Below are positions 1 to 64,000 of a stretch of DNA of 64,000 nucleotides, in pieces (the stretch's first letter is position 1; each line of letters starts with the position of its first letter). The DNA is from Hydrogenophaga sp. (GTDB lineage Bacteria > Pseudomonadota > Gammaproteobacteria > Burkholderiales > Burkholderiaceae_C), in assembly GCA_011391595.1 (NCBI GenBank), contig JAABQG010000003.1, positions 1-64,000 of the forward strand, read 5' to 3'. The notes beneath the pieces are model-generated. The model ran no database searches, was not told the DNA's origin, and saw only the letters and a list, made by a program, of their open reading frames with translations. Both the position numbers and the translations under genes were made by a program.

Positions 1-806
1 GCGAAATCCTGAAAATCGCCATGCCGCTGATGCTGGCCTGGTGGTTCCAGAAGCGCGAAGGGCAGTTGCGCCCGCTCGATTTCCTGGTCGCGGGTGTGCT
101 GCTGGCGGTGCCGGTCGGGCTGATCATGAAGCAGCCTGACCTGGGGACCGCGCTGCTGGTGCTGGCGGCGGGTCTTTCGGTCATCTTCTTCGCCGGCTTG
201 AGCTGGAAGCTGATCGTGCCGCCGGTGCTGCTGGCGCTGCTGGGCATCGGCCTGGTGGTGTTTTTCGGCAACGACCTGTGCGCCGATGGTGTGCGCTGGC
301 CGGTGCTGCACGACTACCAGCAGCAGCGGATCTGCACCCTGCTGGATCCGACTCGCGACCCGCTGGGCAAGGGTTTTCACATCATCCAGGGCATGATCGC
401 CATCGGCTCAGGCGGGTTCTGGGGCAAGGGCTTCATGCAGGGCACGCAGACCCATCTGGAGTTCATCCCCGAGCGCACCACCGACTTCATATTTGCCGCC
501 TTTTCCGAAGAGTTCGGGCTGCTTGGCAACCTTCTGCTGATCGGTATTTTCATCTTTCTGGTGCTGCGGGCCCTGTTCATCGCGCTGGAGGCGCCGACGC
601 TCTTTTCGCGCCTGCTGGCCGGCGCCGTGGCCATGATTTTCTTTTCCTACGCCTTCGTGAACATGGGCATGGTCAGCGGCATCCTGCCGGTGGTGGGTGT
701 GCCGCTGCCCTTCATCAGCTACGGCGGCACGGCGATGGTGACGCTGGGGCTGGGGCTGGGCATCCTGATGTCGATCGCCAAGTCCAAGCGGCTGGTGCAG
801 TCCTGA
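1..806 (+). CDS. rodA: RodA, SEDS-family peptidoglycan glycosyltransferase (3' part; 5' end outside window)
   Basis: Integral membrane protein that polymerises lipid II into glycan strands for cell elongation, working with a class B PBP (usually PBP2/MrdA). The reading frame is open from the first bases of the window, so the N-terminal third is missing. The visible part has several hydrophobic segments, and the C-terminal block VVGVPLPFISYGGTAMVTL is typical of the SEDS proteins RodA/FtsW. RodA rather than FtsW is chosen from the overall sequence (KQPDLGTALLVLAAG, GSGGFWGKGFMQGTQTHLEFIPERTTDFIF). mrdA and mreBCD would be expected just upstream, outside the window. Confidence 0.93.
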   Translation, partial: EILKIAMPLMLAWWFQKREGQLRPLDFLVAGVLLAVPVGLIMKQPDLGTALLVLAAGLSVIFFAGLSWKLIVPPVLLALLGIGLVVFFGNDLCADGVRWPVLHDYQQQRICTLLDPTRDPLGKGFHIIQGMIAIGSGGFWGKGFMQGTQTHLEFIPERTTDFIFAAFSEEFGLLGNLLLIGIFIFLVLRALFIALEAPTLFSRLLAGAVAMIFFSYAFVNMGMVSGILPVVGVPLPFISYGGTAMVTLGLGLGILMSIAKSKRLVQS

Positions 807-824
807 GGCCACGCATCAACGCAT

Positions 825-852
825 TGCCCCCGCCCGGCAGCGGGTAGGGGCA
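825..852 (+). other. GC-rich stem-loop 3' of rodA
   Basis: TGCCCC at 825-830 pairs with GGGGCA at 847-852, with an inner near-complementary GCCCG/CGGGT stem and a small loop. There is no T-run after it, so it may be a weak or Rho-assisted 3' end for rodA or only an mRNA-stabilising hairpin. Confidence 0.35.
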
Positions 853-927
853 GAACTTGCAAACGCGGCTGAAAACGCGCCAAAATGAGCTTGCCAACCG
901 TGCTTTGGCAACTATCAGGAGAAATTC

Positions 928-1263
928 ATGGCAGGCAAGTTTCAGTTGAAAAAGTCTAAGAACGACAAGTTTTTCTTCACGCTGCACGCGGAAAACGGTC
1001 ACGCGATCCTGACCAGCGAGATGTATGACGCCAAGGCAAGCGCAGTCAATGGCATTGAGTCCGTCAAGAAAAACGCCGGGGATGACGGACGCTACGGCCG
1101 CTTGGTGGGCAAGGACGGATCGCCTTACTTCACGCTCAAGGCAGGCAACGGCCAGGTGATCGGTCAGAGCCAGATGTATTCGGGCGAAAAAGCCCGCGAT
1201 GACGGCATTGCGGCCTGCAAGGCCAACGGCCCTGGCGCCGCCACCGACGACCAGACCGCCTGA
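928..1263 (+). CDS. YegP family (DUF1508/UPF0339) protein, two-repeat
   Basis: A 111-residue soluble protein made of two copies of a short (about 48 residue) beta-rich module. The first (about 4-50) reads KFQLKKSKNDKFFFTLHAENGHAI; the second (about 55-105) reads YGRLVGKDGSPYFTLKAGNGQVIGQSQMY. The double-module form is typical of YegP. AGGAGA lies 6 nt before the ATG, supporting this start. No biochemical role is established for the family. It stands alone between rodA and tldD with its own probable terminator. Confidence 0.85.
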   Translation: MAGKFQLKKSKNDKFFFTLHAENGHAILTSEMYDAKASAVNGIESVKKNAGDDGRYGRLVGKDGSPYFTLKAGNGQVIGQSQMYSGEKARDDGIAACKANGPGAATDDQTA

Positions 1264-1289
1264 GTTTTCTTCCATTCCGTTTGCCCGGG

Positions 1290-1325
1290 AGGCCGCGGCA
1301 AAAGCCATGCTGCGGCCTTTGTCGT
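1290..1325 (+). terminator. Probable intrinsic terminator after the YegP-like gene
   Basis: AGGCCGCGGCA (1290-1300) pairs with TGCTGCGGCCT (1308-1318), 11 bp including one G-U pair, with a 7-nt loop. It is followed by an interrupted T-rich stretch. It sits 27 bp after the stop codon and before tldD. Confidence 0.55.
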
Positions 1326-1347
1326 TGGGGCTGCCTACAATCCACGC

Positions 1348-2808
1348 ATGATCTCCCGCGAACCCACCATCGAACGCCTGGCCACGGCCCAATCCCTGCT
1401 GCTGGCGCCTTTCGGCCTGACTGAAGCGCACCTGTCCCGTGCCTTGGCCGAGATCACCGCGCACAAGGTCGACGACGCCGACCTGTATTTCCAGTACACC
1501 CGCTCTGAGGGCTGGAGCCTCGAAGAAGGCATCGTCAAGACCGGCAGCTTCAGCATCGACCAGGGCGTGGGCGTGCGTGCGGTGGCCGGTGAAAAAACCG
1601 CATTTGCCTACTCGGACGACATTTCCGAAGCCTCGCTGATGGACGCGGCCCGCACGGTGCGCTCGATTTCCACGGCGGCACAGAACCGCCGCGTGAAGAC
1701 GCCCGCCCGCAAGGTGGCCACCAGTCGCTCGCTGTATGGCGGGCTGGACCCGATCGCCACGATGGACAGCACGGCCAAGGTCGAACTGCTGGGCCGTGTC
1801 GAGAAGATGGCGCGTGCCCGCGACCCGCGCATTGCCCAGGTGATGGCGGGGCTGGCCAGCGAGTATGACGTGGTGATGGTGGCGCGCGCCGATGGCACGT
1901 TGGCCGCCGACGTGCGCCCGTTGGTGCGCCTGTCGGTCACAGTCATCGCCGAGCAGAAGGGCCGCCGCGAGATGGGCTCGGGCGGTGGTGGCGGCCGCTT
2001 CGGCTTGGCTTACTTCACGGACGCGCAGATTGCCGAATACGTGGACGACGCGGTAAAGGCCGCGCTGACCAACCTGGACGCCCGTCCGGCCCCGGCCGGC
2101 GAGATGACCGTGGTACTCGGCCCAGGCTGGCCCGGCATCCTGCTGCACGAGGCCATCGGTCACGGCCTTGAAGGTGACTTCAACCGCAAGGGCTCCAGCG
2201 CCTTCAGCGGGCGCATCGGCCAGCGCGTGGCAGCCAAAGGGGTGACAGTGCTCGACGACGGCACGATCAGCGACCGGCGCGGCTCGCTCAACGTGGACGA
2301 CGAAGGCCATGCCAGCCAGCGCAACGTGCTGATCGAGGACGGCATCCTGAAGGGCTACATCCAGGATTCGATGAACGCCCGGCTCATGGGGGTCAAGCCC
2401 ACTGGCAACGGCCGGCGCGAAAGCTACGCCCATGTGCCGATGCCGCGCATGACCAACACTTACATGCTCGGCGGCGAAAAGGATCCGAAGGAAATCGTCG
2501 CCAGCATCAAGAAGGGCCTGTACGCCACCAACTTCGGCGGCGGGCAGGTGGACATTACCTCGGGCAAGTTCGTGTTCAGTGCCAGCGAAGCCTTCTGGGT
2601 GGAAAACGGAAAGATCCAGTTCCCGGTGAAGGGCGCAACGATCGTCGGCAGCGGCCCGGAGTCGCTCAAGAAGGTCACGATGATCGGCAACGACATGAAA
2701 CTCGACAGTGGCGTCGGCACCTGCGGCAAGGAAGGCCAGAGCGTGCCGGTGGGCGTGGGCCAGCCGACCTTGCGCATCGAAGGGCTGACCGTCGGCGGCA
2801 CCGCTTGA
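1348..2808 (+). CDS. tldD: TldD metalloprotease
   Basis: A 486-residue M103-family zinc peptidase, normally one half of the TldD/TldE(PmbA) heterodimer that trims peptides (for example microcin B17 leader, CcdA antitoxin). The zinc motif HExxxH is visible as HEAIGH within LLHEAIGHGLEGDFNRKG, followed by the conserved GDFNRKGSSAFSGRIGQ block. The C-terminal region SGKFVFSASEAFWVENGKI is also typical. Length matches the family (about 480). The partner tldE/pmbA is not in this window. The gene is monocistronic in appearance; the next feature is the leader region of DAHP synthase. Confidence 0.95.
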   Translation: MISREPTIERLATAQSLLLAPFGLTEAHLSRALAEITAHKVDDADLYFQYTRSEGWSLEEGIVKTGSFSIDQGVGVRAVAGEKTAFAYSDDISEASLMDAARTVRSISTAAQNRRVKTPARKVATSRSLYGGLDPIATMDSTAKVELLGRVEKMARARDPRIAQVMAGLASEYDVVMVARADGTLAADVRPLVRLSVTVIAEQKGRREMGSGGGGGRFGLAYFTDAQIAEYVDDAVKAALTNLDARPAPAGEMTVVLGPGWPGILLHEAIGHGLEGDFNRKGSSAFSGRIGQRVAAKGVTVLDDGTISDRRGSLNVDDEGHASQRNVLIEDGILKGYIQDSMNARLMGVKPTGNGRRESYAHVPMPRMTNTYMLGGEKDPKEIVASIKKGLYATNFGGGQVDITSGKFVFSASEAFWVENGKIQFPVKGATIVGSGPESLKKVTMIGNDMKLDSGVGTCGKEGQSVPVGVGQPTLRIEGLTVGGTA

Positions 2809-2867
2809 CCGCGTGCCCCGGAGCGCGTAAGGCGCCTGTCAACGGTCCTGTGCTACATTCGATCCCC

Positions 2868-2939
2868 ATGCAGTCGCGTTCCGCTTCCTATTTTTATTTT
2901 TGGTTCTCAGTCCCCGGCGGACGAGAGGCGAGCGCGTAA
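2868..2939 (+). CDS. Aromatic-amino-acid leader peptide of the DAHP synthase attenuator
   Basis: A 23-codon ORF (ATG 2868, TAA 2937) whose product has six consecutive aromatic codons at residues 8-13, Tyr-Phe-Tyr-Phe-Trp-Phe, covering all three aromatic amino acids. It ends 24 nt before a strong intrinsic terminator and 97 nt before the DAHP synthase start. This is the arrangement of ribosome-mediated attenuators (as in trp and pheA leaders). Within the ORF, CCCGGCGG (2913-2920) duplicates the 3' arm of the terminator and could pair with the 5' arm as an antiterminator when a ribosome stalls at the aromatic run. There is no obvious Shine-Dalgarno sequence; a possible -10 (TACATT, 2854-2859) would put the transcript start almost at the ATG, so the leader may be translated from a leaderless RNA. 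Confidence 0.82.
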   Translation: MQSRSASYFYFWFSVPGGREASA

Positions 2940-2958
2940 GCACCCCAACCCCTCACTG

Positions 2959-2993
2959 AAAACCGCCGGAGCCCCACAGCCCGGCGGTTTTTT
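2959..2993 (+). terminator. Attenuator terminator upstream of DAHP synthase
   Basis: AACCGCCGG (2961-2969) pairs perfectly with CCGGCGGTT (2981-2989) around an 11-nt loop and is followed by TTTT, so it is a textbook intrinsic terminator lying before, not after, a gene. The alternative partner for its 5' arm is CCGGCGG at 2914-2920 inside the leader ORF. Together they give mutually exclusive terminator and antiterminator structures. Confidence 0.85.
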
Positions 2994-3035
2994 CATGCCC
3001 CATCCAGATTCGATCCATTTTGCAAGGAGCCTCCG

Positions 3036-4160
<1,125 letters not shown>

Positions 4161-4223
4161 AACGGGGCCAAAGCGGATTACAGTATCGGAATTGTAGATT
4201 GACCACAGATCCAGAGGTAAACC

Positions 4224-4535
4224 ATGCGCAGTGAAGTCAGGGTGCTGATCGACGAACGTCAGGAATTCACATTCGAGCTGGCCGGCGTGGAGCCCATGGC
4301 CCATGACCTGGCGCGCTGGTGGCTGGACGACCAGTTCACCCAGATGGGCTGCGAGCCTCTTCGCGCGACCGGCAAGCTGCTGCTGGCCGACAAGGTGCTG
4401 GTTGTGGCCCAGGCCGGTGGCGCCAAGCTGCTGGCGGACCCGAAATGGGGCCATGATTTCGCCCGCGCCGCCAGCGCGGCGCTGGACAAACCGGTGATCA
4501 CGGTGGATCTGGCGACGATGACTGTGTCGTACTGA
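4224..4535 (+). CDS. Conserved hypothetical protein, 103 aa
   Basis: Small soluble protein with a GAGG-type ribosome site 8 nt before the ATG (start MRSEVRVLIDERQEFTFEL). The sequence alternates predicted beta segments with an amphipathic helix (MAHDLARWWLDDQF), and ends in KPVITVDLATMTVSY. No signal peptide, membrane segment or metal motif is visible. I do not recognise a characterised family. It lies 63 bp after DAHP synthase on the same strand and could be co-transcribed, but no functional link can be claimed. Confidence 0.7.
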   Translation: MRSEVRVLIDERQEFTFELAGVEPMAHDLARWWLDDQFTQMGCEPLRATGKLLLADKVLVVAQAGGAKLLADPKWGHDFARAASAALDKPVITVDLATMTVSY

Positions 4536-4563
4536 TACCAGCGGTCATTCGGAAGAAATTCCG

Positions 4564-4598
4564 ACGATTCCATTGTCAAATGGCCACTTCAAGCGATC
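4564..4598 (+). repeat. Dispersed intergenic repeat, copy 1 (degenerate)
   Basis: GATTCCATTGTCAAATGG followed by CCACTTCAAGCGATCG aligns with the core of the other copies (TCCCAGCGTCnAATGGTCA). It is the most diverged copy and lies just before the thpR start. Confidence 0.4.
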
Positions 4599-4607
4599 GA
4601 CAAGGAA

Positions 4608-5126
4608 GTGAATACCGGCGTCGAAACCGCCCGCATCTTCCTGGCGCTGTGGCCCGACACCTTGTCACGCGCTGGACTGGCCCGCTGCCGCGATGCCTGG
4701 CGCTGGAACGACGGGGCCAAAGTGGTGCCGACCGGTCAGTTGCACCTGACGCTTCATTTCATTGGCAGCTTTCCCGGTGACCGCCTGCCGCAGCTGGCGC
4801 AGTCGCTCCAGGTGGCATTTGATCCTTTTGACTTGGCGCTGGAGCGGCATGAACTGTGGCCGCGCGGTATTGCGGTGCTACGCCCCGGCGAAGTGCCAGC
4901 GGGTTTGCGAAGCCTGCATGCCGCGCTGGACGATATCTTGCGCGCACAAGATCTGCCGGTGGAGGCACGCGAATACCGCCCGCATGTGACTCTGGCCCGC
5001 CGCGCCGAGGGTTCGGTTCCACCGGTGCAGGCCCCTGGTCTGCGCTGGCGGATCGACGCTTGCGTGCTTGTGGAGTCGGTGCCGGGCGCGGGCTACCGAG
5101 TATTGCGGGACTACACCGCCAGTTAG
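4608..5126 (+). CDS. thpR: RNA 2',3'-cyclic phosphodiesterase ThpR (LigT family)
   Basis: A 172-residue 2H phosphoesterase. The two catalytic HxT motifs are visible: HLT at residues 46-48 (in QLHLTLHFIG) and HVT at 126-128 (in YRPHVTLARR). Family members hydrolyse 2',3'-cyclic phosphate RNA ends in vitro and show RNA ligase activity; the cellular role is unclear. The likely start is GTG at 4608, but the AAGGA sequence is only 1 nt upstream of it, so translation initiation may be weak. The 3' end faces mpl, which converges on it. Confidence 0.9.
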   Translation: MNTGVETARIFLALWPDTLSRAGLARCRDAWRWNDGAKVVPTGQLHLTLHFIGSFPGDRLPQLAQSLQVAFDPFDLALERHELWPRGIAVLRPGEVPAGLRSLHAALDDILRAQDLPVEAREYRPHVTLARRAEGSVPPVQAPGLRWRIDACVLVESVPGAGYRVLRDYTAS

Positions 5127-5135
5127 GCAGAAGAC

Positions 5136-5172
5136 TGGCCGATTCCCATCGTCAAATGGTCATTGACTGCTA

Positions 5173-5178
<6 letters not shown>
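5136..5178 (+). repeat. Dispersed intergenic repeat, copy 2
   Basis: GATTCCCATCGTCAAATGG then TCATTGACTGCTATTACTTTC matches the family core. The copy spans the gap between the convergent thpR and mpl genes and includes the mpl stop codon, so it has been built into the 3' end of mpl. Confidence 0.6.
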
Positions 5179-6627
<1,449 letters not shown>

Positions 6628-6648
6628 GAGTCGATTCTAGGCAGTTTT

Positions 6649-6709
6649 TAAGCTTTTTTGGCCTGATCCCAGCGTCGAATGGCTATGAACAGCTATTGAA
6701 AAGATAGCT
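6649..6709 (+). repeat. Dispersed intergenic repeat, copy 3 (best conserved)
   Basis: TTTTTTGGCC at 6654-6663 is followed by the core GATCCCAGCGTCGAATGG (from 6665), then CTATGAACAGCTATTGAAAA and GATAGCT. It lies between the mpl start and the acyl-CoA synthetase stop. This is one of the two clearest copies and was used as the reference for finding the others. Confidence 0.72.
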
Positions 6710-6769
6710 CTCTGTGAGCAACCTTCCCCGGGAACAACTATCTCTTGCGGAGTGGTTCGGTGCGCGCTT

Positions 6770-8401
6770 TCAGGATGGAAAGCGCTCGCGCAGCTTGAGC
6801 TTCCAGAACTTGCCTGTCGAGGTTCGCGGCACGGCGTCGATGGTCTCGTAGCGCTCGGGCAGCTGCCACTTGGCAAAGTGTTTCTGCAGCAGCAACGCGT
6901 TCAGTTCGCCGGGTGTGGCTGTCTGGCCCGTCTTGAATACCACACAGGCCAGTGGTCGCTCGCTCCATTTCTCATCGGGGATGGCGATCACGGCCGCCTC
7001 GGCCACCGACGGGTGGGCCATCAGCGCGTTTTCCAGGTCCACCGAGCTGATCCACTCGCCGCCCGACTTGATCAGGTCCTTGGTGCGGTCGCTGATCTTG
7101 ACGAAGCCCAACGCATCCACACTGGCCACGTCGCCGGTGCGCAACCAGCCATCGGGGGTGAACTTGTCTTCAGTCACCGGGACTTCATGGTAGCTTCCGG
7201 TGATGAAGGGCCCGCGCACCTGCATTTCGCCCACGCTGGTGCCGTCCCAGGGCTGATCGACGCCGTCGTCGCCGCGCACGCGCAGGTCCACCAGCGGCAC
7301 CGGCACGCCGGCCATGGCGGCGCGCCGGTAGCGCTCGTCCATGGGCACGTCGCGCAGCTCCGCCTTCGGGTAGGAAATGGTGCACACCGGCGAGGTCTCG
7401 GTCATGCCCCAGCCTTGCAGGATCCAGATGCCGTGCCGGTCAAACGCGCGGATCAGCGATTCGGGAACGGCCGCGCCTCCCACCAGCGAGCGCATGCCGG
7501 CCGGCAGTTTCCAGCGGCCGTGGTTCGGCGAGGCCGGGTCCAGCGCCGCGTCATAGGCCTGGATCAGGCTCATCCAGATCGTCGGCACGCCCAGCGACAG
7601 CGTGGGTGGCTCCAGGGTGATGAGGTCGAGCAGGTCGTCTGGGTGCAGGTGCGGGCCCGGGAAGACGAGCTTCACGCCCATCATCACCGCGCCGTAGGGC
7701 ATGCCCCAGCTGTTCGCGTGGAACATGGGCGTGACGGGCATGACCACGTCGGTGCCGCGCAGGCCCCAGAAGTCGCCCAGGCTGGCCACCAGCGTGTGCA
7801 GGAGGGTGGAACGGTGCGAATACGCCACGCCCTTGGGCCGGCCGGTGGTGCCGGAGGTGTAGCACATGGCGACCGGATCGTTTTCATCATGGGGCGCGTA
7901 GTCGAAGCCGTCCGGATCGGCCGAGGCAAGCAGGGCCTCGTAATCGGTGAACGCCGCCGCAACCGGCGCTGCGGAAAAGGGGAAGACGATGACTTTTTCG
8001 AAGGCGTGAATGTGTACGAACTGCTGGTAGAGCGGCAACAGCACGTCGTCGATCACGAGGAAACGGTCTTTGGCGTCAGCGGCAATCCAGCCGATCTCCT
8101 CGGGTGACAGGCGCAGGTTCAGGGTGTGCATCACCCCGCCCGCTGCCGGGACGCCGAAGTAGCACTCCAAGTGGGCATGGTGGTTCCAGCACAGCGTGGC
8201 GACGCGGTCGCCCTTCTGCAGCCCCAGCGCCTTCAAGGCGGACGCCAGCGCGCGCGTGCGGCGGTACCAGGCGCCGAAACTATGTCGGGCCAGGGACTTG
8301 TCGGGTCTGCGGGAGACGATCTCGGTGGAAGGAAACAGGGTACCAGCCCGCTCGAGCAGATGATTGAGCGAGAGCGGCACGTTCATCATGGTGCTTTTCA
8401 A
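6770..8401 (-). CDS. Acyl-CoA synthetase (AMP-forming), AlkK/fatty-acid type
   Basis: ANL-superfamily enzyme activating a carboxylic acid, probably a medium- or long-chain fatty acid, to its CoA thioester through an acyl-adenylate. The 543 residues contain the P-loop-like motif MCYTSGTTGRPKGVAYSHRS, the GWGMTETSPV adenylate motif, GWLRTGDVASVD and the C-terminal KDLIKSGGEWISSVDLENALMAHPSV with the hinge region. The C-terminal catalytic lysine lies in RTSTGKFWKLKLRERF. Several Met codons near 8401, 8389 and 8386 make the exact start uncertain. It stands alone with a dispersed repeat 3' of it. Confidence 0.9.
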   Translation of the reverse strand: MKSTMMNVPLSLNHLLERAGTLFPSTEIVSRRPDKSLARHSFGAWYRRTRALASALKALGLQKGDRVATLCWNHHAHLECYFGVPAAGGVMHTLNLRLSPEEIGWIAADAKDRFLVIDDVLLPLYQQFVHIHAFEKVIVFPFSAAPVAAAFTDYEALLASADPDGFDYAPHDENDPVAMCYTSGTTGRPKGVAYSHRSTLLHTLVASLGDFWGLRGTDVVMPVTPMFHANSWGMPYGAVMMGVKLVFPGPHLHPDDLLDLITLEPPTLSLGVPTIWMSLIQAYDAALDPASPNHGRWKLPAGMRSLVGGAAVPESLIRAFDRHGIWILQGWGMTETSPVCTISYPKAELRDVPMDERYRRAAMAGVPVPLVDLRVRGDDGVDQPWDGTSVGEMQVRGPFITGSYHEVPVTEDKFTPDGWLRTGDVASVDALGFVKISDRTKDLIKSGGEWISSVDLENALMAHPSVAEAAVIAIPDEKWSERPLACVVFKTGQTATPGELNALLLQKHFAKWQLPERYETIDAVPRTSTGKFWKLKLRERFPS

Positions 8402-8471
8402 GGGGTGCGCCTCCGGAGGGTTTTCCTCACTTTACGGGTTGCGGACCGGGCAATCAATGCAGAATCCCCGC

Positions 8472-9056
8472 ATGGACAGCCAGAAAGCAGAAATCGCCGC
8501 CACTGCGGCACGCATGGTCGTGGAGGAGGGGCTGGAATACGGCCCCGCCAAACGTCGCGCGGTGAGGCAACTCGGGCTGTCCGCGCGGTCGGCTCTGCCA
8601 GGCAATGACGAGGTTGAGGCTTCGGTGGTTGATTACATCGAACTGTTTTGCGCCGATACCCAGCCTGGTGAACTTGCGGCGTTGCGCAAGCTGGCCTTGC
8701 TGTGGATGGAGCGGCTGGACCTGTTCCGCCCCCATCTGGGTGGCGCCGTGTGGCATGGGACGGCAACGCGTCTGTCAGACATTTACATCCAGTTGTTCTG
8801 TGATGACCCCAAATCGGCGGAAATTGCGCTGATTGATCACAACGTTGACTACGAGCCACGCACGGTTGCCGGGTTTCATGGCGAGCCGGTCGAGGCGCTG
8901 AGCTTGCACAGTGCCTGCGCTGAACTCGGTGAGATCGTGGGCGTGCACCTGATGGTCTACGACCACGACGACCTGCGCGGCGCCTTGCGGCTCGATGCAA
9001 AAGGGCGCCGGCCGCGTGGTGACTTGGCTGCCGTACGGGCCCTGTTTGAGGCATGA
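8472..9056 (+). CDS. Conserved hypothetical protein of Burkholderiales, 194 aa
   Basis: Soluble protein starting MDSQKAEIAATAARMVVEEG at ATG 8472 (an alternative in-frame ATG is at 8457). The most distinctive segment is HLGGAVWHGTATRLSDIYIQLFCDD followed by KSAEIALIDHNVDYEPR. The G-x-A-T-x-x-S-D-I pattern weakly recalls nucleotidyltransferase folds, but the catalytic acidic pair is not convincing. Homologues have been given a MurC-like name in databases, which nothing here supports. It ends 7 bp before the TlpA-like gene and is very likely co-transcribed with it. Confidence 0.75.
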   Translation: MDSQKAEIAATAARMVVEEGLEYGPAKRRAVRQLGLSARSALPGNDEVEASVVDYIELFCADTQPGELAALRKLALLWMERLDLFRPHLGGAVWHGTATRLSDIYIQLFCDDPKSAEIALIDHNVDYEPRTVAGFHGEPVEALSLHSACAELGEIVGVHLMVYDHDDLRGALRLDAKGRRPRGDLAAVRALFEA

Positions 9057-9063
9057 TGACGAC

Positions 9064-9645
9064 ATGAAAGAGACTTTGTCAGCGCAACCTGAAGCCGCCC
9101 GGCCTGCGGCGACTTCCAGTCGGCGCCGCGCCTTGCTGGGGGGTGTGGGCGTGCTGGCCGCGCTGGGCGGCGCCGCACTGGCTTGGTGGCGGCTGCAACC
9201 GCACGAAGTGGGCCCAGGCACGCTGGGTGACGGTGGTGCCCTTTGGGCGCAGACTTTCCCGACACCGGGTGGCGGCGAGCTGGTCATGGAGTCGCTCCGG
9301 GGCAAGCCCTTGCTGATCAACTTCTGGGCGACCTGGTGCCCGCCCTGCGTGGAGGAGTTGCCGCTACTCGATCGCTTCTACCGTGAAAATGTCGCCAACG
9401 GCTGGCAAGTCGTCGGTTTGGCAATTGACCAGCCCAGCGCGGCGCGTACGTTTCTGCAGAAGACGCCTTTGAGTTTTCCGATCGGACTGGCCGGACTGGG
9501 GGGCACCGAGTTGGCAAAATCGTTGGGCAACCTGGTCGGGGGCCTGCCTTTTACCGTGGTGCTTGGGTCGCAGGGGGCAGTCTTGCACCGTAAAATGGGC
9601 TTGGTGTCTGTTGCCGACCTCACGCTCTGGCGTTCGCTGAAATAG
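9064..9645 (+). CDS. TlpA-like membrane-anchored thioredoxin
   Basis: A 193-residue periplasmic thiol-disulfide protein. The N-terminus (SRRRALLGGVGVLAALGGAA) is a hydrophobic anchor or signal preceded by consecutive arginines, so Tat-type export is possible. The thioredoxin domain carries INFWATWCPPCVEELPLLDRF with the WCPPC active site, and the cis-Pro region GGLPFTVVLG. This fits a TlpA/ResA-like reductant, for example for cytochrome c or copper-site assembly. The start at 9064 is chosen over the longer frame from 8995 because that extension overlaps the preceding gene. Confidence 0.88.
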   Translation: MKETLSAQPEAARPAATSSRRRALLGGVGVLAALGGAALAWWRLQPHEVGPGTLGDGGALWAQTFPTPGGGELVMESLRGKPLLINFWATWCPPCVEELPLLDRFYRENVANGWQVVGLAIDQPSAARTFLQKTPLSFPIGLAGLGGTELAKSLGNLVGGLPFTVVLGSQGAVLHRKMGLVSVADLTLWRSLK

Positions 9646-9791
9646 GGCGTCCGGGCGAAGGAGAATTCTTCTTTCCGCTTTGGGAATTTGTAAATTAACT
9701 GAAATTGATACAAATACAGGGTGCATTGGGAGAAGTTGCTCGAATTTGGGTTAGATTCGGCGTTTCCCCGTAGCCCTTTGCTGGAGGCCCC

Positions 9792-10244
9792 ATGGATTTG
9801 CGAAAACTGAAAACCTTGATCGACCTTGTGTCGGAATCAAATGTCTCTGAACTCGAGATTACGGAAGCTGAAGGAAAGGTTCGCATCGTTAAAGGCGGTG
9901 GCGCCGTGGTACAGCCTTTGGCCAGCCCCATGGCACCTGCCACACCGGCGCTGGCGCCTTCGCCTGTGGCAGCGGTCGTGCCCGTGGTCGAAGCCGAGCC
10001 GCCCACCTCCGGACATGTCGTCAAGTCGCCCATGGTGGGGACTTTCTACCGCGCGGCCAGCCCGGGTGCCAAGTCTTTTGTGGAAATCGGCAGTCAGGTC
10101 AAGGAGGGCGAGACCATCTGCATTATTGAGGCGATGAAGATTCTCAATGAGATCGAGTCCGACAAGGCGGGCACGGTCACGCAGATTCTGGGTGAAAACG
10201 GGCAGGCCGTGGAGTACGGACAGCCTCTATTTGTCATCGAATAA
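9792..10244 (+). CDS. accB: AccB, biotin carboxyl carrier protein of acetyl-CoA carboxylase
   Basis: A 150-residue carrier protein. The N-terminal helical part ([23 protein letters not shown]) is followed by an Ala/Pro linker (about 45-70) and the biotinyl domain ending in [15 protein letters not shown], where Lys116 in the EAMK motif is the biotinylation site. It forms the first gene of an accB-accC-prmA run. The 147-bp gap upstream is AT-richer than its surroundings and probably holds the promoter, but I could not fix convincing -35/-10 elements. The aroQ gene often found directly before accB in related bacteria is absent here. Confidence 0.96.
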
Positions 10245-10277
10245 GCGCCGATCCACGACTCCACCGCAGCGTTCAGC

Positions 10278-11627
10278 ATGTTCAAGAAAATACTTGTCGC
10301 CAACCGGGGGGAAATCGCCCTGCGAATCCAGCGCGCCTGCCGCGAACTGGGCATCAAGGCCGTGATGGTCTACTCCGAGGCGGACCGGGAGGCCAAGTAC
10401 GTCAAGCTGGCCGAAGAGGCCGTCTGTATTGGCCCGGCATCCTCCACGCTGAGTTACCTCAACATGCCTGCCATCATCTCGGCGGCCGAAGTGACGGATG
10501 CCGAGGCGATTCACCCCGGCTACGGTTTCCTGAGCGAAAACGCCGATTTCGCCGAGCGGGTGGAGAAAAGCGGGTTCCAGTTCATCGGCCCGTCGCCCGA
10601 GTCGATCCGGATCATGGGCGACAAGGTGTCTGCGAAACAGGCCATGATCCGTGCGGGTGTGCCCTGCGTGCCGGGGTCGGAGGGCGAACTGCCTGACGAC
10701 CCGGTACAGATCCGCCGCATCGCCAGGACAGTGGGTTACCCCGTCATCATCAAGGCCGCGGGCGGCGGCGGCGGGCGGGGCATGCGCGTGGTGCACACCG
10801 AAGCCGCATTGATCAATGCCGTGCAGATGACCAAGGCCGAGGCCGGCGCGGCTTTCGGCAATCCGGCGGTGTACATGGAGAAATTTCTCCAGAATCCGAG
10901 GCACATCGAAATCCAGATCCTGGCCGACAAATACAAGAACGCGGTGTACCTCGGCGAACGCGACTGTTCCATGCAGCGCCGCCACCAGAAGATCATCGAG
11001 GAGGCGCCCGCGCCGGGCATCCCGCGCAAGCTGATCGAGCGCATCGGCGAGCGCTGCGTGGCGGCGGTCAAGAAGATCGGTTACCGCGGGGCCGGGACCT
11101 TCGAGTTCCTGTTCGAGAATGGCGAGTTCTATTTCATCGAGATGAACACCCGCGTGCAGGTCGAGCATCCGGTAACCGAGTTGATCACTGGCGTGGACAT
11201 CGTTCGGACGCAAATCATGGTGGCGGCGGGCGAAAAGCTGCCTTTCACGCAACGCCAGATCCAACTCCGCGGCCATGCCATCGAATGTCGCGTGAATGCC
11301 GAGGATGCCTACAAATTCACGCCGTCTCCGGGGCGGATAACGATGTGGCACGTTCCGGGCGGGCCGGGTGTGCGTGTGGATTCGCATGTGTATACCAACT
11401 ACTTCGTGCCTCCCAACTACGACTCCATGATCGGCAAGATCATCGTGCACGGCGACACGCGCGAGCAGGCATTGGCACGCATGCAGACGGCGTTGCTGGA
11501 GACCGTGGTGGAAGGAATCAAGACCAATATTCCCTTGCATCGGGAGTTGATGGTGGATGCCAAGTTCATGACAGGTGGCACCAATATTCACTATCTTGAA
11601 GAGTGGCTGAGCCACCGTGCGCGATGA
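10278..11627 (+). CDS. accC: AccC, biotin carboxylase subunit of acetyl-CoA carboxylase
   Basis: Carboxylates the biotin on AccB using ATP and bicarbonate, the first half-reaction of malonyl-CoA synthesis. The 449 residues begin [21 protein letters not shown]. They contain the ATP-grasp glycine-rich loop [13 protein letters not shown], the catalytic region [26 protein letters not shown] and the C-terminal [18 protein letters not shown]. It lies 33 bp after accB and 30 bp before prmA, in one operon. Confidence 0.97.
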
Positions 11628-11657
11628 TGCGCCGGGTCATTTGCGCAGATATCCGTC

Positions 11658-12539
11658 GTGTTTGAACTCAGCGTGATGTGTCCGGAAGACCGGGTCGAGT
11701 TGCTTGGCGACGCACTTGACGAGCTGGAGGCACTCAGCGTTTCAGTCGAGGACGCTGACGCGCAGACCGATGCCGAGCAGGCCCTGTTTGGCGAGCCGGG
11801 CATGCCGCCACCCAAGGGCGGCTGGCAACGATCGCGCATGCTGGCGCTGTTTGCCACGAAGTCGGACGCCGACGAAGCTGCAACGCTGCTGGCCGCGCAG
11901 AATTTTTTTGACGGCTGCAAGGTGCTCGGCGTGACCGCCGTCCCCGACCAGGACTGGGTGCGGCTGACGCAGTCGCAGTTCACGCCGGTCCAGGTCACCC
12001 CCGATTTCTGGATCGTCCCGACCTGGCACGAGGTGCCAGTGCAGGCGCGACAGTTCATACGGCTCGATCCTGGCCTGGCGTTTGGCACGGGGACCCATCC
12101 CACGACCCGAATGTGCCTGCGCTGGATCGCAGGCCAGCCGGGCCTGCCAGGACGGGTGCTCGACTACGGTTGCGGCTCGGGAATTCTGGCGATCGGCGCA
12201 GCGAAATTCGGTGCATTGGACATCGACGCTGTGGACATCGACGAGGCGGCAGTCGAGTCCACGCGCCTGAACGCCCAGGCCAATGGCGTTCGACTCAATG
12301 CCGGGTTGCCTGATGCAGCGGCCGGTCTTTACCAGACAGTGCTGGCCAATATCCTGGCCACGCCGCTCAAGGTGCTTGCGCCCCTGCTGTGTGCCCATGT
12401 GGCGGAAGGGGGCTCGCTGGTGCTGGCCGGCATTCTTGAGCGCCAGGCCGAGGAACTCAAGGCGGCCTATGCGCCGTATCTCAAGCTGGATGTGAGCGAC
12501 AGTGAAGACGGCTGGATACTGATGACGGCCCGGCGCTGA
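11658..12539 (+). CDS. prmA: PrmA, ribosomal protein L11 methyltransferase
   Basis: SAM-dependent enzyme that trimethylates L11. The 293-residue product starts at GTG 11658 (MFELSVMCPEDRVELLGDAL). The N-terminal substrate-recognition domain is followed by the linker LDPGLAFGTGTHPTTRMCL and the SAM-binding motif VLDYGCGSGILAIGAAKFGA, then NILATPL. It follows accC by 30 bp, an order common in this bacterial group. Confidence 0.95.
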   Translation: MFELSVMCPEDRVELLGDALDELEALSVSVEDADAQTDAEQALFGEPGMPPPKGGWQRSRMLALFATKSDADEAATLLAAQNFFDGCKVLGVTAVPDQDWVRLTQSQFTPVQVTPDFWIVPTWHEVPVQARQFIRLDPGLAFGTGTHPTTRMCLRWIAGQPGLPGRVLDYGCGSGILAIGAAKFGALDIDAVDIDEAAVESTRLNAQANGVRLNAGLPDAAAGLYQTVLANILATPLKVLAPLLCAHVAEGGSLVLAGILERQAEELKAAYAPYLKLDVSDSEDGWILMTARR

Positions 12540-12584
12540 ACGCTTGCCCGAGGGCGGTTGGGCAGACTCTACAATCTGATGCAA

Positions 12585-13577
12585 ATGAGCCTGATCACAC
12601 GCTGCCCTGCCTGCGGGACGATGTTTAAAGTGGTACCGGACCAGCTCAGGATTTCCGAGGGTTGGGTGCGTTGTGGGCAATGCAGTGAAGTGTTTGATGC
12701 GGGCTTGCACATGCAGACCCTGGGCGTGCGGCCTGAACCTGTGCGGGCTTTCGCAAAGGAGCTGTCGCACGCAAAGACGTCCCATGCGAGCACTGCGGCC
12801 GACCGTGCCGCCGAGGCTTTCTTCGCGCTTGATCTAGGCGGTGAGCGGCCGGTTGTGGATCCGGTCGAGCCGCAGTCATATGAACTTGAGGTGCCCGACT
12901 CGACCTTGGATACGCCGGTGTCCAGCGGGACCATGCTCGTAAGTCCGGCGGTGCCGCCGGAGGCCGTCCAAGGCGAAGCTGGCGTGCCAGAGGCAATGAC
13001 CCAGTCCGGCCCGGAACTGCCGGACGGATCGGCGACATCGGCACCGTACGCGGAAGAGAACCTGTCTTTTGTGCAGGATGCCCGCCGCAAAGCCTACTGG
13101 AGCCGACCGAAGGTGAGGTTGTTGATGGTCCTGCTGGTGCTGCTGCTTACATTGGCACTGGCGCTCCAGCTGGCCTACCATGAGCGCGACCGGCTCGCTG
13201 CGATCGAGCCTCAGCTCAAACCTTGGCTGGAACGGCTGTGTGTTCCTCTCGGGTGCACCATCTCGGCTCCCCGGCTGATTGAATCGGTGGTGATCGACAG
13301 TTCGGCGTTCAGCAAGTTGCGCACCGACGTGTTCCGTCTCAGCTTCACGATCAGGAATTCGTCCGGCATCGAGGTGGCGACGCCTGCGGTGGAAGTCACT
13401 CTGACAGACACGCAGGATCAGGTTGTCGTCCGTCGAGTCCTCCTCCCCCCAGAGATGGGTGCCGCCGTTGTGCTCCCTCCCCGGGGTGAGTGGAATGCCG
13501 CAATTTCCCTCAGCATGGATGGCCAGGGCGAGGGCGCACGTGTCGCCGGCTATCGGCTCGTGGCGTTTTATCCCTGA
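12585..13577 (+). CDS. Zinc-ribbon (MJ0042) and DUF3426 membrane protein
   Basis: A 330-residue protein. The N-terminus starts at ATG 12585 (a second ATG at 12579 is possible) and has a zinc ribbon, CPAC...CGQC, in MSLITRCPACGTMFKVVPDQ. A long acidic, low-complexity segment (about 50-165) leads to one transmembrane helix (LLMVLLVLLLTLALALQLAY) and a C-terminal DUF3426 domain with FRLSFTIRNSSGIEVATPAVEVTLTD. The topology predicted is zinc ribbon in the cytoplasm and DUF3426 in the periplasm. Function is not established. It is the usual last member of the accB-accC-prmA run. Confidence 0.88.
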   Translation: MSLITRCPACGTMFKVVPDQLRISEGWVRCGQCSEVFDAGLHMQTLGVRPEPVRAFAKELSHAKTSHASTAADRAAEAFFALDLGGERPVVDPVEPQSYELEVPDSTLDTPVSSGTMLVSPAVPPEAVQGEAGVPEAMTQSGPELPDGSATSAPYAEENLSFVQDARRKAYWSRPKVRLLMVLLVLLLTLALALQLAYHERDRLAAIEPQLKPWLERLCVPLGCTISAPRLIESVVIDSSAFSKLRTDVFRLSFTIRNSSGIEVATPAVEVTLTDTQDQVVVRRVLLPPEMGAAVVLPPRGEWNAAISLSMDGQGEGARVAGYRLVAFYP

Positions 13578-13611
13578 TTTTTATTTTCGCTCACTCAAAC
13601 TAGAAAAACTT

Positions 13612-15167
<1,556 letters not shown>

Positions 15168-15277
15168 TCATGGTGTTGAGCACACGCTCAGCATCATGAA
15201 CGGGGAACCACAGACCCGACCAGCACTCTGCTGCTCGGTCCGGAATCTGTGCGAATCTTGAAGGCATGTTCAATTCA

Positions 15278-16495
15278 TCAATCCCATGAAAGCGCGCCGC
15301 CCGACTGGTACTCCAGCACCCGGGTCTCGAAGAAGTTGCGCTCTTTCTTCAGGTCAATCATTTCGCTCATCCAGGGAAATGGATTTTCTTCGTTGGCAAA
15401 AAGTGTTTCCAGGCCAATCTGCGTCGCCCGACGATTAGCGATGTAGCGCAGGTAACCCTTGAACATCGAGGCGTTCATGCCCAGCACGCCACGCGGCATG
15501 GTGTCCTCGGCGTACTGGTATTCCAGTTCAACAGCCTTCATGAACAACGCCTTGATTTCAGTCTTGAACTCCGACGTCCAGATCTGCGGATTTTCCAGTT
15601 TTAGCTGATTGATCAGGTCAATGCCGAAGTTGCAGTGCATGGATTCATCGCGCAGGATGTATTGGTACTGCTCGGCGGCGCCGGTCATCTTGTTCTGGCG
15701 GCCCAGCGCCAGAATCTGCGTAAAGCCGACGTAGAAGAACAAGCCCTCCATCAGGCAGGCAAACACGATCAGCGATTTCAACAGCGTCTGGTCATTTTCC
15801 AGTGTCCCTGTCCTGAAGTCGGGGTCCATGATCGCTTCGATGAAAGGAATCAGGAACTCGTCCTTGTTGCGGATGGAGGCCACCTCGTTGTACGCGTTGA
15901 AGATCTCACCCTCATCGAGTCCGAGTGACTCGACGATGTACTGGTAGGCGTGCGTGTGGATGGCTTCTTCGAAGGCCTGGCGGAGCAGGAACTGACGGCA
16001 CTCCGGTGCCGTGATGTGCCGGTAGGTGCCAAGCACGATGTTGTTGGCAGCCAGTGAATCCGCAGTGACAAAGAAGCCCAGGTTGCGCTTGATGATGCGA
16101 CGCTCATCTTCGGTCAGACCATTCGGGTCTTTCCAGAGCGCGATGTCGCGGTTCATGTTCACCTCTTGCGGCATCCAGTGGTTGGCGCAGGTGGCAAGGT
16201 ATTTCTCCCATGCCCACTTGTATTTGAAAGGAACCAGCTGGTTGACATCGGTCTGCCCGTTGATGATGCGTTTGTCAGCCGCATTGACCCGACGACGTTC
16301 GGGCACACTGCCTTGAGAAATTCGGGCCGGCGAGATGGAGACTGTCGCGCCGTCATCGAGCATGCGGGTGGTGGATTGAGCTTTCTTGTCCAGCGACGGA
16401 TATTCCTGCAACCGACTGTCCACAAGGCCGGTGGTGAGGGGCTGCTGCAACGCAGACTGCAGAGATGGTGTGACTTCTTCGTCCCAGGAAAGCAT
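15278..16495 (-). CDS. nrdB: NrdB, class Ia ribonucleotide reductase small (radical) subunit
   Basis: A 405-residue di-iron protein that generates the tyrosyl radical needed by NrdA. The diiron and radical region [17 protein letters not shown] contains Tyr184 at the position of the E. coli radical Tyr122, with the neighbouring His ligand. A second ligand helix is [17 protein letters not shown]. The N-terminus (about 80 residues) is longer than in E. coli, as usual in this group. It follows nrdA on the minus strand with a 97-bp gap, and nrdA-nrdB is presumably one transcript from the NrdR-controlled promoter. Confidence 0.96.
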
Positions 16496-16592
16496 AGAAA
16501 ATTCCAGTGTTCAAATTATCAAAGCAACGATTTGAATTGCAAAGGATTCATTCACATCGTCGCCGTTTTTTGTTGCGTCGTTGCGTCGTCGA

Positions 16593-19502
16593 TTACTGGC
16601 AGGCTTCGCAACCTGGATCGTCGATCGCACAAAACTTGATGTCGGTTGCGGGCGCTGCATTCATTTGGGATTGCGCTGCGGCTGCGTCGATTGCGCTCAT
16701 GGCGCCGCGCGATTCATCGCCTGAGGCAACGGCATTCATGCGTCCGGCCTTGACGGTTGATTTCTCAGCGTGCGTGGCACCCATCGTGCGCAGGTAGTAG
16801 GTGGTCTTCAGGCCGCTGACCCAGGCGAGCTTGTAGGTATCGTCAAGCTTTTTCCCCGAGGCACCCGCCATGTAGATGTTCAATGACTGTGCCTGATCGA
16901 TCCATTTCTGGCGACGGGCAGCAGCCTCTACCAGCCATTGTGGCTCGACCTCAAATGCAGTGGCGTAGAGTTCCTTGATTTCGTTCGGAACACGGTCGAT
17001 GGGACGCAATGAGCCATCGAAATGCTTGAGGTCCATGACCATCACATCGTCCCAAAGCCCGAGTCGCTTCAGATCACGCACCAGGTAGCCATTGATGATG
17101 GTGAACTCACCTGACAGGTTGGATTTGACCGAGAGGTTACCGAAGCAGGGCTCGATCGAGGCATCCACACCAATGATGTTGGAGATCGTCGCAGTGGGCG
17201 CGATGGCGACGCAGTTGGAGTTACGCATGCCATCCGCTGCAATCTTCTTGCGCAGTGCGTTCCAGTCCAGCGTGGCTGAACGGTCGACCTCGACATAACC
17301 CCCACGCTCGCGCGCCAGAAGGTCCAGCGTGTCGAGCGGAAGCACGCCCTGGTCCCAGAGCGAGCCCTTGTAGCTGGCGTACTTGCCGCGCTCGCGCGCC
17401 AGATCTGTGGAAGCCCAGTAGGCGTAGTAGCAGATCGCTTCCATCGAGGTGTCGGCAAAAGCCACGGCCTCGGCTGACGCGTAGGGGATGTGCAATTCAT
17501 ACAGGCTGTCCTGGAAACCCATGAGCCCCAGGCCCACAGGGCGGTGACGCAAGTTGGAGTCGCGGGCTTTCTTGACGGCGTAGTAGTTGATGTCGATCAC
17601 GTTGTCCAGCATTCGCATGGCCGTGGTGATCGTCTTTTGCAGTTTGGCATGGTCAACCTGGCCATCCTTGATGTGTTGCAGCAGGTTGATGGAGCCCAGG
17701 TTGCACACGGCGGTCTCTGTGTCGCTGGTATTGAGCGTGATTTCGGTGCACAGGTTGGACGAATGCACCACGCCCGCATGCTGCTGCGGTGAGCGAACGT
17801 TGCAGGCATCCTTGAAGGTGATCCAGGGGTGGCCGGTTTCGAACAACATGGAGAGCATCTTTCGCCAAAGGTCGGTCGCGCGAACTTTGCGTGAAGGCTT
17901 GATCTCGCCGCGGCCGGCCTTGTCTTCGTAGGCGACGTAGGCCTTCTCGAATTCGGCGCCGAACTTGTCGTGCAGGTCGGGGCAATCGGACGGAGAGAAC
18001 AGGGTCCAGTCGCCCTTTTCCATCACGCGGCGCATGAACAGGTCCGGTATCCAGTTTGCCGTATTCATGTCATGCGTTCGGCGCCGGTCGTCACCTGTGT
18101 TCTTGCGGAGTTCGAGGAACTCCTCGATGTCCAGGTGCCAGGTCTCCAGGTAAGTACAGACCGCGCCCTTGCGTTTGCCGCCCTGGTTCACCGCCACAGC
18201 CGTGTCATTGACGACCTTGAGAAAAGGCACCACGCCCTGGGACTCTCCATTGGTACCCTTGATGTGGGAGCCAAGCGCACGCACACGCGTCCAGTCATTG
18301 CCCAGGCCACCGGCGAACTTGGAGAGCAGCGCGTTTTCCTTGATCGACTCGTAAATGCCGTCCAGGTTGTCCGGCACGGTCGTCAGGTAGCAAGACGACA
18401 GCTGTGATCGCAGCGTGCCGCTGTTGAACAGTGTGGGCGTGCTCGACATGAAATCGAATGACGACAGTACTTCATAGAACTCGATGGCGCGCGCCTCGCG
18501 GTCGATCTCATTGATCGACAGGCCCATCGCCACGCGCATGAAGAATGCCTGGGGCAGTTCGATGCGCGTCTTGCGCACATGCAGGAAATAGCGGTCGTAG
18601 AGCGTCTGCAGGCCGAGATAGTCAAACTTCAGGTCACGGTCGGCCTTGAGCGCGGCACCCAGCCGTTGCAGGTCGAACTGAAGGAGACGCTCATCCAGCA
18701 ACTCGTTGTCGACGCCCTTCTTGATGAATTGGGGAAAATAGTCCGCATAGCGGGCGGCCAGTCCGCCCTGGATGACGTCTGCGCCCAGCACTTCCTTGGC
18801 AATGGTATGAAGGAGCAACCGGGCCGTGGCATAGGTGTAGTCCGGGTCTTTTTCAATCAGGGTCCGTGCCGCGAGGATGGAGGCCTTGTAGACCTCGTCC
18901 ATCGGGACGCCGTCGTACAGGTTGCGCATGGTCTCCGAAACGATGGGTCCGGGCTTGACGTCGGAGCCGAGTCCGCTGCAGGCTGATTCGATCAATCCCT
19001 TGAGCTGGCCCAGATCCAGCGCGACCCGCTGACCCGCATCGGTCACGTGCAAGGTCGGGGCAGGCGTCAGCGCCGCCTCGGTGGCCGCCTGTCGGGCACG
19101 TTCCTGGGTGCGGCGCTCACGGTACAGAACATAGGCCCTTGCAATCTCGTGGTGCTCGCCGCGCATCAGTCCGAGTTCAACCTGATCCTGGACATCCTCG
19201 ATGTGGAAGGTTCCGCCACCGGGGCGCGAACGCATGAGAGCACGGACAACACCCTGGGTGAGGCTGTCGACGACTTCGCGAACGCTGGCAGATGCCGCAC
19301 CCTGCGTTCCATGCACTGCCAGGAATGCCTTCATCATCGCGATGGCGATCTTGTCGGGTGCGAAAGGCACGACTGCCCCGTTACGACGAATGATCTGGTA
19401 GTGCTTCAGGGGCATGCTGGCAGGTTGACTTGTGACGCCATTGCCGATGGCGACATCGAAGTTGCCAGAGTGGGTCGAAGGCGTATTCACGGCGATTTGC
19501 AT
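16593..19502 (-). CDS. nrdA: NrdA, class Ia ribonucleoside-diphosphate reductase large subunit
   Basis: A 969-residue catalytic subunit that reduces NDPs to dNDPs. An N-terminal ATP-cone (about 33-140, YQIIRRNGAVVPFAPDKIAIAMMKAF) and a second cone-like region (about 150-235) give allosteric control. Catalytic features visible are SQLSSCYLTTVPDN (first redox Cys), VHSSNLCTEITLN (Cys and Glu of the active site) and ETAVCNLGSINL (second redox Cys). The C-terminus ends in a CxxC pair (CEAC) that would accept electrons from thioredoxin or glutaredoxin. Expression is probably repressed by NrdR (see upstream boxes). Confidence 0.97.
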   Translation of the reverse strand: MQIAVNTPSTHSGNFDVAIGNGVTSQPASMPLKHYQIIRRNGAVVPFAPDKIAIAMMKAFLAVHGTQGAASASVREVVDSLTQGVVRALMRSRPGGGTFHIEDVQDQVELGLMRGEHHEIARAYVLYRERRTQERARQAATEAALTPAPTLHVTDAGQRVALDLGQLKGLIESACSGLGSDVKPGPIVSETMRNLYDGVPMDEVYKASILAARTLIEKDPDYTYATARLLLHTIAKEVLGADVIQGGLAARYADYFPQFIKKGVDNELLDERLLQFDLQRLGAALKADRDLKFDYLGLQTLYDRYFLHVRKTRIELPQAFFMRVAMGLSINEIDREARAIEFYEVLSSFDFMSSTPTLFNSGTLRSQLSSCYLTTVPDNLDGIYESIKENALLSKFAGGLGNDWTRVRALGSHIKGTNGESQGVVPFLKVVNDTAVAVNQGGKRKGAVCTYLETWHLDIEEFLELRKNTGDDRRRTHDMNTANWIPDLFMRRVMEKGDWTLFSPSDCPDLHDKFGAEFEKAYVAYEDKAGRGEIKPSRKVRATDLWRKMLSMLFETGHPWITFKDACNVRSPQQHAGVVHSSNLCTEITLNTSDTETAVCNLGSINLLQHIKDGQVDHAKLQKTITTAMRMLDNVIDINYYAVKKARDSNLRHRPVGLGLMGFQDSLYELHIPYASAEAVAFADTSMEAICYYAYWASTDLARERGKYASYKGSLWDQGVLPLDTLDLLARERGGYVEVDRSATLDWNALRKKIAADGMRNSNCVAIAPTATISNIIGVDASIEPCFGNLSVKSNLSGEFTIINGYLVRDLKRLGLWDDVMVMDLKHFDGSLRPIDRVPNEIKELYATAFEVEPQWLVEAAARRQKWIDQAQSLNIYMAGASGKKLDDTYKLAWVSGLKTTYYLRTMGATHAEKSTVKAGRMNAVASGDESRGAMSAIDAAAAQSQMNAAPATDIKFCAIDDPGCEACQ

Positions 19503-19594
19503 TGCTTCCTCTTTGTTCGCGATTTAGATGGAGACAGGCTCTGTCGGGTGGCTGGGCATCGCGCGTTCCTTGGCAGGGGCCGCAACGATGGTAG

Positions 19595-19610
19595 GCACTA
19601 TATATGGTGT
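19595..19610. promoter_or_regulatory. NrdR box 1
   Basis: The 16-bp sequence matches 14 of 16 positions of the palindromic NrdR box ACACTATATATAGTGT. It covers the -10 element of the nrd promoter. Confidence 0.8.
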
Positions 19611-19625
19611 CTCAGCATGTGACAA
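19597..19625 (-). promoter_or_regulatory. Sigma-70 promoter of nrdA-nrdB
   Basis: On the minus strand TTGTCA (-35, 19620-19625) and TATAGT (-10, 19597-19602) are separated by exactly 17 bp, close to consensus. The -10 lies inside NrdR box 1, which explains how NrdR would repress. The predicted transcript start is near 19590, about 88 nt before the nrdA ATG. Confidence 0.75.
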
Positions 19626-19626
19626 G

Positions 19627-19642
19627 ACGCTACCTGTAGTGT
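19627..19642. promoter_or_regulatory. NrdR box 2
   Basis: A second, weaker copy (about 12 of 16 positions) lies 32 bp from box 1, that is three helical turns, which is the usual spacing of paired NrdR boxes. It lies just upstream of the -35 element. Confidence 0.7.
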
Positions 19643-19897
19643 ATCGCGCAGTTTTCGATGGGAGGCGTAGGACGCAGAAAAAGTGTTCGGCGCGCGTTGA
19701 ATGTCCGTGTGGCTTCCGGCAGTTTTCCGATGCGGCGCAGACCCTTGCTGCGACGTGCTCCGTTACTTGGGAGTGAGGAAAATCAAGCCTTGCAAATGAT
19801 TTTTGTCCTGGAAGCCGCATGACGCCTTGATCAGGACGCGAGGGGTCGGTGACCGCCCTGCACCGATGCCGTTGCCGAGCAGTCGCTTTCCGCCAGA

Positions 19898-20503
19898 TCA
19901 GGCGCGGGGTTTTTCCAACACACCCGAGGGAAAACACGGGGGTGGCCATCCCAGCGCGCGCTGCAGGGTGGCCCAGTCAAAACCGCTGCCAGGGTCGTAC
20001 TTGCGTCCCGGAGCAACATGCTCGTGTCCGGCGATTTGCGTCACCGGGTAGCGTTGGGCAATCGCAGTACACAGACTCCACAGGGTCTCATACTGTGCGA
20101 ACTCAAAGCTGTCGCCTTCAAGCCCTTCAAGTTCAATGCCTATGGAAAAATCATTGCAGTTATCACGGCCATTGAAAGTGGACAGTCCCGCGTGCCATGC
20201 GCGTTGGTCGCAACTCACGAACTGCCAAAGTTCACCGCGGCGCTGGATATAGAAATGGGCCGAAACTTCGAGTCCACGAAGGCGCTCGAACCAGGGGTCT
20301 TCCTCACAATTCAGTGTGTTCGTGAAGAGTCGCTGTACCTGGTCCCCTCCAAATTGACCCGGGGGCAGGCTGATCGAATGAACGACGAGCAAATCGATCG
20401 ATGCGCCCTCGGGACGGGCTCCATAGTTCGGTGATGTGAGATGCCGCGCAAACCTGTACCAGCCCTTGTGCCAAAGCCCGATGCCTGGCTCATGCCAGGT
20501 CAT
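19898..20503 (-). CDS. ampD: AmpD, 1,6-anhydro-N-acetylmuramyl-L-alanine amidase
   Basis: Cytoplasmic zinc amidase of peptidoglycan recycling, cleaving the stem peptide from anhydro-muropeptides. The 201 residues contain the first zinc-ligand region IDLLVVHSISLPP, the ACDQRAWHAGLSTFNGRDNCNDFSIGIELEG block and the second ligand/catalytic region ITQIAGHEHVAPGRKYDPGSGFDW. Length is normal. Its start overlaps the end of pilR by 14 bp, so the two are probably co-transcribed, although no functional link is obvious. Mpl, in the same pathway, lies elsewhere in the window. Confidence 0.95.
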   Translation of the reverse strand: MTWHEPGIGLWHKGWYRFARHLTSPNYGARPEGASIDLLVVHSISLPPGQFGGDQVQRLFTNTLNCEEDPWFERLRGLEVSAHFYIQRRGELWQFVSCDQRAWHAGLSTFNGRDNCNDFSIGIELEGLEGDSFEFAQYETLWSLCTAIAQRYPVTQIAGHEHVAPGRKYDPGSGFDWATLQRALGWPPPCFPSGVLEKPRA

Positions 20504-21986
20504 CGGTATCGCCTCCCGTCGAGGGTGCGATGATCGCCAGGCGAGACATGCGGTAACGCATTTGCCGCAGGTTGAGTCCGAGTTGCGCCGCGGCCGCCGT
20601 TCGGTTGAAGCCGGTGTTGTTGAGCGCTCTCGTGATGATCGCTCGTTCCTGCTCGTCGAGCCAGGATTGCAGATCTTCCGGTATGACCTCGCCGGTCAAA
20701 GGGCTGGCGGTCTCTTGCGGCGCCAGGGCCGGCAAGTCGGCAGGCATGTCCGGATCATCAAGATGCAGTTCACCGCCGGTGCCGAGTGCCAGGGCGCGAT
20801 GCAACAGGTTTTCGAGTTCGCGGACATTGCCCTGCAGCGGATGGCAGAGGAGCAAACGCAGTGCGTCGGGCGACATGACAGGCGCGATCGTCCCCGACTC
20901 GCGGGCAATTCGTTCCAGCAGGGCGTCGCACAAAGCGGGTAGATCTTCGCGTCGCTCACGCAAGGGCGGCACCACGATTTCAATGACGTTGAGCCGGTAA
21001 TAAAGATCCTGTCGGAAAGAACCTGAATGCACTTCCCTGACAAGATCCTTGTGGGTTGCGCTCACGATCCGAACGTCGACCACGTCTTCCTGAGTCGACC
21101 CCAGCGGCCGAATGCGTCTTTCCTGGATGGAACGCAACAGCTTCGACTGCATGGGCAAAGGAAGGTCCCCTATTTCATCCAGAAAAAGGGTTCCACCCCG
21201 GGCGGCATGGAAATAGCCTTCACGGTCATGCGTGGACCCGGTGTACGAGCCCTTCTTTGCGCCAAAGAACTCGGCTTCAAGCAGGTTTTCCGGGATGGCG
21301 CCGCAGTTCACCGCCACGAATGGACCCTCCGAGCGGTGACTGCAGGCATGAATCGCCTGGGCCACCAACTCTTTTCCAGTGCCCGATTCACCGCGGACCA
21401 TGACGGGCGCCATGCTGTGCGCCACCTTGGCCACGCGGCGCTTGACCGAGCGCAATGCTTCGGAGTCGCCGACAAGGCGTCTAATGGCCGCGAGCCCCGC
21501 GGCGCCGGAGGCGTCGTACGCCTCGCTATCCTGGCCGGTGTCCTGGACGGATGGCAGGTCGCGCGGATTCTCTGGACGTTTCGCACTGCTGGTGACATTC
21601 CTGCTGTCATGAATCGCCGATGCCACGACAATGCGCAGTTGTTTCAGGTCCACCGGTTTGGTCAGGTAGTCAAACGCGCCGGACTTCAGTGCTTCCACTG
21701 CATTTTCAGCCGAACCATAGGCAGTGATCACAATGAATCGCTCCGGGCGGAGTTGCGCATTCATGCCTTGAAGCAACTCCAGGCCCAGGCCGTCGGGCAG
21801 GCGCATGTCGGTAATCACCGCGTTGTATCGCGCCTCTTCCAGCATTTGCCTGGCCTGCGCCAGTGTGCCGGCGGCTTCCACGCGATAGCCTTCGCGCAGC
21901 ATCGTGAGTTCGTAAAGCGTGCGCAAATCAGGCTCGTCGTCTATGACGAGGACCACGGGAGGAAGCTGGTTTACGGGAGCAGGCAT
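20490..21986 (-). CDS. pilR: PilR-like sigma-54-dependent response regulator (NtrC family)
   Basis: A 498-residue regulator. The receiver domain (about 10-125) has the phosphorylation Asp in NAVITDMRLPDG. The central AAA+ domain (about 190-420) has Walker A GESGTGKELVAQAIH, Walker B-type GGTLFLDEIGDLPLPMQ, and a C-terminal Fis-type HTH (NRTAAAAQLGLNLRQMRYRM). The loop that contacts sigma-54 reads GSYTGS rather than the usual GAFTGA. It pairs with the sensor pilS 2 bp upstream. In pseudomonads PilS/PilR activates pilA transcription from a sigma-54 promoter; the same role is inferred here. Confidence 0.88.
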   Translation of the reverse strand: MPAPVNQLPPVVLVIDDEPDLRTLYELTMLREGYRVEAAGTLAQARQMLEEARYNAVITDMRLPDGLGLELLQGMNAQLRPERFIVITAYGSAENAVEALKSGAFDYLTKPVDLKQLRIVVASAIHDSRNVTSSAKRPENPRDLPSVQDTGQDSEAYDASGAAGLAAIRRLVGDSEALRSVKRRVAKVAHSMAPVMVRGESGTGKELVAQAIHACSHRSEGPFVAVNCGAIPENLLEAEFFGAKKGSYTGSTHDREGYFHAARGGTLFLDEIGDLPLPMQSKLLRSIQERRIRPLGSTQEDVVDVRIVSATHKDLVREVHSGSFRQDLYYRLNVIEIVVPPLRERREDLPALCDALLERIARESGTIAPVMSPDALRLLLCHPLQGNVRELENLLHRALALGTGGELHLDDPDMPADLPALAPQETASPLTGEVIPEDLQSWLDEQERAIITRALNNTGFNRTAAAAQLGLNLRQMRYRMSRLAIIAPSTGGDTDDLA

Positions 21987-21988
21987 AT

Positions 21989-23731
21989 TTATTGGGCGGG
22001 CAGGCGCGAGTCGAAACCGGTCCGGGTCACCTCACCAGCCGGTTCGAAGCTTACCGAAAATTCGTTGCCCCAGGCGAGCTTTCCGTCATGTTCGCGGCTG
22101 GTTCTTTCATACGCAATCTCCGCGTCATGGCGCTCGCACAACTCGCGGCAGATGTAGAGGCCCAGGCCGCTGGAGCGACTTTCCGAGGTGAAAAAGGGCT
22201 CGAAAAGATGGCGCTCCACGGTTTGCTCAAGCGGTTCGCCCGCACTCCAGACCATCATCTGCGGCCGACCTTGGGAAGAAGTCTCGGTGGTCACCTCGAC
22301 AGGCATGCCCGGTCCGGCATACCGCAGCGCATTGTCAAGAAGGTTGACCAGGACCCGGCGCAAATGATCAGGCTCGAACCTCGCATGGATTGCGCCGCTC
22401 GTCAGAGATAGCCGCAGATTGCGCGGGTCGCCGTTTTGCTTTGACCACTCTGCGCACATGGTCTGAACGGATTCGTGAAGAAGCACGCGACTGCCTGTGG
22501 CGCCGACGCTGAAGTGCTCGACACGCGCAACGTCAAGGATCTCGTCAACGATGCGCGCCAGTCGCTTGGCATTCTGTTTGACCATCAGAGTCAACCGCTT
22601 CTGCGCCGGATCGGACAGTTCTTCATCCAGCAGGGCGTTGGCCTGCGCGATGGCTGCCAGCGGATTGCGGATCTCGTGCGCCACGGCAGCGGACATGCGG
22701 CCCATTGCGGCGAGCTTTTCGGTCCGTACCCTTGCCTCCGTTTCACGCCGGTCCTGCAGGAACATCACGCACAGGCTTTCTGCCCCCTCGGCCAGCGTGG
22801 CGGCGAGTTGTGTTCGAACGCGCAGCCAGCAGTGTGGCAATCCCGCACGTCGCAGGTCGACATCCGCAGACTGCGGGCCGCCCCGCATGAACGTCGCATC
22901 CGCCAGGCGGGCCAAGGGTTGCCAAGCGCGCTCGCTGGAGAGCCTGAATGGGGCGGGCCGGGTTGGCTGCACCCAGTCCAGGAGTGCCCTGGCGGAAGGA
23001 TTGGCTGCACGTACGATGAAGTCATTGTCGATGACCAGCACGCCATCCGTCAGGTTCTCGATCACCAGGTGATTCACCATCGTCTGGACACGGACTTCCC
23101 TTGCGTTTCGCCGGGCCGCTTCTTCCTCCCGGGACAGGCGTGAAGCGAGTTGGTTGGTCAGGAAGGCAACGAAGAACAGGCCGGTCCCCGTGAGTGCCGC
23201 CTGCAGGAGACGCGATGCCGTTTCGGCGGGAAGGTGCAATGAGATCCACCAGGCGTCGGCCAACAGGAGCAGCGTGACCGCGGCGGTCGTGCCAAGCGCC
23301 AGCAACCTCGACCCCAGCACTGCCGCAAGCAGCACGGGCAGTGCGAACAGCGGCGTGTAGTTGATCGTACCGCCGTGAAGGAGTTGCATCGCCGAGAAAG
23401 CGACCACGTCCACGGCGATGGTGATGACCCACTGTTTATCGAAATGCTGACCGGGCGACGGTGGCCTTGCCAGCAGGCGGACCGCCACGGTCGCTACCAG
23501 ATAGAGGATGCACAGATTCAGCAGCAGGAACGACAGTCCCTGGCCCAGAAAGTAAGCCGACGCCTGCATCAGCAGCAGCACCAGGGCAACCATGACGCGC
23601 GCGTTCATGAAGCCGTGCCATAGTCGGCCGGACGCCCCGTGGTTGATCGCTGTCCGGGTATCAACTGCCTGGGGTATTCCATCGGCGCCGAACCAGGAGG
23701 ACGCCGCTTCAGTTCTTTCCGGTGTTCCCAT
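21989..23731 (-). CDS. pilS: PilS-like membrane sensor histidine kinase
   Basis: A 580-residue kinase. The N-terminus has about six transmembrane helices (from ARVMVALVLLLMQASAY to LLQAALTGTGLFFVAFLTNQLASRL), as in PilS, followed by a PAS-like segment (MVNHLVIENLTDGVLVIDNDFIV). The dimerisation helix has the phospho-His in AAVAHEIRNPLAAIAQANALL. The ATPase domain has NLLDNALRYAG (N box) and SRSSGLGLYICRELCERHD (G2 box). It is directly followed by pilR. The start codon is uncertain within the first 50 residues because several Met codons are available. Confidence 0.88.
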   Translation of the reverse strand: MGTPERTEAASSWFGADGIPQAVDTRTAINHGASGRLWHGFMNARVMVALVLLLMQASAYFLGQGLSFLLLNLCILYLVATVAVRLLARPPSPGQHFDKQWVITIAVDVVAFSAMQLLHGGTINYTPLFALPVLLAAVLGSRLLALGTTAAVTLLLLADAWWISLHLPAETASRLLQAALTGTGLFFVAFLTNQLASRLSREEEAARRNAREVRVQTMVNHLVIENLTDGVLVIDNDFIVRAANPSARALLDWVQPTRPAPFRLSSERAWQPLARLADATFMRGGPQSADVDLRRAGLPHCWLRVRTQLAATLAEGAESLCVMFLQDRRETEARVRTEKLAAMGRMSAAVAHEIRNPLAAIAQANALLDEELSDPAQKRLTLMVKQNAKRLARIVDEILDVARVEHFSVGATGSRVLLHESVQTMCAEWSKQNGDPRNLRLSLTSGAIHARFEPDHLRRVLVNLLDNALRYAGPGMPVEVTTETSSQGRPQMMVWSAGEPLEQTVERHLFEPFFTSESRSSGLGLYICRELCERHDAEIAYERTSREHDGKLAWGNEFSVSFEPAGEVTRTGFDSRLPAQ

Positions 23732-23968
23732 TCAGCTCTCGGCCTGCTGGCGGTGCGCGGTGCTGCAGTAAAGGCCAAGACGGCCTTCCAGGGCGTCCGG
23801 GCGCGGCAGATGAACACCACACACGGGGCAACGCACCATCTCCTGGAGCTGCGCGGGCGGTGCGGAGGGCTTCTCTGGCGGATTGCGAGCCGCCAAATCC
23901 TTTTTCCGGCCATTGCGCCATAGCCAGACGCCCGCGAGCACGGCAAGAAGAATGATCAGCGCCTTCAT
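23732..23968 (-). CDS. PP0621-family small membrane protein with zinc-ribbon-like C-terminus
   Basis: A 78-residue protein starting at ATG 23968 (MKALIILLAVLAGVWLWRNG). It has one N-terminal transmembrane helix and a short Pro/Ala linker. The C-terminal metal-binding-like motif is CPVCGVHLPRPDAL with a later Cys and His (YCSTAHR). The start overlaps the stop of the upstream ccsA-like gene by 4 bp (ATGA), showing translational coupling. Function unknown. Its stop codon abuts the pilS start. Confidence 0.8.
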   Translation of the reverse strand: MKALIILLAVLAGVWLWRNGRKKDLAARNPPEKPSAPPAQLQEMVRCPVCGVHLPRPDALEGRLGLYCSTAHRQQAES

Positions 23969-24777
23969 GCAGAACGGCCCAGCATGACCTCCATGACGAA
24001 GCGCGAACCCGCGTAGGCCAACAGCAGCAAGCCCGCACCGATGTACAGCACGCGCACCGCGCGGCGCCCGCGCCAGCCAAACCGGGAGCGGCCGACGAGC
24101 AGCGTGGCAAAGGCCAGCCACGACAGGACGGAGAATACGGTCTTGTGGTCCCACTTCCATCGTGCACCGGCCGCGCCATACAACTGCTCGCCAAAGAACC
24201 AGCCGGCAATCAGTGTTGCGCTCAGCAACACGAACCCGGCCTCGACGAAGCGGAACATGAGGCGCTCCAGCGTCAATAACGGAACGCCACTGTGGGCATC
24301 GGCTGCCAGGCGGATCTCCTTTTCAGCGCGTGTCATGAGCCACGCATGGACTACCGCGGCGGCAAACAGCCCGTACGAGGCGATCCCCAGCGCCCAATGC
24401 AGTGGCAACCAGGGAGACGCCAGGGTCTGCAATTCGGTTCCCGGAAACAACAGCGCGACGAGGACGGCCAGCGCGCCAAACCCGGCCAGTGCCCAGCGCG
24501 CCGTCAGGTTGGGAAAAACATGACTCTCAATGGCATAGACGGTAAGTACCAGCCAGGCCGTGACCGAAAGGGCGGGTGCAAAGCCGAATCGGGGAGGGTC
24601 TCCCAGCAGGCCGGCGGCCAGCATCAGTCCGTGCAGGACCCATGCGGTCAGCAGAATCCATCGTGCCGCCTGAGCACTGAGCCGCGACGCGCCGGCAGCC
24701 GGAACCGCATAGGCCATGGCGGCGCCAAGGGCGAGCAGGATGCTGACGGGAGACGCACTGGCTAAAATCATGGCCAC
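23965..24777 (-). CDS. CcsA/YpjD-type cytochrome c assembly membrane protein
   Basis: A 270-residue polytopic protein with about eight hydrophobic segments, belonging to the cytochrome c assembly (CcsA/HemX) family. The segment ALGIASYGLFAAAVVHAWLMTRAEKEI and the C-terminal FSVLSWLAFATLLVGRSRFGWRGRRAVRVLYIG are typical of the proteobacterial YpjD/CorE-like branch. Members handle heme or influence membrane-protein assembly; the precise substrate is not known. It faces ffh divergently, with 82 bp between the two starts. Confidence 0.82.
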   Translation of the reverse strand: MAMILASASPVSILLALGAAMAYAVPAAGASRLSAQAARWILLTAWVLHGLMLAAGLLGDPPRFGFAPALSVTAWLVLTVYAIESHVFPNLTARWALAGFGALAVLVALLFPGTELQTLASPWLPLHWALGIASYGLFAAAVVHAWLMTRAEKEIRLAADAHSGVPLLTLERLMFRFVEAGFVLLSATLIAGWFFGEQLYGAAGARWKWDHKTVFSVLSWLAFATLLVGRSRFGWRGRRAVRVLYIGAGLLLLAYAGSRFVMEVMLGRSA

Positions 24778-24859
24778 AGTTTAGCGTTTTGCACATGGCC
24801 GGCGCTCGCGGGCCTCCGGTCTGCGGGTATGCCGGTTTCCAACCGACGGGACACTTCTT

Positions 24860-26242
24860 ATGGCTTCCGCCCTGACCGACAAACTTTCCCGGCTGGTCAA
24901 ACAGATCAGCGGGCAGGCCCGCATCACCGAATCCAACGTGACCGACATGTTGCGCGAGGTGCGCATGGCGCTGCTCGAGGCCGATGTGGCGCTGCCCGTG
25001 GTGCGCGACTTCATCGCACGGGTCAAGGAAAAGGCATTGGGCCAGGAAGTGATGGGCTCGCTCAAGCCTGGCCAGGCGTTGGTGGGCATCGTCAACCGTG
25101 AGCTGGCAGCCACCATGGGCGAGGGCGTTTCCGACATCAATCTCGCCGCTCAGCCCCCGGTCGTGATCCTGATGGCCGGCCTGCAGGGTGCAGGCAAGAC
25201 CACCACGACCGCCAAACTGGCCAGGCACCTGATCGAGAAGCGCAAGAAGAAGGTGCTGACCGTCTCGGGCGACGTGTACCGGCCGGCCGCCATCGAGCAG
25301 CTCAAGACGGTCACCGCGCAGGCCGGCGCCGAATGGTTTCCCAGCACCCCTGACCAGAAGCCACTTGAGATTGCCCGGGCCGCCATCGATTACGCGCGCA
25401 AGCATTACTTCGACGTGCTGCTGGTCGACACCGCCGGGCGGCTGGCCATCGACGAAGCCCTGATGCAGGAGATCCGCGAACTGCACGCCGAACTCAAACC
25501 GGTGGAAACGCTGTTTGTGGTGGATGCAATGCAGGGCCAGGACGCCGCCAATACCGCCAGGGCCTTCAAGGACGCGCTTCCGATTACCGGCATCATCCTG
25601 ACGAAAACCGACGGCGACTCGCGCGGCGGCGCGGCGCTCTCGGTCCGCCAGATCACCGGCGCGCCGATCAAGTTCGCCGGCACCAGCGAGAAAATCGACG
25701 GGCTGGAGGTGTTTGACGCCGAGCGCCATGCCGGCCGGATTCTGGGCATGGGCGATATCGTGGCCTTGGTCGAGCAGGTTACGGCCGGCGTGGACATGGA
25801 GGCTGCGCAAAAGCTGGCGGCCAAGGTCAAAAGTGGCGCGAGCTTCGACCTCAACGACTTCCTGGCGCAGATCCAGCAGATGAAACAGATGGGTGGTCTT
25901 TCCAGCCTGATGGACAAGCTTCCGACGCAGATGGCGGCAAAGGCCAGCGAGGTGGATCTGAACCGCGCCGAGAAAGACATTGGCCGCAAGCAAGGCATCA
26001 TCCACAGCATGACTCCGCAGGAGCGGCGCAAACCCGAGTTGCTCAAGGCCACGCGCAAGCGCCGCATTGCCGCCGGCGCGGGCGTGCAGGTTCAGGAGGT
26101 CAACCGCCTGCTCAAGGAGTTCGAGCAGATGCAGGACATGATGAGGAAGATGAAGGGCGGCGGCCTCATGAAGATGATGAAGCGCATGGGTGGCATGAAA
26201 GGCATGGGCGGCGGTGGTGGCCTGCCCGGGATGCCTTTCTGA
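24860..26242 (+). CDS. ffh: Ffh, signal recognition particle GTPase
   Basis: A 460-residue SRP54 homologue that binds 4.5S RNA and signal sequences and delivers ribosomes to FtsY. The N domain (about 1-90) is followed by the G domain with GLQGAGKTTTTAKLARHL (P-loop), DTAGRLAIDEALM and TKTDGDSRGGAALSV. The methionine-rich M domain ends in MMRKMKGGGLMKMMKRMGG and a glycine-rich tail. Length and order match the family. It diverges from the ccsA-like gene, consistent with the common ccsA/ffh neighbourhood. Confidence 0.97.
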   Translation: MASALTDKLSRLVKQISGQARITESNVTDMLREVRMALLEADVALPVVRDFIARVKEKALGQEVMGSLKPGQALVGIVNRELAATMGEGVSDINLAAQPPVVILMAGLQGAGKTTTTAKLARHLIEKRKKKVLTVSGDVYRPAAIEQLKTVTAQAGAEWFPSTPDQKPLEIARAAIDYARKHYFDVLLVDTAGRLAIDEALMQEIRELHAELKPVETLFVVDAMQGQDAANTARAFKDALPITGIILTKTDGDSRGGAALSVRQITGAPIKFAGTSEKIDGLEVFDAERHAGRILGMGDIVALVEQVTAGVDMEAAQKLAAKVKSGASFDLNDFLAQIQQMKQMGGLSSLMDKLPTQMAAKASEVDLNRAEKDIGRKQGIIHSMTPQERRKPELLKATRKRRIAAGAGVQVQEVNRLLKEFEQMQDMMRKMKGGGLMKMMKRMGGMKGMGGGGGLPGMPF

Positions 26243-26261
26243 GCGGTTGCGGCCGTTTTTT

Positions 26262-26321
26262 CAAGCCTTTTTTGGCTTTTCTCCGCTTCGAAGGGGCGTT
26301 GGAAGATATTGATTTAGTAGT
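26262..26321 (+). repeat. Dispersed intergenic repeat, copy 4
   Basis: CAAGCC then TTTTTTGGCTTTTCTCCGC, TTCGAAGG, GGCGTTGGAAGATATTGA and TTTAGTAG align with copy 3. The AAGCC/GGCTT arms around the T-run form a small terminator-like hairpin between the convergent ffh and miaB genes. Confidence 0.5.
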
Positions 26322-26339
26322 TCCATGTGATGGCTGGAT

Positions 26340-27692
26340 TCAGTTCGTCAATGCGTCTGCGTTCACCAGTACCTCGCCACGCAGTGAATGTGCCATCGCC
26401 TGGGTGATACGCACGTCGATCATCTGGCCGACCAGACGTGCCGCATTCGGGCCGCCGGGGAAATTGACGGCGCGATTGCACTCCGTGCGGCCCATGAGTT
26501 CGGCCGGGTCCCGGCGTGCGGGACCTTCCACCAGGATGCGCTGGACGGTTCCCTGGCGTGTGGCGCTGATGCTGCGGATGTTGGTCTCGATCACGGCCTG
26601 CAAGGACTGAAGGCGGCGCAGCTTGACTGCGTGCGGTGTGTCGTCAAGCAGGTTGGCCGCTGGCGTGCCCGGGCGCGGGCTGAAGATGAAGCTGAAGCTG
26701 TTGTCAAAGCCGATGTCGTCGATCAGCTTCATCATCTTGCCGAAGTCTTCCTCGGTCTCGCCCGGGAATCCCACGATGAAGTCACTGCTCATGGCCATGT
26801 CGGGGCGGATGGCGCGCAGCTTGCGCACCGTGCTCTTGTATTCCATGGCCGTGTAGCCACGCTTCATCGCCATCAGGATGCGGTCCGATCCGTGCTGCAC
26901 AGGAAGGTGGAGGTGGCTGACCAGCTTGGGCACCTTGTCGTAGACGTCAATCAGGCGCTGCGTGAATTCGTTCGGGTGGCTGGTGGTGTAGCGGATACGC
27001 TCGATGCCGGGGATGTCGGCCACATATTCGATCAGCAGCGCGAAGTCGGCCACCCCGGCGGTGTCGCCCATCTTGCCGCGGTAGGCGTTGACGTTCTGGC
27101 CCAGCAGCGTGACCTCCTTCACACCTTGGTCGGCAAGGCCGGCCACCTCGACCAACACGTCGTCAAATGGGCGGCTCACCTCCTCCCCACGTGTGTACGG
27201 CACCACGCAGTAGCTACAGTATTTGGAGCAGCCTTCCATGATGGAGACGAAGGCGACCGCGCCGTCGACCCGCGCTGGGGGCAGGTGGTCGAACTTCTCG
27301 ATCTCGGGAAAGCTGATGTCCACTTGCGGGCGCGCCTGGCGCTCGCGCTGTGCCAGCAGCTCGGGCAGGCGATGCAGCGTCTGCGGACCGAACACAACGT
27401 CCACGTAGGGCGCACGCTTGATGATCTCGGCGCCTTCCTGGCTGGCCACGCAGCCGCCGACGCCGATCAGCACGCCTTTTTTCTTCAGGTGCTGCACCCG
27501 CCCCAGGTCGCTGAAGACCTTTTCCTGCGCCTTTTCGCGCACCGAACAGGTGTTGAACAGGATCAGGTCGGCTTCGTCCACGTTGCTGGTGGGCTCATAG
27601 CCTTCGGCGGCGTTCATCACGTCGGCCATCTTGTCAGAGTCATACTCGTTCATCTGACATCCGAAGGTTTTGATGAAGACTTTTTTGCTCAT
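26340..27692 (-). CDS. miaB: MiaB, tRNA-2-methylthio-N6-dimethylallyladenosine synthase
   Basis: A 450-residue radical-SAM methylthiotransferase modifying A37 in tRNAs that read codons starting with U. The N-terminal UPF0004 domain holds three cluster cysteines ([29 protein letters not shown]). The radical-SAM motif CxxxCxxC is in [22 protein letters not shown]-terminal TRAM domain ends around [18 protein letters not shown]. Length and domain order are normal. It converges on ffh. Confidence 0.97.
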
Positions 27693-27882
27693 TGCGAATT
27701 CCCGAAAGTCCAGTAAATCGATCGCATCAGGGGACCCCGTGGCGCTGGAGTAAACCCGATATCGCCTTGAAACTCAGGTCCCATACCGATGGAATTCAAC
27801 CTGGCGCTGCAAAGTGTCGTAGCGGATCGTCCTGCCTTGAGGCATCGGTTCAGTCGTGTGGGGGCCCGGCGGCACCCGTTGG

Positions 27883-28263
27883 TTATTGCGCAGCCCGAAC
27901 CGGCCGTTTGATCGCGACTTCAGCGGGGGTCAGAACCCAGACTTGATGGATCAATCCGTGGCTGTCGCGGACATAGTTCACCATATAGGGCTCTCCAGCC
28001 AGGCGGGAAGGCAAGATCAACAGGTTGTCGGGGCCGAGGATGCGTGCGCCTGGCGAAAGTCGGTCGGGTTTCCCGTCAAGCATGACTTCGGGCGAAAGCT
28101 GCACGACGAGCTTTCCTCTCAGCGCTTTTTCGGGAAAGGTGCGCACAGTGCCTTGCGCGCTGGCGTCGAGGGGAAGTGCAACGCCGCCCAGTGTCATCAG
28201 GCCGGCAAAGGCCATCGCAATGGCAACGGGAAAAGTCTTCAGGCAGCGGTTCATGGTGTTCAT
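27883..28263 (-). CDS. Small exported hypothetical protein
   Basis: About 126 residues, starting at ATG 28263 (MNTMNRCLKTFPVAIAMAF) or at ATG 28254. A typical Sec signal peptide runs through GLMTLGGVALPLDASAQG, with likely cleavage after ASA. The mature part is short, beta-rich and ends in VWVLTPAEVAIKRPVRAAQ. I recognise it as a conserved exported protein of this bacterial group without a known role. The longer frame reaching back into the tRNA gene is rejected. It sits between miaB and tRNA-Met on the minus strand. Confidence 0.7.
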   Translation of the reverse strand: MNTMNRCLKTFPVAIAMAFAGLMTLGGVALPLDASAQGTVRTFPEKALRGKLVVQLSPEVMLDGKPDRLSPGARILGPDNLLILPSRLAGEPYMVNYVRDSHGLIHQVWVLTPAEVAIKRPVRAAQ

Positions 28264-28345
28264 CCAGAGGCTGGGGGGAAAAGCCGGGTGGCCTGTATCG
28301 GCTCGCCGGAGAGTGCCGAAAAGTGTAGCACCTGGCTGGCCAATG

Positions 28346-28378
28346 CAAAAACCCGCAGTGCGATTGCACCTGCGGGTT
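28346..28378 (-). terminator. Intrinsic terminator of tRNA-Met
   Basis: On the minus strand AACCCGCAG (plus 28370-28378) pairs with CTGCGGGTT (plus 28350-28358) around an 11-nt loop and is followed by TTT. It starts 12 bp after the tRNA 3' end. Confidence 0.8.
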
Positions 28379-28389
28379 CCTTGAAAAAC

Positions 28390-28466
28390 TGGTGGTGATA
28401 GGTGGATTTGAACCACCGACATCAGCATTATGAATGCTGCGCTCTAACCGACTGAGCTATATCACC
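28390..28466 (-). tRNA. tRNA-Met (anticodon CAT), CCA encoded
   Basis: On the minus strand a 77-nt cloverleaf can be folded: acceptor GGTGATA/TATCACC, D-arm around AGCTCAGTCGGTTAGAGC, anticodon stem CAGCA/TGCTG with loop TTCATAA (anticodon CAT), T-arm GGTGGTTCAAATCCACC, discriminator A and encoded CCA. The perfectly paired first position of the acceptor argues against initiator tRNA, so elongator Met is the best call; tRNA-Ile2, whose CAT is modified to lysidine, cannot be fully excluded by eye. Confidence 0.93.
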
Positions 28467-28502
28467 ATCGAGCCGAATTATAGCGAAAAGTCTGTGCCGG
28501 GG

Positions 28503-29282
28503 TCAGCTGTGGGTGAAGGCTGCGGGCCGTTTGTTCAGGAACGCATCCATGCCTTCGGTCTGGTCGGCGGTGGCAAACAAGGCGTGGAACAGGCGGCGCT
28601 CGAACATCACGCCGTCGGTCAGTCCGCTCTCGAAAGAACGGTTCACGCTTTCCTTGGCGGCCATGCTGGCCAGCTGGCCGTGGCCGCAGACCATGAGGGC
28701 TGCCGCGAGGGCCTCGTCCATCAGGCGATCCAGTGGCACCACCCGGCTCACCAGGCCGGCACGCTCGGCTTCCGTCGCGTCCATCATGCGCCCGGTCAGC
28801 ACCATGTCCATCGCCTTCGATTTGCCCACGGCGCGCGGCAGGCGCTGGGTGCCGCCGGCGCCGGGGATGATGCCGATCTTGATCTCGGGCTGGCCGAACT
28901 TCGCATTGTCGGCGGCGATGATGAAATCGCACATCATGGCCAGTTCGCAGCCGCCCCCCAGCGCAAAGCCGGCTACGGCCGCGATCACGGGCTTGCGGAT
29001 CGAGCGGATGGTTTCCCAGTTGCGGGTGATGAAGTCGTCCTTGTAGACGTCGGCAAAGCTGTATTTCGCCATCGCCGAGATATCCGCGCCGGCCGCGAAG
29101 GCTTTTTCGCTGCCGGTGACGATCATGCAGCCGATGGCTTCGTTGGCATCGAAGTCCTTGAGCGCGGCGCCGAGTTCGTCCATCAGGGCGCTGTTGAGCG
29201 CATTGAGCGCCTTCGGCCGGTTCAAAGTGATGATGCCGACTTTTTCGGCCTCGATGCGCACCTCGATCAGTTCATAAGCCAT
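28503..29282 (-). CDS. Enoyl-CoA hydratase (crotonase family)
   Basis: A 259-residue crotonase. The start is ATG 29282, with GGAGGA 6 nt upstream. Oxyanion-hole segments are [16 protein letters not shown] and [20 protein letters not shown], and the two catalytic glutamates of hydratases are present (CELAMM and [20 protein letters not shown]). It would hydrate 2-enoyl-CoA in beta-oxidation. Since it is divergent from paaG-paaI-paaK across a shared palindromic operator, it may serve as the PaaF-type 2,3-dehydroadipyl-CoA hydratase, but short-chain fatty-acid hydratase is equally possible. Confidence 0.9.
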
Positions 29283-29366
29283 GGGCTTCCTCCGGGTTTT
29301 CTGTTGAAATGTTTCGACGTAGCGCAGGACTATAACCAAGGCCCGGAACAAGGGGAAAAATTGGCC

Positions 29367-29382
29367 AACCGATCGGTCGGTT
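29367..29382. promoter_or_regulatory. Palindromic operator (TetR-type, candidate PaaR site)
   Basis: AACCGATCGGTCGGTT has perfect AACCGA/TCGGTT arms around a 4-bp centre. It lies in the 128-bp gap between the enoyl-CoA hydratase and paaG starts. Shape and location fit a TetR-family repressor controlling both directions. PaaR is the obvious candidate, because the plus-strand operon is phenylacetate catabolism. No regulator gene is present in the window. Confidence 0.6.
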
Positions 29383-29410
29383 AATGGTAAATTCCCCCGC
29401 AGGAGACACC

Positions 29411-30205
29411 ATGACCGAATCGACCGTCCTATTTGAAGAGCGTGGCGCCGTGGCCATCGCCACGCTGAACCGACCGCAGGCGCTCAACAGTTTCACCCGC
29501 CAGATGCATCGTGAGCTCGGGGCCGCGATGGAGCACGTGGAGGCGAACCCTGGCATCCGCGCGCTGGTCATCACCGGGGCGGGTCGCGGCTTTTGTGCCG
29601 GGGCCGACCTGTCGGAGTTCGACTTTGCGCCAGGGCCGGACCTGATAGAGCGTGCCAATCCTGGCCCGGTGATCGATCAGGCGTTCAATCCGACGGTGCG
29701 CCGGCTGCAGGCGCTGCGCGTGCCGACGATTGCCGCGGTCAATGGCGTGGCGGCCGGTGCGGGCGCCTCGCTGGCCATGACCTGCGATATTGCGATTGCC
29801 GCGCCAGGGGCCAGTTTCATCCAGGCCTTCAGCAAGATCGGCCTGATTCCCGATGCGGGTGGCAGCTGGTTCCTGGTGGAACGACTGGGCCTGGCGCGTG
29901 CCCTGGCGCTGGCCATGACCGGCGACAAGCTTCCGGCGGCGCGGGCCTTGGAGTGGGGGATGATCTGGGACGTGGCGGAAGACCCGCTGGCCGCCGCGCT
30001 GGCCTTGGCCGAAAGACTGGCCGTGATGCCCACCCGAGCGCTGGTGGCCACCCGCCACCTTCTGCGTGACGGGGCCACGCGCACGTTGCACCAGCAGCTT
30101 GACGCCGAGCGCGACACGCAGTCGGCCATGGGCCATACGCACGACTACATCGAAGGCGTGATGGCCTTCCTGGAAAAGCGCCCGGCGCAGTTCAAGGGCG
30201 AATGA
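29411..30205 (+). CDS. paaG: PaaG, ring-1,2-epoxyphenylacetyl-CoA isomerase (crotonase family)
   Basis: A 264-residue crotonase of the aerobic phenylacetate pathway, converting the ring epoxide to oxepin-CoA. Oxyanion and substrate segments are [17 protein letters not shown] and [22 protein letters not shown], and the next block is [25 protein letters not shown], where the hydratase glutamates are replaced (for example by Ala-Ser in AGASLAM), as in isomerases. ATG 29411 has AGGAGA 4 nt upstream. It overlaps paaI by 4 bp, so the three genes form a tight operon. Confidence 0.9.
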
Positions 30206-30687
30206 AGATGAACACGCACGGCCAAGCGCACACGCCCGAACAAGCCCGCGATCTGGCGCGCCAGGTCGGCGAGACCATGTTTGCCGTCGACACCGCCTCC
30301 AAGGACACCATGGGCATGGAACTGGTCAGCTGCGAGCCGGGCCGCGCCGTCATGCGCATGACGGTGCGCGCGCTGCACCTGAACGGCCACCAGATCTGCC
30401 ATGGCGGCTTCATCTTCACGCTGTCGGACTCCACCTTTGCCTTTGCCTGCAACAGCTATAACAAAAACACGGTGGCCTCGGGGGCCAGCATCGAGTTCCT
30501 CAAACCCGGTCATCTGGGCGACGTGCTGACCTGTGAGGGCGTCGAGCAGACGCTGAGCGGGCGCCACGGCATCTACGACATGAAAGTCACCAATCAGCGC
30601 GGGCAGGTAATTGCCCTGTTCCGCGGCAAGAGCGCCCAGATTCAGGGCACGGTGATTCCCGAAACCACGGAGCATGAGAAGCCATGA
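30202..30687 (+). CDS. paaI: PaaI, hydroxyphenylacetyl-CoA thioesterase
   Basis: A 161-residue hotdog-fold thioesterase with the family motif HQICHGGFIFTLSDSTFAFACNS and a C-terminal sheet around GHLGDVLTCEGVEQTLSGRHGIYDMKV. In the paa pathway it hydrolyses dead-end hydroxylated phenylacetyl-CoA esters to free CoA. The start ATG at 30202 overlaps the paaG stop (ATGA); ATG 30208 is an alternative. It overlaps paaK by 4 bp. Confidence 0.92.
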   Translation: MKMNTHGQAHTPEQARDLARQVGETMFAVDTASKDTMGMELVSCEPGRAVMRMTVRALHLNGHQICHGGFIFTLSDSTFAFACNSYNKNTVASGASIEFLKPGHLGDVLTCEGVEQTLSGRHGIYDMKVTNQRGQVIALFRGKSAQIQGTVIPETTEHEKP

Positions 30688-31976
30688 AAGCCTTCCCCCT
30701 GGAGCCGATCGAGAAGGCCAGCATCGACGAGCTGCGCGCACTGCAGCTCAAACGCCTGAAATCCACGCTGGCCCACGCCTACGCCAATTCGCCGGTCTAC
30801 AAGGCCAAGTACGATGCGGCCGGGGTCCATCCAGGCGACCTCAAGACCTTGTCGGACCTGGCGAAGTTTCCTTTCACCACCAAGAAGGACCTGCGCGACA
30901 GTTACCCCTTCGGCATGTTCGCCGTGCCGCGCGAGGGTTGCGCGCGTATCCATGCCTCCAGCGGCACCACTGGCAAACCCACGGTGGTGGGCTACACGCT
31001 GAAGGACATCGACACCTGGGCCGGCGTGGTGGCCCGCAGCATCCGCGCGGCCGGTGCGCGACCCGGTGACATGGTGCATGTGAGCTACGGCTACGGCCTG
31101 TTCACCGGCGGGCTGGGCGCGCACTATGGCGCCGAAAAGCTCGGCCTGACGGTGGTGCCCTTTGGCGGCGGCCAGACCGAGCGCCAAGTGCAGCTGATCC
31201 AGGACTTCCGACCCGACATCATCATGGTCACGCCGAGTTACATGCTGGCCATCGCCGACGAGTTCGAGCGCCAGGGCATCAACCCGGCCGACTCGTCGCT
31301 GCGCATCGGCATCTTTGGCGCGGAGCCGTGGACCAACGACATGCGTATGGCGATCGAGGCGCGTGCCGGCATCAGCGCGGTGGATATCTATGGCCTCTCC
31401 GAGGTCATGGGCCCCGGCGTGGCCAGCGAATGTGTCGAGACCAAGGACGGCCCGACCATCTGGGAAGACCATTTCTACCCCGAGATCATCCACCCCGAGA
31501 CCGGCGAACCCGTGGCCGACGGGGAGATGGGCGAGCTGGTGTTCACCAGCCTGACCAAGGAGGCGTTGCCGATCATCCGTTACCGCACGCGCGACCTGAC
31601 ACGGCTGCTGCCCGGTACGGCGCGCACGATGCGGCGCATGGAAAAGATCACCGGCCGCAGCGATGACATGATGATCATCCGGGGCGTGAATGTTTTCCCG
31701 ACGCAGATCGAGGAACTGATCCTCAAGCGCCCGGAACTCAGCGCGCATTACCAGTGCGTCCTGACGCGCGAGGGGCCGATGGACAACCTCAAGGTGGCGG
31801 TGGAGACCCGCCCTGGCCTGTCACCCGAGAGCATCGAGGCCCGGGCCGCCGCGAAGATGCTGCAGTACGAAATCAAGGTCTATGTGGGCAGCAGCGTCGA
31901 GATCGAGTTGCGCGCCGAAGGCGGCGTGGAGCGCAGCCAGGGCAAGGCCAAGCGGGTGGTGGACCAGCGGCGCTGA
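30684..31976 (+). CDS. paaK: PaaK, phenylacetate-CoA ligase
   Basis: A 430-residue AMP-forming ligase that activates phenylacetate to phenylacetyl-CoA, the entry step of the pathway. Length matches PaaK (about 430-440). Motifs include the P-loop HASSGTTGKPTVVGYT, the adenylate region DIYGLSEVMGPGVASECVE, and the C-terminal TGRSDDMMIIRGVNVFPTQIEE with a lysine-rich end. It is the third gene of a paaGIK cluster. The ring-oxygenase genes paaABCDE and paaZ are not in the window. Confidence 0.95.
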   Translation: MKAFPLEPIEKASIDELRALQLKRLKSTLAHAYANSPVYKAKYDAAGVHPGDLKTLSDLAKFPFTTKKDLRDSYPFGMFAVPREGCARIHASSGTTGKPTVVGYTLKDIDTWAGVVARSIRAAGARPGDMVHVSYGYGLFTGGLGAHYGAEKLGLTVVPFGGGQTERQVQLIQDFRPDIIMVTPSYMLAIADEFERQGINPADSSLRIGIFGAEPWTNDMRMAIEARAGISAVDIYGLSEVMGPGVASECVETKDGPTIWEDHFYPEIIHPETGEPVADGEMGELVFTSLTKEALPIIRYRTRDLTRLLPGTARTMRRMEKITGRSDDMMIIRGVNVFPTQIEELILKRPELSAHYQCVLTREGPMDNLKVAVETRPGLSPESIEARAAAKMLQYEIKVYVGSSVEIELRAEGGVERSQGKAKRVVDQRR

Positions 31977-32015
31977 GCTTGCGTGCCAGGTCGTGGCGAG
32001 AGCCGGATCGCCGAT

Positions 32016-32072
32016 TGCTATTCAATCAATAGCTGCCCGCGACCATTTAACGCTGGGATTTGCCAGTTTTTG
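32016..32072 (-). repeat. Dispersed intergenic repeat, copy 5 (well conserved)
   Basis: Read on the minus strand: ATCCCAGCGTTAAATGGTC, then GCGGGCAGCTATTGA and TTGAATAGC. It aligns with copy 3 over the whole core. It lies between the convergent paaK and the M61 peptidase genes. Confidence 0.72.
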
Positions 32073-32097
32073 TATAAAAAATGTCGCCGGAAGCCCC

Positions 32098-33867
32098 TCA
32101 GGCGGCGCCCGCAAGCCAGCGCGCGGCCGCAGCGGCGTCGTGCAGGCTCAGGCGCCAGGTGGTGACACCCTGCGGCAGTTCCAGCGGCAGCCGCAGCAGG
32201 CGCTTGTCGCGCGATACCAGGGCCGTCAGGCTGTGATGGGGGCCCGCGTACAGCGCCAGGTCGTCCAGCTTGTGCAGCCGCCAGGCTTCGCCGGTGCGGG
32301 CATCGGTCTCCACCGCCAGCCATTCGTCGCCGGCTGCAAATCCCGCGCGCTCGGCGGCGCCGCCCCGCAGCACCACCTTGACCTGAATGCCCGCTGCTTC
32401 GGCGACGCGCAGGCCCAGGCGTTGCGCCGGCTGCGCAGCATCCTCCTGGACCGCGACACCCTGGCGGGCCAGCACGGCCTGGAGCGGCAATTCGGCAGTG
32501 CCATGCACCCAGGCGGCGAGTTCGTCGCCGAAGTCACGCTGGCCCAGTTCCGCGAGCACCGTCAGCAAGTCGGCTTGCGTCATCGGGCCGGCCTTGCACC
32601 GTCGCCACAGCGCGCGCATCACAGCGTCCAGATCGGTGTGACCTTCCTGGCGCAGCGTCAGGTCCAGGCACAGGGCGACCAGCGCGCCCTTGGTGTAGTA
32701 GCTGACGGTGGCGTTCGGTGTGTTCTCGTCCTGCCGGTAGTACTTGACCCAGGCGTCAAAACTGGCCTGCGCGACTGACTGCACGGCGCGCCCAGGCGTT
32801 TGCAACACCTGGTTGATCGTCTTGTTCAGCAGCTTGAGGTAGCCCGCATCGTCCAGCAGGCCGGCGCGGCGCAGCAACAGGTCGTCGTAGTAGCTGGTGA
32901 AGCCCTCGAAGAACCACAGCAGGCGGGTGTAGTTCTCCTGTGCGTAGTCATAGCGGGCGAACTCCGCGGGGCGCAGGCGCTTGACGTTCCAGGTGTGAAA
33001 ATATTCGTGGCTGATCAGCCCGAGCAGGGTGGTGTAGCCCTCGCTGTTCTTGCGTTCGCCCTGCCGTGGCAGGTCGCGCCGACCGCAGATCAGCGCGGTG
33101 GAGTTGCGGTGCTCCAGCCCCCCGTAACTGTCGTCCACCGCGTTGAGCATGAACACGAAGTGCCTGTGCGGCGGCTTCTTGCTGCCGTGCCAGAAGCGGA
33201 TACTGGTCTCACAGATTTTCTTGGCATCGGCCAGCAGGCGCTCGCCGTCAAAGGACTGCGCGGCACCCGCCACCACGAAGCGGTGCGGCACGCCACAGGC
33301 CTTGAACTCGCCGCTCCAGAAGGCGCCCATTTCCACGGGGCAGTCCACCAGTTCGTCGTAGTTGGCGGCGACGTAGGTGCCAAAACCGCGGGCATTCACG
33401 GCGTCTGCAGTGAGTCCGGTGGCCACCGACCAACTCCCGGCCCCCTTGGGCGCACACACTTCGAGCGCCTGAGGTGTCTCGGCCTGACCTTCGACCTGCA
33501 GGCACAGGCTGGTGCCATTGAAGAAGCCGCGGGAGGCATCAAGCCAGGCGGTTCGCACGGATGGGTCGTTGGCATACACCTCGTACTGCAAGACCAACGG
33601 GCGACCCACCCGGCAGTGCATTTGCCAGGTGGATTTGTCGGTCTGCGTCATCTCCATGGCATGGCTAGCCTGGTGCGCGCGAAGGCCCTGCAGGTTCTTT
33701 GCGAATTCACGGACCAGGTAGCTGCCCGGGATCCACACAGGCAGCGTCACGCGTTGCAGCGCGGCGGGGCGCTGTATGGTCAGCGTGACGCGATACAGGT
33801 GTGCGTGCAGGTCAGTGGCTTCCACCCGGAAGTGGATGGCGGGATCGGTCGTGAGTTTTTTCGGCAT
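32098..33867 (-). CDS. M61-family metallopeptidase (glycyl aminopeptidase-like) with PDZ domain
   Basis: A 589-residue protein. The zinc motif HEYFH is at residues 287-291 in GLISHEYFHTWNVKRLRPAEF, with the third ligand glutamate in the downstream FFEGFTSYYDDLLLRRAG. A C-terminal PDZ-like domain follows (about 480-560, LGLRVAEAAGIQVKVVLRGGAAERAGF). This matches M61 glycyl aminopeptidases. The start is ATG 33867 (MPKKLTTDPAIHFRVEA). A longer frame begins at 33903 but lacks support. Substrate and cellular location are unknown. Confidence 0.88.
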   Translation of the reverse strand: MPKKLTTDPAIHFRVEATDLHAHLYRVTLTIQRPAALQRVTLPVWIPGSYLVREFAKNLQGLRAHQASHAMEMTQTDKSTWQMHCRVGRPLVLQYEVYANDPSVRTAWLDASRGFFNGTSLCLQVEGQAETPQALEVCAPKGAGSWSVATGLTADAVNARGFGTYVAANYDELVDCPVEMGAFWSGEFKACGVPHRFVVAGAAQSFDGERLLADAKKICETSIRFWHGSKKPPHRHFVFMLNAVDDSYGGLEHRNSTALICGRRDLPRQGERKNSEGYTTLLGLISHEYFHTWNVKRLRPAEFARYDYAQENYTRLLWFFEGFTSYYDDLLLRRAGLLDDAGYLKLLNKTINQVLQTPGRAVQSVAQASFDAWVKYYRQDENTPNATVSYYTKGALVALCLDLTLRQEGHTDLDAVMRALWRRCKAGPMTQADLLTVLAELGQRDFGDELAAWVHGTAELPLQAVLARQGVAVQEDAAQPAQRLGLRVAEAAGIQVKVVLRGGAAERAGFAAGDEWLAVETDARTGEAWRLHKLDDLALYAGPHHSLTALVSRDKRLLRLPLELPQGVTTWRLSLHDAAAAARWLAGAA

Positions 33868-33945
33868 GGTGATACAAAGAATAGCCGACCCACGCCAAGG
33901 CATTGTCCGATTGCCCGCCCCTGGGCTTGGTCGGCGCGGGCCGGG

Positions 33946-34389
33946 TCAGGTGCCGGCGGCCCCCAGAAGGCAACTCAGCGTGGCCACCACAGTCAGGCGC
34001 AGGCGCAGTGGCAGCCAGTGCGAGAGACCGGCATCGGCCCAGGTCTTGCGGTCCACTGCGTAGCAGCCGACCATCACCAGGCCCAGCAGGGGAAGTCCGG
34101 CATAGGCTGGCATCAGCATCGCGACCCACGCCAGCAACGAAGGCACCACCCCCCAGACCAGGTGAAAGGCGTGCCCCGGCGTTTCTGTGGCGGCGTAACG
34201 CAGGCCGATGCCCCAGTGAATGCCGCCGAGAAAAGACACGATCACCGCGCCATAGGCTGCCAGCGATAGCGCGACGAAAGGGTGCAGATCAGCGCTGACC
34301 AGCCACAACAGCATTGCCAGGCCAGCGAAGGGAAGCAGCCCGGCGTAACCGAGCCAGTCAATCAGGTCCCGGGTGGCTTTCTGGTGCAT
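33946..34389 (-). CDS. DUF3429 membrane protein
   Basis: A 147-residue integral membrane protein with about four to five hydrophobic helices (for example YAGLLPFAGLAMLLWLV and PSLLAWVAMLMPAYAGLPLLGL). The DUF3429 hallmark is AYGAVIVSFLGGIHWGIGL. No catalytic residues are evident. It is 51 bp downstream of the DsbC-like gene on the same strand and may be co-transcribed, but there is no known connection. Confidence 0.82.
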   Translation of the reverse strand: MHQKATRDLIDWLGYAGLLPFAGLAMLLWLVSADLHPFVALSLAAYGAVIVSFLGGIHWGIGLRYAATETPGHAFHLVWGVVPSLLAWVAMLMPAYAGLPLLGLVMVGCYAVDRKTWADAGLSHWLPLRLRLTVVATLSCLLGAAGT

Positions 34390-34440
34390 GGAGAGGCTTG
34401 TCTGGACAGATCGGGTCAGGGAGTTGCCTGGCGGCAGGAC

Positions 34441-35157
34441 TCAGGGTTTGGCTTGTGCGAGGAACTTCTCGATCTGCGGCGCGCCGATGGCTCCGGGTAC
34501 GCGCGAACCATCGGCAAAGATCAGGGTCGGGGTGCCAGTGATCTTGTGTTTCTTGCCAAATTCGACGTTGCGTGTCAGCGCCGCGGCGTCACAGGTGGCG
34601 CCAGCGGGCGTGATATCGCGCAGCATCCAGTCGCTCCAGGCTTTGGCCCGGTCCTTGGCGCACCAGATGTTCTTTGACTTGTCCATTGAATCCTTGCCCA
34701 GGATCGGGAAGAGGAACATGTGCACGGTGACGTTGTTCACTTTTTGCAGGTCCGTCTCGAAACGCTTGCAGTAGCCGCAGTTGGGGTCTTCGAACACCGC
34801 CATTTTCCGCTTGCCGTCGCCACGGACAATGGTGAAGGCATCCTTGAGCGGCAAGGCGCTGAAATCCACGGCAGTGAGCTTGTCGATGCGCTCTTCGGTC
34901 AGGTTGCGCCGCTGCCGGGTGTCGATCAGTGCACCCTGGATCAGGAAATTGCCCTCGGCATCGGTGTACAGGATGTCAGTGCCGTTGACGCGCACTTCAT
35001 AAAGGCCGGGCATGGCCGATTTGCTGACTTCATCGATTTTCTGCAACTGGGGAATGCGTTCGGCCAGATTCTTTCGGATTGTTGCCTCCTGGGCGAAAGC
35101 AACCAGCGCCAAGGTCAAGCCGGCAAACGTCAGGGCAGTCTTCATCAGTTTCTTCAT
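34441..35157 (-). CDS. dsbC: DsbC-family thiol:disulfide isomerase
   Basis: A 238-residue periplasmic protein. The signal peptide (MKKLMKTALTFAGLTLALVAFA) has an alternative start 4 residues later. A DsbC N-terminal dimerisation domain (about 24-85, LYEVRVNGTDILYTDAEGNFLI) precedes the thioredoxin domain with active site CGYC at residues 127-130 (FEDPNCGYCKRFE) and the cis-Pro loop GTPTLIFADGSRV. It would reshuffle wrong disulfides in exported proteins, with DsbD as reductant. The neighbours (DUF3429, UbiH-like) give no further clue. Confidence 0.92.
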   Translation of the reverse strand: MKKLMKTALTFAGLTLALVAFAQEATIRKNLAERIPQLQKIDEVSKSAMPGLYEVRVNGTDILYTDAEGNFLIQGALIDTRQRRNLTEERIDKLTAVDFSALPLKDAFTIVRGDGKRKMAVFEDPNCGYCKRFETDLQKVNNVTVHMFLFPILGKDSMDKSKNIWCAKDRAKAWSDWMLRDITPAGATCDAAALTRNVEFGKKHKITGTPTLIFADGSRVPGAIGAPQIEKFLAQAKP

Positions 35158-35171
35158 CAGGTGTCCAGTGG

Positions 35172-36299
35172 CTATTTCAAAGTGTTGAGGGTGCCCATGG
35201 CGCGTCGCGCCACCCAGTCTTTCAGGGGGCCGCTGCGGTCAAAGCCGCTCATGCCCCAGTTGCGCAGAGCCTGTGCCGGGCTCCCACCCAGTGAAAACAG
35301 CTGTTGGAGGCTGTCCGTGGCAAGACTGGTGGAGAGCACGTCGGCCTTGCGCGCGCGCTCGTAGCGGCGCAGCAGCTTCAAGTCGCCGGGGGGGCGCCAG
35401 TCCTCGCGGGATTTCAGGACCCGCGCCAGCTCGGCCACGTCGCCCAGACCCAGGTTCAGTCCCTGGCCCGAGAGCGGATGCACCGTATGGGCGGCATCCC
35501 CTGCCAGCGCCCAACCAGGGCCCACCCAGCGGTCGGCACGCGCCAGTTGCAGCGGCCAACTGGCGCGCTCGCCCTGTAGCGTGAGCTTGCCGAGGGTGTG
35601 GTGGCTGGTGGTCTCGAGCATCGAGGTGAATTCTTCCGGTGAGGTGGCAAGCAGGGCGGGGGCCCGCTCCTGATGAACAGACCAGACAACCGCGACAGAG
35701 TTCCCCAACCGGCCGCCCAATGGCAGGAAAGCCAGAATATCACCGCCGGAAAACCATTGCCAAGCCACCTGGCCGTGCGGCTTTTCGCAGGTCAGCCGCG
35801 TCGCGATGGCGTGCTGACCATAGGGCTTGACGTTGAATTCCACGCCATACTCGGCGCGCGTGCGGCTGGTCTTTCCTTCGCATACCACCGTCAGCGCGGC
35901 CGGGGCCGGGCCCTGGAGCACCTCGATCTGGGGCTGGTAGCGCACGGCTTCCGAAAGCCTGGCTTCAAGCGCGGGGACATCGACAATCCAGGTCAATGCC
36001 GGAGTGGCCTGCACGCCGGCATCGAAATTCACCAGGCCACCGTCGTCGCCGCTGACCTCCATGCGCAGCACGGGGGTTGCAGAAGTCTCGTCAGGCCAGA
36101 CACGCAGTGACTCGAGCAAGGCGCGCGACGCCGCATTCATGGCGTAGGCTCGTACGTCGCTGTGGCCCGAGGTGGCAGGCGGGGCCACGCCTGGCGGGGC
36201 GACAAGCGCCACCCGCAAGTGCTCGCGCGCCAGCAGCAAGGCGAGCGTTCGTCCGACAATGCCGGCCCCGCGGATGCAGATGTCAAAGGTGGTTGCCAT
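35172..36299 (-). CDS. UbiH/UbiF/VisC-family FAD-dependent hydroxylase
   Basis: A 375-residue flavoprotein monooxygenase, start ATG 36299 (MATTFDICIRGAGIVGRTLA). It has the N-terminal GxGxxG FAD fold and the C-terminal GDAAHTVHPLSGQGLNLGLGDVAEL motif typical of ubiquinone-biosynthesis hydroxylases. Which ring position it hydroxylates cannot be told by eye. The much longer frame reaching 37214 runs antisense through the MOSC gene and is rejected. It lies 14 bp downstream of the dsbC-like gene. Confidence 0.9.
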   Translation of the reverse strand: MATTFDICIRGAGIVGRTLALLLAREHLRVALVAPPGVAPPATSGHSDVRAYAMNAASRALLESLRVWPDETSATPVLRMEVSGDDGGLVNFDAGVQATPALTWIVDVPALEARLSEAVRYQPQIEVLQGPAPAALTVVCEGKTSRTRAEYGVEFNVKPYGQHAIATRLTCEKPHGQVAWQWFSGGDILAFLPLGGRLGNSVAVVWSVHQERAPALLATSPEEFTSMLETTSHHTLGKLTLQGERASWPLQLARADRWVGPGWALAGDAAHTVHPLSGQGLNLGLGDVAELARVLKSREDWRPPGDLKLLRRYERARKADVLSTSLATDSLQQLFSLGGSPAQALRNWGMSGFDRSGPLKDWVARRAMGTLNTLK

Positions 36300-36377
36300 G
36301 GTGCGGATTGTAGAAGGCGGGGCAAAATCGGGCGTTGAACCCGACGCCTGCCCTGCCATTGCAAAAAGGTTGCCACC

Positions 36378-37244
36378 GTGAGCCATGCCACTCCCGACGT
36401 TTTCGCCACCATCGCCGCTTTGGTGATCTACCCGGTCAAGTCCTGCGCCGGCGTGGTGGTCGCCGAAGCCATGCTGACCGAGGCCGGACTGGACCTGGAC
36501 CGCGCCTGGATGGTGGTGGACGCCACTGGCGACTTCGTCAGCCAGCGCGAACTGCCGCGCATGGTGCTGATCCGCCCGCAGATCAAGACCTACGAGATCA
36601 TCCTGCGTGCGCCTGGCATGCTGGCGCTGCACCTGGCCATCGACGCGGTGGAGCAACCCCTGCGCGTGCGCGTCTGGGACGACGAAGTGGCGGCTTACGA
36701 CATGGGCGCGGTCGCCGCGCAATGGTTCACCGATTTTCTGGGCCAGCCCCTGCGGCTGGTGCGCTTCGACCCGGACCACCGGCGGCTTTCCAGTCTGAAA
36801 TGGACCGGTGGCATCGAAGCGCCGAACTCGTTCAGCGATGGCTTTCCGTTGCTGGTGACGAGCACTGCGTCGCTGGACACGCTGAACCGCCGACTTGCCG
36901 ATGGAGGCCACAGCAAGGTGGAGATGGCGAGATTCCGGCCCAATCTGGTGCTCGAAGGCCTCGAATCCCACGATGAAGACCGTCTGGACGTGCTGCGCGT
37001 CACGACAGAGACCGGGCTTGTGGAGCTCAAGCCCGTCAAGCCCTGCGCCCGCTGCCCCATTCCCAATGTCGATCCGGTCACCGCAGAACCCGGTCCACAG
37101 GTGAGCGACACCCTGCAGGCGTACAGGCAGGATCCGCGGCTGAATGGCGCCGTGACCTTCGGCATGAACGCCATCGTGCTGCAGGGCGACAGCCAGGTGC
37201 TGCGGGTCGGTCAAAGCGTGACGGCTGATTTCCGGTTTGACTGA
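36378..37244 (+). CDS. MOSC-domain protein (YcbX/MOSC N-terminal type)
   Basis: A 288-residue protein with an N-terminal MOSC beta-barrel (LVIYPVKSCAGVVVAEA) and a C-terminal MOSC domain with the molybdenum-cofactor cysteine motif KPCARCPIPNVDP. Such proteins use Moco for N-hydroxylated-base reduction, as in YcbX/mARC. The start is GTG 36378, inferred because no in-frame ATG gives a complete N-terminal domain. It diverges from the UbiH-like gene, with 78 bp between starts. Confidence 0.88.
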   Translation: MSHATPDVFATIAALVIYPVKSCAGVVVAEAMLTEAGLDLDRAWMVVDATGDFVSQRELPRMVLIRPQIKTYEIILRAPGMLALHLAIDAVEQPLRVRVWDDEVAAYDMGAVAAQWFTDFLGQPLRLVRFDPDHRRLSSLKWTGGIEAPNSFSDGFPLLVTSTASLDTLNRRLADGGHSKVEMARFRPNLVLEGLESHDEDRLDVLRVTTETGLVELKPVKPCARCPIPNVDPVTAEPGPQVSDTLQAYRQDPRLNGAVTFGMNAIVLQGDSQVLRVGQSVTADFRFD

Positions 37245-37325
37245 CGCGGGGGATCGGCATCAGGTCGTGGCCGGGGCAGGCACGTAAAATCGTCGGTTAA
37301 CCCAAAGTCTTCTGAAAGCCCCGTC

Positions 37326-38420
37326 ATGAGCCTCCAATGCGGCATCGTGGGCCTGCCCAACGTCGGCAAGTCCACTCTCTTCAACGCGCTGACCAAAGCC
37401 GGCATCGCCGCCGAAAACTATCCCTTCTGCACCATAGAGCCCAACACCGGCGTGGTGGAAGTGCCCGACCCGCGTCTGCAGCATCTGGCCGCGATCATCC
37501 ACCCCGAGCGCATCGTGCCGGCCATCGTCGAGTTCGTGGACATTGCCGGCCTGGTCGCGGGCGCCAGCCAGGGCGAGGGGCTGGGCAACCAGTTCCTCGC
37601 GCACATCCGCGAGACCGACGCCATCGTCAACGTGGTCCGCTGCTTTGAAGACGACAACGTGATCCACGTCGCCGGCAAGGTGGACCCGATCTCCGACATC
37701 GAAGTGATCCAGACCGAGCTCTGCCTGGCCGACCTCGGCACGGTGGACAAGACCCTGCAGCGCAGCATCAAGGCCGCCAAATCGGGCAATGACAAGGACG
37801 CCGCCAAACTGGTGGCGGTCCTGACCAAAGTGCAGGCCACGCTGAACCAGGGCCAGCCGGTGCGGACGATGGATTTGTCGAAGGACGAACTCCTCATTCT
37901 CAAGCCGTTGTGCCTGATCACCGCCAAGCCGGCCATGTTCGTGGGCAACGTGAGCGAGACCGGATTCGAGAACAACCCCTTCCTGGACCGCCTGAACGAA
38001 TACGCCGCCACACAGAATGCACCGGTGGTGGCGATCTGCGCCAAGATGGAAGCCGACATGGCCGACATGGAGGACGAAGACCGCGCCATGTTCCTGCACG
38101 AGATGGGTCAGGACGAACCCGGGCTGAACCGCCTGATCCGCGCGGCCTTCAAACTGCTGGGCTTGCAGACCTATTTCACCGCTGGTGTGAAGGAGGTGCG
38201 CGCCTGGACCATCCATATCGGAGACACCGCCCCGCAGGCGGCCGGGGTGATCCACGGCGACTTCGAGCGCGGCTTCATCCGAGCCCAGACCATTGCGTTT
38301 GACGAATACATCGCCCACAAGGGTGAGCACGGTGCCAAGGAGGCCGGCAAGATGCGCTCCGAGGGCAAGGAGTACGTGGTGAAGGATGGCGACGTATTGA
38401 ACTTCCTTTTCAACGTGTGA
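37326..38420 (+). CDS. ychF: YchF, redox-regulated P-loop ATPase/GTPase
   Basis: A 364-residue universally conserved Obg-family protein with preference for ATP, implicated in translation and oxidative stress. Motifs are [32 protein letters not shown] (G1), [20 protein letters not shown] (G3), a coiled-coil insert (residues about 130-190) and a C-terminal TGS-like domain ([14 protein letters not shown]). Length is exactly typical. A TAAAAT hexamer 5' of the gene (37287-37292) may be a -10. Confidence 0.97.
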
Positions 38421-38500
38421 CGCGTCAGCGCCACCGGTGAAGGGTCAGGTCGGCGACGTTGACGCCAACGGGCGGTGTGAGCCCTTTTCCTATAGATTTA

Positions 38501-38553
38501 TGGCCGTTATCCAGCGTCCGATGGTCATTGTTCGCTATCGATAGCGTAGCTAT
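38501..38553 (+). repeat. Dispersed intergenic repeat, copy 6
   Basis: TTATCCAGCGTCCGATGG, then TCATTGTTCGCTATCG and ATAGCGTAGCTAT. It aligns with the core and adds a self-complementary CGCTATCGATAGCG. It lies between the convergent ychF and YqaA-like genes and reaches the latter's stop codon. Confidence 0.65.
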
Positions 38554-39041
38554 CAGCCGATCATCGGCAACTGCCCCGGGAACACCCACAGCAGGCTGGC
38601 GGTCATGATTACGTAGCGGGCCAGCTTGCCGACGGCCATGTAGGCCACGCAGGGCCAGAACGGCAGCTTGAGCCAGCCGGCCACCGCGCACAGCGGGTCA
38701 CCGACCGCGGGCAGCCAGGCGAGCAGGCAGGCCTTGGGGCCGAGTTTCTCCAGCCATTCCAGCGCCTTGACGTGGGTGGCCGAATGGCGGTACTTGTCCA
38801 CCACTTCGTGCGCGCCCCAGCCCATCCACCAACTCACGGCGCCGCCCAGCGTGTTGCCCACCGTGGCCACTCCGACAGCCGCCCAGAACAGGTCCGGGTT
38901 GAGCTTGACCAGGCCGAACACCGCGGGCTCCGACCCCAGTGGCAGCAGCGTGGCCGAGATGAAGGAGATCACGAATACCGTGCTCAGGCCGTACTCGGGC
39001 AGCGCGAGTTGGGTGAGCAGGTGTTGCGTCCAAGCGTCCAT
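38553..39041 (-). CDS. YqaA-like VTT/DedA-superfamily membrane protein
   Basis: A 162-residue membrane protein of the SNARE-associated (DedA/VTT) group. It starts MDAWTQHLLTQLALPEYGL, has a first membrane region STVFVISFISATLLPLGSEPA and the conserved GNTLGGAVSWWMGW and AWLPAVGDPLCAVAGWLK segments. YqaA and related proteins act in membrane homeostasis and lipid transport. It converges on ychF and diverges from dusB (147 bp apart). Confidence 0.85.
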   Translation of the reverse strand: MDAWTQHLLTQLALPEYGLSTVFVISFISATLLPLGSEPAVFGLVKLNPDLFWAAVGVATVGNTLGGAVSWWMGWGAHEVVDKYRHSATHVKALEWLEKLGPKACLLAWLPAVGDPLCAVAGWLKLPFWPCVAYMAVGKLARYVIMTASLLWVFPGQLPMIG

Positions 39042-39188
39042 GGTCAGTCCAGTGTATCTGCCGGCGCCGTCACGATCCGCGGACCGAAGCCCGGCATTTC
39101 AATTGCTGAAATTTTGGGCAGATACAATTCCCTTCCCCACCTGCCGCACGCCCACCGGTTTTCACCTTTCCCCCGATCCCGCGTCTTC

Positions 39189-40241
39189 ATGAACATCGGA
39201 CCGTTTGTCCTGCCGAACGCCTTGTTTGTCGCCCCCATGGCGGGGGTGACTGATCGCCCGTTCCGGCAGTTGTGCCGGGAGTTCGGAGCGGGCTATGCGG
39301 TCAGCGAGATGGTGACGTCGCGGCGCGACCTCTGGCACACGCTGAAGACCTCACGCCGCGCCAACCACGATGGCGAGCCGGGGCCGATCGCGGTGCAGAT
39401 TGCGGGCACCGACGCGCCGATGATGGCCGAGGCCGCGGCTTTCAACATCGACCGGGGCGCGCAGATCATCGACATCAACATGGGCTGCCCGGCCAAGAAA
39501 GTCTGTAACAAGTGGGCCGGCTCGGCATTGATGCAGGACGAGCCGCTGGCGCGGCAGATCATCGAAGCCGTGGTGGCGGTTTGCACGCCGCGCGGTGTGC
39601 CGGTCACGCTGAAGATGCGCACCGGCTGGTGCCAGGCCGAGAAGAATGCGGTGCGTCTGGCGCGTGCGGCGGAGTCCGCCGGCGTGCAGATGCTCACGGT
39701 GCATGGCCGTACCCGCGAGCAGGGCTACAAGGGCGCCGCCGAGTACGACACCATTGCTGCCGTCAAGGCCGGGCTGCGCATTCCGGTGGTGGCCAACGGC
39801 GACATCGATTCGCCGTGCAAGGCGCGCGAGGTGCTGACCGCAACCGGGGCGGATGCGCTGATGATCGGCCGCGCCGCCCAGGGCCGCCCCTGGATCTTTC
39901 GCGAGATCGGCCACTTCCTGGCCACCGGCGAACTGCTGGCGCCACCGTTGGTCGCCGAAGTCCGCCGGGCGCTGCTGGCGCACCTGCAAGACCACTATGC
40001 GCTGTATGGCGAATACACAGGCGTGCGGTCGGCGCGCAAGCATATCGGCTGGTATGTGCGCGATCTGCCGGGCGGTGAGGCTTTCCGGGCACGGATGCTC
40101 AGGCTGGAAGACAGCGCGCAGCAACTGTTCGCCGTGGCCAGCTACTTCGATGCCCTGGGTGCAACGCTGGATCGTCTGCCCGACATGCGGAATGCCGGCT
40201 GGTTGGACCGACAAAATGATTTACTGGAAATTGCCGAATGA
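39189..40241 (+). CDS. dusB: DusB, tRNA-dihydrouridine synthase B
   Basis: A 350-residue FMN-dependent reductase that makes dihydrouridine in tRNA. It starts MNIGPFVLPNALFVAPMAGVTDRPFRQLC, has the active-site cysteine in DINMGCPAKKVCNKWAGSALM and the FMN/phosphate loop VVANGDIDSPCKAREVL. The longer frame from 38772 is rejected because it runs antisense through the YqaA-like gene. It overlaps fis by 4 bp, the classic dusB-fis operon. Confidence 0.95.
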   Translation: MNIGPFVLPNALFVAPMAGVTDRPFRQLCREFGAGYAVSEMVTSRRDLWHTLKTSRRANHDGEPGPIAVQIAGTDAPMMAEAAAFNIDRGAQIIDINMGCPAKKVCNKWAGSALMQDEPLARQIIEAVVAVCTPRGVPVTLKMRTGWCQAEKNAVRLARAAESAGVQMLTVHGRTREQGYKGAAEYDTIAAVKAGLRIPVVANGDIDSPCKAREVLTATGADALMIGRAAQGRPWIFREIGHFLATGELLAPPLVAEVRRALLAHLQDHYALYGEYTGVRSARKHIGWYVRDLPGGEAFRARMLRLEDSAQQLFAVASYFDALGATLDRLPDMRNAGWLDRQNDLLEIAE

Positions 40242-40474
40242 GCAACAAGACGATTGAAGAATGCGTGCGCGCCAATCTGGACAGCTACTTCCGGGATCTG
40301 CGCGGCACCGATCCTGCGGGAATGTACGAAATGCTGGTCAAGGCGGTTGAAAAGCCTCTGCTGGATGTGGTGATGCAGCAGGCCGACCAGAACCAGTCGC
40401 GCGCGGCCGAATGGCTGGGCCTGAACCGCAACACGCTGCGCAAGAAGCTCGTCGAACACAAACTTATCAAGTGA
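40238..40474 (+). CDS. fis: Fis, nucleoid-associated DNA-binding protein
   Basis: A 78-residue protein. The N-terminal dimerisation part (YFRDLRGTDPAGMYEMLVKAVEKPLLDVVMQQ) is followed by a helix-turn-helix at residues about 52-74 (NQSRAAEWLGLNRNTLRKKL). This is shorter at the N-terminus than E. coli Fis (98 aa), as usual in betaproteobacteria. It is translationally coupled to dusB and followed after 21 bp by purH. Confidence 0.95.
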   Translation: MSNKTIEECVRANLDSYFRDLRGTDPAGMYEMLVKAVEKPLLDVVMQQADQNQSRAAEWLGLNRNTLRKKLVEHKLIK

Positions 40475-40495
40475 CCTGACCCGTCACCACACGTC

Positions 40496-42079
40496 ATGAA
40501 CGCACTGCTCTCCGTCTCGGACAAAACCGGTATCGTCGACTTCGCCCGCGCTCTGCATGCACTGGGCATCAAGCTGATTTCCACCGGCGGCACCGCCAAG
40601 TTGCTGGCCGCCGAAGGCCTGCCTGTCGCAGAGGTGGCTGAGGTCACCGCCTTTCCCGAAATGCTCGACGGCCGCGTCAAGACGCTGCACCCGAAAGTGC
40701 ATGGCGGCCTGCTGGCGCGCCGCGACGTGCCGGAGCACATGGCGGCGCTCGCCGCCCACGGCATCGACACCATCGACCTGCTGGTGGTGAACCTTTATCC
40801 GTTCGAGGCCACGGTGGCCAAGGCCGGTTGCACGCTGGATGACGCGATCGAGAATATCGACATCGGCGGCCCGGCCATGGTGCGCAGCGCGGCCAAGAAC
40901 TGGAAGGACGTGGGTGTTCTGACTGACGCGGCGCAGTATCCCGGTGTGCTGGCTGAACTGAAGGCCGGCGGCCTGACGCTCAAGACCCGGTTCGCCCTGT
41001 CGGTGGCGGCGTTCAACCGCATCAGCCAGTACGACGGGGCCATCAGCGACTATCTTTCGTCGCTGGATTTCGAGGCCGACACCGCCGTGCCCGTGCGCCA
41101 GCTGTTCCCGGCCCAGGCCAACGGCCGCTTCGTCAAGCTGCAGGACCTGCGCTACGGCGAGAACCCGCACCAGCGGGCCGCCTTCTACCGTGACCTCTAT
41201 CCCGCACCGGGCGCGCTGGTCACAGCGAAGCAGTTGCAGGGCAAGGAACTCAGCTACAACAACATCGCCGATGCCGATGCGGCGTGGGAATGCGTCAAGA
41301 GCTTCCGGGAAGTGGCCTGTGTGATTGTCAAGCACGCCAACCCCTGCGGCGTGGCCGTGGGCAAGGACGTCCTGGAGTCCTACAGCAAGGCCTTCCAGAC
41401 CGACCCGACCTCTGCGTTCGGCGGCATCATCGCCTTCAACCGCACCGTCGACGGCGCCGCGGCCCAGCAGGTCAGCAAACAGTTCGTCGAGTTGCTGATG
41501 GCGCCGGGCTACACGCCCGAGGCGCTGGAAATCTTCAAGTCCAAGGTCAACGTGCGCGTGCTGCAGATCGAGCTTCCCCCAGGCGGCGCCACCGACTGGG
41601 ACAATGGCCGCAACGTCATCGACATCAAGCGCATTGGCTCCGGCCTGCTGATGCAGACTGCCGACAACCACCAGCTCGCGCTGTCCGACCTGAAAGTCGT
41701 GACGAAGGTGCAGCCGACCCCTGCGCAACTGCAGGACCTGCTGTTCGCGTGGAAAGTGGCCAAGTACGTCAAGAGCAACGCCATCGTCTTCTGCGCTGGC
41801 GGAATGACCATGGGCGTGGGCGCGGGCCAGATGAGCCGGCTCGATTCCGCGCGCATCGCCAGCATCAAGGCGCAACATGCCGGGCTTTCGCTGGCTGGGA
41901 CCGTAGTCGCAAGCGACGCGTTCTTTCCGTTCCGCGACGGACTGGACGTGGTGGTGGATGCCGGCGCCAGCTGCATCATCCAGCCTGGGGGCTCGATGCG
42001 CGACCCCGAGGTGATTGCCGCGGCCGATGAGCGTGGCGTGGCGATGGTGTTTAGCGGGGTGCGGCACTTTCGCCACTGA
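40496..42079 (+). CDS. purH: PurH, bifunctional AICAR formyltransferase/IMP cyclohydrolase
   Basis: A 527-residue enzyme for the last two steps of purine synthesis. The N-terminal IMP cyclohydrolase (MGS-like) domain has [20 protein letters not shown] and [15 protein letters not shown]. The C-terminal formyltransferase has [15 protein letters not shown] and the [23 protein letters not shown] block. It is complete at normal length. It may be co-transcribed with dusB-fis, and a perfect terminator follows. Confidence 0.97.
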
Positions 42080-42111
42080 AAACCCGGCTGCGGCATCGCG
42101 CCTGGCGCAGG

Positions 42112-42139
42112 AAAAAAGCGGCTCATGAGCCGCTTTTTT
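42112..42139. terminator. Perfect bidirectional terminator after purH
   Basis: A 28-bp perfect palindrome: six A, GCGGCTCA, TGAGCCGC, six T. It can terminate purH (plus) and hemL (minus, which ends at 42191). The next dispersed repeat copy lies directly beside it. Confidence 0.9.
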
Positions 42140-42154
42140 GATTGAAACCGCCGC

Positions 42155-42186
42155 TTCCCAGCGTCCATTGGTCACAAGTAGCTACG
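42155..42186 (+). repeat. Dispersed intergenic repeat, copy 7
   Basis: TTCCCAGCGTCCATTGGTCA followed by CAAGTAGCTACG. It matches the core and then a shortened CAGCTAT-like end. It lies between the purH terminator and the hemL stop codon. Confidence 0.62.
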
Positions 42187-42190
42187 TTTT

Positions 42191-43507
42191 TCAGAGTGAC
42201 TTGAAGACTTCACGCGCCACAGTGACGGTCTGGGCAATGTCTTCGTCGCTGTGCGCGGCGCTGACAAAGCCTGCCTCGTAGAGTGCGGGGGCAATGTACA
42301 CGCCGCGGTCCAGCAGGCCGTGGAACAACTGGTTGAAACGCGCTCCGTCGGTTTTCATGACTTGCGGGTAGTTCTGCGGCAGTGCATCAAGCAGGAAGAA
42401 GCCGAACATGCCGCCTTCGCTGTCGGCGCTGAACGCAACGCCCTCGGCAGCCGCTGCGTCTTTCAGGCCGTTGACCAGCAACCGGGTCTTGCGCGCCAGC
42501 TCGTCGAAGAAATTCTGCCGGCTGATTTCGCGCAACGTCGCCAGCCCACAGGCGGTAGCGACCGGGTTGCCCGACAGTGTGCCGGCCTGGTACACGGGGC
42601 CCAACGGGGCCATCTGCTCCATCAGGTCGCGCCGACCGCCAAAGGCCGCCAGTGGCATGCCGCCACCGATGACTTTGCCCATGACTGTGATGTCGGGCTT
42701 GAAGCCCGGGATGTCGCGCGCGTAAAGGCTTTGCGCCCCACCAAGTGCCACGCGAAAGCCGGTCATGACTTCGTCGAACACCAGGAACGCGCCATGTTGC
42801 GTGCAGAGTTCACGGCAACGTCGCATGAAGGGTACCGACGCACGCACGAAATTCATGTTTCCCGCGATGGGCTCGATCATCAGGCAGGCGAGTTCCGCGC
42901 CATGCAGCGCGAACGCCTCTTCCAACTGCGCGACGTTGTTGTACTCGAGCACCAGCGTGTGCTGAACCACCTCGGGTGGCACGCCAGCGCTGGTCGGATT
43001 GCCGAAGGTGGCCAGCCCGGAGCCGGCCTTGACCAGCAGCGCGTCAGCATGACCGTGGTAGCAGCCTTCGAACTTGATGAACTTGCTGCGCCCCGTGGCG
43101 CCGCGTGCCAGGCGGATCGCGCTCATCGCGGCCTCGGTGCCCGAACTGACCAGGCGCACCATGTCCAGCGATGGCACCAGGCGGATGATTTCCTCTGCCA
43201 GTTCAATCTCGCGCTCGGTGGGCGCGCCGAAAGAAAATCCATCGAGCGCGGCCTTCTGCACGGCGTCGAGCACTGCCGGGTGGCCATGGCCGAGGATCAT
43301 CGGACCCCAGGAACCGATGTAGTCGATGTAGCGCTGGCCGTTGGCGTCCCAGAAGTAGGGCCCCCGGGCGCGCTGGACAAAGCGCGGTGTGCCCCCCACG
43401 GCGCGGAAGGCGCGCACGGGTGAGTTCACGCCGCCCGGGATCACACTTTGTGCGCGCTCGAACAATCTGGCGTTGTTGTCGGCTTGGCCGTCAGTGCTTG
43501 GTTTCAT
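42191..43507 (-). CDS. hemL: HemL, glutamate-1-semialdehyde 2,1-aminomutase
   Basis: A 438-residue PLP enzyme making 5-aminolevulinate. The start is ATG 43507 ([19 protein letters not shown]), then [19 protein letters not shown]. The PLP lysine is in [23 protein letters not shown], and [16 protein letters not shown] is also conserved. The longer frame to 43627 encodes a repetitive Thr/Met segment antisense to the ThiD-like tail and is rejected. The start overlaps the thiD-like stop by 17 bp, so the two genes are coupled. Confidence 0.96.
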
Positions 43508-44444
43508 TGGAAGGAACCTCAAAAACGTCGGTTGTGAAGGCGCCCTTGTCCGCGTCTCCGACCCCGTCATCATCGTCATCGTCGTCATCCTCAGCCTGCG
43601 CCCAGAAGAGCCTGTCCGGCACGACATTGCCCATGCCGGGGCGAAAACCTGCGTCCAGGCACCGGTCGAGATAGCTCAAGGCCTCAGTGACGGCCGCGGC
43701 CAGATCACTGCCAGTGGCCACGAGTGCGGCCAGTGCTGCGGAAAGGGTGTCGCCGGCACCGGCAAAGATGGCATCAAATCGCTCGAATTTCTCGCGGCCC
43801 AAAGTGTTATCCGGGGTCGACAACACGTTGTCGATGAATTGGGCGGGTAAGGGTATGCCCGTCACCAATGTGTACGGAACGCCCATCTCGGAGGCTGCTT
43901 TGGCGATATCCCGAGGGGTCGGGCTTTTTACGCTGGCCCAATCGGGAAGCAGCCAGCGCCAGAGGGTGCTGTGGTTTCCTACCAACACAGTCGCCTGAGG
44001 GAGAAGCAGTTCGCGAAAGGCGTCCTGGTACAAGTCAATCTTGCCTTCATCCCACCACGACAAGTTGGGCATGCAGGCGATTAGCGGGACGTCGGCATAG
44101 TCCGATGCAAGTTCGGCAATGGCGCTGATGTTCTCCGGGCTACCGGCGAAGCCGACCTTGATGACCAGCACAGGCGCATCTTCAAGAATGGCACGGGCCT
44201 GCTCCGTGACGGCCTCCTCGTCAAAGGGGAAGAAGTCGAAGATTTCGGTGGTGTCCCGGGCGTAGGCACCCGTCACCACGGGGAGAGCATGCGCGCCGAC
44301 GGAAGCGATCGCCATGACGTCGGCACCAAGGCCGCTGGCGCCACTTGGGTCGCTGGCATTGAACACCAAGACACAAGGTGGCGAGGCATCCTCGGCGTCG
44401 GTCGCTGGCAAGTTTGAAACTGGGGGCGGGTTCGGGTTTGTCAT
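43491..44444 (-). CDS. ThiD-like kinase (ribokinase superfamily) with Asp-rich tail
   Basis: A 317-residue kinase. The N-terminal block [35 protein letters not shown] matches hydroxymethylpyrimidine (phosphate) kinases. In canonical ThiD the anion-hole motif near the C-terminus is GTGCTLSA; here it is [10 protein letters not shown], closer to pyridoxal kinase or ribokinase. The extra C-terminus has eight consecutive Asp after Glu, then acidic/polar residues. Thiamine role is therefore probable but not certain; a pyridoxal-kinase-like activity is an alternative. Its stop overlaps hemL. Confidence 0.72.
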
Positions 44445-44539
44445 AGGCCTAAATGCAGGCGGAAAGCAGGCTCTGTGACCTCAAATTGCCAAGGCACGTC
44501 TATACAATGTTTGCATTCTATGTGAAGGCCTCTTAAGCT

Positions 44540-44713
44540 GTGACCAATACAAAAACGTGGATGTGTTTGATTTGCGGGTGGATTTACGATGAGGCCATCG
44601 GGGCGCCTGAGCATGGCATTGCACCAGGAACGTCTTGGGCAGAGGTGCCCATGAATTGGACTTGTCCCGAGTGTGGCGCCCGCAAGGAAGATTTTGAAAT
44701 GGTTGAGATCTGA
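44540..44713 (+). CDS. rubA: Rubredoxin
   Basis: A 57-residue protein starting at GTG 44540. Two CxxC knuckles bind one iron: CLIC (residues 9-12) and CPEC (42-45), embedded in the usual WMCLICGWIYDEA and WTCPECGARKEDF. Small electron carrier, for example for alkane hydroxylase or reductive oxygen detoxification. It is divergent from the ThiD-like gene and lies 63 bp before pilG. A TACAAT -10-like hexamer (44503-44508) lies 37 bp upstream of the start. Confidence 0.95.
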   Translation: MTNTKTWMCLICGWIYDEAIGAPEHGIAPGTSWAEVPMNWTCPECGARKEDFEMVEI

Positions 44714-44776
44714 AACTCGATCAGGGCGTCACCTCCAGATGGCGCCGGTCCAATAACTAGCCGGGAGTACAACGTA

Positions 44777-45175
44777 GTGAGTTCGACTGGATCGGGGTGC
44801 AAGGTGCTGGTCATTGACGACAGCAATACGATCCGCCGAAGTGCGGAGATTTTTCTTAAACAGGGCAATCACGAAGTGATGCTTGCGGAAGATGGTTTCG
44901 ATGCGCTCTCCAAGATCGCCGAATTTCATCCCAACATCATTTTTTGTGACATCCTGATGCCTCGACTCGATGGCTATCAAACCTGCGCCATCATAAAAAA
45001 GAACGTGAATTTTTCCTCTGTGCCTGTGGTCATGCTCTCGTCCAAGGACGGTGTTTTCGACAAGGCGAGGGGGCGAATGGTGGGCTCGCAAGACTACCTG
45101 ACCAAACCATTTACCAAAGATCAACTGCTGCAGGCGGTCAGGCAGTTCGGGTCTTCCAATCAAGGAGTGTTGTGA
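44777..45175 (+). CDS. pilG: PilG, twitching-motility response regulator (CheY-like)
   Basis: A 132-residue single-receiver protein starting at GTG 44777. The acidic pocket VLVIDDSNTIRRSAEIFLK and phosphorylation site IIFCDILMPRLDGYQTCAI are clear, with the conserved Lys in DYLTKPFTKDQLL. First gene of the pilG-pilH-pilI-pilJ-chpA set; in Pseudomonas PilG promotes pilus extension through PilB. Its TGA stop overlaps the pilH ATG. Confidence 0.9.
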   Translation: MSSTGSGCKVLVIDDSNTIRRSAEIFLKQGNHEVMLAEDGFDALSKIAEFHPNIIFCDILMPRLDGYQTCAIIKKNVNFSSVPVVMLSSKDGVFDKARGRMVGSQDYLTKPFTKDQLLQAVRQFGSSNQGVL

Positions 45176-45540
45176 TGTCTATCCAGAAAGTACTGGTTGT
45201 TGACGATTCGAAAACCGAGCTGATGTATTTGACCGGGCTGTTGCAAAAGAACGGATTTTCAGTCAAGACAGCCGAGAACGCTGAGGATGCGTTCCGCAAG
45301 CTGGCCGAAGAGAAGCCGGACCTGATCCTGATGGACGTGGTGATGCCGGGGCAGAACGGTTTCCAGCTGACGCGGGCGATTACGCGTGATCCCTTGTACG
45401 CCGACGTTCCCATCATCATGTGCACGAGCAAGAATCAGGAGACCGACCGGGTGTGGGGTTTGCGCCAGGGCGCAAAAGACTATGTCACCAAGCCGGTGGA
45501 AGTCTCGGAGTTGCTGGCCAAGATCAAGGCCCTGAGCTGA
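45175..45540 (+). CDS. pilH: PilH, twitching-motility response regulator (CheY-like)
   Basis: A 121-residue receiver protein. The ATG at 45175 has AAGGAG 7 nt upstream, favouring it over GTG 45172. Motifs are VLVVDDSKTELMYLTG, the phospho-Asp in DLILMDVVMPGQNGFQL, and KDYVTKPVEVSELL. In Pseudomonas PilH opposes PilG and favours retraction through PilT. It is coupled to pilG and 10 bp before pilI. Confidence 0.9.
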   Translation: MSIQKVLVVDDSKTELMYLTGLLQKNGFSVKTAENAEDAFRKLAEEKPDLILMDVVMPGQNGFQLTRAITRDPLYADVPIIMCTSKNQETDRVWGLRQGAKDYVTKPVEVSELLAKIKALS

Positions 45541-45550
45541 AAAGTCGCCC

Positions 45551-46081
45551 ATGGCCAGTCGTGAAGCACTCAGAGCCTTTCAAAGCCGCCTCGCCGGCCG
45601 ATTGCAGGAAGCCCGTACCTCGGGAACGGCCGCCGCATGGCTGGCTGTCGAGGCGGCGGGCGCCAGATACCTGTTCCCGCTGAACCATGCGGGAGAGATT
45701 TTTCCTTGCGGGCCGATTTATCCAGTGCCCCACGTCAAGGAGTGGTTCCTCGGCGTTGCCAATCTTCGGGGCGGGGTGAGCGGGGTTGTCGACCTTGGAG
45801 CCTTCGTGACGCATTCACATCCGCTGCCGCGCAGTGACGTTGCGCAGACCCAGTCCCGCCTGGTAGCGTTCAGCGATGCCTTGAACCTCAATTGTGTGGT
45901 CTTGATTGACAAGCTATTGGGGCTGAAGAGCCTCGAGTCCTTTGTCGAATCAACGCCAGCTGCGGCCGAATCCCCGAACTTCTTCGGTCACAGCTACGCC
46001 GATCTCCAAGGCGTGATCTGGCAGGAAATCAACCTGCAGGCACTCACTCTCAATCCGCAGTTTCTCAGTATTAGCGCTTAA
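45551..46081 (+). CDS. pilI: PilI, CheW-like adaptor
   Basis: A 176-residue CheW-domain scaffold linking the receptor PilJ to the kinase. The CheW-like core is GARYLFPLNHAGEIFPCGPIYPVPHVKEWFLGVANLRGGVSGVVDLG, with an arginine/alanine-rich N-terminal helix. It lies 10 bp after pilH and 20 bp before pilJ. Confidence 0.88.
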   Translation: MASREALRAFQSRLAGRLQEARTSGTAAAWLAVEAAGARYLFPLNHAGEIFPCGPIYPVPHVKEWFLGVANLRGGVSGVVDLGAFVTHSHPLPRSDVAQTQSRLVAFSDALNLNCVVLIDKLLGLKSLESFVESTPAAAESPNFFGHSYADLQGVIWQEINLQALTLNPQFLSISA

Positions 46082-46101
46082 GTCCCAGGAAGGCTGTCAA
46101 C

Positions 46102-48387
46102 ATGTCCGTCATCGACCAAATCAATAAACTGCTCGGCAAAAATGCATCTCCCTCGCCAGCTGAGGAGATTCCCCAGGGCGGTACCAACGCCAGTGCGGAC
46201 GCGCCGGACGACATGTTCCAGGCGGTGGAATCCGGCCAACTGAGCACGGGCGAGTATGCAGACAGCAAATTTGCCGCGGGATCGCCTGGTCTTGACGAGG
46301 TAGACAGAGCTCGTGCCGGCGATTTGCTGTCGCTGCCATTGCTGGGTGAGCGAACGACGGTCCAGCACCAGCGCCTGCTTGCAATCCTGCTGGGTGCCGC
46401 TTTGGTCGTGCTGACCGCCGTGACTTTCTACTCCTTGAACCAGGCTGACAAAGTGGCTCAGCAAGTGGCCGCCACGGGGCAGTCATTGATGCAGTCTCAG
46501 CGGCTCGCAAAATCTGTCTCGCAGGCGCTGGTTGGCAGCCCGCAGGCGTTTCCTGACGTCAAGGAGAGCGCGGACGTTCTGGCAAAAACCGTGCGTGGCT
46601 TGCAAAGCGGTGATCCGGCACTGCGGCTGGTTGCGGTCGGACAGGAGGAAATGGGCGATGTCGATCGGGCGCTTCCTCTTGTTGAGCGGGCCGAAAAGAA
46701 CGCCAGCACGGTGGTGGCGCAGCAAAAGATCCTGACGCAGGTGGGAACTGCGCTTCGTACGATCAATCGACAGTCCTCTGACTTGCTGGAAATCGCCGAG
46801 ACAATTTCCTCACTGAAGTTACAGCAAAACGCTCCATCGGCCGACATATCGGCTTCTGGTCAGTTGGTGATGCTGACGCAGCGTATCGGCAAATCTGCCA
46901 ATGAATTCGTGACCATGGAGGGCGTAAGCCCGGAGGCCGTGTTCCTTTTGGGCAAGGATTTGAATTCCTTCAAGGAAATCGGGCAGGGGTTGCTGGATGG
47001 CAGTCCCGAGTTGCGGCTTGCAGGATCCAAGGATGCGCAAACTCGTGAGCGACTGGAAGCCCTCCTGAAGTTGTATGAGGAAACCCGTAGCCAGGCAGGC
47101 GCCATTCTCGGTAACCTCCAGGGCATTGTCTCTGCGCGCGAGGCGCAGGCTTCCATCATTGCCGACAGCGAGCCGCTTCGCCGGATTCTTGAAGATCTGC
47201 AAGGCAAGTTGTCGCTGCAAACGGGCTTGGGGGCCGGCGCCGTGACCTTGCTGTTGCTGTCGGCTTTGCTGGCCCTGATCTTTGCTGGCGGATTGGCTTA
47301 TGTACAGCTGCAGGACAGCCGGCAGCGTCAGGGTGTTGCCGAAGGCCAGCGACTGGATGCCGAACGCCAGGAGCAGGAAGCCAAGCGGGTCAACGACGCC
47401 AACCAGGCGGCCATTCTGAGATTGATGAACGAGTTGCAGACGGTTGCTGAAGGCGATCTGACGCAGGAGGCGACGGTCACTGAGGACATCACGGGTGCCA
47501 TTGCCGACTCGGTCAACTACACGGTGGAAGAACTTCGGTTGCTGGTGGGTAGCGTACAAAGCACTGTGACACGCGTTGCGCAGACGACAGCACAGGTGGA
47601 GAACACGTCCACCGAGCTGCTGGCCGCATCTTCGGAGCAGTTGCGTGAAATTCGCGAAACGGGCCAGTCTGTGCTCGACATGGCATCTCGAATCAATCTC
47701 GTGTCGTCCCAAGCGCAAGAGTCGGCCTCAGTGGCACGCCAGTCCCTGAAGGCGGCCGAATCGGGACTGTCTGCGGTGCAAAACGCTATCGGCGGCATGA
47801 ACTCCATTCGCGACCAGATTCAGGAAACCTCCAAGCGAATCAAGCGACTGGGCGAATCGTCCCAGGAGATCGGTGAAATTACAGAACTGATTTCCGACAT
47901 TACCGAGCAGACCAACGTGCTGGCCCTGAACGCTGCCATTCAGGCGGCGTCGGCTGGAGAGGCGGGTCGTGGCTTCTCGGTTGTGGCCGAGGAAGTTCAG
48001 CGCCTGGCTGAACGTTCCGCTGACGCGACACGGCAGATTTCTGCCCTGGTGAAAGCAATTCAGACAGATACGCAGGATGCTGTGGCTGCCATGGAACGCT
48101 CGACCCATGGCGTGGTCGAGGGGGCCAAGCTGTCTGACAACGCCGGCACTGCGCTTTCCGAGATTGACCGCGTTTCGCGGCAACTCGCCGAGTTGATCGA
48201 GCAAATTTCGGCATCCGCCTCTCGTGAGGCCGTTTCGGCCAACGAGGTAGCGGGCAACATCCAGCACATTTTTGCTGTGACGGAACAGACCGGCGAAGGC
48301 ACTCGCTCTACGGCCAATCAGGTCCGGGATCTTTCACGCATGGCTGAAGAACTTCGTCAGTCGGTGGCCCGATTCAAGATCGCCTGA
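46102..48387 (+). CDS. pilJ: PilJ, twitching-motility methyl-accepting chemotaxis protein
   Basis: A 761-residue receptor. About 90 polar residues precede the first transmembrane helix (91-112), then a type IV pili sensor region (about 113-374), a second membrane helix (375-400) and a HAMP-like linker. The cytoplasmic signalling domain has the conserved hairpin tip ITEQTNVLALNAAIQAASAGEAGRGFSVVAEEVQRLAERS. It would sense pilus state or surface contact. The long cytoplasmic N-terminus is longer than in Pseudomonas PilJ, which starts close to its first helix. No methyltransferase (pilK) follows. Confidence 0.9.
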   Translation: MSVIDQINKLLGKNASPSPAEEIPQGGTNASADAPDDMFQAVESGQLSTGEYADSKFAAGSPGLDEVDRARAGDLLSLPLLGERTTVQHQRLLAILLGAALVVLTAVTFYSLNQADKVAQQVAATGQSLMQSQRLAKSVSQALVGSPQAFPDVKESADVLAKTVRGLQSGDPALRLVAVGQEEMGDVDRALPLVERAEKNASTVVAQQKILTQVGTALRTINRQSSDLLEIAETISSLKLQQNAPSADISASGQLVMLTQRIGKSANEFVTMEGVSPEAVFLLGKDLNSFKEIGQGLLDGSPELRLAGSKDAQTRERLEALLKLYEETRSQAGAILGNLQGIVSAREAQASIIADSEPLRRILEDLQGKLSLQTGLGAGAVTLLLLSALLALIFAGGLAYVQLQDSRQRQGVAEGQRLDAERQEQEAKRVNDANQAAILRLMNELQTVAEGDLTQEATVTEDITGAIADSVNYTVEELRLLVGSVQSTVTRVAQTTAQVENTSTELLAASSEQLREIRETGQSVLDMASRINLVSSQAQESASVARQSLKAAESGLSAVQNAIGGMNSIRDQIQETSKRIKRLGESSQEIGEITELISDITEQTNVLALNAAIQAASAGEAGRGFSVVAEEVQRLAERSADATRQISALVKAIQTDTQDAVAAMERSTHGVVEGAKLSDNAGTALSEIDRVSRQLAELIEQISASASREAVSANEVAGNIQHIFAVTEQTGEGTRSTANQVRDLSRMAEELRQSVARFKIA

Positions 48388-48447
48388 TCCGACTTGAACG
48401 AGCCCAGTCTTTGACCCTCGCCCAATTCCTGCGGAGCGCACCTACTC

Positions 48448-51400
48448 ATGCAAATCGATGAAGCTGTCGGTATCGTCAATCCGATCACCGGGGTCTCGGA
48501 CCTAGGCCCCTTGGCCTGGGTACTTGAAGAGCTTCGCAAATCGCTGGATGTCGCCAATAAATCCCTGAGGCGCTATGTCCGGGATGCGGATGCGGCACGT
48601 GGCACGGATCTCGGTTCGGTCGATGCCATTCAGTTGCGCATGGCCCGTCAGCAGATGCATCAGTCCGTGGGTGCGCTGGAGATGGTGGGACTTGTTGCGC
48701 CGGCGCACATGCTCAGGGCCATGGAATTGGCGGTCCAGCAGTTTGTCCAGCGGCCCGAGAAGTGCAATGAAGCGGCCGCGGCCATCCTGGAGCGAGCAAG
48801 CTTTGCGCTGGTCGAATACCTCGATGTGATCATGGCGGGAGGGCAGGAGTCTGCGGTGGGGCTGTTTCCCCACTACCGCGATGCCCAGTTGCTGGCGGGG
48901 GGCGACCGAATCCATCCTGCCGATTTATGGCCTCTTGTGTGGCGCTGGATTCGCCCGGAAATGGGGATGTCAGCCCCCGGAGAAGCGAGCGCGCAAACCG
49001 CTGATCGTGCGCGAATGGATCAGGCGGTGCTTCGTGTCATGCAGAAAGGGGATCCGAAGGCCGCCACAGAATTGCGAGATCTGAGCATGTCGATGGCCAG
49101 AGAGGCAGGCTCGGGTGAGTCCGCCATCTTCTGGTCAGTCAGTGCGGGCTATTTTGACGCGATCGCATGCGCCTTGCTGCCGGTGGATCTGTACGTCAAG
49201 AGGGCGGCATCGCAGGTGCTGATGCAGTACTCCGCCTTTGTTCGTGGGGACAAACATGTTTCCGAGCGGCTTGCAAAGGATTTGCTGTTCTTCTGCGCGC
49301 AGTCCGTGCCGCCGAACCCGCAGGAGGCGATTTGCCTCGACGCAGTTCGAAAGGCATACGGACTGAACCGTTTTGAGCCTGTGGACTATGAATTCAGGCG
49401 CTATGGCCGGTTTGACCCGGCCCTGCTGGCGCAGGCCCGCAAGAGAATTGATGTCGTCAAGGAAGCTTGGTCGGCCCTTTCCGGGGGGGACTCGGTTCGC
49501 CTGAAGAATGTGGTGGATCAGTTCAATCAGGTTGCGGATTCGATTCTCAAGCTTCACCCCGGGGGCGAGCGTCTGGCAGCAGGGCTACGGCATGCCGCAG
49601 AATTGACGGCTCGCTCAGGGAAGCCGCCTGGCGCAGAAGTCGCGCTGGAGGTGGCGACTTCTGTGCTCTATCTGGAGGCCGCGCTGGCTGACCGGGATCC
49701 TGACGACGGTGAACTGGCTGGACGAACCAATCGTCTGGCAGAGAGGCTGGAGCATGTTTGTGCCGGGGGCAGTGCCGAGCCTCTGGAGCACTGGATGGAG
49801 GAACTGTACCGTCGCGTCAGCGACCGGCAAACCATGGGTACAGTCGTCGGGGAATTACGGCTCACACTTTCCGAGGCCGAAAAGGCCCTTGACGAGTTTT
49901 TCAGAAATCCCGCGGACAAGGCCGTGTTGAACACAGTGCCCGCGTTGCTCGCCCAGATGCGTGGCGTATTGTCTGTACTGGGCTTGGACCAGGCGTCGCA
50001 AGCCGTTTTGCGGATGCGGGACGGTGTTGAGCAGTTCCTGGTCAAGGACGTCGATCCTTCGGCTGGAACTGAAATCGGCGCTTTCGACAAGCTGGGGAAC
50101 AACCTGGGTGCGCTGGGCTTCCTGATTGACATGCTCAACTACCAGCCAGCGCTCGCGCGAAAGCTGTTTGTCTATGACGCGGAGTTGGGCGAGCTTCGAC
50201 CCTTGATGGGGCGTTCTGGCTTGTCGTCGACCGAATCTGGTGGGAACATTCCGGAGGCATTGCCGGTGGCACAGCCGTCCAGCCTGCAGGCCACCCCGCT
50301 GGCGGGCGAGCCTGTTGCAGGTTCTCCGGAGCCGGTTGTTGAAGCCGACTGGTCCTTTGATCTCGATTTGCCGGGCCCGATCCCCGACGAGGTGCGCGCC
50401 CTCGCGAAGGAGGAAGCAGGAGTCCTGCCTGAATCCTTGCAGGACAGCCTGGAAATTGACAGACTGGGTCCGGTGCCTGAGATCCTCGAGCCCGGTGAGA
50501 CGCAGATCGAAGTGACGGAGTTCGAGGAAGACGATCTTCAGGGCATCTTCCTGGAAGAAGCCAACGAGGTGATCGACAACGGTTTGTTGGCCCTCGATAT
50601 GCTGGCGCTCGATCCGCTCGATCTGGCCCATCAAACCGTCCTGCGACGCGCATTCCACACGCTGAAGGGCAGTTCGCGGATGGTCGGTTTGATGGAGTTT
50701 GGTGAGGCGGCATGGTCACTTGAGCAACTGCTCAATGCATGGCTGTCGGAACAAAAGCCAGCGAGTGCCGAACTGTGCGGTCTGTCGCGTGAGGCGTTGA
50801 TGGCGTTTCAGCTTTGGGCGCACGATATTGCGCGTGGCGATGCCAGGCACTGGAGCGCCGCAGTTTTTCAAAGTTCGGCGGATGCACTGCGCAAGGACAA
50901 CAAGCGCTTGCCGCTTGTGTTGCCGGTATCGGCAGCTTTGCCCGATGGTCTGCCGCCCGACTCGCAAGACGATGTGGCGGCGCAGAGTGTCGCGCCATGG
51001 CTGGAAGAACTGGCACTGCCATCGGACGATGCTGTCGTCGCACTCGATTCTTCGTCAGAAGACGTTGCAACGGCCTTCAGCGACCTCGCCGAACCACCAG
51101 ATTCGATCGTCGCGTCGGAGCTGGTTCCGGCGACACCGACAGAGGCTTTCAGCGAACTGATAGAGATAGACCTCGAAAGTCTCGCGGCTGTCGCAGGCCA
51201 GCAGATCAGCGCGGAGGATGTCGCGGCGCCTGGGATTGCCGACTCGGCATTGGTTGGAGAAGTTGCCGCGACAGACGAGAGCCAGCGGGTGCCCGCAGAG
51301 ATCGAGATCGAAGAGGATCAGATCAAGGTCATCGGATCCTTGCGCATTGGCATTCCGCTCTACAACGTCTTTTTGAACGAGGCGGATGAGTGGTCGCGCC

Positions 51401-54378
51401 GTCTGTCTACACAGTTGACTGAATGGTCACTGGAGCTGCATCGACACGTTCCATTGGAGGCTGAGACGCTCGCCCATTCATTGGCTGGCAGTTCGGCGAC
51501 GGTGGGTTTTTCATCCTTGTCGGAAATGGCGCGGGCACTTGAGCACGCATTGCAGCGGATGCAGGGCCAAAACGGTGGCACGGAAACGCAGGGTCGCGTG
51601 TTCATGGACGCCGCGGAAGATATCCGCCGGATGCTGCATCAGTTCGCAGCGGGTTTCCTGAAAGAGCCGAATGCCGCGATTCTTGCCGAATTGAAGTCGT
51701 TGCAGCCCCGGGATGAAACCGTTGTATCCGAGAGCACCGTTGACGCCGATATCTTCGAACGCCATCACATTGAACCTCCCGAATCCGGGGACGAGGCGAC
51801 GGTGGAGGACGTTGTCATTGATCAAGTGCCTTTGACAGAAGTCTCATTGTCCATTGTCGAGGGATCAGAGCCGGCGTATGAAAGTGAGATTGTCGATTTT
51901 CTCAAAGAGGTCCAGGCGCCGTCACCAGAGCCCCTGCGCGTGGCGGAACGCCCCGTTGCCGAACGGTTTGCCCAGCGAGCCTTTGCCGGGCAGAACGTCG
52001 ATGCGGACGACATCGATCTGGTTGACGTACTTGACCCGGACCTGTTCCCGATCTTTGAGGACGAGGCCAGCGAACTCTTGCCGCAACTGGGTGGCGCCCT
52101 GAGGCAATGGGTGGCGCGGCCGGACAACAGCACAGCCCGCGGCGAGGTGTTGCGTACCCTGCATACGCTGAAAGGCAGTTCGCGTCTTGCAGGGGCGCTG
52201 CAGCTCGGTGAAATGGCTCACCGGATGGAGTCAGAAATAGAGAGCCTGGGATCGGAGTCCATTCAGAGCACTGAAATCGCGCCCTTGATGACCCGTCTTG
52301 ACGCGCTCGAAGGAAAGTTCGAGGCGCTTCGGCAGGTCAGCCTTCAGGTATTCATGCCAGAGGTTCTGCAAGCACCGGTCCCCGATGCTGTCGTTGAACC
52401 GGTCGCGCCTGTTGTGCCAGTTTCCATTGAAGCGGAAAAGGTTGTTGGGATTCGCGCGGAGATTGCCAAACCGTCGCCCATGCTGGTCGCGCCGGTCCGT
52501 GCAGCGGCCAACCAGGCAGTCCGGGTCCGTTCGCAGTTGCTGGACCGTCTGGTCAATCAGGCTGGCGAGGTCATGATCACGCGGTCGCGCCTGGAAGCGG
52601 AAATGGGCCAGTTGCGGGGATCATTGCAGGACCTTACAGGCAACCTGGATCGCCTTCGGCAGCAGCTTCGTGACATTGAGTTGCAGGCTGAGAGCCAGAT
52701 GCAGTCCCGCATGGCGCAGGCCAAGGATTCACAGCAAAACTTTGATCCGCTGGAGTTTGACCGCTTTACCCGGGTGCAGGAATTGACTCGGATGATGGCC
52801 GAATCCGTGAACGATGTGGCCACGGTGCAGCGCAACTTGCAGCGCACTGTCGAAGCGACGGAAGACGATCTGGTCGCGCAGGCGCGTCAGACGCGCGCTT
52901 TGCAGCAAGACTTGTTGCGCACGCGCATGATGGAGTTCGAAGGTATTTCGGAGCGTCTTTACCGGGTCGTGCGCCAAGCCTCCAAAGATACCGGCAAACA
53001 GGTCAAGCTTGACATCAACGGTGGATCCATCGAAATGGACCGGGGTGTCCTGGACCGCATGACGGCAGCGTTTGAACACCTGCTGAGAAATTGCGTGGTT
53101 CACGGCATTGAGAATCCGGTGGATCGGGCTGCCGCTGGCAAGGAGTTGACCGGCACGATCACGATCGATCTGCAGCAGGCGGGCAACGATGTTTCTGTGA
53201 CGTTCCGTGATGACGGTGCCGGACTGGACCTTCCCCGAATCCTGGAACGGGCGGTGGAGCACGGGTTGGTAGCCCCCGGGCATTCCTTGACCGACGATGA
53301 AGCGGCGAATCTGGTTTTCATGCCTGGTTTCACGACGACAACGGAGGTAACGGAACTGGCCGGGCGCGGCATCGGCATGGACGTTGTTCGTTCCGAGATT
53401 CAGGCCCTGGGTGGCCGGATTGAAACAACGACGCAGCGTGGTGCTGGCACGAGTTTCAAGCTGGTGTTGCCGTTGACAACAGCCGTGACGCAGGTGGTTG
53501 TGATGCGATCAGGGGCGATTTCAATGGGGGTTCCGGCGAACCTGGTGGAGTTGGTGCGTCGGGTATCAGAACGGGAACTGCAGCAGGCTTACAGCACGGG
53601 GGTTCTCGAATACGCCGGAGAGGCCGTGCCATTCTTCTGGTCTGGCGCGTTGTTGCAGTCTTCGCCTCGTAGTATCGAGCCGCCCGCGAAGACACTGCCC
53701 ATCGTGGTTTTCCGAAGCGCATCGCAGCGAGTAGCGGTTCACCTGGACGAAATCCTGGGCAATCAGGAAGCCGTGGTCAAGAATCTGGGGCCTCAGCTTT
53801 CACGTTTGCCCGGACTGGCTGGAATGACCGTGCTTGCTTCAGGGGCAGTGATCCTGATCTACAACCCGGTTGCGCTCGCCACTGTCTATGGGGAGCAGGC
53901 CCGTCAGTTCAGTGCGGCACAGGCCGAGGCCGAGACGCTTGAGGCGCAGACACGGCTTCCAGGGGCTCCGGCACGATCTGCAGGTGGAGCGGCTTCGCAG
54001 GTGCCGTTGATTCTGGTGGTTGATGATTCGATCACTGTGCGTCGGGTCACACAACGACTGCTGCAGCGCGAAGGGTATCGCGTTGCGCTGGCCGCGGATG
54101 GGCTGCAGGCGCTCGAACGCCTGCAGGAAGAACAGCCGGTGGTGGTCCTTTCGGATATCGAGATGCCGCGGATGGACGGATTTGATCTGGCGCGCAACAT
54201 CAGGGGTGATGAGCGCCTGAAGCAGCTGCCGATCATCATGATCACATCGCGTATCGCAGAAAAGCACAAGGAGCATGCCCTGGCTCTCGGCGTCAATCAT
54301 TACCTTGGCAAGCCCTACTCAGAAGAGGAACTGCTCAGTCTGGTGAGGCGCTATATCAAAGCCCCGGTTTCTGCCTGA
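48448..54378 (+). CDS. chpA: ChpA/PilL hybrid histidine kinase with multiple phosphotransfer domains
   Basis: A 1976-residue CheA-type kinase. Hpt domains with identifiable phospho-His are at H737 (HTLKGSSRMVG) and H1239 (HTLKGSSRLAG). A third, H1010 (HSLAGSSATVG), lacks the usual lysine. Earlier Hpt-like helical domains (about 1-700) are degenerate. The dimerisation region (about 1355-1400) leads to the ATPase domain (HLLRNCVVHGIENPVDR; FRDDGAGLDLPRI; GRGIGMDVVRSEI), a CheW-like domain (about 1660-1800) and a C-terminal receiver with phospho-Asp D1903 (VVLSDIEMPRMDGFDLA). It would phosphorylate PilG and PilH. It follows pilJ by 60 bp; pilK, chpB and chpC are absent. Confidence 0.92.
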   Translation: MQIDEAVGIVNPITGVSDLGPLAWVLEELRKSLDVANKSLRRYVRDADAARGTDLGSVDAIQLRMARQQMHQSVGALEMVGLVAPAHMLRAMELAVQQFVQRPEKCNEAAAAILERASFALVEYLDVIMAGGQESAVGLFPHYRDAQLLAGGDRIHPADLWPLVWRWIRPEMGMSAPGEASAQTADRARMDQAVLRVMQKGDPKAATELRDLSMSMAREAGSGESAIFWSVSAGYFDAIACALLPVDLYVKRAASQVLMQYSAFVRGDKHVSERLAKDLLFFCAQSVPPNPQEAICLDAVRKAYGLNRFEPVDYEFRRYGRFDPALLAQARKRIDVVKEAWSALSGGDSVRLKNVVDQFNQVADSILKLHPGGERLAAGLRHAAELTARSGKPPGAEVALEVATSVLYLEAALADRDPDDGELAGRTNRLAERLEHVCAGGSAEPLEHWMEELYRRVSDRQTMGTVVGELRLTLSEAEKALDEFFRNPADKAVLNTVPALLAQMRGVLSVLGLDQASQAVLRMRDGVEQFLVKDVDPSAGTEIGAFDKLGNNLGALGFLIDMLNYQPALARKLFVYDAELGELRPLMGRSGLSSTESGGNIPEALPVAQPSSLQATPLAGEPVAGSPEPVVEADWSFDLDLPGPIPDEVRALAKEEAGVLPESLQDSLEIDRLGPVPEILEPGETQIEVTEFEEDDLQGIFLEEANEVIDNGLLALDMLALDPLDLAHQTVLRRAFHTLKGSSRMVGLMEFGEAAWSLEQLLNAWLSEQKPASAELCGLSREALMAFQLWAHDIARGDARHWSAAVFQSSADALRKDNKRLPLVLPVSAALPDGLPPDSQDDVAAQSVAPWLEELALPSDDAVVALDSSSEDVATAFSDLAEPPDSIVASELVPATPTEAFSELIEIDLESLAAVAGQQISAEDVAAPGIADSALVGEVAATDESQRVPAEIEIEEDQIKVIGSLRIGIPLYNVFLNEADEWSRRLSTQLTEWSLELHRHVPLEAETLAHSLAGSSATVGFSSLSEMARALEHALQRMQGQNGGTETQGRVFMDAAEDIRRMLHQFAAGFLKEPNAAILAELKSLQPRDETVVSESTVDADIFERHHIEPPESGDEATVEDVVIDQVPLTEVSLSIVEGSEPAYESEIVDFLKEVQAPSPEPLRVAERPVAERFAQRAFAGQNVDADDIDLVDVLDPDLFPIFEDEASELLPQLGGALRQWVARPDNSTARGEVLRTLHTLKGSSRLAGALQLGEMAHRMESEIESLGSESIQSTEIAPLMTRLDALEGKFEALRQVSLQVFMPEVLQAPVPDAVVEPVAPVVPVSIEAEKVVGIRAEIAKPSPMLVAPVRAAANQAVRVRSQLLDRLVNQAGEVMITRSRLEAEMGQLRGSLQDLTGNLDRLRQQLRDIELQAESQMQSRMAQAKDSQQNFDPLEFDRFTRVQELTRMMAESVNDVATVQRNLQRTVEATEDDLVAQARQTRALQQDLLRTRMMEFEGISERLYRVVRQASKDTGKQVKLDINGGSIEMDRGVLDRMTAAFEHLLRNCVVHGIENPVDRAAAGKELTGTITIDLQQAGNDVSVTFRDDGAGLDLPRILERAVEHGLVAPGHSLTDDEAANLVFMPGFTTTTEVTELAGRGIGMDVVRSEIQALGGRIETTTQRGAGTSFKLVLPLTTAVTQVVVMRSGAISMGVPANLVELVRRVSERELQQAYSTGVLEYAGEAVPFFWSGALLQSSPRSIEPPAKTLPIVVFRSASQRVAVHLDEILGNQEAVVKNLGPQLSRLPGLAGMTVLASGAVILIYNPVALATVYGEQARQFSAAQAEAETLEAQTRLPGAPARSAGGAASQVPLILVVDDSITVRRVTQRLLQREGYRVALAADGLQALERLQEEQPVVVLSDIEMPRMDGFDLARNIRGDERLKQLPIIMITSRIAEKHKEHALALGVNHYLGKPYSEEELLSLVRRYIKAPVSA

Positions 54379-54395
54379 CCCTGCCAGGTTTCCAG

Positions 54396-54415
54396 CGCCA
54401 CCGTGATAGGTGGCG
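54396..54415. terminator. Stem-loop between chpA and phrB
   Basis: CGCCACC (54396-54402) and GGTGGCG (54409-54415) form a perfect 7-bp stem with a 6-nt loop in the 39-bp gap between convergent genes. There is no clear T-run, so it may be only a weak terminator. Confidence 0.45.
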
Positions 54416-54417
54416 GG

Positions 54418-55899
54418 CTAGTGCTGGTCGGTTTTCTTGACCACCGCGTACCGCTTCAGGGTTCTTTCCCGCGCTTGTCCATGCGCCACCAAAGGACGGG
54501 GATAACTTTTTCCGAGTTCCACACCGGCATCCAACAGTTCAACGGGTGTCGCTTCCCAGGGCGCGTGCAGCGCCTTCCCCTTCAGCGCGGAGAGTGCCGG
54601 GACATACCGACGAATGAACTTGCCCTCAGCATCGAACTTCTCGCTCTGGCTCACGGGGTTGAAGATGCGGAAGTAGGGCTGTGCATCACAACCACCGGAA
54701 CTGGACCATTGCCATCCCCCATTGTTGGCGGCAAGATCGAAATCGTTGAGTTTTTCAGAAAAATAGCGCTCTCCCCAACGCCAATCGACCCCCAGATCCT
54801 TGACCAGAAAGCTGGCAACCACCATACGTAAACGGTTGTGCATATAGCCGGTCTGATTGATCTGTGCCATTGCCGCGTCGACTAACGGATAGCCGGTCTT
54901 CCCGTCACACCAGGCGTTGAAAAGTGCTTCGGCATGTTTGCCATGCTCCCAAACAATGTTGTCGTATTCTGGTTTGAAACTTCGCGTTGCAACATGCGGG
55001 AAATTGGCCAGAACCTGAAAATAGAAATCCCGCCATATCAGTTCCCCCAGCCAGACACTGGCGCCCTGGCTGCCCTCCACCATCCGTCTATGTGCAACAC
55101 CGGCAAGCTGTCGGATGGAAACCGTGCCAAAGCGCAGGTGGACGCTCAGGTAGCTGGGGCCCTTGATAGCCGGAAAGTCGCGGGCCTCGTGGTAGCGGTC
55201 AATCCGCTCCAGGAAGTCTGCAAGGAGCCGCTGGCCGCCGCGTGCGCCGGTCGGCATCCTCATCTCGGCGAGATTGGTGCCCTCAAAGTCGATGTCGCTG
55301 AGCGTCGGTACCGGGTTGCAATGCCCGGCAGGTCTTGCTGCCAGAGCTGTCGCATACGGGGTCACAGGGTAGGCCTGGACGTCATCGCTGTCCAGTTTTT
55401 TCAGCCAGGCGTTCTTGTAGGGGGTATAGACACCGTAAGGCCTGCCATTTTGTGTCAATATTTCTTCGCGTTCGAAGATGACATGATCCTTGCATGTATG
55501 GAGCGATATTCCGGCGTTCGCCAGTGCGCCGCGCACCGCGGCATCCCTGGCCATCGCCTGTGGCTCATAGTCATGGCTCGCAAATACCGCTTGAACGCCG
55601 AGTTTTCCCGCGAGATGGGGGATTTCGTGTCCGGCCGTGCCGTGGAGCACGATCAAGCCCGCGTCGGTGCGACCCGAGAGGTCGCGCAGCGCCGCGTCCA
55701 GTTCCACCAGCGACTCGCGGATGAACTCGACGCGCCGGTCGGCGCGCGGAAGAGGATCAAGAATGTCACAGTCGAAAACAAAGACGCAATGCAATTGCCC
55801 GCAGCTTCTCAGTGCGTGGTACAAGGCCGCGTTGTCGTCTGCACGCAGATCCCTGCGGAACCACATCAGGCCGTTATGGAAAGGCTTGTCCTTGTTCAC
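54418..55899 (-). CDS. phrB: Deoxyribodipyrimidine photolyase (class I CPD)
   Basis: A 493-residue light-driven DNA repair enzyme splitting cyclobutane pyrimidine dimers. The N-terminal antenna domain starts GLMWFRRDLRADDNAAL. The C-terminal FAD domain has WRDFYFQVLANFP, KTGYPLVDAAMAQINQTGYMHNRLRMVVASFLVKDLG and AANNGGWQWSSSGGCDAQPYFRIFNP. The start is GTG 55899 or, less likely, ATG 55866; homologues usually have about 8-11 residues before GLMWFRRDLR. It is divergent from yqgE with only 15 bp between starts if GTG is used. Confidence 0.93.
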   Translation of the reverse strand: MNKDKPFHNGLMWFRRDLRADDNAALYHALRSCGQLHCVFVFDCDILDPLPRADRRVEFIRESLVELDAALRDLSGRTDAGLIVLHGTAGHEIPHLAGKLGVQAVFASHDYEPQAMARDAAVRGALANAGISLHTCKDHVIFEREEILTQNGRPYGVYTPYKNAWLKKLDSDDVQAYPVTPYATALAARPAGHCNPVPTLSDIDFEGTNLAEMRMPTGARGGQRLLADFLERIDRYHEARDFPAIKGPSYLSVHLRFGTVSIRQLAGVAHRRMVEGSQGASVWLGELIWRDFYFQVLANFPHVATRSFKPEYDNIVWEHGKHAEALFNAWCDGKTGYPLVDAAMAQINQTGYMHNRLRMVVASFLVKDLGVDWRWGERYFSEKLNDFDLAANNGGWQWSSSGGCDAQPYFRIFNPVSQSEKFDAEGKFIRRYVPALSALKGKALHAPWEATPVELLDAGVELGKSYPRPLVAHGQARERTLKRYAVVKKTDQH

Positions 55900-55914
55900 C
55901 GCTAAAATTCCTTC

Positions 55915-56514
55915 ATGCCCGCCGATTCTGCTCCAATCAATCTGACGCATCACTTCCTGATTGCGATGCCCGGGTTGGAAGACGAGACATTTAACAAAAG
56001 CGTGGTCTACCTCTGCGAACACAACCAGCGGGGCGCGCTGGGACTGATCATCAACAAGCCCAGTGACGTTAACCTGAAACGTCTTTTTGACAAAGTCGAG
56101 TTGCCCCTGCATCGCCCCGATCTGTCGAAGGCGCTTGTCTTTCAGGGGGGGCCGATGCAGACCGAGCGTGGTTTTGTCCTGCATGATTCCATGATCAGCA
56201 GTGGCGCGCATTCTGATGAGTTGGCCTATGCATCGACGATGGTCATTCCAGGCGGCTTGGAGATGACAACGTCTCGAGACGTTCTGGAAGCACTGTCAAG
56301 CGGCTTCGGACCCCGTCGCGTGCTGGTTTCTCTCGGCTATTCCGCATGGGGTGAGGGGCAACTCGAAACAGAACTTGGCGAAAACACCTGGTTGACCGTG
56401 GGGGCCGACCCGGAGGTCATTTTCGAAACACCTTTCGAGCAACGCTATGACCGGGCGCTTGGTTTGCTGGGTCTGCAGGCCTGGATGCTGTCGCCTCATG
56501 CGGGGCATGCATGA
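55915..56514 (+). CDS. yqgE: YqgE/AlgH family protein (UPF0301)
   Basis: A 199-residue protein starting MPADSAPINLTHHFLIAMPGLEDETFNKSVVYLCEH. The UPF0301 core FQGGPMQTERGFVLHDS and LVSLGYSAWGEGQLETELGENTWLTV are both clear. Called AlgH in Pseudomonas, where it was linked to alginate regulation; function is not settled. It overlaps ruvX by 4 bp and leads the yqgE-ruvX-pyrR-pyrB run. Confidence 0.93.
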   Translation: MPADSAPINLTHHFLIAMPGLEDETFNKSVVYLCEHNQRGALGLIINKPSDVNLKRLFDKVELPLHRPDLSKALVFQGGPMQTERGFVLHDSMISSGAHSDELAYASTMVIPGGLEMTTSRDVLEALSSGFGPRRVLVSLGYSAWGEGQLETELGENTWLTVGADPEVIFETPFEQRYDRALGLLGLQAWMLSPHAGHA

Positions 56515-56924
56515 GCACTATCGTGCCCGATGTGCCCGCCCACCTCCATACTTTTCTGGCACTGGATTTTGGGCTCAAGCGCACGGGCATTGCGGTGGGC
56601 AATCGCCTGACCCGGTGCGCCACGCCTCAGCCCACGATCAAGGCCGAAGGCGATGCTCGGTTCGTACATATTGCGGCACGGATCAGGGAATGGCAACCAG
56701 ACGCGCTGGTGGTCGGCATTCCCTTTCACCCCGACGGCGCGGCGCACGACAACACACGCCATGCCCAGCGTTTTTCACGTCAACTTCAGGGGCGCTTCGG
56801 ATTGCCAGTGTTTGAGGTCGATGAACGCTACAGCACCACCGAGGCGCTGCAAATTGGCGCGCCTGACGCCGATGCTGCGGCCGCCGGCATCATTCTTGAA
56901 CAGTTTCTGAGGAGCATTCCATGA
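56511..56924 (+). CDS. ruvX: RuvX/YqgF, putative Holliday-junction resolvase or rRNA-processing nuclease
   Basis: A 137-residue RNase H-fold protein with FLALDFGLKRTGIAVGNRLT (first catalytic Asp), VGIPFHPDGAAHD and the C-terminal DERYSTTEAL motif. The family is essential in E. coli and has been implicated in 16S rRNA 5'-end maturation as well as named a resolvase. It is coupled on both sides by 4-bp overlaps with yqgE and pyrR. Confidence 0.93.
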   Translation: MSTIVPDVPAHLHTFLALDFGLKRTGIAVGNRLTRCATPQPTIKAEGDARFVHIAARIREWQPDALVVGIPFHPDGAAHDNTRHAQRFSRQLQGRFGLPVFEVDERYSTTEALQIGAPDADAAAAGIILEQFLRSIP

Positions 56925-57454
56925 ACACGCAGAGTGAAGATGCCGAGGTGCCGGGCACCGGGGCCTTGCTCCTGGATGCCGAGGCGCTGTACCGTGAGCT
57001 GCTGCTGGGTGTACGCGCCCTGTGCACGCCGCAGACCCGCCTGGTAGGGATCACTTCGGGGGGCGCTTGGCTGGCCGAGCGAATGCAGAAGGACTTGAAG
57101 TTGCCCGGAGAAGCTGGCACGATTTCATCGGCCATGCACCGTGACGATTTTGCGAAACGGGGACTTTCGTCCGGCGGACAGACGCTTTTGCCTTTTGACG
57201 TCAACGGCGCAGAAATTGTCTTGCTGGATGATGTTCTCTACACCGGCCGGACAATCCGCGCGGTCATCAACGAGCTGTTTGACTATGGTCGGCCTGCCAG
57301 TGTCAAACTGGTCGTTCTGGTCGACCGGGGCGGGCGCGAACTTCCCGTGCAGGCAGACCTCGCTGTAGCGCGTGTCACGTTGCCATCCTCCCGGTCCCTG
57401 GCGCTCGCGCGGGACGCTGCGGGCGTGTTCAGTTTTCACGTCGAGGGTCAGTGA
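56921..57454 (+). CDS. pyrR: PyrR, bifunctional pyrimidine regulator/uracil phosphoribosyltransferase family
   Basis: A 177-residue PRT-fold protein. The PRPP-binding loop is [25 protein letters not shown], and [17 protein letters not shown] and [12 protein letters not shown] are typical. In Gram-positives PyrR binds RNA; in Gram-negatives it likely acts mainly as an enzyme, and no PyrR-type RNA leader is seen here. It overlaps ruvX and abuts pyrB, whose product is the transcarbamylase. Confidence 0.92.
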
Positions 57455-57456
57455 GC

Positions 57457-58419
57457 ATGCTCTACAAGCGCAACCCCCAGTTGAACAGCAACGGTGAACT
57501 GGTTCACCTTCTCTCCACCGAAGGCCTGTCCCGGGAAATCCTGACGCACATCCTGGACATCGCAGCGAATTTTGTCAGCGTCAGCGACCGCGAAGTGAAA
57601 AAGGTGCCGCTGCTGCGCGGGAAGAGTGTCTTCAACCTGTTCTTCGAAAATTCAACACGGACCCGTACCACCTTCGAGATCGCCGCCACACGGCTGTCGG
57701 CGGATGTGATCAATCTGGACATTGCGCGGTCCTCGGCGTCAAAGGGCGAATCACTGCTCGACACCATTGCCAACCTCAGCGCGATGGCCGCCGACATTTT
57801 TGTGGTGCGCCACAGCGAGTCCGGCGCACCCTACCTGATCGCTCAGCACGTGGCGCCGCATGTGCATGTCATCAATGCGGGTGACGGGCGCCATGCTCAT
57901 CCGACGCAGGGCCTGCTGGACATGTACACCATCCGGCACTACAAGAAGGATTTTTCCAGCCTCACCGTGGCGATCGTGGGCGACGTGCTGCATTCCCGCG
58001 TGGCGCGTTCCGACATTCACGCGCTGACCACGCTGGGATGCGCCGAAGTCCGTGTGGTCGGTCCCAAGACGCTCGTGCCGGTTGACATGGCGCAAATGGG
58101 AGTTCGGGTGTGCCACACGCTGGAAGAGGGCATCAAGGACTGTGACGTGGTCATCATGTTGCGGCTGCAGAACGAACGCATGAGCGGCGCGTTGCTGCCA
58201 TCGAGCCAGGAATTTTTCAAGAGCTTCGGACTCACGCCCGAAAAACTCCAGCTGGCACGGCCTGACGCAATCGTGATGCATCCTGGTCCGATCAACCGGG
58301 GGGTTGAAATTGATTCGGCCGTGGTTGACGGGCAGCAAAGCGTGATCCTCCCGCAAGTCACCTTTGGCATCGCGGTGCGCATGGCCGTGATGAGTATCGT
58401 GGCCGGCAACGAGGCATGA
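57457..58419 (+). CDS. pyrB: PyrB, aspartate carbamoyltransferase catalytic subunit
   Basis: A 320-residue enzyme. ATG 57457 ([19 protein letters not shown]) has GAGGG 9 nt upstream, making it better than GTG 57451. The carbamoyl phosphate site is [23 protein letters not shown], and the aspartate-site loop [15 protein letters not shown] is present. Condenses carbamoyl phosphate and aspartate in pyrimidine synthesis. In pseudomonads this class of enzyme needs an inactive dihydroorotase-like partner (PyrC'), encoded here by the next gene. Confidence 0.96.
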
Positions 58420-58519
58420 GCATGGCCCCTTGCCCGCCATTTGGTTCACTGTCCCCAGCAGGCTTGGGGCGGCCCGGTGTTTCCGCTCCTGACCTTGAAG
58501 ATTCAGTGAAAGATCAATC

Positions 58520-59818
58520 ATGAAAATCCTGATCCAGGGCGGCAGGGTCATCGACCCGGCCTCAAGTTTTGATGAAACCTGCGACGTTGCTATCGCTGCC
58601 GGGCGCATCGTGGGCATCCGGCAGGTGCCGGCTGACTTTGCGCCCAACAAGGTTATCCACGCAAATGGATGCATCGTGGCGCCAGGCTTGGTTGATCTGG
58701 CGGCGCGCCTTCGGGAGCCCGGTCATGAGCACGAAGGCATGCTCGCGAGCGAACTCGCAGCGGCGGTTGCCGGCGGCGTGACCAGCCTGGTCTGTCCGCC
58801 GGACACCGACCCGGTGTTGGATGAGCCCGGACTGGTGGAGATGCTCAGGATCCGGGCCGAGAAGCTGCATCAGGCTCGCGTTTTTCCGCTGGGTGCGCTC
58901 ACGCGCGAACTGTCGGGCGAGGTGCTGACCGAGATGGTTCAGTTGACCGAGGCGGGATGCGTTGGCTTCAGTCAGGCGGAGGTGCCCCTGGTAAATACGC
59001 AGGTGTTGCAAAGAGCGATGCAGTACGCCAGCACGTTTGGCTATTCCGTGTGGTTGCGGCCGCAGGAACTGTATCTGGGGCGTGGCGTGGCGGCCAGTGG
59101 GCCGCTGGCCACGCGCATGGGTCTGGCTGGCGTGCCGGTCGCCGCTGAAACCATTTCGCTGCACATCATTTTCGAACTCATGAAGTCCACCGGCGCCCGG
59201 GTCCACCTGTGCCGTCTCAGCAGCGCGGCAGGGCTTGAACTTGTCCGTCGCGCCAAGCATGAAGGATTGGACGTCACCTGTGACGTGAGCATCAACTCCC
59301 TGCATCTCACCGAAAACGACATCGGCTATTTCGATAGCCGTGCCCGGCTGAACCCGCCGCTTCGCCAGCAGCGCGACCGGGAGGCATTGGGACGGGCGCT
59401 GGCCGACAGCACGATCGATGCGCTGGTGTCCGACCACACGCCGGTCGACGAAGACGCCAAGACACTGCCGTTCGCCGAGGCCGAACCCGGTGCCACCGGG
59501 CTGGAGCTCCTGCTTAGCCTGGCGCTCAAGTGGGGACTGGCGCCTGACGTCGGTCTGAAGCGCGCCCTGGCGGTGCTGACCAGCGAGCCGGCCCGTGTCC
59601 TTGGCCGGTCGCCGGCTGCGCTGCAGACCGGCATGGGGCGGCTGTACGAAGGCGGCGCCGCGGACGTTTGTGTCTTTGACCCTGAAGCCGAATGGGTGGT
59701 GGCGCCAACCTCGTTGCGCAGCCAGGGCAAGCACACGCCGTTTTCTGGCTATGCGCTGCCGGGTCGGGTTCGCTACACACTGGTGGGTGGCCACCTGGCC
59801 TATGAAGCAGCGCACTGA
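58520..59818 (+). CDS. pyrC': PyrC'-type inactive dihydroorotase homologue (PyrX)
   Basis: A 432-residue amidohydrolase. Active type I enzymes have DxHxHLREPG, but here the motif reads DLAARLREPG, so both metal-binding His are lost. The later His positions are also altered (VHLCRLSSA, CDVSINSLHLTEND; DHTPV in place of DHAPH), while the fold is intact over its whole length. This is what is known from Pseudomonas PyrC', a structural subunit of the ATCase dodecamer. A separate active PyrC would be needed elsewhere in the genome. It lies 100 bp after pyrB and 15 bp before plsC. Confidence 0.88.
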   Translation: MKILIQGGRVIDPASSFDETCDVAIAAGRIVGIRQVPADFAPNKVIHANGCIVAPGLVDLAARLREPGHEHEGMLASELAAAVAGGVTSLVCPPDTDPVLDEPGLVEMLRIRAEKLHQARVFPLGALTRELSGEVLTEMVQLTEAGCVGFSQAEVPLVNTQVLQRAMQYASTFGYSVWLRPQELYLGRGVAASGPLATRMGLAGVPVAAETISLHIIFELMKSTGARVHLCRLSSAAGLELVRRAKHEGLDVTCDVSINSLHLTENDIGYFDSRARLNPPLRQQRDREALGRALADSTIDALVSDHTPVDEDAKTLPFAEAEPGATGLELLLSLALKWGLAPDVGLKRALAVLTSEPARVLGRSPAALQTGMGRLYEGGAADVCVFDPEAEWVVAPTSLRSQGKHTPFSGYALPGRVRYTLVGGHLAYEAAH

Positions 59819-59833
59819 GGGCTGTCGTCAGCC

Positions 59834-60610
59834 ATGAACCGCTTGCGCGCGGTGGGCAGACTGATGCGTGGCCTGGTGCATGTCGTGGCAGGCTTCTGGC
59901 TCATCTATGTGCGATTTCCACAGTTGCAGCCGTCGCATCGTGAGGCCGCGGTGCAGGCCTGGGCCCAGCGCATGCTGGTCCTGTGGGGCATTCGCCTGGA
60001 GGTGATGGGCGAACCACCGCACAGTGGCCCGGTGCTGGTGGTGGCCAACCACATTTCCTGGCTGGACATCCTGGTCCTGCACGCGGCCCGGCATTGCCGT
60101 TTTGTTTCGAAATCCGACGTCAAGCACTGGCCGCTGATCGGTGCACTTGCCACCGGCTCGGGCACCTTGTTTATCGAACGCGCCTCTCGAAGGGATGCCA
60201 TGCGCGTGGTGCATCACATGGCGGACGCCTTGCGCGCTGGAGAGGTGGTGGCGGTGTTTCCCGAGGGAACGACGGGCGATGGTATCCACATGCTGCCTTT
60301 TCACGGCAACCTGATCCAGGCCGCCATTTCTGCCAATGCGCCGGTGGTCCCGGTGGCTCTTCGATTCGCCGATTCCTTGAGCGGGCAGACCAGTCTGGCG
60401 CCTTGCTATGTCGGCGAAGACACGCTGCTGGGTTCCTTGTGGCGAACCCTCTGCACGCCCGGAATCACCGCCATCGTGAGCTTCGGCGTACCGCAGCATG
60501 CCGAGGGGCGCGACCGTCGGGTCTGGGCGGGCGAACTGCACGACATCATTGACGGGCTGCGGCTGAGCGTCATGGCTCCCAGGGCGCGCTCAGGCCGTAG
60601 AAAAAAATAG
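59834..60610 (+). CDS. plsC: 1-acyl-sn-glycerol-3-phosphate acyltransferase (PlsC family)
   Basis: A 258-residue membrane-associated enzyme making phosphatidic acid. The catalytic NHxxxxD motif is in VVANHISWLDILVL, and the glycerol-phosphate motif is AVFPEGTTGDG. The N-terminus (RLMRGLVHVVAGFWLIYVRFP) contains a membrane helix. It follows pyrC' by 15 bp, probably in the same transcript. A dispersed repeat overlaps its 3' end. Confidence 0.9.
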   Translation: MNRLRAVGRLMRGLVHVVAGFWLIYVRFPQLQPSHREAAVQAWAQRMLVLWGIRLEVMGEPPHSGPVLVVANHISWLDILVLHAARHCRFVSKSDVKHWPLIGALATGSGTLFIERASRRDAMRVVHHMADALRAGEVVAVFPEGTTGDGIHMLPFHGNLIQAAISANAPVVPVALRFADSLSGQTSLAPCYVGEDTLLGSLWRTLCTPGITAIVSFGVPQHAEGRDRRVWAGELHDIIDGLRLSVMAPRARSGRRKK

Positions 60611-60650
60611 CAAACTCCAACATGTCGGCGCTGGAGAAGTGCCGAAAAAC
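60602..60650 (-). repeat. Dispersed intergenic repeat, copy 8
   Basis: Read on the minus strand: TTCTCCAGCGCCGACATG, then TTGGAGTTTGCTATTTTTTT. It matches the core (TCCCAGCGTC, then ATGG, then GCTATT). It lies between the convergent plsC and the FbpC-like gene and includes the plsC stop codon. Confidence 0.58.
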
Positions 60651-60694
60651 CTTCGATTTTGGGGCCGGAGCAACTTCAACCAGTCGAAGGGCTT

Positions 60695-61915
60695 TCAGGT
60701 CGGCGGCGTTGCGGTGTTGCCTGCCGGTGGTCGCGCGGCCCCGGGAACGAAGGCCACGGTAAGTTCCCGAGGCTCTGCGCTGCCGCCTTCGCAGGGTTCG
60801 CCGCAGGGCGCCGCGCAGGGGAGGTCGCACATGCCGCCCTTGCCGGGCGGGCAGGCGCGGTTGAAGGTCACGACGTGGTCCACCTGGGCGCGGATGCCAA
60901 TCCATTCGCCGATGCGGTGATCGTGGTGGCTTGGAACATGGGCCAGCACCGTCTCGCCGCTGGCCAGACGCAAGGTGTAGAGGAATTCCGAGCCGCGAAA
61001 GGCCTTGCGCATGATCTCGGCCCTGACGGGCGCATCGTCGTCATGAACGATGTCGTCGGCCCGCAGCAGCACGTCGCATTCGCCCTGGGCAAAGGCGCAA
61101 GGCAGTGGGCATTCAGCCACGTCGCTCAGTTCGCCCAAGGCGGTCTGCACCACCACCTGATGGCCCACCTCGCGCAAGGTGGCCGGGGTAAATACGCCAT
61201 GGCCGATGAAGTTCGCCACGAAGCGCGTCGCGGGGCGGTGGTACAGCGTGTAGGCATCTTCCCACTGGTGCAACTGCCCTTCATGCATGACGCCGATCAC
61301 GTCGCCGATGGCAAAGGCCTCAAGCTGGTCGTGGGTGACGAACAGTGCCGTGGCCTGAGCGGCCTTCAGGATGGCGCGCACCTCATGGGCCAGGCGCTCA
61401 CGCAGATCGACGTCGAGGTTGGAAAAGGGCTCGTCGAGCAACAGTAATTGCGGTTGGGGCGCGAGGGCGCGGGCCAACGCCACGCGTTGCTGCTGCCCGC
61501 CAGAGAGCTCATGGGGGTAGCGCTTCTCCGCGCCGCCCAGGCCCACCAGTTCGAGCACCTCGGCCACGCGGGTCGCACGCTGGGACTTCGGCTGTGCATG
61601 GATGCCGAAGCCGACGTTTTGCCCCACGTCCAGATGAGGGAACAGGGCGTAGTCCTGAAACACCATGCCGATGCGTCGTGCCTCGGGGGCCACGGTGCGT
61701 AAGGCGCTGCTGACGACCGCACCCGAAAGACGGATCTCGCCGGCCGTCACTCGCTCCAGCCCCGCCACAGCGCGCAGCAGCGTGGTCTTTCCGCAACCCG
61801 AGGGGCCGATCAAGACGCCGATTTCACCAGCCCGCAGGCCAAACGAAACGCCCCGTACGGCCGCCTGCGAGCGTCCGGGATAGTGCACATCGAGTTGCGA
61901 GACTTCCAGAAACAT
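60695..61915 (-). CDS. fbpC: FbpC-like ferric-iron ABC transporter ATPase with Cys-rich tail
   Basis: A 406-residue ATPase. It has Walker A GPSGCGKTT (37-45), signature LSGGQQQR (137-144), Walker B LLLLDEP (157-163), the switch His at 195, and C-terminal OB-type regulatory lobes (about 240-350). The usual FbpC ends near residue 350; here 54 extra residues (353-406) follow, with five Cys spaced C-x7-C-x3-C-x3-C-x3-C, then a Pro/Ala-rich end. Whether this tail is translated and folded is unknown. It diverges from the permease gene, their start codons overlapping. Confidence 0.87.
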   Translation of the reverse strand: MFLEVSQLDVHYPGRSQAAVRGVSFGLRAGEIGVLIGPSGCGKTTLLRAVAGLERVTAGEIRLSGAVVSSALRTVAPEARRIGMVFQDYALFPHLDVGQNVGFGIHAQPKSQRATRVAEVLELVGLGGAEKRYPHELSGGQQQRVALARALAPQPQLLLLDEPFSNLDVDLRERLAHEVRAILKAAQATALFVTHDQLEAFAIGDVIGVMHEGQLHQWEDAYTLYHRPATRFVANFIGHGVFTPATLREVGHQVVVQTALGELSDVAECPLPCAFAQGECDVLLRADDIVHDDDAPVRAEIMRKAFRGSEFLYTLRLASGETVLAHVPSHHDHRIGEWIGIRAQVDHVVTFNRACPPGKGGMCDLPCAAPCGEPCEGGSAEPRELTVAFVPGAARPPAGNTATPPT

Positions 61916-63614
61916 GGAAAGTATTGTAGATGCTTACAATTCTCATTTACATCCACCTGGGCAGTTGCCCGTCTTGCCCTTGCGCTGGTTCCATCGTTTT
62001 CTTCTGCTGCTGATTGCCGTCGTACTCTGCGTCCCGGTGCTGGCGGTGCTGGGTTCCTGGCTGCAGTGGGACGCCACGACCGCCGACATCCTTCAGGAAA
62101 TGAGCCGGACCGTGCTGCCGGATTACGCCTGGACCACCCTGCGCCTGTGTGTGATGGTGGCGGCGGGCGTGATGCTGGTGGGCACGGCCAGCGCGGCTGC
62201 TGTCACCCTGTTCGAATTCCCGGGCCGTCGGGTGGCCGAGTGGGCCTTGCTGCTGCCCCTGGCGATGCCGGCTTATGTGGTGGCCTACGCCTATACGGAT
62301 TTCCTGCAGTTCAGCGGTCCCCTGCAATCCTGGATGCGGGGCACCCTGGGTCTGGAAGGGCGGGTGCTGCCCGAGGTGCGCAGTGTGGGCGGCGCGGCCT
62401 GGGTGTTCACATTTTCCCTCTATCCTTACGTCTACCTGCTGGCCCGAACGGCCTTGAGCGAGCGCGCCGTGCACCTGATGGAGGCCGCCCGGCTGCTGGG
62501 CGCGCCCTTGTCCCGGCGCATTCGCGAGGTGGCCCTGCCGTTGGCCCGCCCGGCCATCGCGGCCGGCGTGGCGCTGGCGCTGATGGAGACGCTGGCCGAT
62601 TTCGGCGTGTCGAGCTACTTTGGTATCCAGACCTTCACTGCCGGCATCTACAAGGCCTGGCTGTCGATGGACAACCGGATCGCAGCGGCGCAGCTGGCCA
62701 CTGTGCTGCTGATCGTCGTGCTGGTGCTGCTGCGACTGGAGCACAACGCCCAGAAGCGGCTGCGCTACGCCAGCGGTCGCGGCGCGCGCGGCGGCTCGGC
62801 CGAGGCGCAGCCGGTGCCGCTGCGCGGCGCGCGGCTGGCAGCAGCCTGGGCCGTCTGTGGCCTGCCGGTCCTGCTGGGGTTTGTGCTGCCGGTAATGTTC
62901 ATGCTGCGCCCCCTGGCCGCTGACTGGTCTGTGCTGCCCTGGGACCGTTTCGTGGCGTGGTCGTTCAACAGCGTGCGCCTGGGCGTGATCACTGCGGTGT
63001 TGGCCGTGGTGCTGGCCGCATTCCTGGCGTTCAGCGTACGTCGCCAGCCCGACGGCTTGACGCGTGGAGTGGTCCAACTGGCCGGTCTGGGCTACGCGAT
63101 ACCGGGCGCGGTGATCGTGGTGGGCCTGCTGCTGCCGGTCGGCTGGCTGCAGGCGGTGGCACCGCAGACCAGCGTGGGCTTCTACATGACGGCGACGGTG
63201 CTCGGCCTGGTCTGGGCCTATCTGGTGCGCTTTTGCGCGGTGGCGCTGCAGTCGGTGCAAAGCGGCTATTCGCGCATTCCCATCAGCTTCGATGATTCGG
63301 CCCGGATGCTCGGTGCCGGCGGGCCCGGGCTGTTGTGGCGGGTGCACTGGCCGCTGCTTCGGCGTTCTACCGCGGCGGCGGCGCTGCTGGTCTTTGTGGA
63401 TGTCATGAAGGAGCTGCCGGCGACCATGGTGCTGCGTCCCTTCAACAGCGACACCCTGGCCGTCGTGGCCTACCAACTGGCCCGCGACGAGCGCCTGGGC
63501 GAAGCCGCTCTGCCTTCGCTGGCGCTGGTGCTGGTGGGCTTGATCCCGGTGATGCTGCTGAGCCGTACCTTGCGCTCATCGGCGCCGCGTTTCGAGCACG
63601 CTGTGCCGGGTTGA
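61914..63614 (+). CDS. fbpB: FbpB-like iron(III) ABC transporter permease
   Basis: A permease of up to 566 residues, formed by two homologous halves with about six helices each, as in FbpB/SfuB. The EAA-loop contacts with the ATPase are EAARLLGAPLSRRIREVALPLARPA in the first half and DDSARMLGAGGPGLLWRVHWPLL in the second. The first frame ATG is 61914, but the regulatory elements lie inside codons 4-13, so a TTG start at 61965 (or 61974/61980) is more likely. Works with FbpC and a periplasmic FbpA-type protein, not in the window. Confidence 0.88.
   Translation: MESIVDAYNSHLHPPGQLPVLPLRWFHRFLLLLIAVVLCVPVLAVLGSWLQWDATTADILQEMSRTVLPDYAWTTLRLCVMVAAGVMLVGTASAAAVTLFEFPGRRVAEWALLLPLAMPAYVVAYAYTDFLQFSGPLQSWMRGTLGLEGRVLPEVRSVGGAAWVFTFSLYPYVYLLARTALSERAVHLMEAARLLGAPLSRRIREVALPLARPAIAAGVALALMETLADFGVSSYFGIQTFTAGIYKAWLSMDNRIAAAQLATVLLIVVLVLLRLEHNAQKRLRYASGRGARGGSAEAQPVPLRGARLAAAWAVCGLPVLLGFVLPVMFMLRPLAADWSVLPWDRFVAWSFNSVRLGVITAVLAVVLAAFLAFSVRRQPDGLTRGVVQLAGLGYAIPGAVIVVGLLLPVGWLQAVAPQTSVGFYMTATVLGLVWAYLVRFCAVALQSVQSGYSRIPISFDDSARMLGAGGPGLLWRVHWPLLRRSTAAAALLVFVDVMKELPATMVLRPFNSDTLAVVAYQLARDERLGEAALPSLALVLVGLIPVMLLSRTLRSSAPRFEHAVPG
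61932..61950. promoter_or_regulatory. Fur-box-like operator in the fbpC/fbpB divergent region
   Basis: GCTTACAATTCTCATTTAC (12 of 19 matches to the Fur consensus on the minus strand) lies among candidate -10 hexamers on both strands: TACAAT on plus at 61935-61940 and on minus at 61923-61928. An iron-transport gene pair under Fur is expected. Confidence 0.5.
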
Positions 63615-63644
63615 CCCCGATGCTGGCTATGGCTTCAAGCGGCA

Positions 63645-63660
63645 GAATAAGCGTATATTC
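63645..63660. promoter_or_regulatory. Inverted repeat, candidate ArsR-family operator
   Basis: GAATA (63645-63649) and TATTC (63656-63660) flank a 6-bp centre, 41 bp upstream of the ArsR-like start. An autoregulatory operator of the repressor is plausible. Confidence 0.45.
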
Positions 63661-63701
63661 GAAATCATCGATAAATCCTGTCGAACTGGAAGTCCGCATT
63701 C

Positions 63702-64000
63702 ATGGGCCAAACGAGCGAAAAACTGGAAACCCCGTCCTTTACCGAATCCGACGCAGTGTTCGAGTCGGCCGCCGAGGTGTTCCGTGTGATGTCCGCACCG
63801 ATGCGGCTCAAGATTATCAGCAGCCTGTGCAACGGTGAAAAAAACGTGGGCGAATTGCTGCGCGAAATCAAGACCACCCAGCCCAACATGTCGCAGCACC
63901 TCAATACGCTCTACCAGTCCGGCGTCCTCGGAAAGCGGCGCGATGGCGTGCAGATTTTCTACCGCATCATCAATGACCGTGTCGTGACGTTGTGTCGCGC
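63702..64000 (+). CDS. ArsR-family repressor, BigR/SqrR-like (5' part; 3' end outside window)
   Basis: 99 codons are visible, starting MGQTSEKLETPSFTESDAVF. The winged HTH is SAPMRLKIISSLCNGEKNVGELL, then TTQPNMSQHLNTLYQSGVLGKRRDGVQIFYRI. The Cys in SSLCNGEKNV sits where BigR/SqrR has its first redox Cys, and a second Cys occurs near the window end (VVTLC). This suggests a persulfide or thiol-sensing regulator controlling sulfide or thiosulfate oxidation genes downstream. Confidence 0.82.
   Translation, partial: MGQTSEKLETPSFTESDAVFESAAEVFRVMSAPMRLKIISSLCNGEKNVGELLREIKTTQPNMSQHLNTLYQSGVLGKRRDGVQIFYRIINDRVVTLCR

Follow-up and report, generated by a model that had tools for sequence, protein, structure and literature searches.

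Ahead of the DAHP synthase gene in a 64,000-nucleotide stretch of Hydrogenophaga sp. DNA (referred to here as the window) is a compact element that is very likely to be a ribosome-mediated transcription attenuator. Judged by sequence comparison, this leader element is real and widespread, being conserved across the family and in part across the order. The enzyme encoded downstream, DAHP synthase, determines the flow into the aromatic amino acids as a whole. Its features in the window, all on the forward strand, are the following.

2851–2859 (+): extended −10 promoter element TGCTACATT, read in the sequence; predicted transcription start at about 2866–2868
2868–2939 (+): leader ORF of 23 codons, MQSRSASYFYFWFSVPGGREASA, with its ATG at 2868 and TAA stop at 2937–2939, read in the sequence
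2889–2906 (+): control codons 8–13, TAT TTT TAT TTT TGG TTC (Tyr-Phe-Tyr-Phe-Trp-Phe), read in the sequence
2904–2913 (+): segment 1, UUCUC-A-GUCC, the 5′ strand of the 1:2 hairpin; overlaps the last control codon (from the fold)
2914–2927 (+): segment 2, CCGGCGG (2914–2920), a copy of the terminator 3′ arm, followed by AC-GAGAG (from reading-frame counts)
2963–2969 (+): segment 3, CCGCCGG, the terminator 5′ arm, with segment 2 (antiterminator) or segment 4 (terminator) as partner (from folds and compensatory changes)
2981–2993 (+): segment 4, CCGGCGG (2981–2987), and U-run (2988–2993), the 3′ side of the intrinsic terminator (from the fold)
3024–3029 (+): Shine-Dalgarno sequence AAGGAG of aroG, read in the sequence
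3036–4160 (+): DAHP synthase gene (aroG-like), 374 aa, ATG at 3036 (NCBIfam TIGR00034)

The 23-codon reading frame and its run of six aromatic codons had been picked out in a first-pass annotation and are confirmed here, as is the terminator between leader and gene (2963–2993), whose 5′ arm begins 24 nt past the leader stop codon and which folds, as 2955–2993, with an energy of −22.8 kcal/mol. The 8-nt stretch CCCGGCGG within the ORF (2913–2920), read in that annotation as able to form an antiterminator, is identical to the 3′ arm of the terminator (2980–2987), and the compensatory changes described below bear out this pairing. The downstream product is a DAHP synthase, as had been annotated, because its score of 541.6 bits against NCBIfam TIGR00034 (aroFGH) exceeds the cut-off of 173.2; it falls under the cut-off of the narrower AroG model NF006723 (549.4 against 568).

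A chance origin of the aromatic run is excluded within the window: ATG-started ORFs of 8–60 aa with at least five aromatics per seven residues occur in three of 1158 sampled 330-nt stretches, and all three of these contain this leader. General-purpose measures are less telling. The 181-nt region folds only mildly better than its shuffles (z of −1.59, with 12 of 200 shuffles as good), and a simple scanner called neither a promoter here nor the terminator at 2963–2993. The latter was probably missed because the loop limit of the scanner is 8 nt and 11 nt separate the arms, and the plain promoter scan is empty because no −35 element is present.

Conservation was assessed in a first set of 111 loci, comprising 80 named loci from a protein scan of genome contigs, the window place, a paralogue (L002) from a search of the same genome and 29 loci from 150 genomes of the same family; 109 of these had enough upstream DNA, L017 and L058 being dropped for having too little. 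An aromatic-run leader, meaning an ORF within 330 nt in which some seven-residue stretch holds five or more aromatics, is found in 105 of the 109 loci, the window included, with start, stop and run conserved. The genera concerned include Acidovorax, Polaromonas, Limnohabitans, Variovorax, Hydrogenophaga, Ramlibacter, Comamonas, Roseateles, Rhodoferax and a Solimonas, the last being a gammaproteobacterium. A terminator lies 3′ of the leader in 104 of the 105, and 103 of 104 carry the in-ORF copy if one-letter variants are counted. The comparison of upstream regions that the first-pass annotation had put forward as a check thus finds the aromatic leader, the terminator and the antiterminator copy conserved, with compensatory changes in the antiterminator. 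By the five-in-seven definition no leader is present at L002, L070, L072 and L074 (4 of 109). An earlier scan found FYFWHFH at L070 and a weaker aromatic/His run at L072; together with L178, these two loci form a lineage variant with FYFWHFH-type runs that mix His with aromatic codons. The leader finder takes the ATG nearest to the run; the start so assigned probably lies too far downstream in L020 and L086 and is probably incorrect in L110.

Of 80 further same-family loci, taken from 107 further places listed, 79 have within 400 nt an ORF with four or more aromatics in seven residues, and 77 reach five or more. A covariance model of the element matches all 80 (E of 4.1e-9 or better); 16 of them had gone into building it, another has the same sequence as a training locus, and 8 duplicate named loci. 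Locus counts overlap, because nine unnamed loci (8 of these 80 and 1 of the 29 above) duplicate named ones. In other families of the order, 16 of 40 hand-picked loci, one per genome, match the model (E of 2.1e-8 or better; 14 of the 16 stood outside model building), and the remaining 24 give no match better than E 0.04. A class-wide scan of 275 genomes returned at least seven matches with E under 1e-5, every one of them closely followed by a DAHP synthase gene: one in the window's own genome, two in the same family and four in other orders, the last with leaders such as NAARASFYFWYYFPKPLAEEGLRSP. Owing to the stricter filters used, these class-wide counts are lower bounds. Another 23 weaker class matches (E 0.002 to 0.07) have no DAHP synthase in their loci of up to about 3.2 kb, and were taken as chance or other attenuators.

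Within its own genome the element is a single strong match to the model (E 6.3e-19; the next is 0.30). A second DAHP synthase encoded there (L002, G000:C83:10310-11401) is 57% identical and is without an aromatic-run leader. Scans of the pheA, trpE and L002 loci of this genome revealed no such leader, trpE lying near a contig end; one aromatic ORF listed at pheA falls by its position within that gene, in its C-terminal part, and two ORFs with Trp listed at L002 are on the opposite strand.

The element folds into the four segments of a classical attenuator, with a 1:2 hairpin (2904–2927), a 2:3 antiterminator (2914–2920 with 2963–2969) and a 3:4 terminator (2963–2969 with 2981–2987). Earlier annotation of the region as a complete attenuator was essentially correct, though it did not include the 1:2 hairpin, which the folds reveal: UUCUC-GUCC (2904–2913) pairs with GGAC-GAGAG (2919–2927), burying the in-ORF copy. 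The 2:3 antiterminator has an extra short GAG/CUC pairing inside. For the 1:2 hairpin, native sequence upstream of the copy gives a better fold than the mean of its own shuffles in 172 of 198 elements.

These helices were counted in an RNA alignment of 42 sequences, reduced by hand from the 198 elements (L037, L110, L136 and L150 excluded) and used in place of whole alignments of the lists of 139 and 76. RNAalifold alone returned the terminator only, because it is unable to hold alternative structures, and the named structures were therefore counted instead. For the 2:3 antiterminator, 93.9% of cells are paired and double changes occur in four of the seven pairs, a result equalled by none of 500 shuffles; slid controls reach at most 59.9% paired, with one pair showing double changes. 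The outer 1:2 helix (UUCUC/GAGAG) is paired in 93.8% of cells, with double changes in three of five pairs. Taken jointly with the terminator it is paired in 95.9% of cells, against at most 60.2% when slid. Support for these two helices lies in this pairing rate, because their double changes (5 pairs, 5 cells) are hardly above those of slid controls (4 pairs, 7 cells at +3).

Position tests on 186 distinct sequences (L158, L186 and L203 excluded) point the same way. An A in segment 3 co-occurs with a T in segment 2 (7 of 10 against 11 of 176; Fisher 2.4e-6, relatedness ignored), and CCGTC co-occurs with GACGG (4 of 6 against 1 of 180; Fisher 1.5e-6, shared ancestry ignored); of the remaining two of the four tests, one is weak (p 0.032) and one nil (p 0.80). 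Four leaders (L157, L169, L202 and L221) combine CCGTC in segment 3 with GACGG in segment 2, so that Watson-Crick pairs are kept in the antiterminator. The same variant leaves a G-U in the terminator, where six sequences have U-G at that pair. In L202 the folded inner 1:2 stem is also changed to match (CGUC/GACG). The covariation rests on few positions, because most of the terminator core never varies. Of 179 leaders, 149 carry the in-ORF copy in frame 0, 28 in frame 2 and 2 in frame 1, and retention of the copy in differing reading frames indicates that the constraint is on the RNA and not on the peptide. On these comparisons the 2:3 antiterminator is supported by compensatory changes, and support for the 1:2 hairpin is weaker.

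The leader is preceded by a conserved promoter box and by little else. An extended −10 box TGNTANANT (consensus TGTGCTACATT) ends 6–9 nt ahead of the leader ATG in 167 of 184 leaders; in the window, the same arrangement is found at 1 of 1979 ATGs, that one being this leader. Because the spacing can be 6, 7, 8 or 9 nt, no frame is maintained across it, and the box is therefore not coding sequence. In the 45 nt of the 167 aligned promoters no −35 element is conserved, and the −10 box is all that is. An SD-like motif is present in none of 183 leaders and ahead of 67 of the 71 aroG starts tested. Such a box close to the ATG, together with the lack of an SD-like motif, points to a leaderless or near-leaderless mRNA, and in close relatives the leader mRNA is probably leaderless. 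The suggestion of a leaderless message in the first-pass annotation thus holds for close relatives but is limited to them, because of 18 ORFs scanned at order level, 16 of them model matches, just 1 shows the box-before-ATG pattern.

The composition of the run is also constrained. Counted from the last aromatic residue in 183 leaders, Tyr is at −3 in 125, Phe at −2 in 151, Trp at −1 in 135 and Phe at 0 in 166. Over the whole ORF, 168 of 184 leaders contain all three aromatic amino acids, 13 being without Trp and 3 without Tyr. Run codons are TTY rather than TTR by 754 to 3, an excess that is partly built in because leaders were chosen for aromatic content. Of Phe codons, TTT makes up 517 of 827 in the leaders against 184 of 932 in the aroG genes of the 111 loci. 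Sensing of all three aromatic amino acids is plausible.

The effect of ribosome position was modelled by folding with a masked ribosome in 177 leaders (7 of the 184 left out). Without a ribosome, the 1:2 hairpin is preferred in 123 of 177 and the antiterminator in 53. When the A site is put in turn on the last four positions of the run, the counts for 2:3 are 174, 174 and 173 of 177 and 172 of 173. One codon past the run, 2:3 forms in 94 of 168, and two codons past in 13 of 77, with segment 2 covered in 100. Placing the ribosome earlier, 4–8 codons ahead of the last aromatic, still gives 2:3 in 156–169 of 177. The folds thus support an off state after passage of the ribosome, not a sharp early limit, and as modelled the equilibrium structures do not require a stall exactly within the aromatic run. 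In 41 of 177 leaders a ribosome at the stop codon leaves segment 2 uncovered, and there the off state would depend on the 1:2 hairpin.

Beyond the observed anatomy, its conservation and the compensatory changes in the antiterminator, we infer the start site, translation, stalling, termination and direction of the response as follows. RNA polymerase would start on the leader AUG or no more than about 2 nt from it, and from such a start a ribosome is proposed to load directly on the 5′ end without an SD sequence. Scarcity of tRNA charged with Phe, Tyr or Trp would stall the ribosome on codons 8–13, where it would cover segment 1 and leave segment 2 free to pair with segment 3; the terminator would be blocked and aroG transcribed. 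When charged tRNA is ample, the ribosome would reach the stop codon, covering or passing segment 2, and the 1:2 hairpin could reform behind it; segment 3 would then pair with segment 4 and transcription would end at about 2993. An improbable extension is a three-input switch, an ancient and main control of DAHP synthase in betaproteobacteria, in which lack of a single one of the three (Phe, Tyr or Trp) would suffice to open the shikimate pathway at its first step; in this extension the terminated leaderless transcript (about 126 nt) or the 23-aa peptide would also act in trans, as has been reported for peTrpL of Sinorhizobium meliloti (PMC7298713).

The main alternative leaves the attenuator as proposed and changes what it senses: mainly one amino acid, Phe or perhaps Tyr, with the other aromatic codons incidental. 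We regard this as possible, if rather unlikely. Phe is the commonest run residue, 13 of 184 leaders manage without Trp and 3 without Tyr, and the AroR leader of C. glutamicum, which contains Phe-Tyr-Phe, is described as insensitive to Tyr availability (PMC11802643). However, 168 of the 184 leaders hold all three, the residues nearest segment 1 are Tyr, Phe, Trp and Phe in most, and DAHP synthase supplies all three pathways. Arrest of the ribosome by the leader peptide itself, through TnaC-like nascent-chain sensing rather than slow codon decoding, is very unlikely: a FYFWFSVPGGREASA-like core is conserved in many near relatives, but F, Y and W interchange, the run lies at varying distances from the start, and the residues after the run shift with the reading frame (VPGGREASA, SHRPADGEASA, STHPAVERSVRT) while the RNA segment stays constant.

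Two readings dispense with a regulatory leader peptide. The terminator might serve the transcript of the upstream gene tldD (1348–2808), which ends 154 nt ahead of the terminator arm, the ORF then being a chance or unrelated small gene; conservation of the run, the promoter box and the 2:3 pairing, and the position of the element before DAHP synthase genes in other families and orders, make this extremely improbable. A T-box or metabolite riboswitch has nothing in its favour beyond the terminator and the target gene, and its probability is close to negligible. No Rfam family reaches its cut-off in 2600–3200, where a cmscan to E 5 gave four weak matches, all under the gathering cut-off and none a leader or T-box (the best being ftsZ-DE, E 0.22), and in the 45 nt up to the −10 box only the box is conserved. 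Attenuation by a translating ribosome is the reading carried forward here.

The first-pass annotation named trp and phe leaders as precedents. Like E. coli pheL-pheA and trpL-trpE, the element has four segments forming 1:2, 2:3 and 3:4, with control codons overlapping segment 1. The E. coli systems read one amino acid each from SD-led leaders and serve terminal-branch enzymes, whereas the aroG leader has a mixed aromatic run, no SD sequence and a gene for the shared first step. Multivalent ilv and thr leaders read several amino acids of one pathway family, as may be the case here, but these are branched-chain or Thr/Ile and not aromatic. A close precedent that had been missed is the aroR-aroF attenuator of Corynebacterium glutamicum, reportedly described by Neshat et al. 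in 2014. C. glutamicum belongs to another phylum; its leaders are reportedly leaderless, as is probable here.

According to a review that also mentions the E. coli pheL-pheA and trpL-trpE attenuators, AroR precedes aroF for DAHP synthase, and expression rises on limitation of Phe, not Tyr (PMC11802643). Both there and here an aromatic-codon leader peptide stands before a DAHP synthase gene, and stalling on AroR raises transcription; compared by description rather than by sequence, AroR differs in its Phe-Tyr-Phe run, in the response to Phe and not Tyr, and in that the passage on it makes no mention of Trp (PMC11802643). The uORFC-13-1 motif ahead of Acholeplasma aroF is a candidate leader that likewise combines a candidate uORF, a Phe-coding U run, a terminator and DAHP synthase; as described, it differs in having an RBS and a −35 element and at least one Phe codon in place of a mixed run, and it has 24 representatives in distant organisms (PMC8632094). 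The same paper mentions an attenuation hypothesis for E. coli aroF (PMC8632094). An actinobacterial leader study reports no RNA structure conserved for the phenylalanine or tyrosine operons of that group. TrpR and TyrR control is assigned to gammaproteobacterial lineages in part of a comparative study of proteobacterial regulons, and betaproteobacterial control of the DAHP synthase step looks, from that text, like a gap that the element could fill (PMC5343134).

Among the matches listed from open-licence full-text literature, judged by title or the start of the abstract, no description of the element was found; as far as that literature goes it is so far undescribed, although its general kind is already known. 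The element predicts which codons act, could be used as it stands to sense several amino acids, and is in keeping with a leader that has no SD sequence.

An ilv leader was sought in one stretch of the window's own genome and not found there. The weak class-scan match L262 (E 0.0068; G507:C136:88461-88587, reverse strand; locus 1501–1627) is a leader with a branched-chain run, SILVLVLITQPTGAGRASV. Its layout is the same as that of the aroG element, with control codons followed by an in-ORF copy, GGTGCGGG, of the terminator 3′ arm, and the gene downstream, recognised by eye, is presumably ilvC-like.
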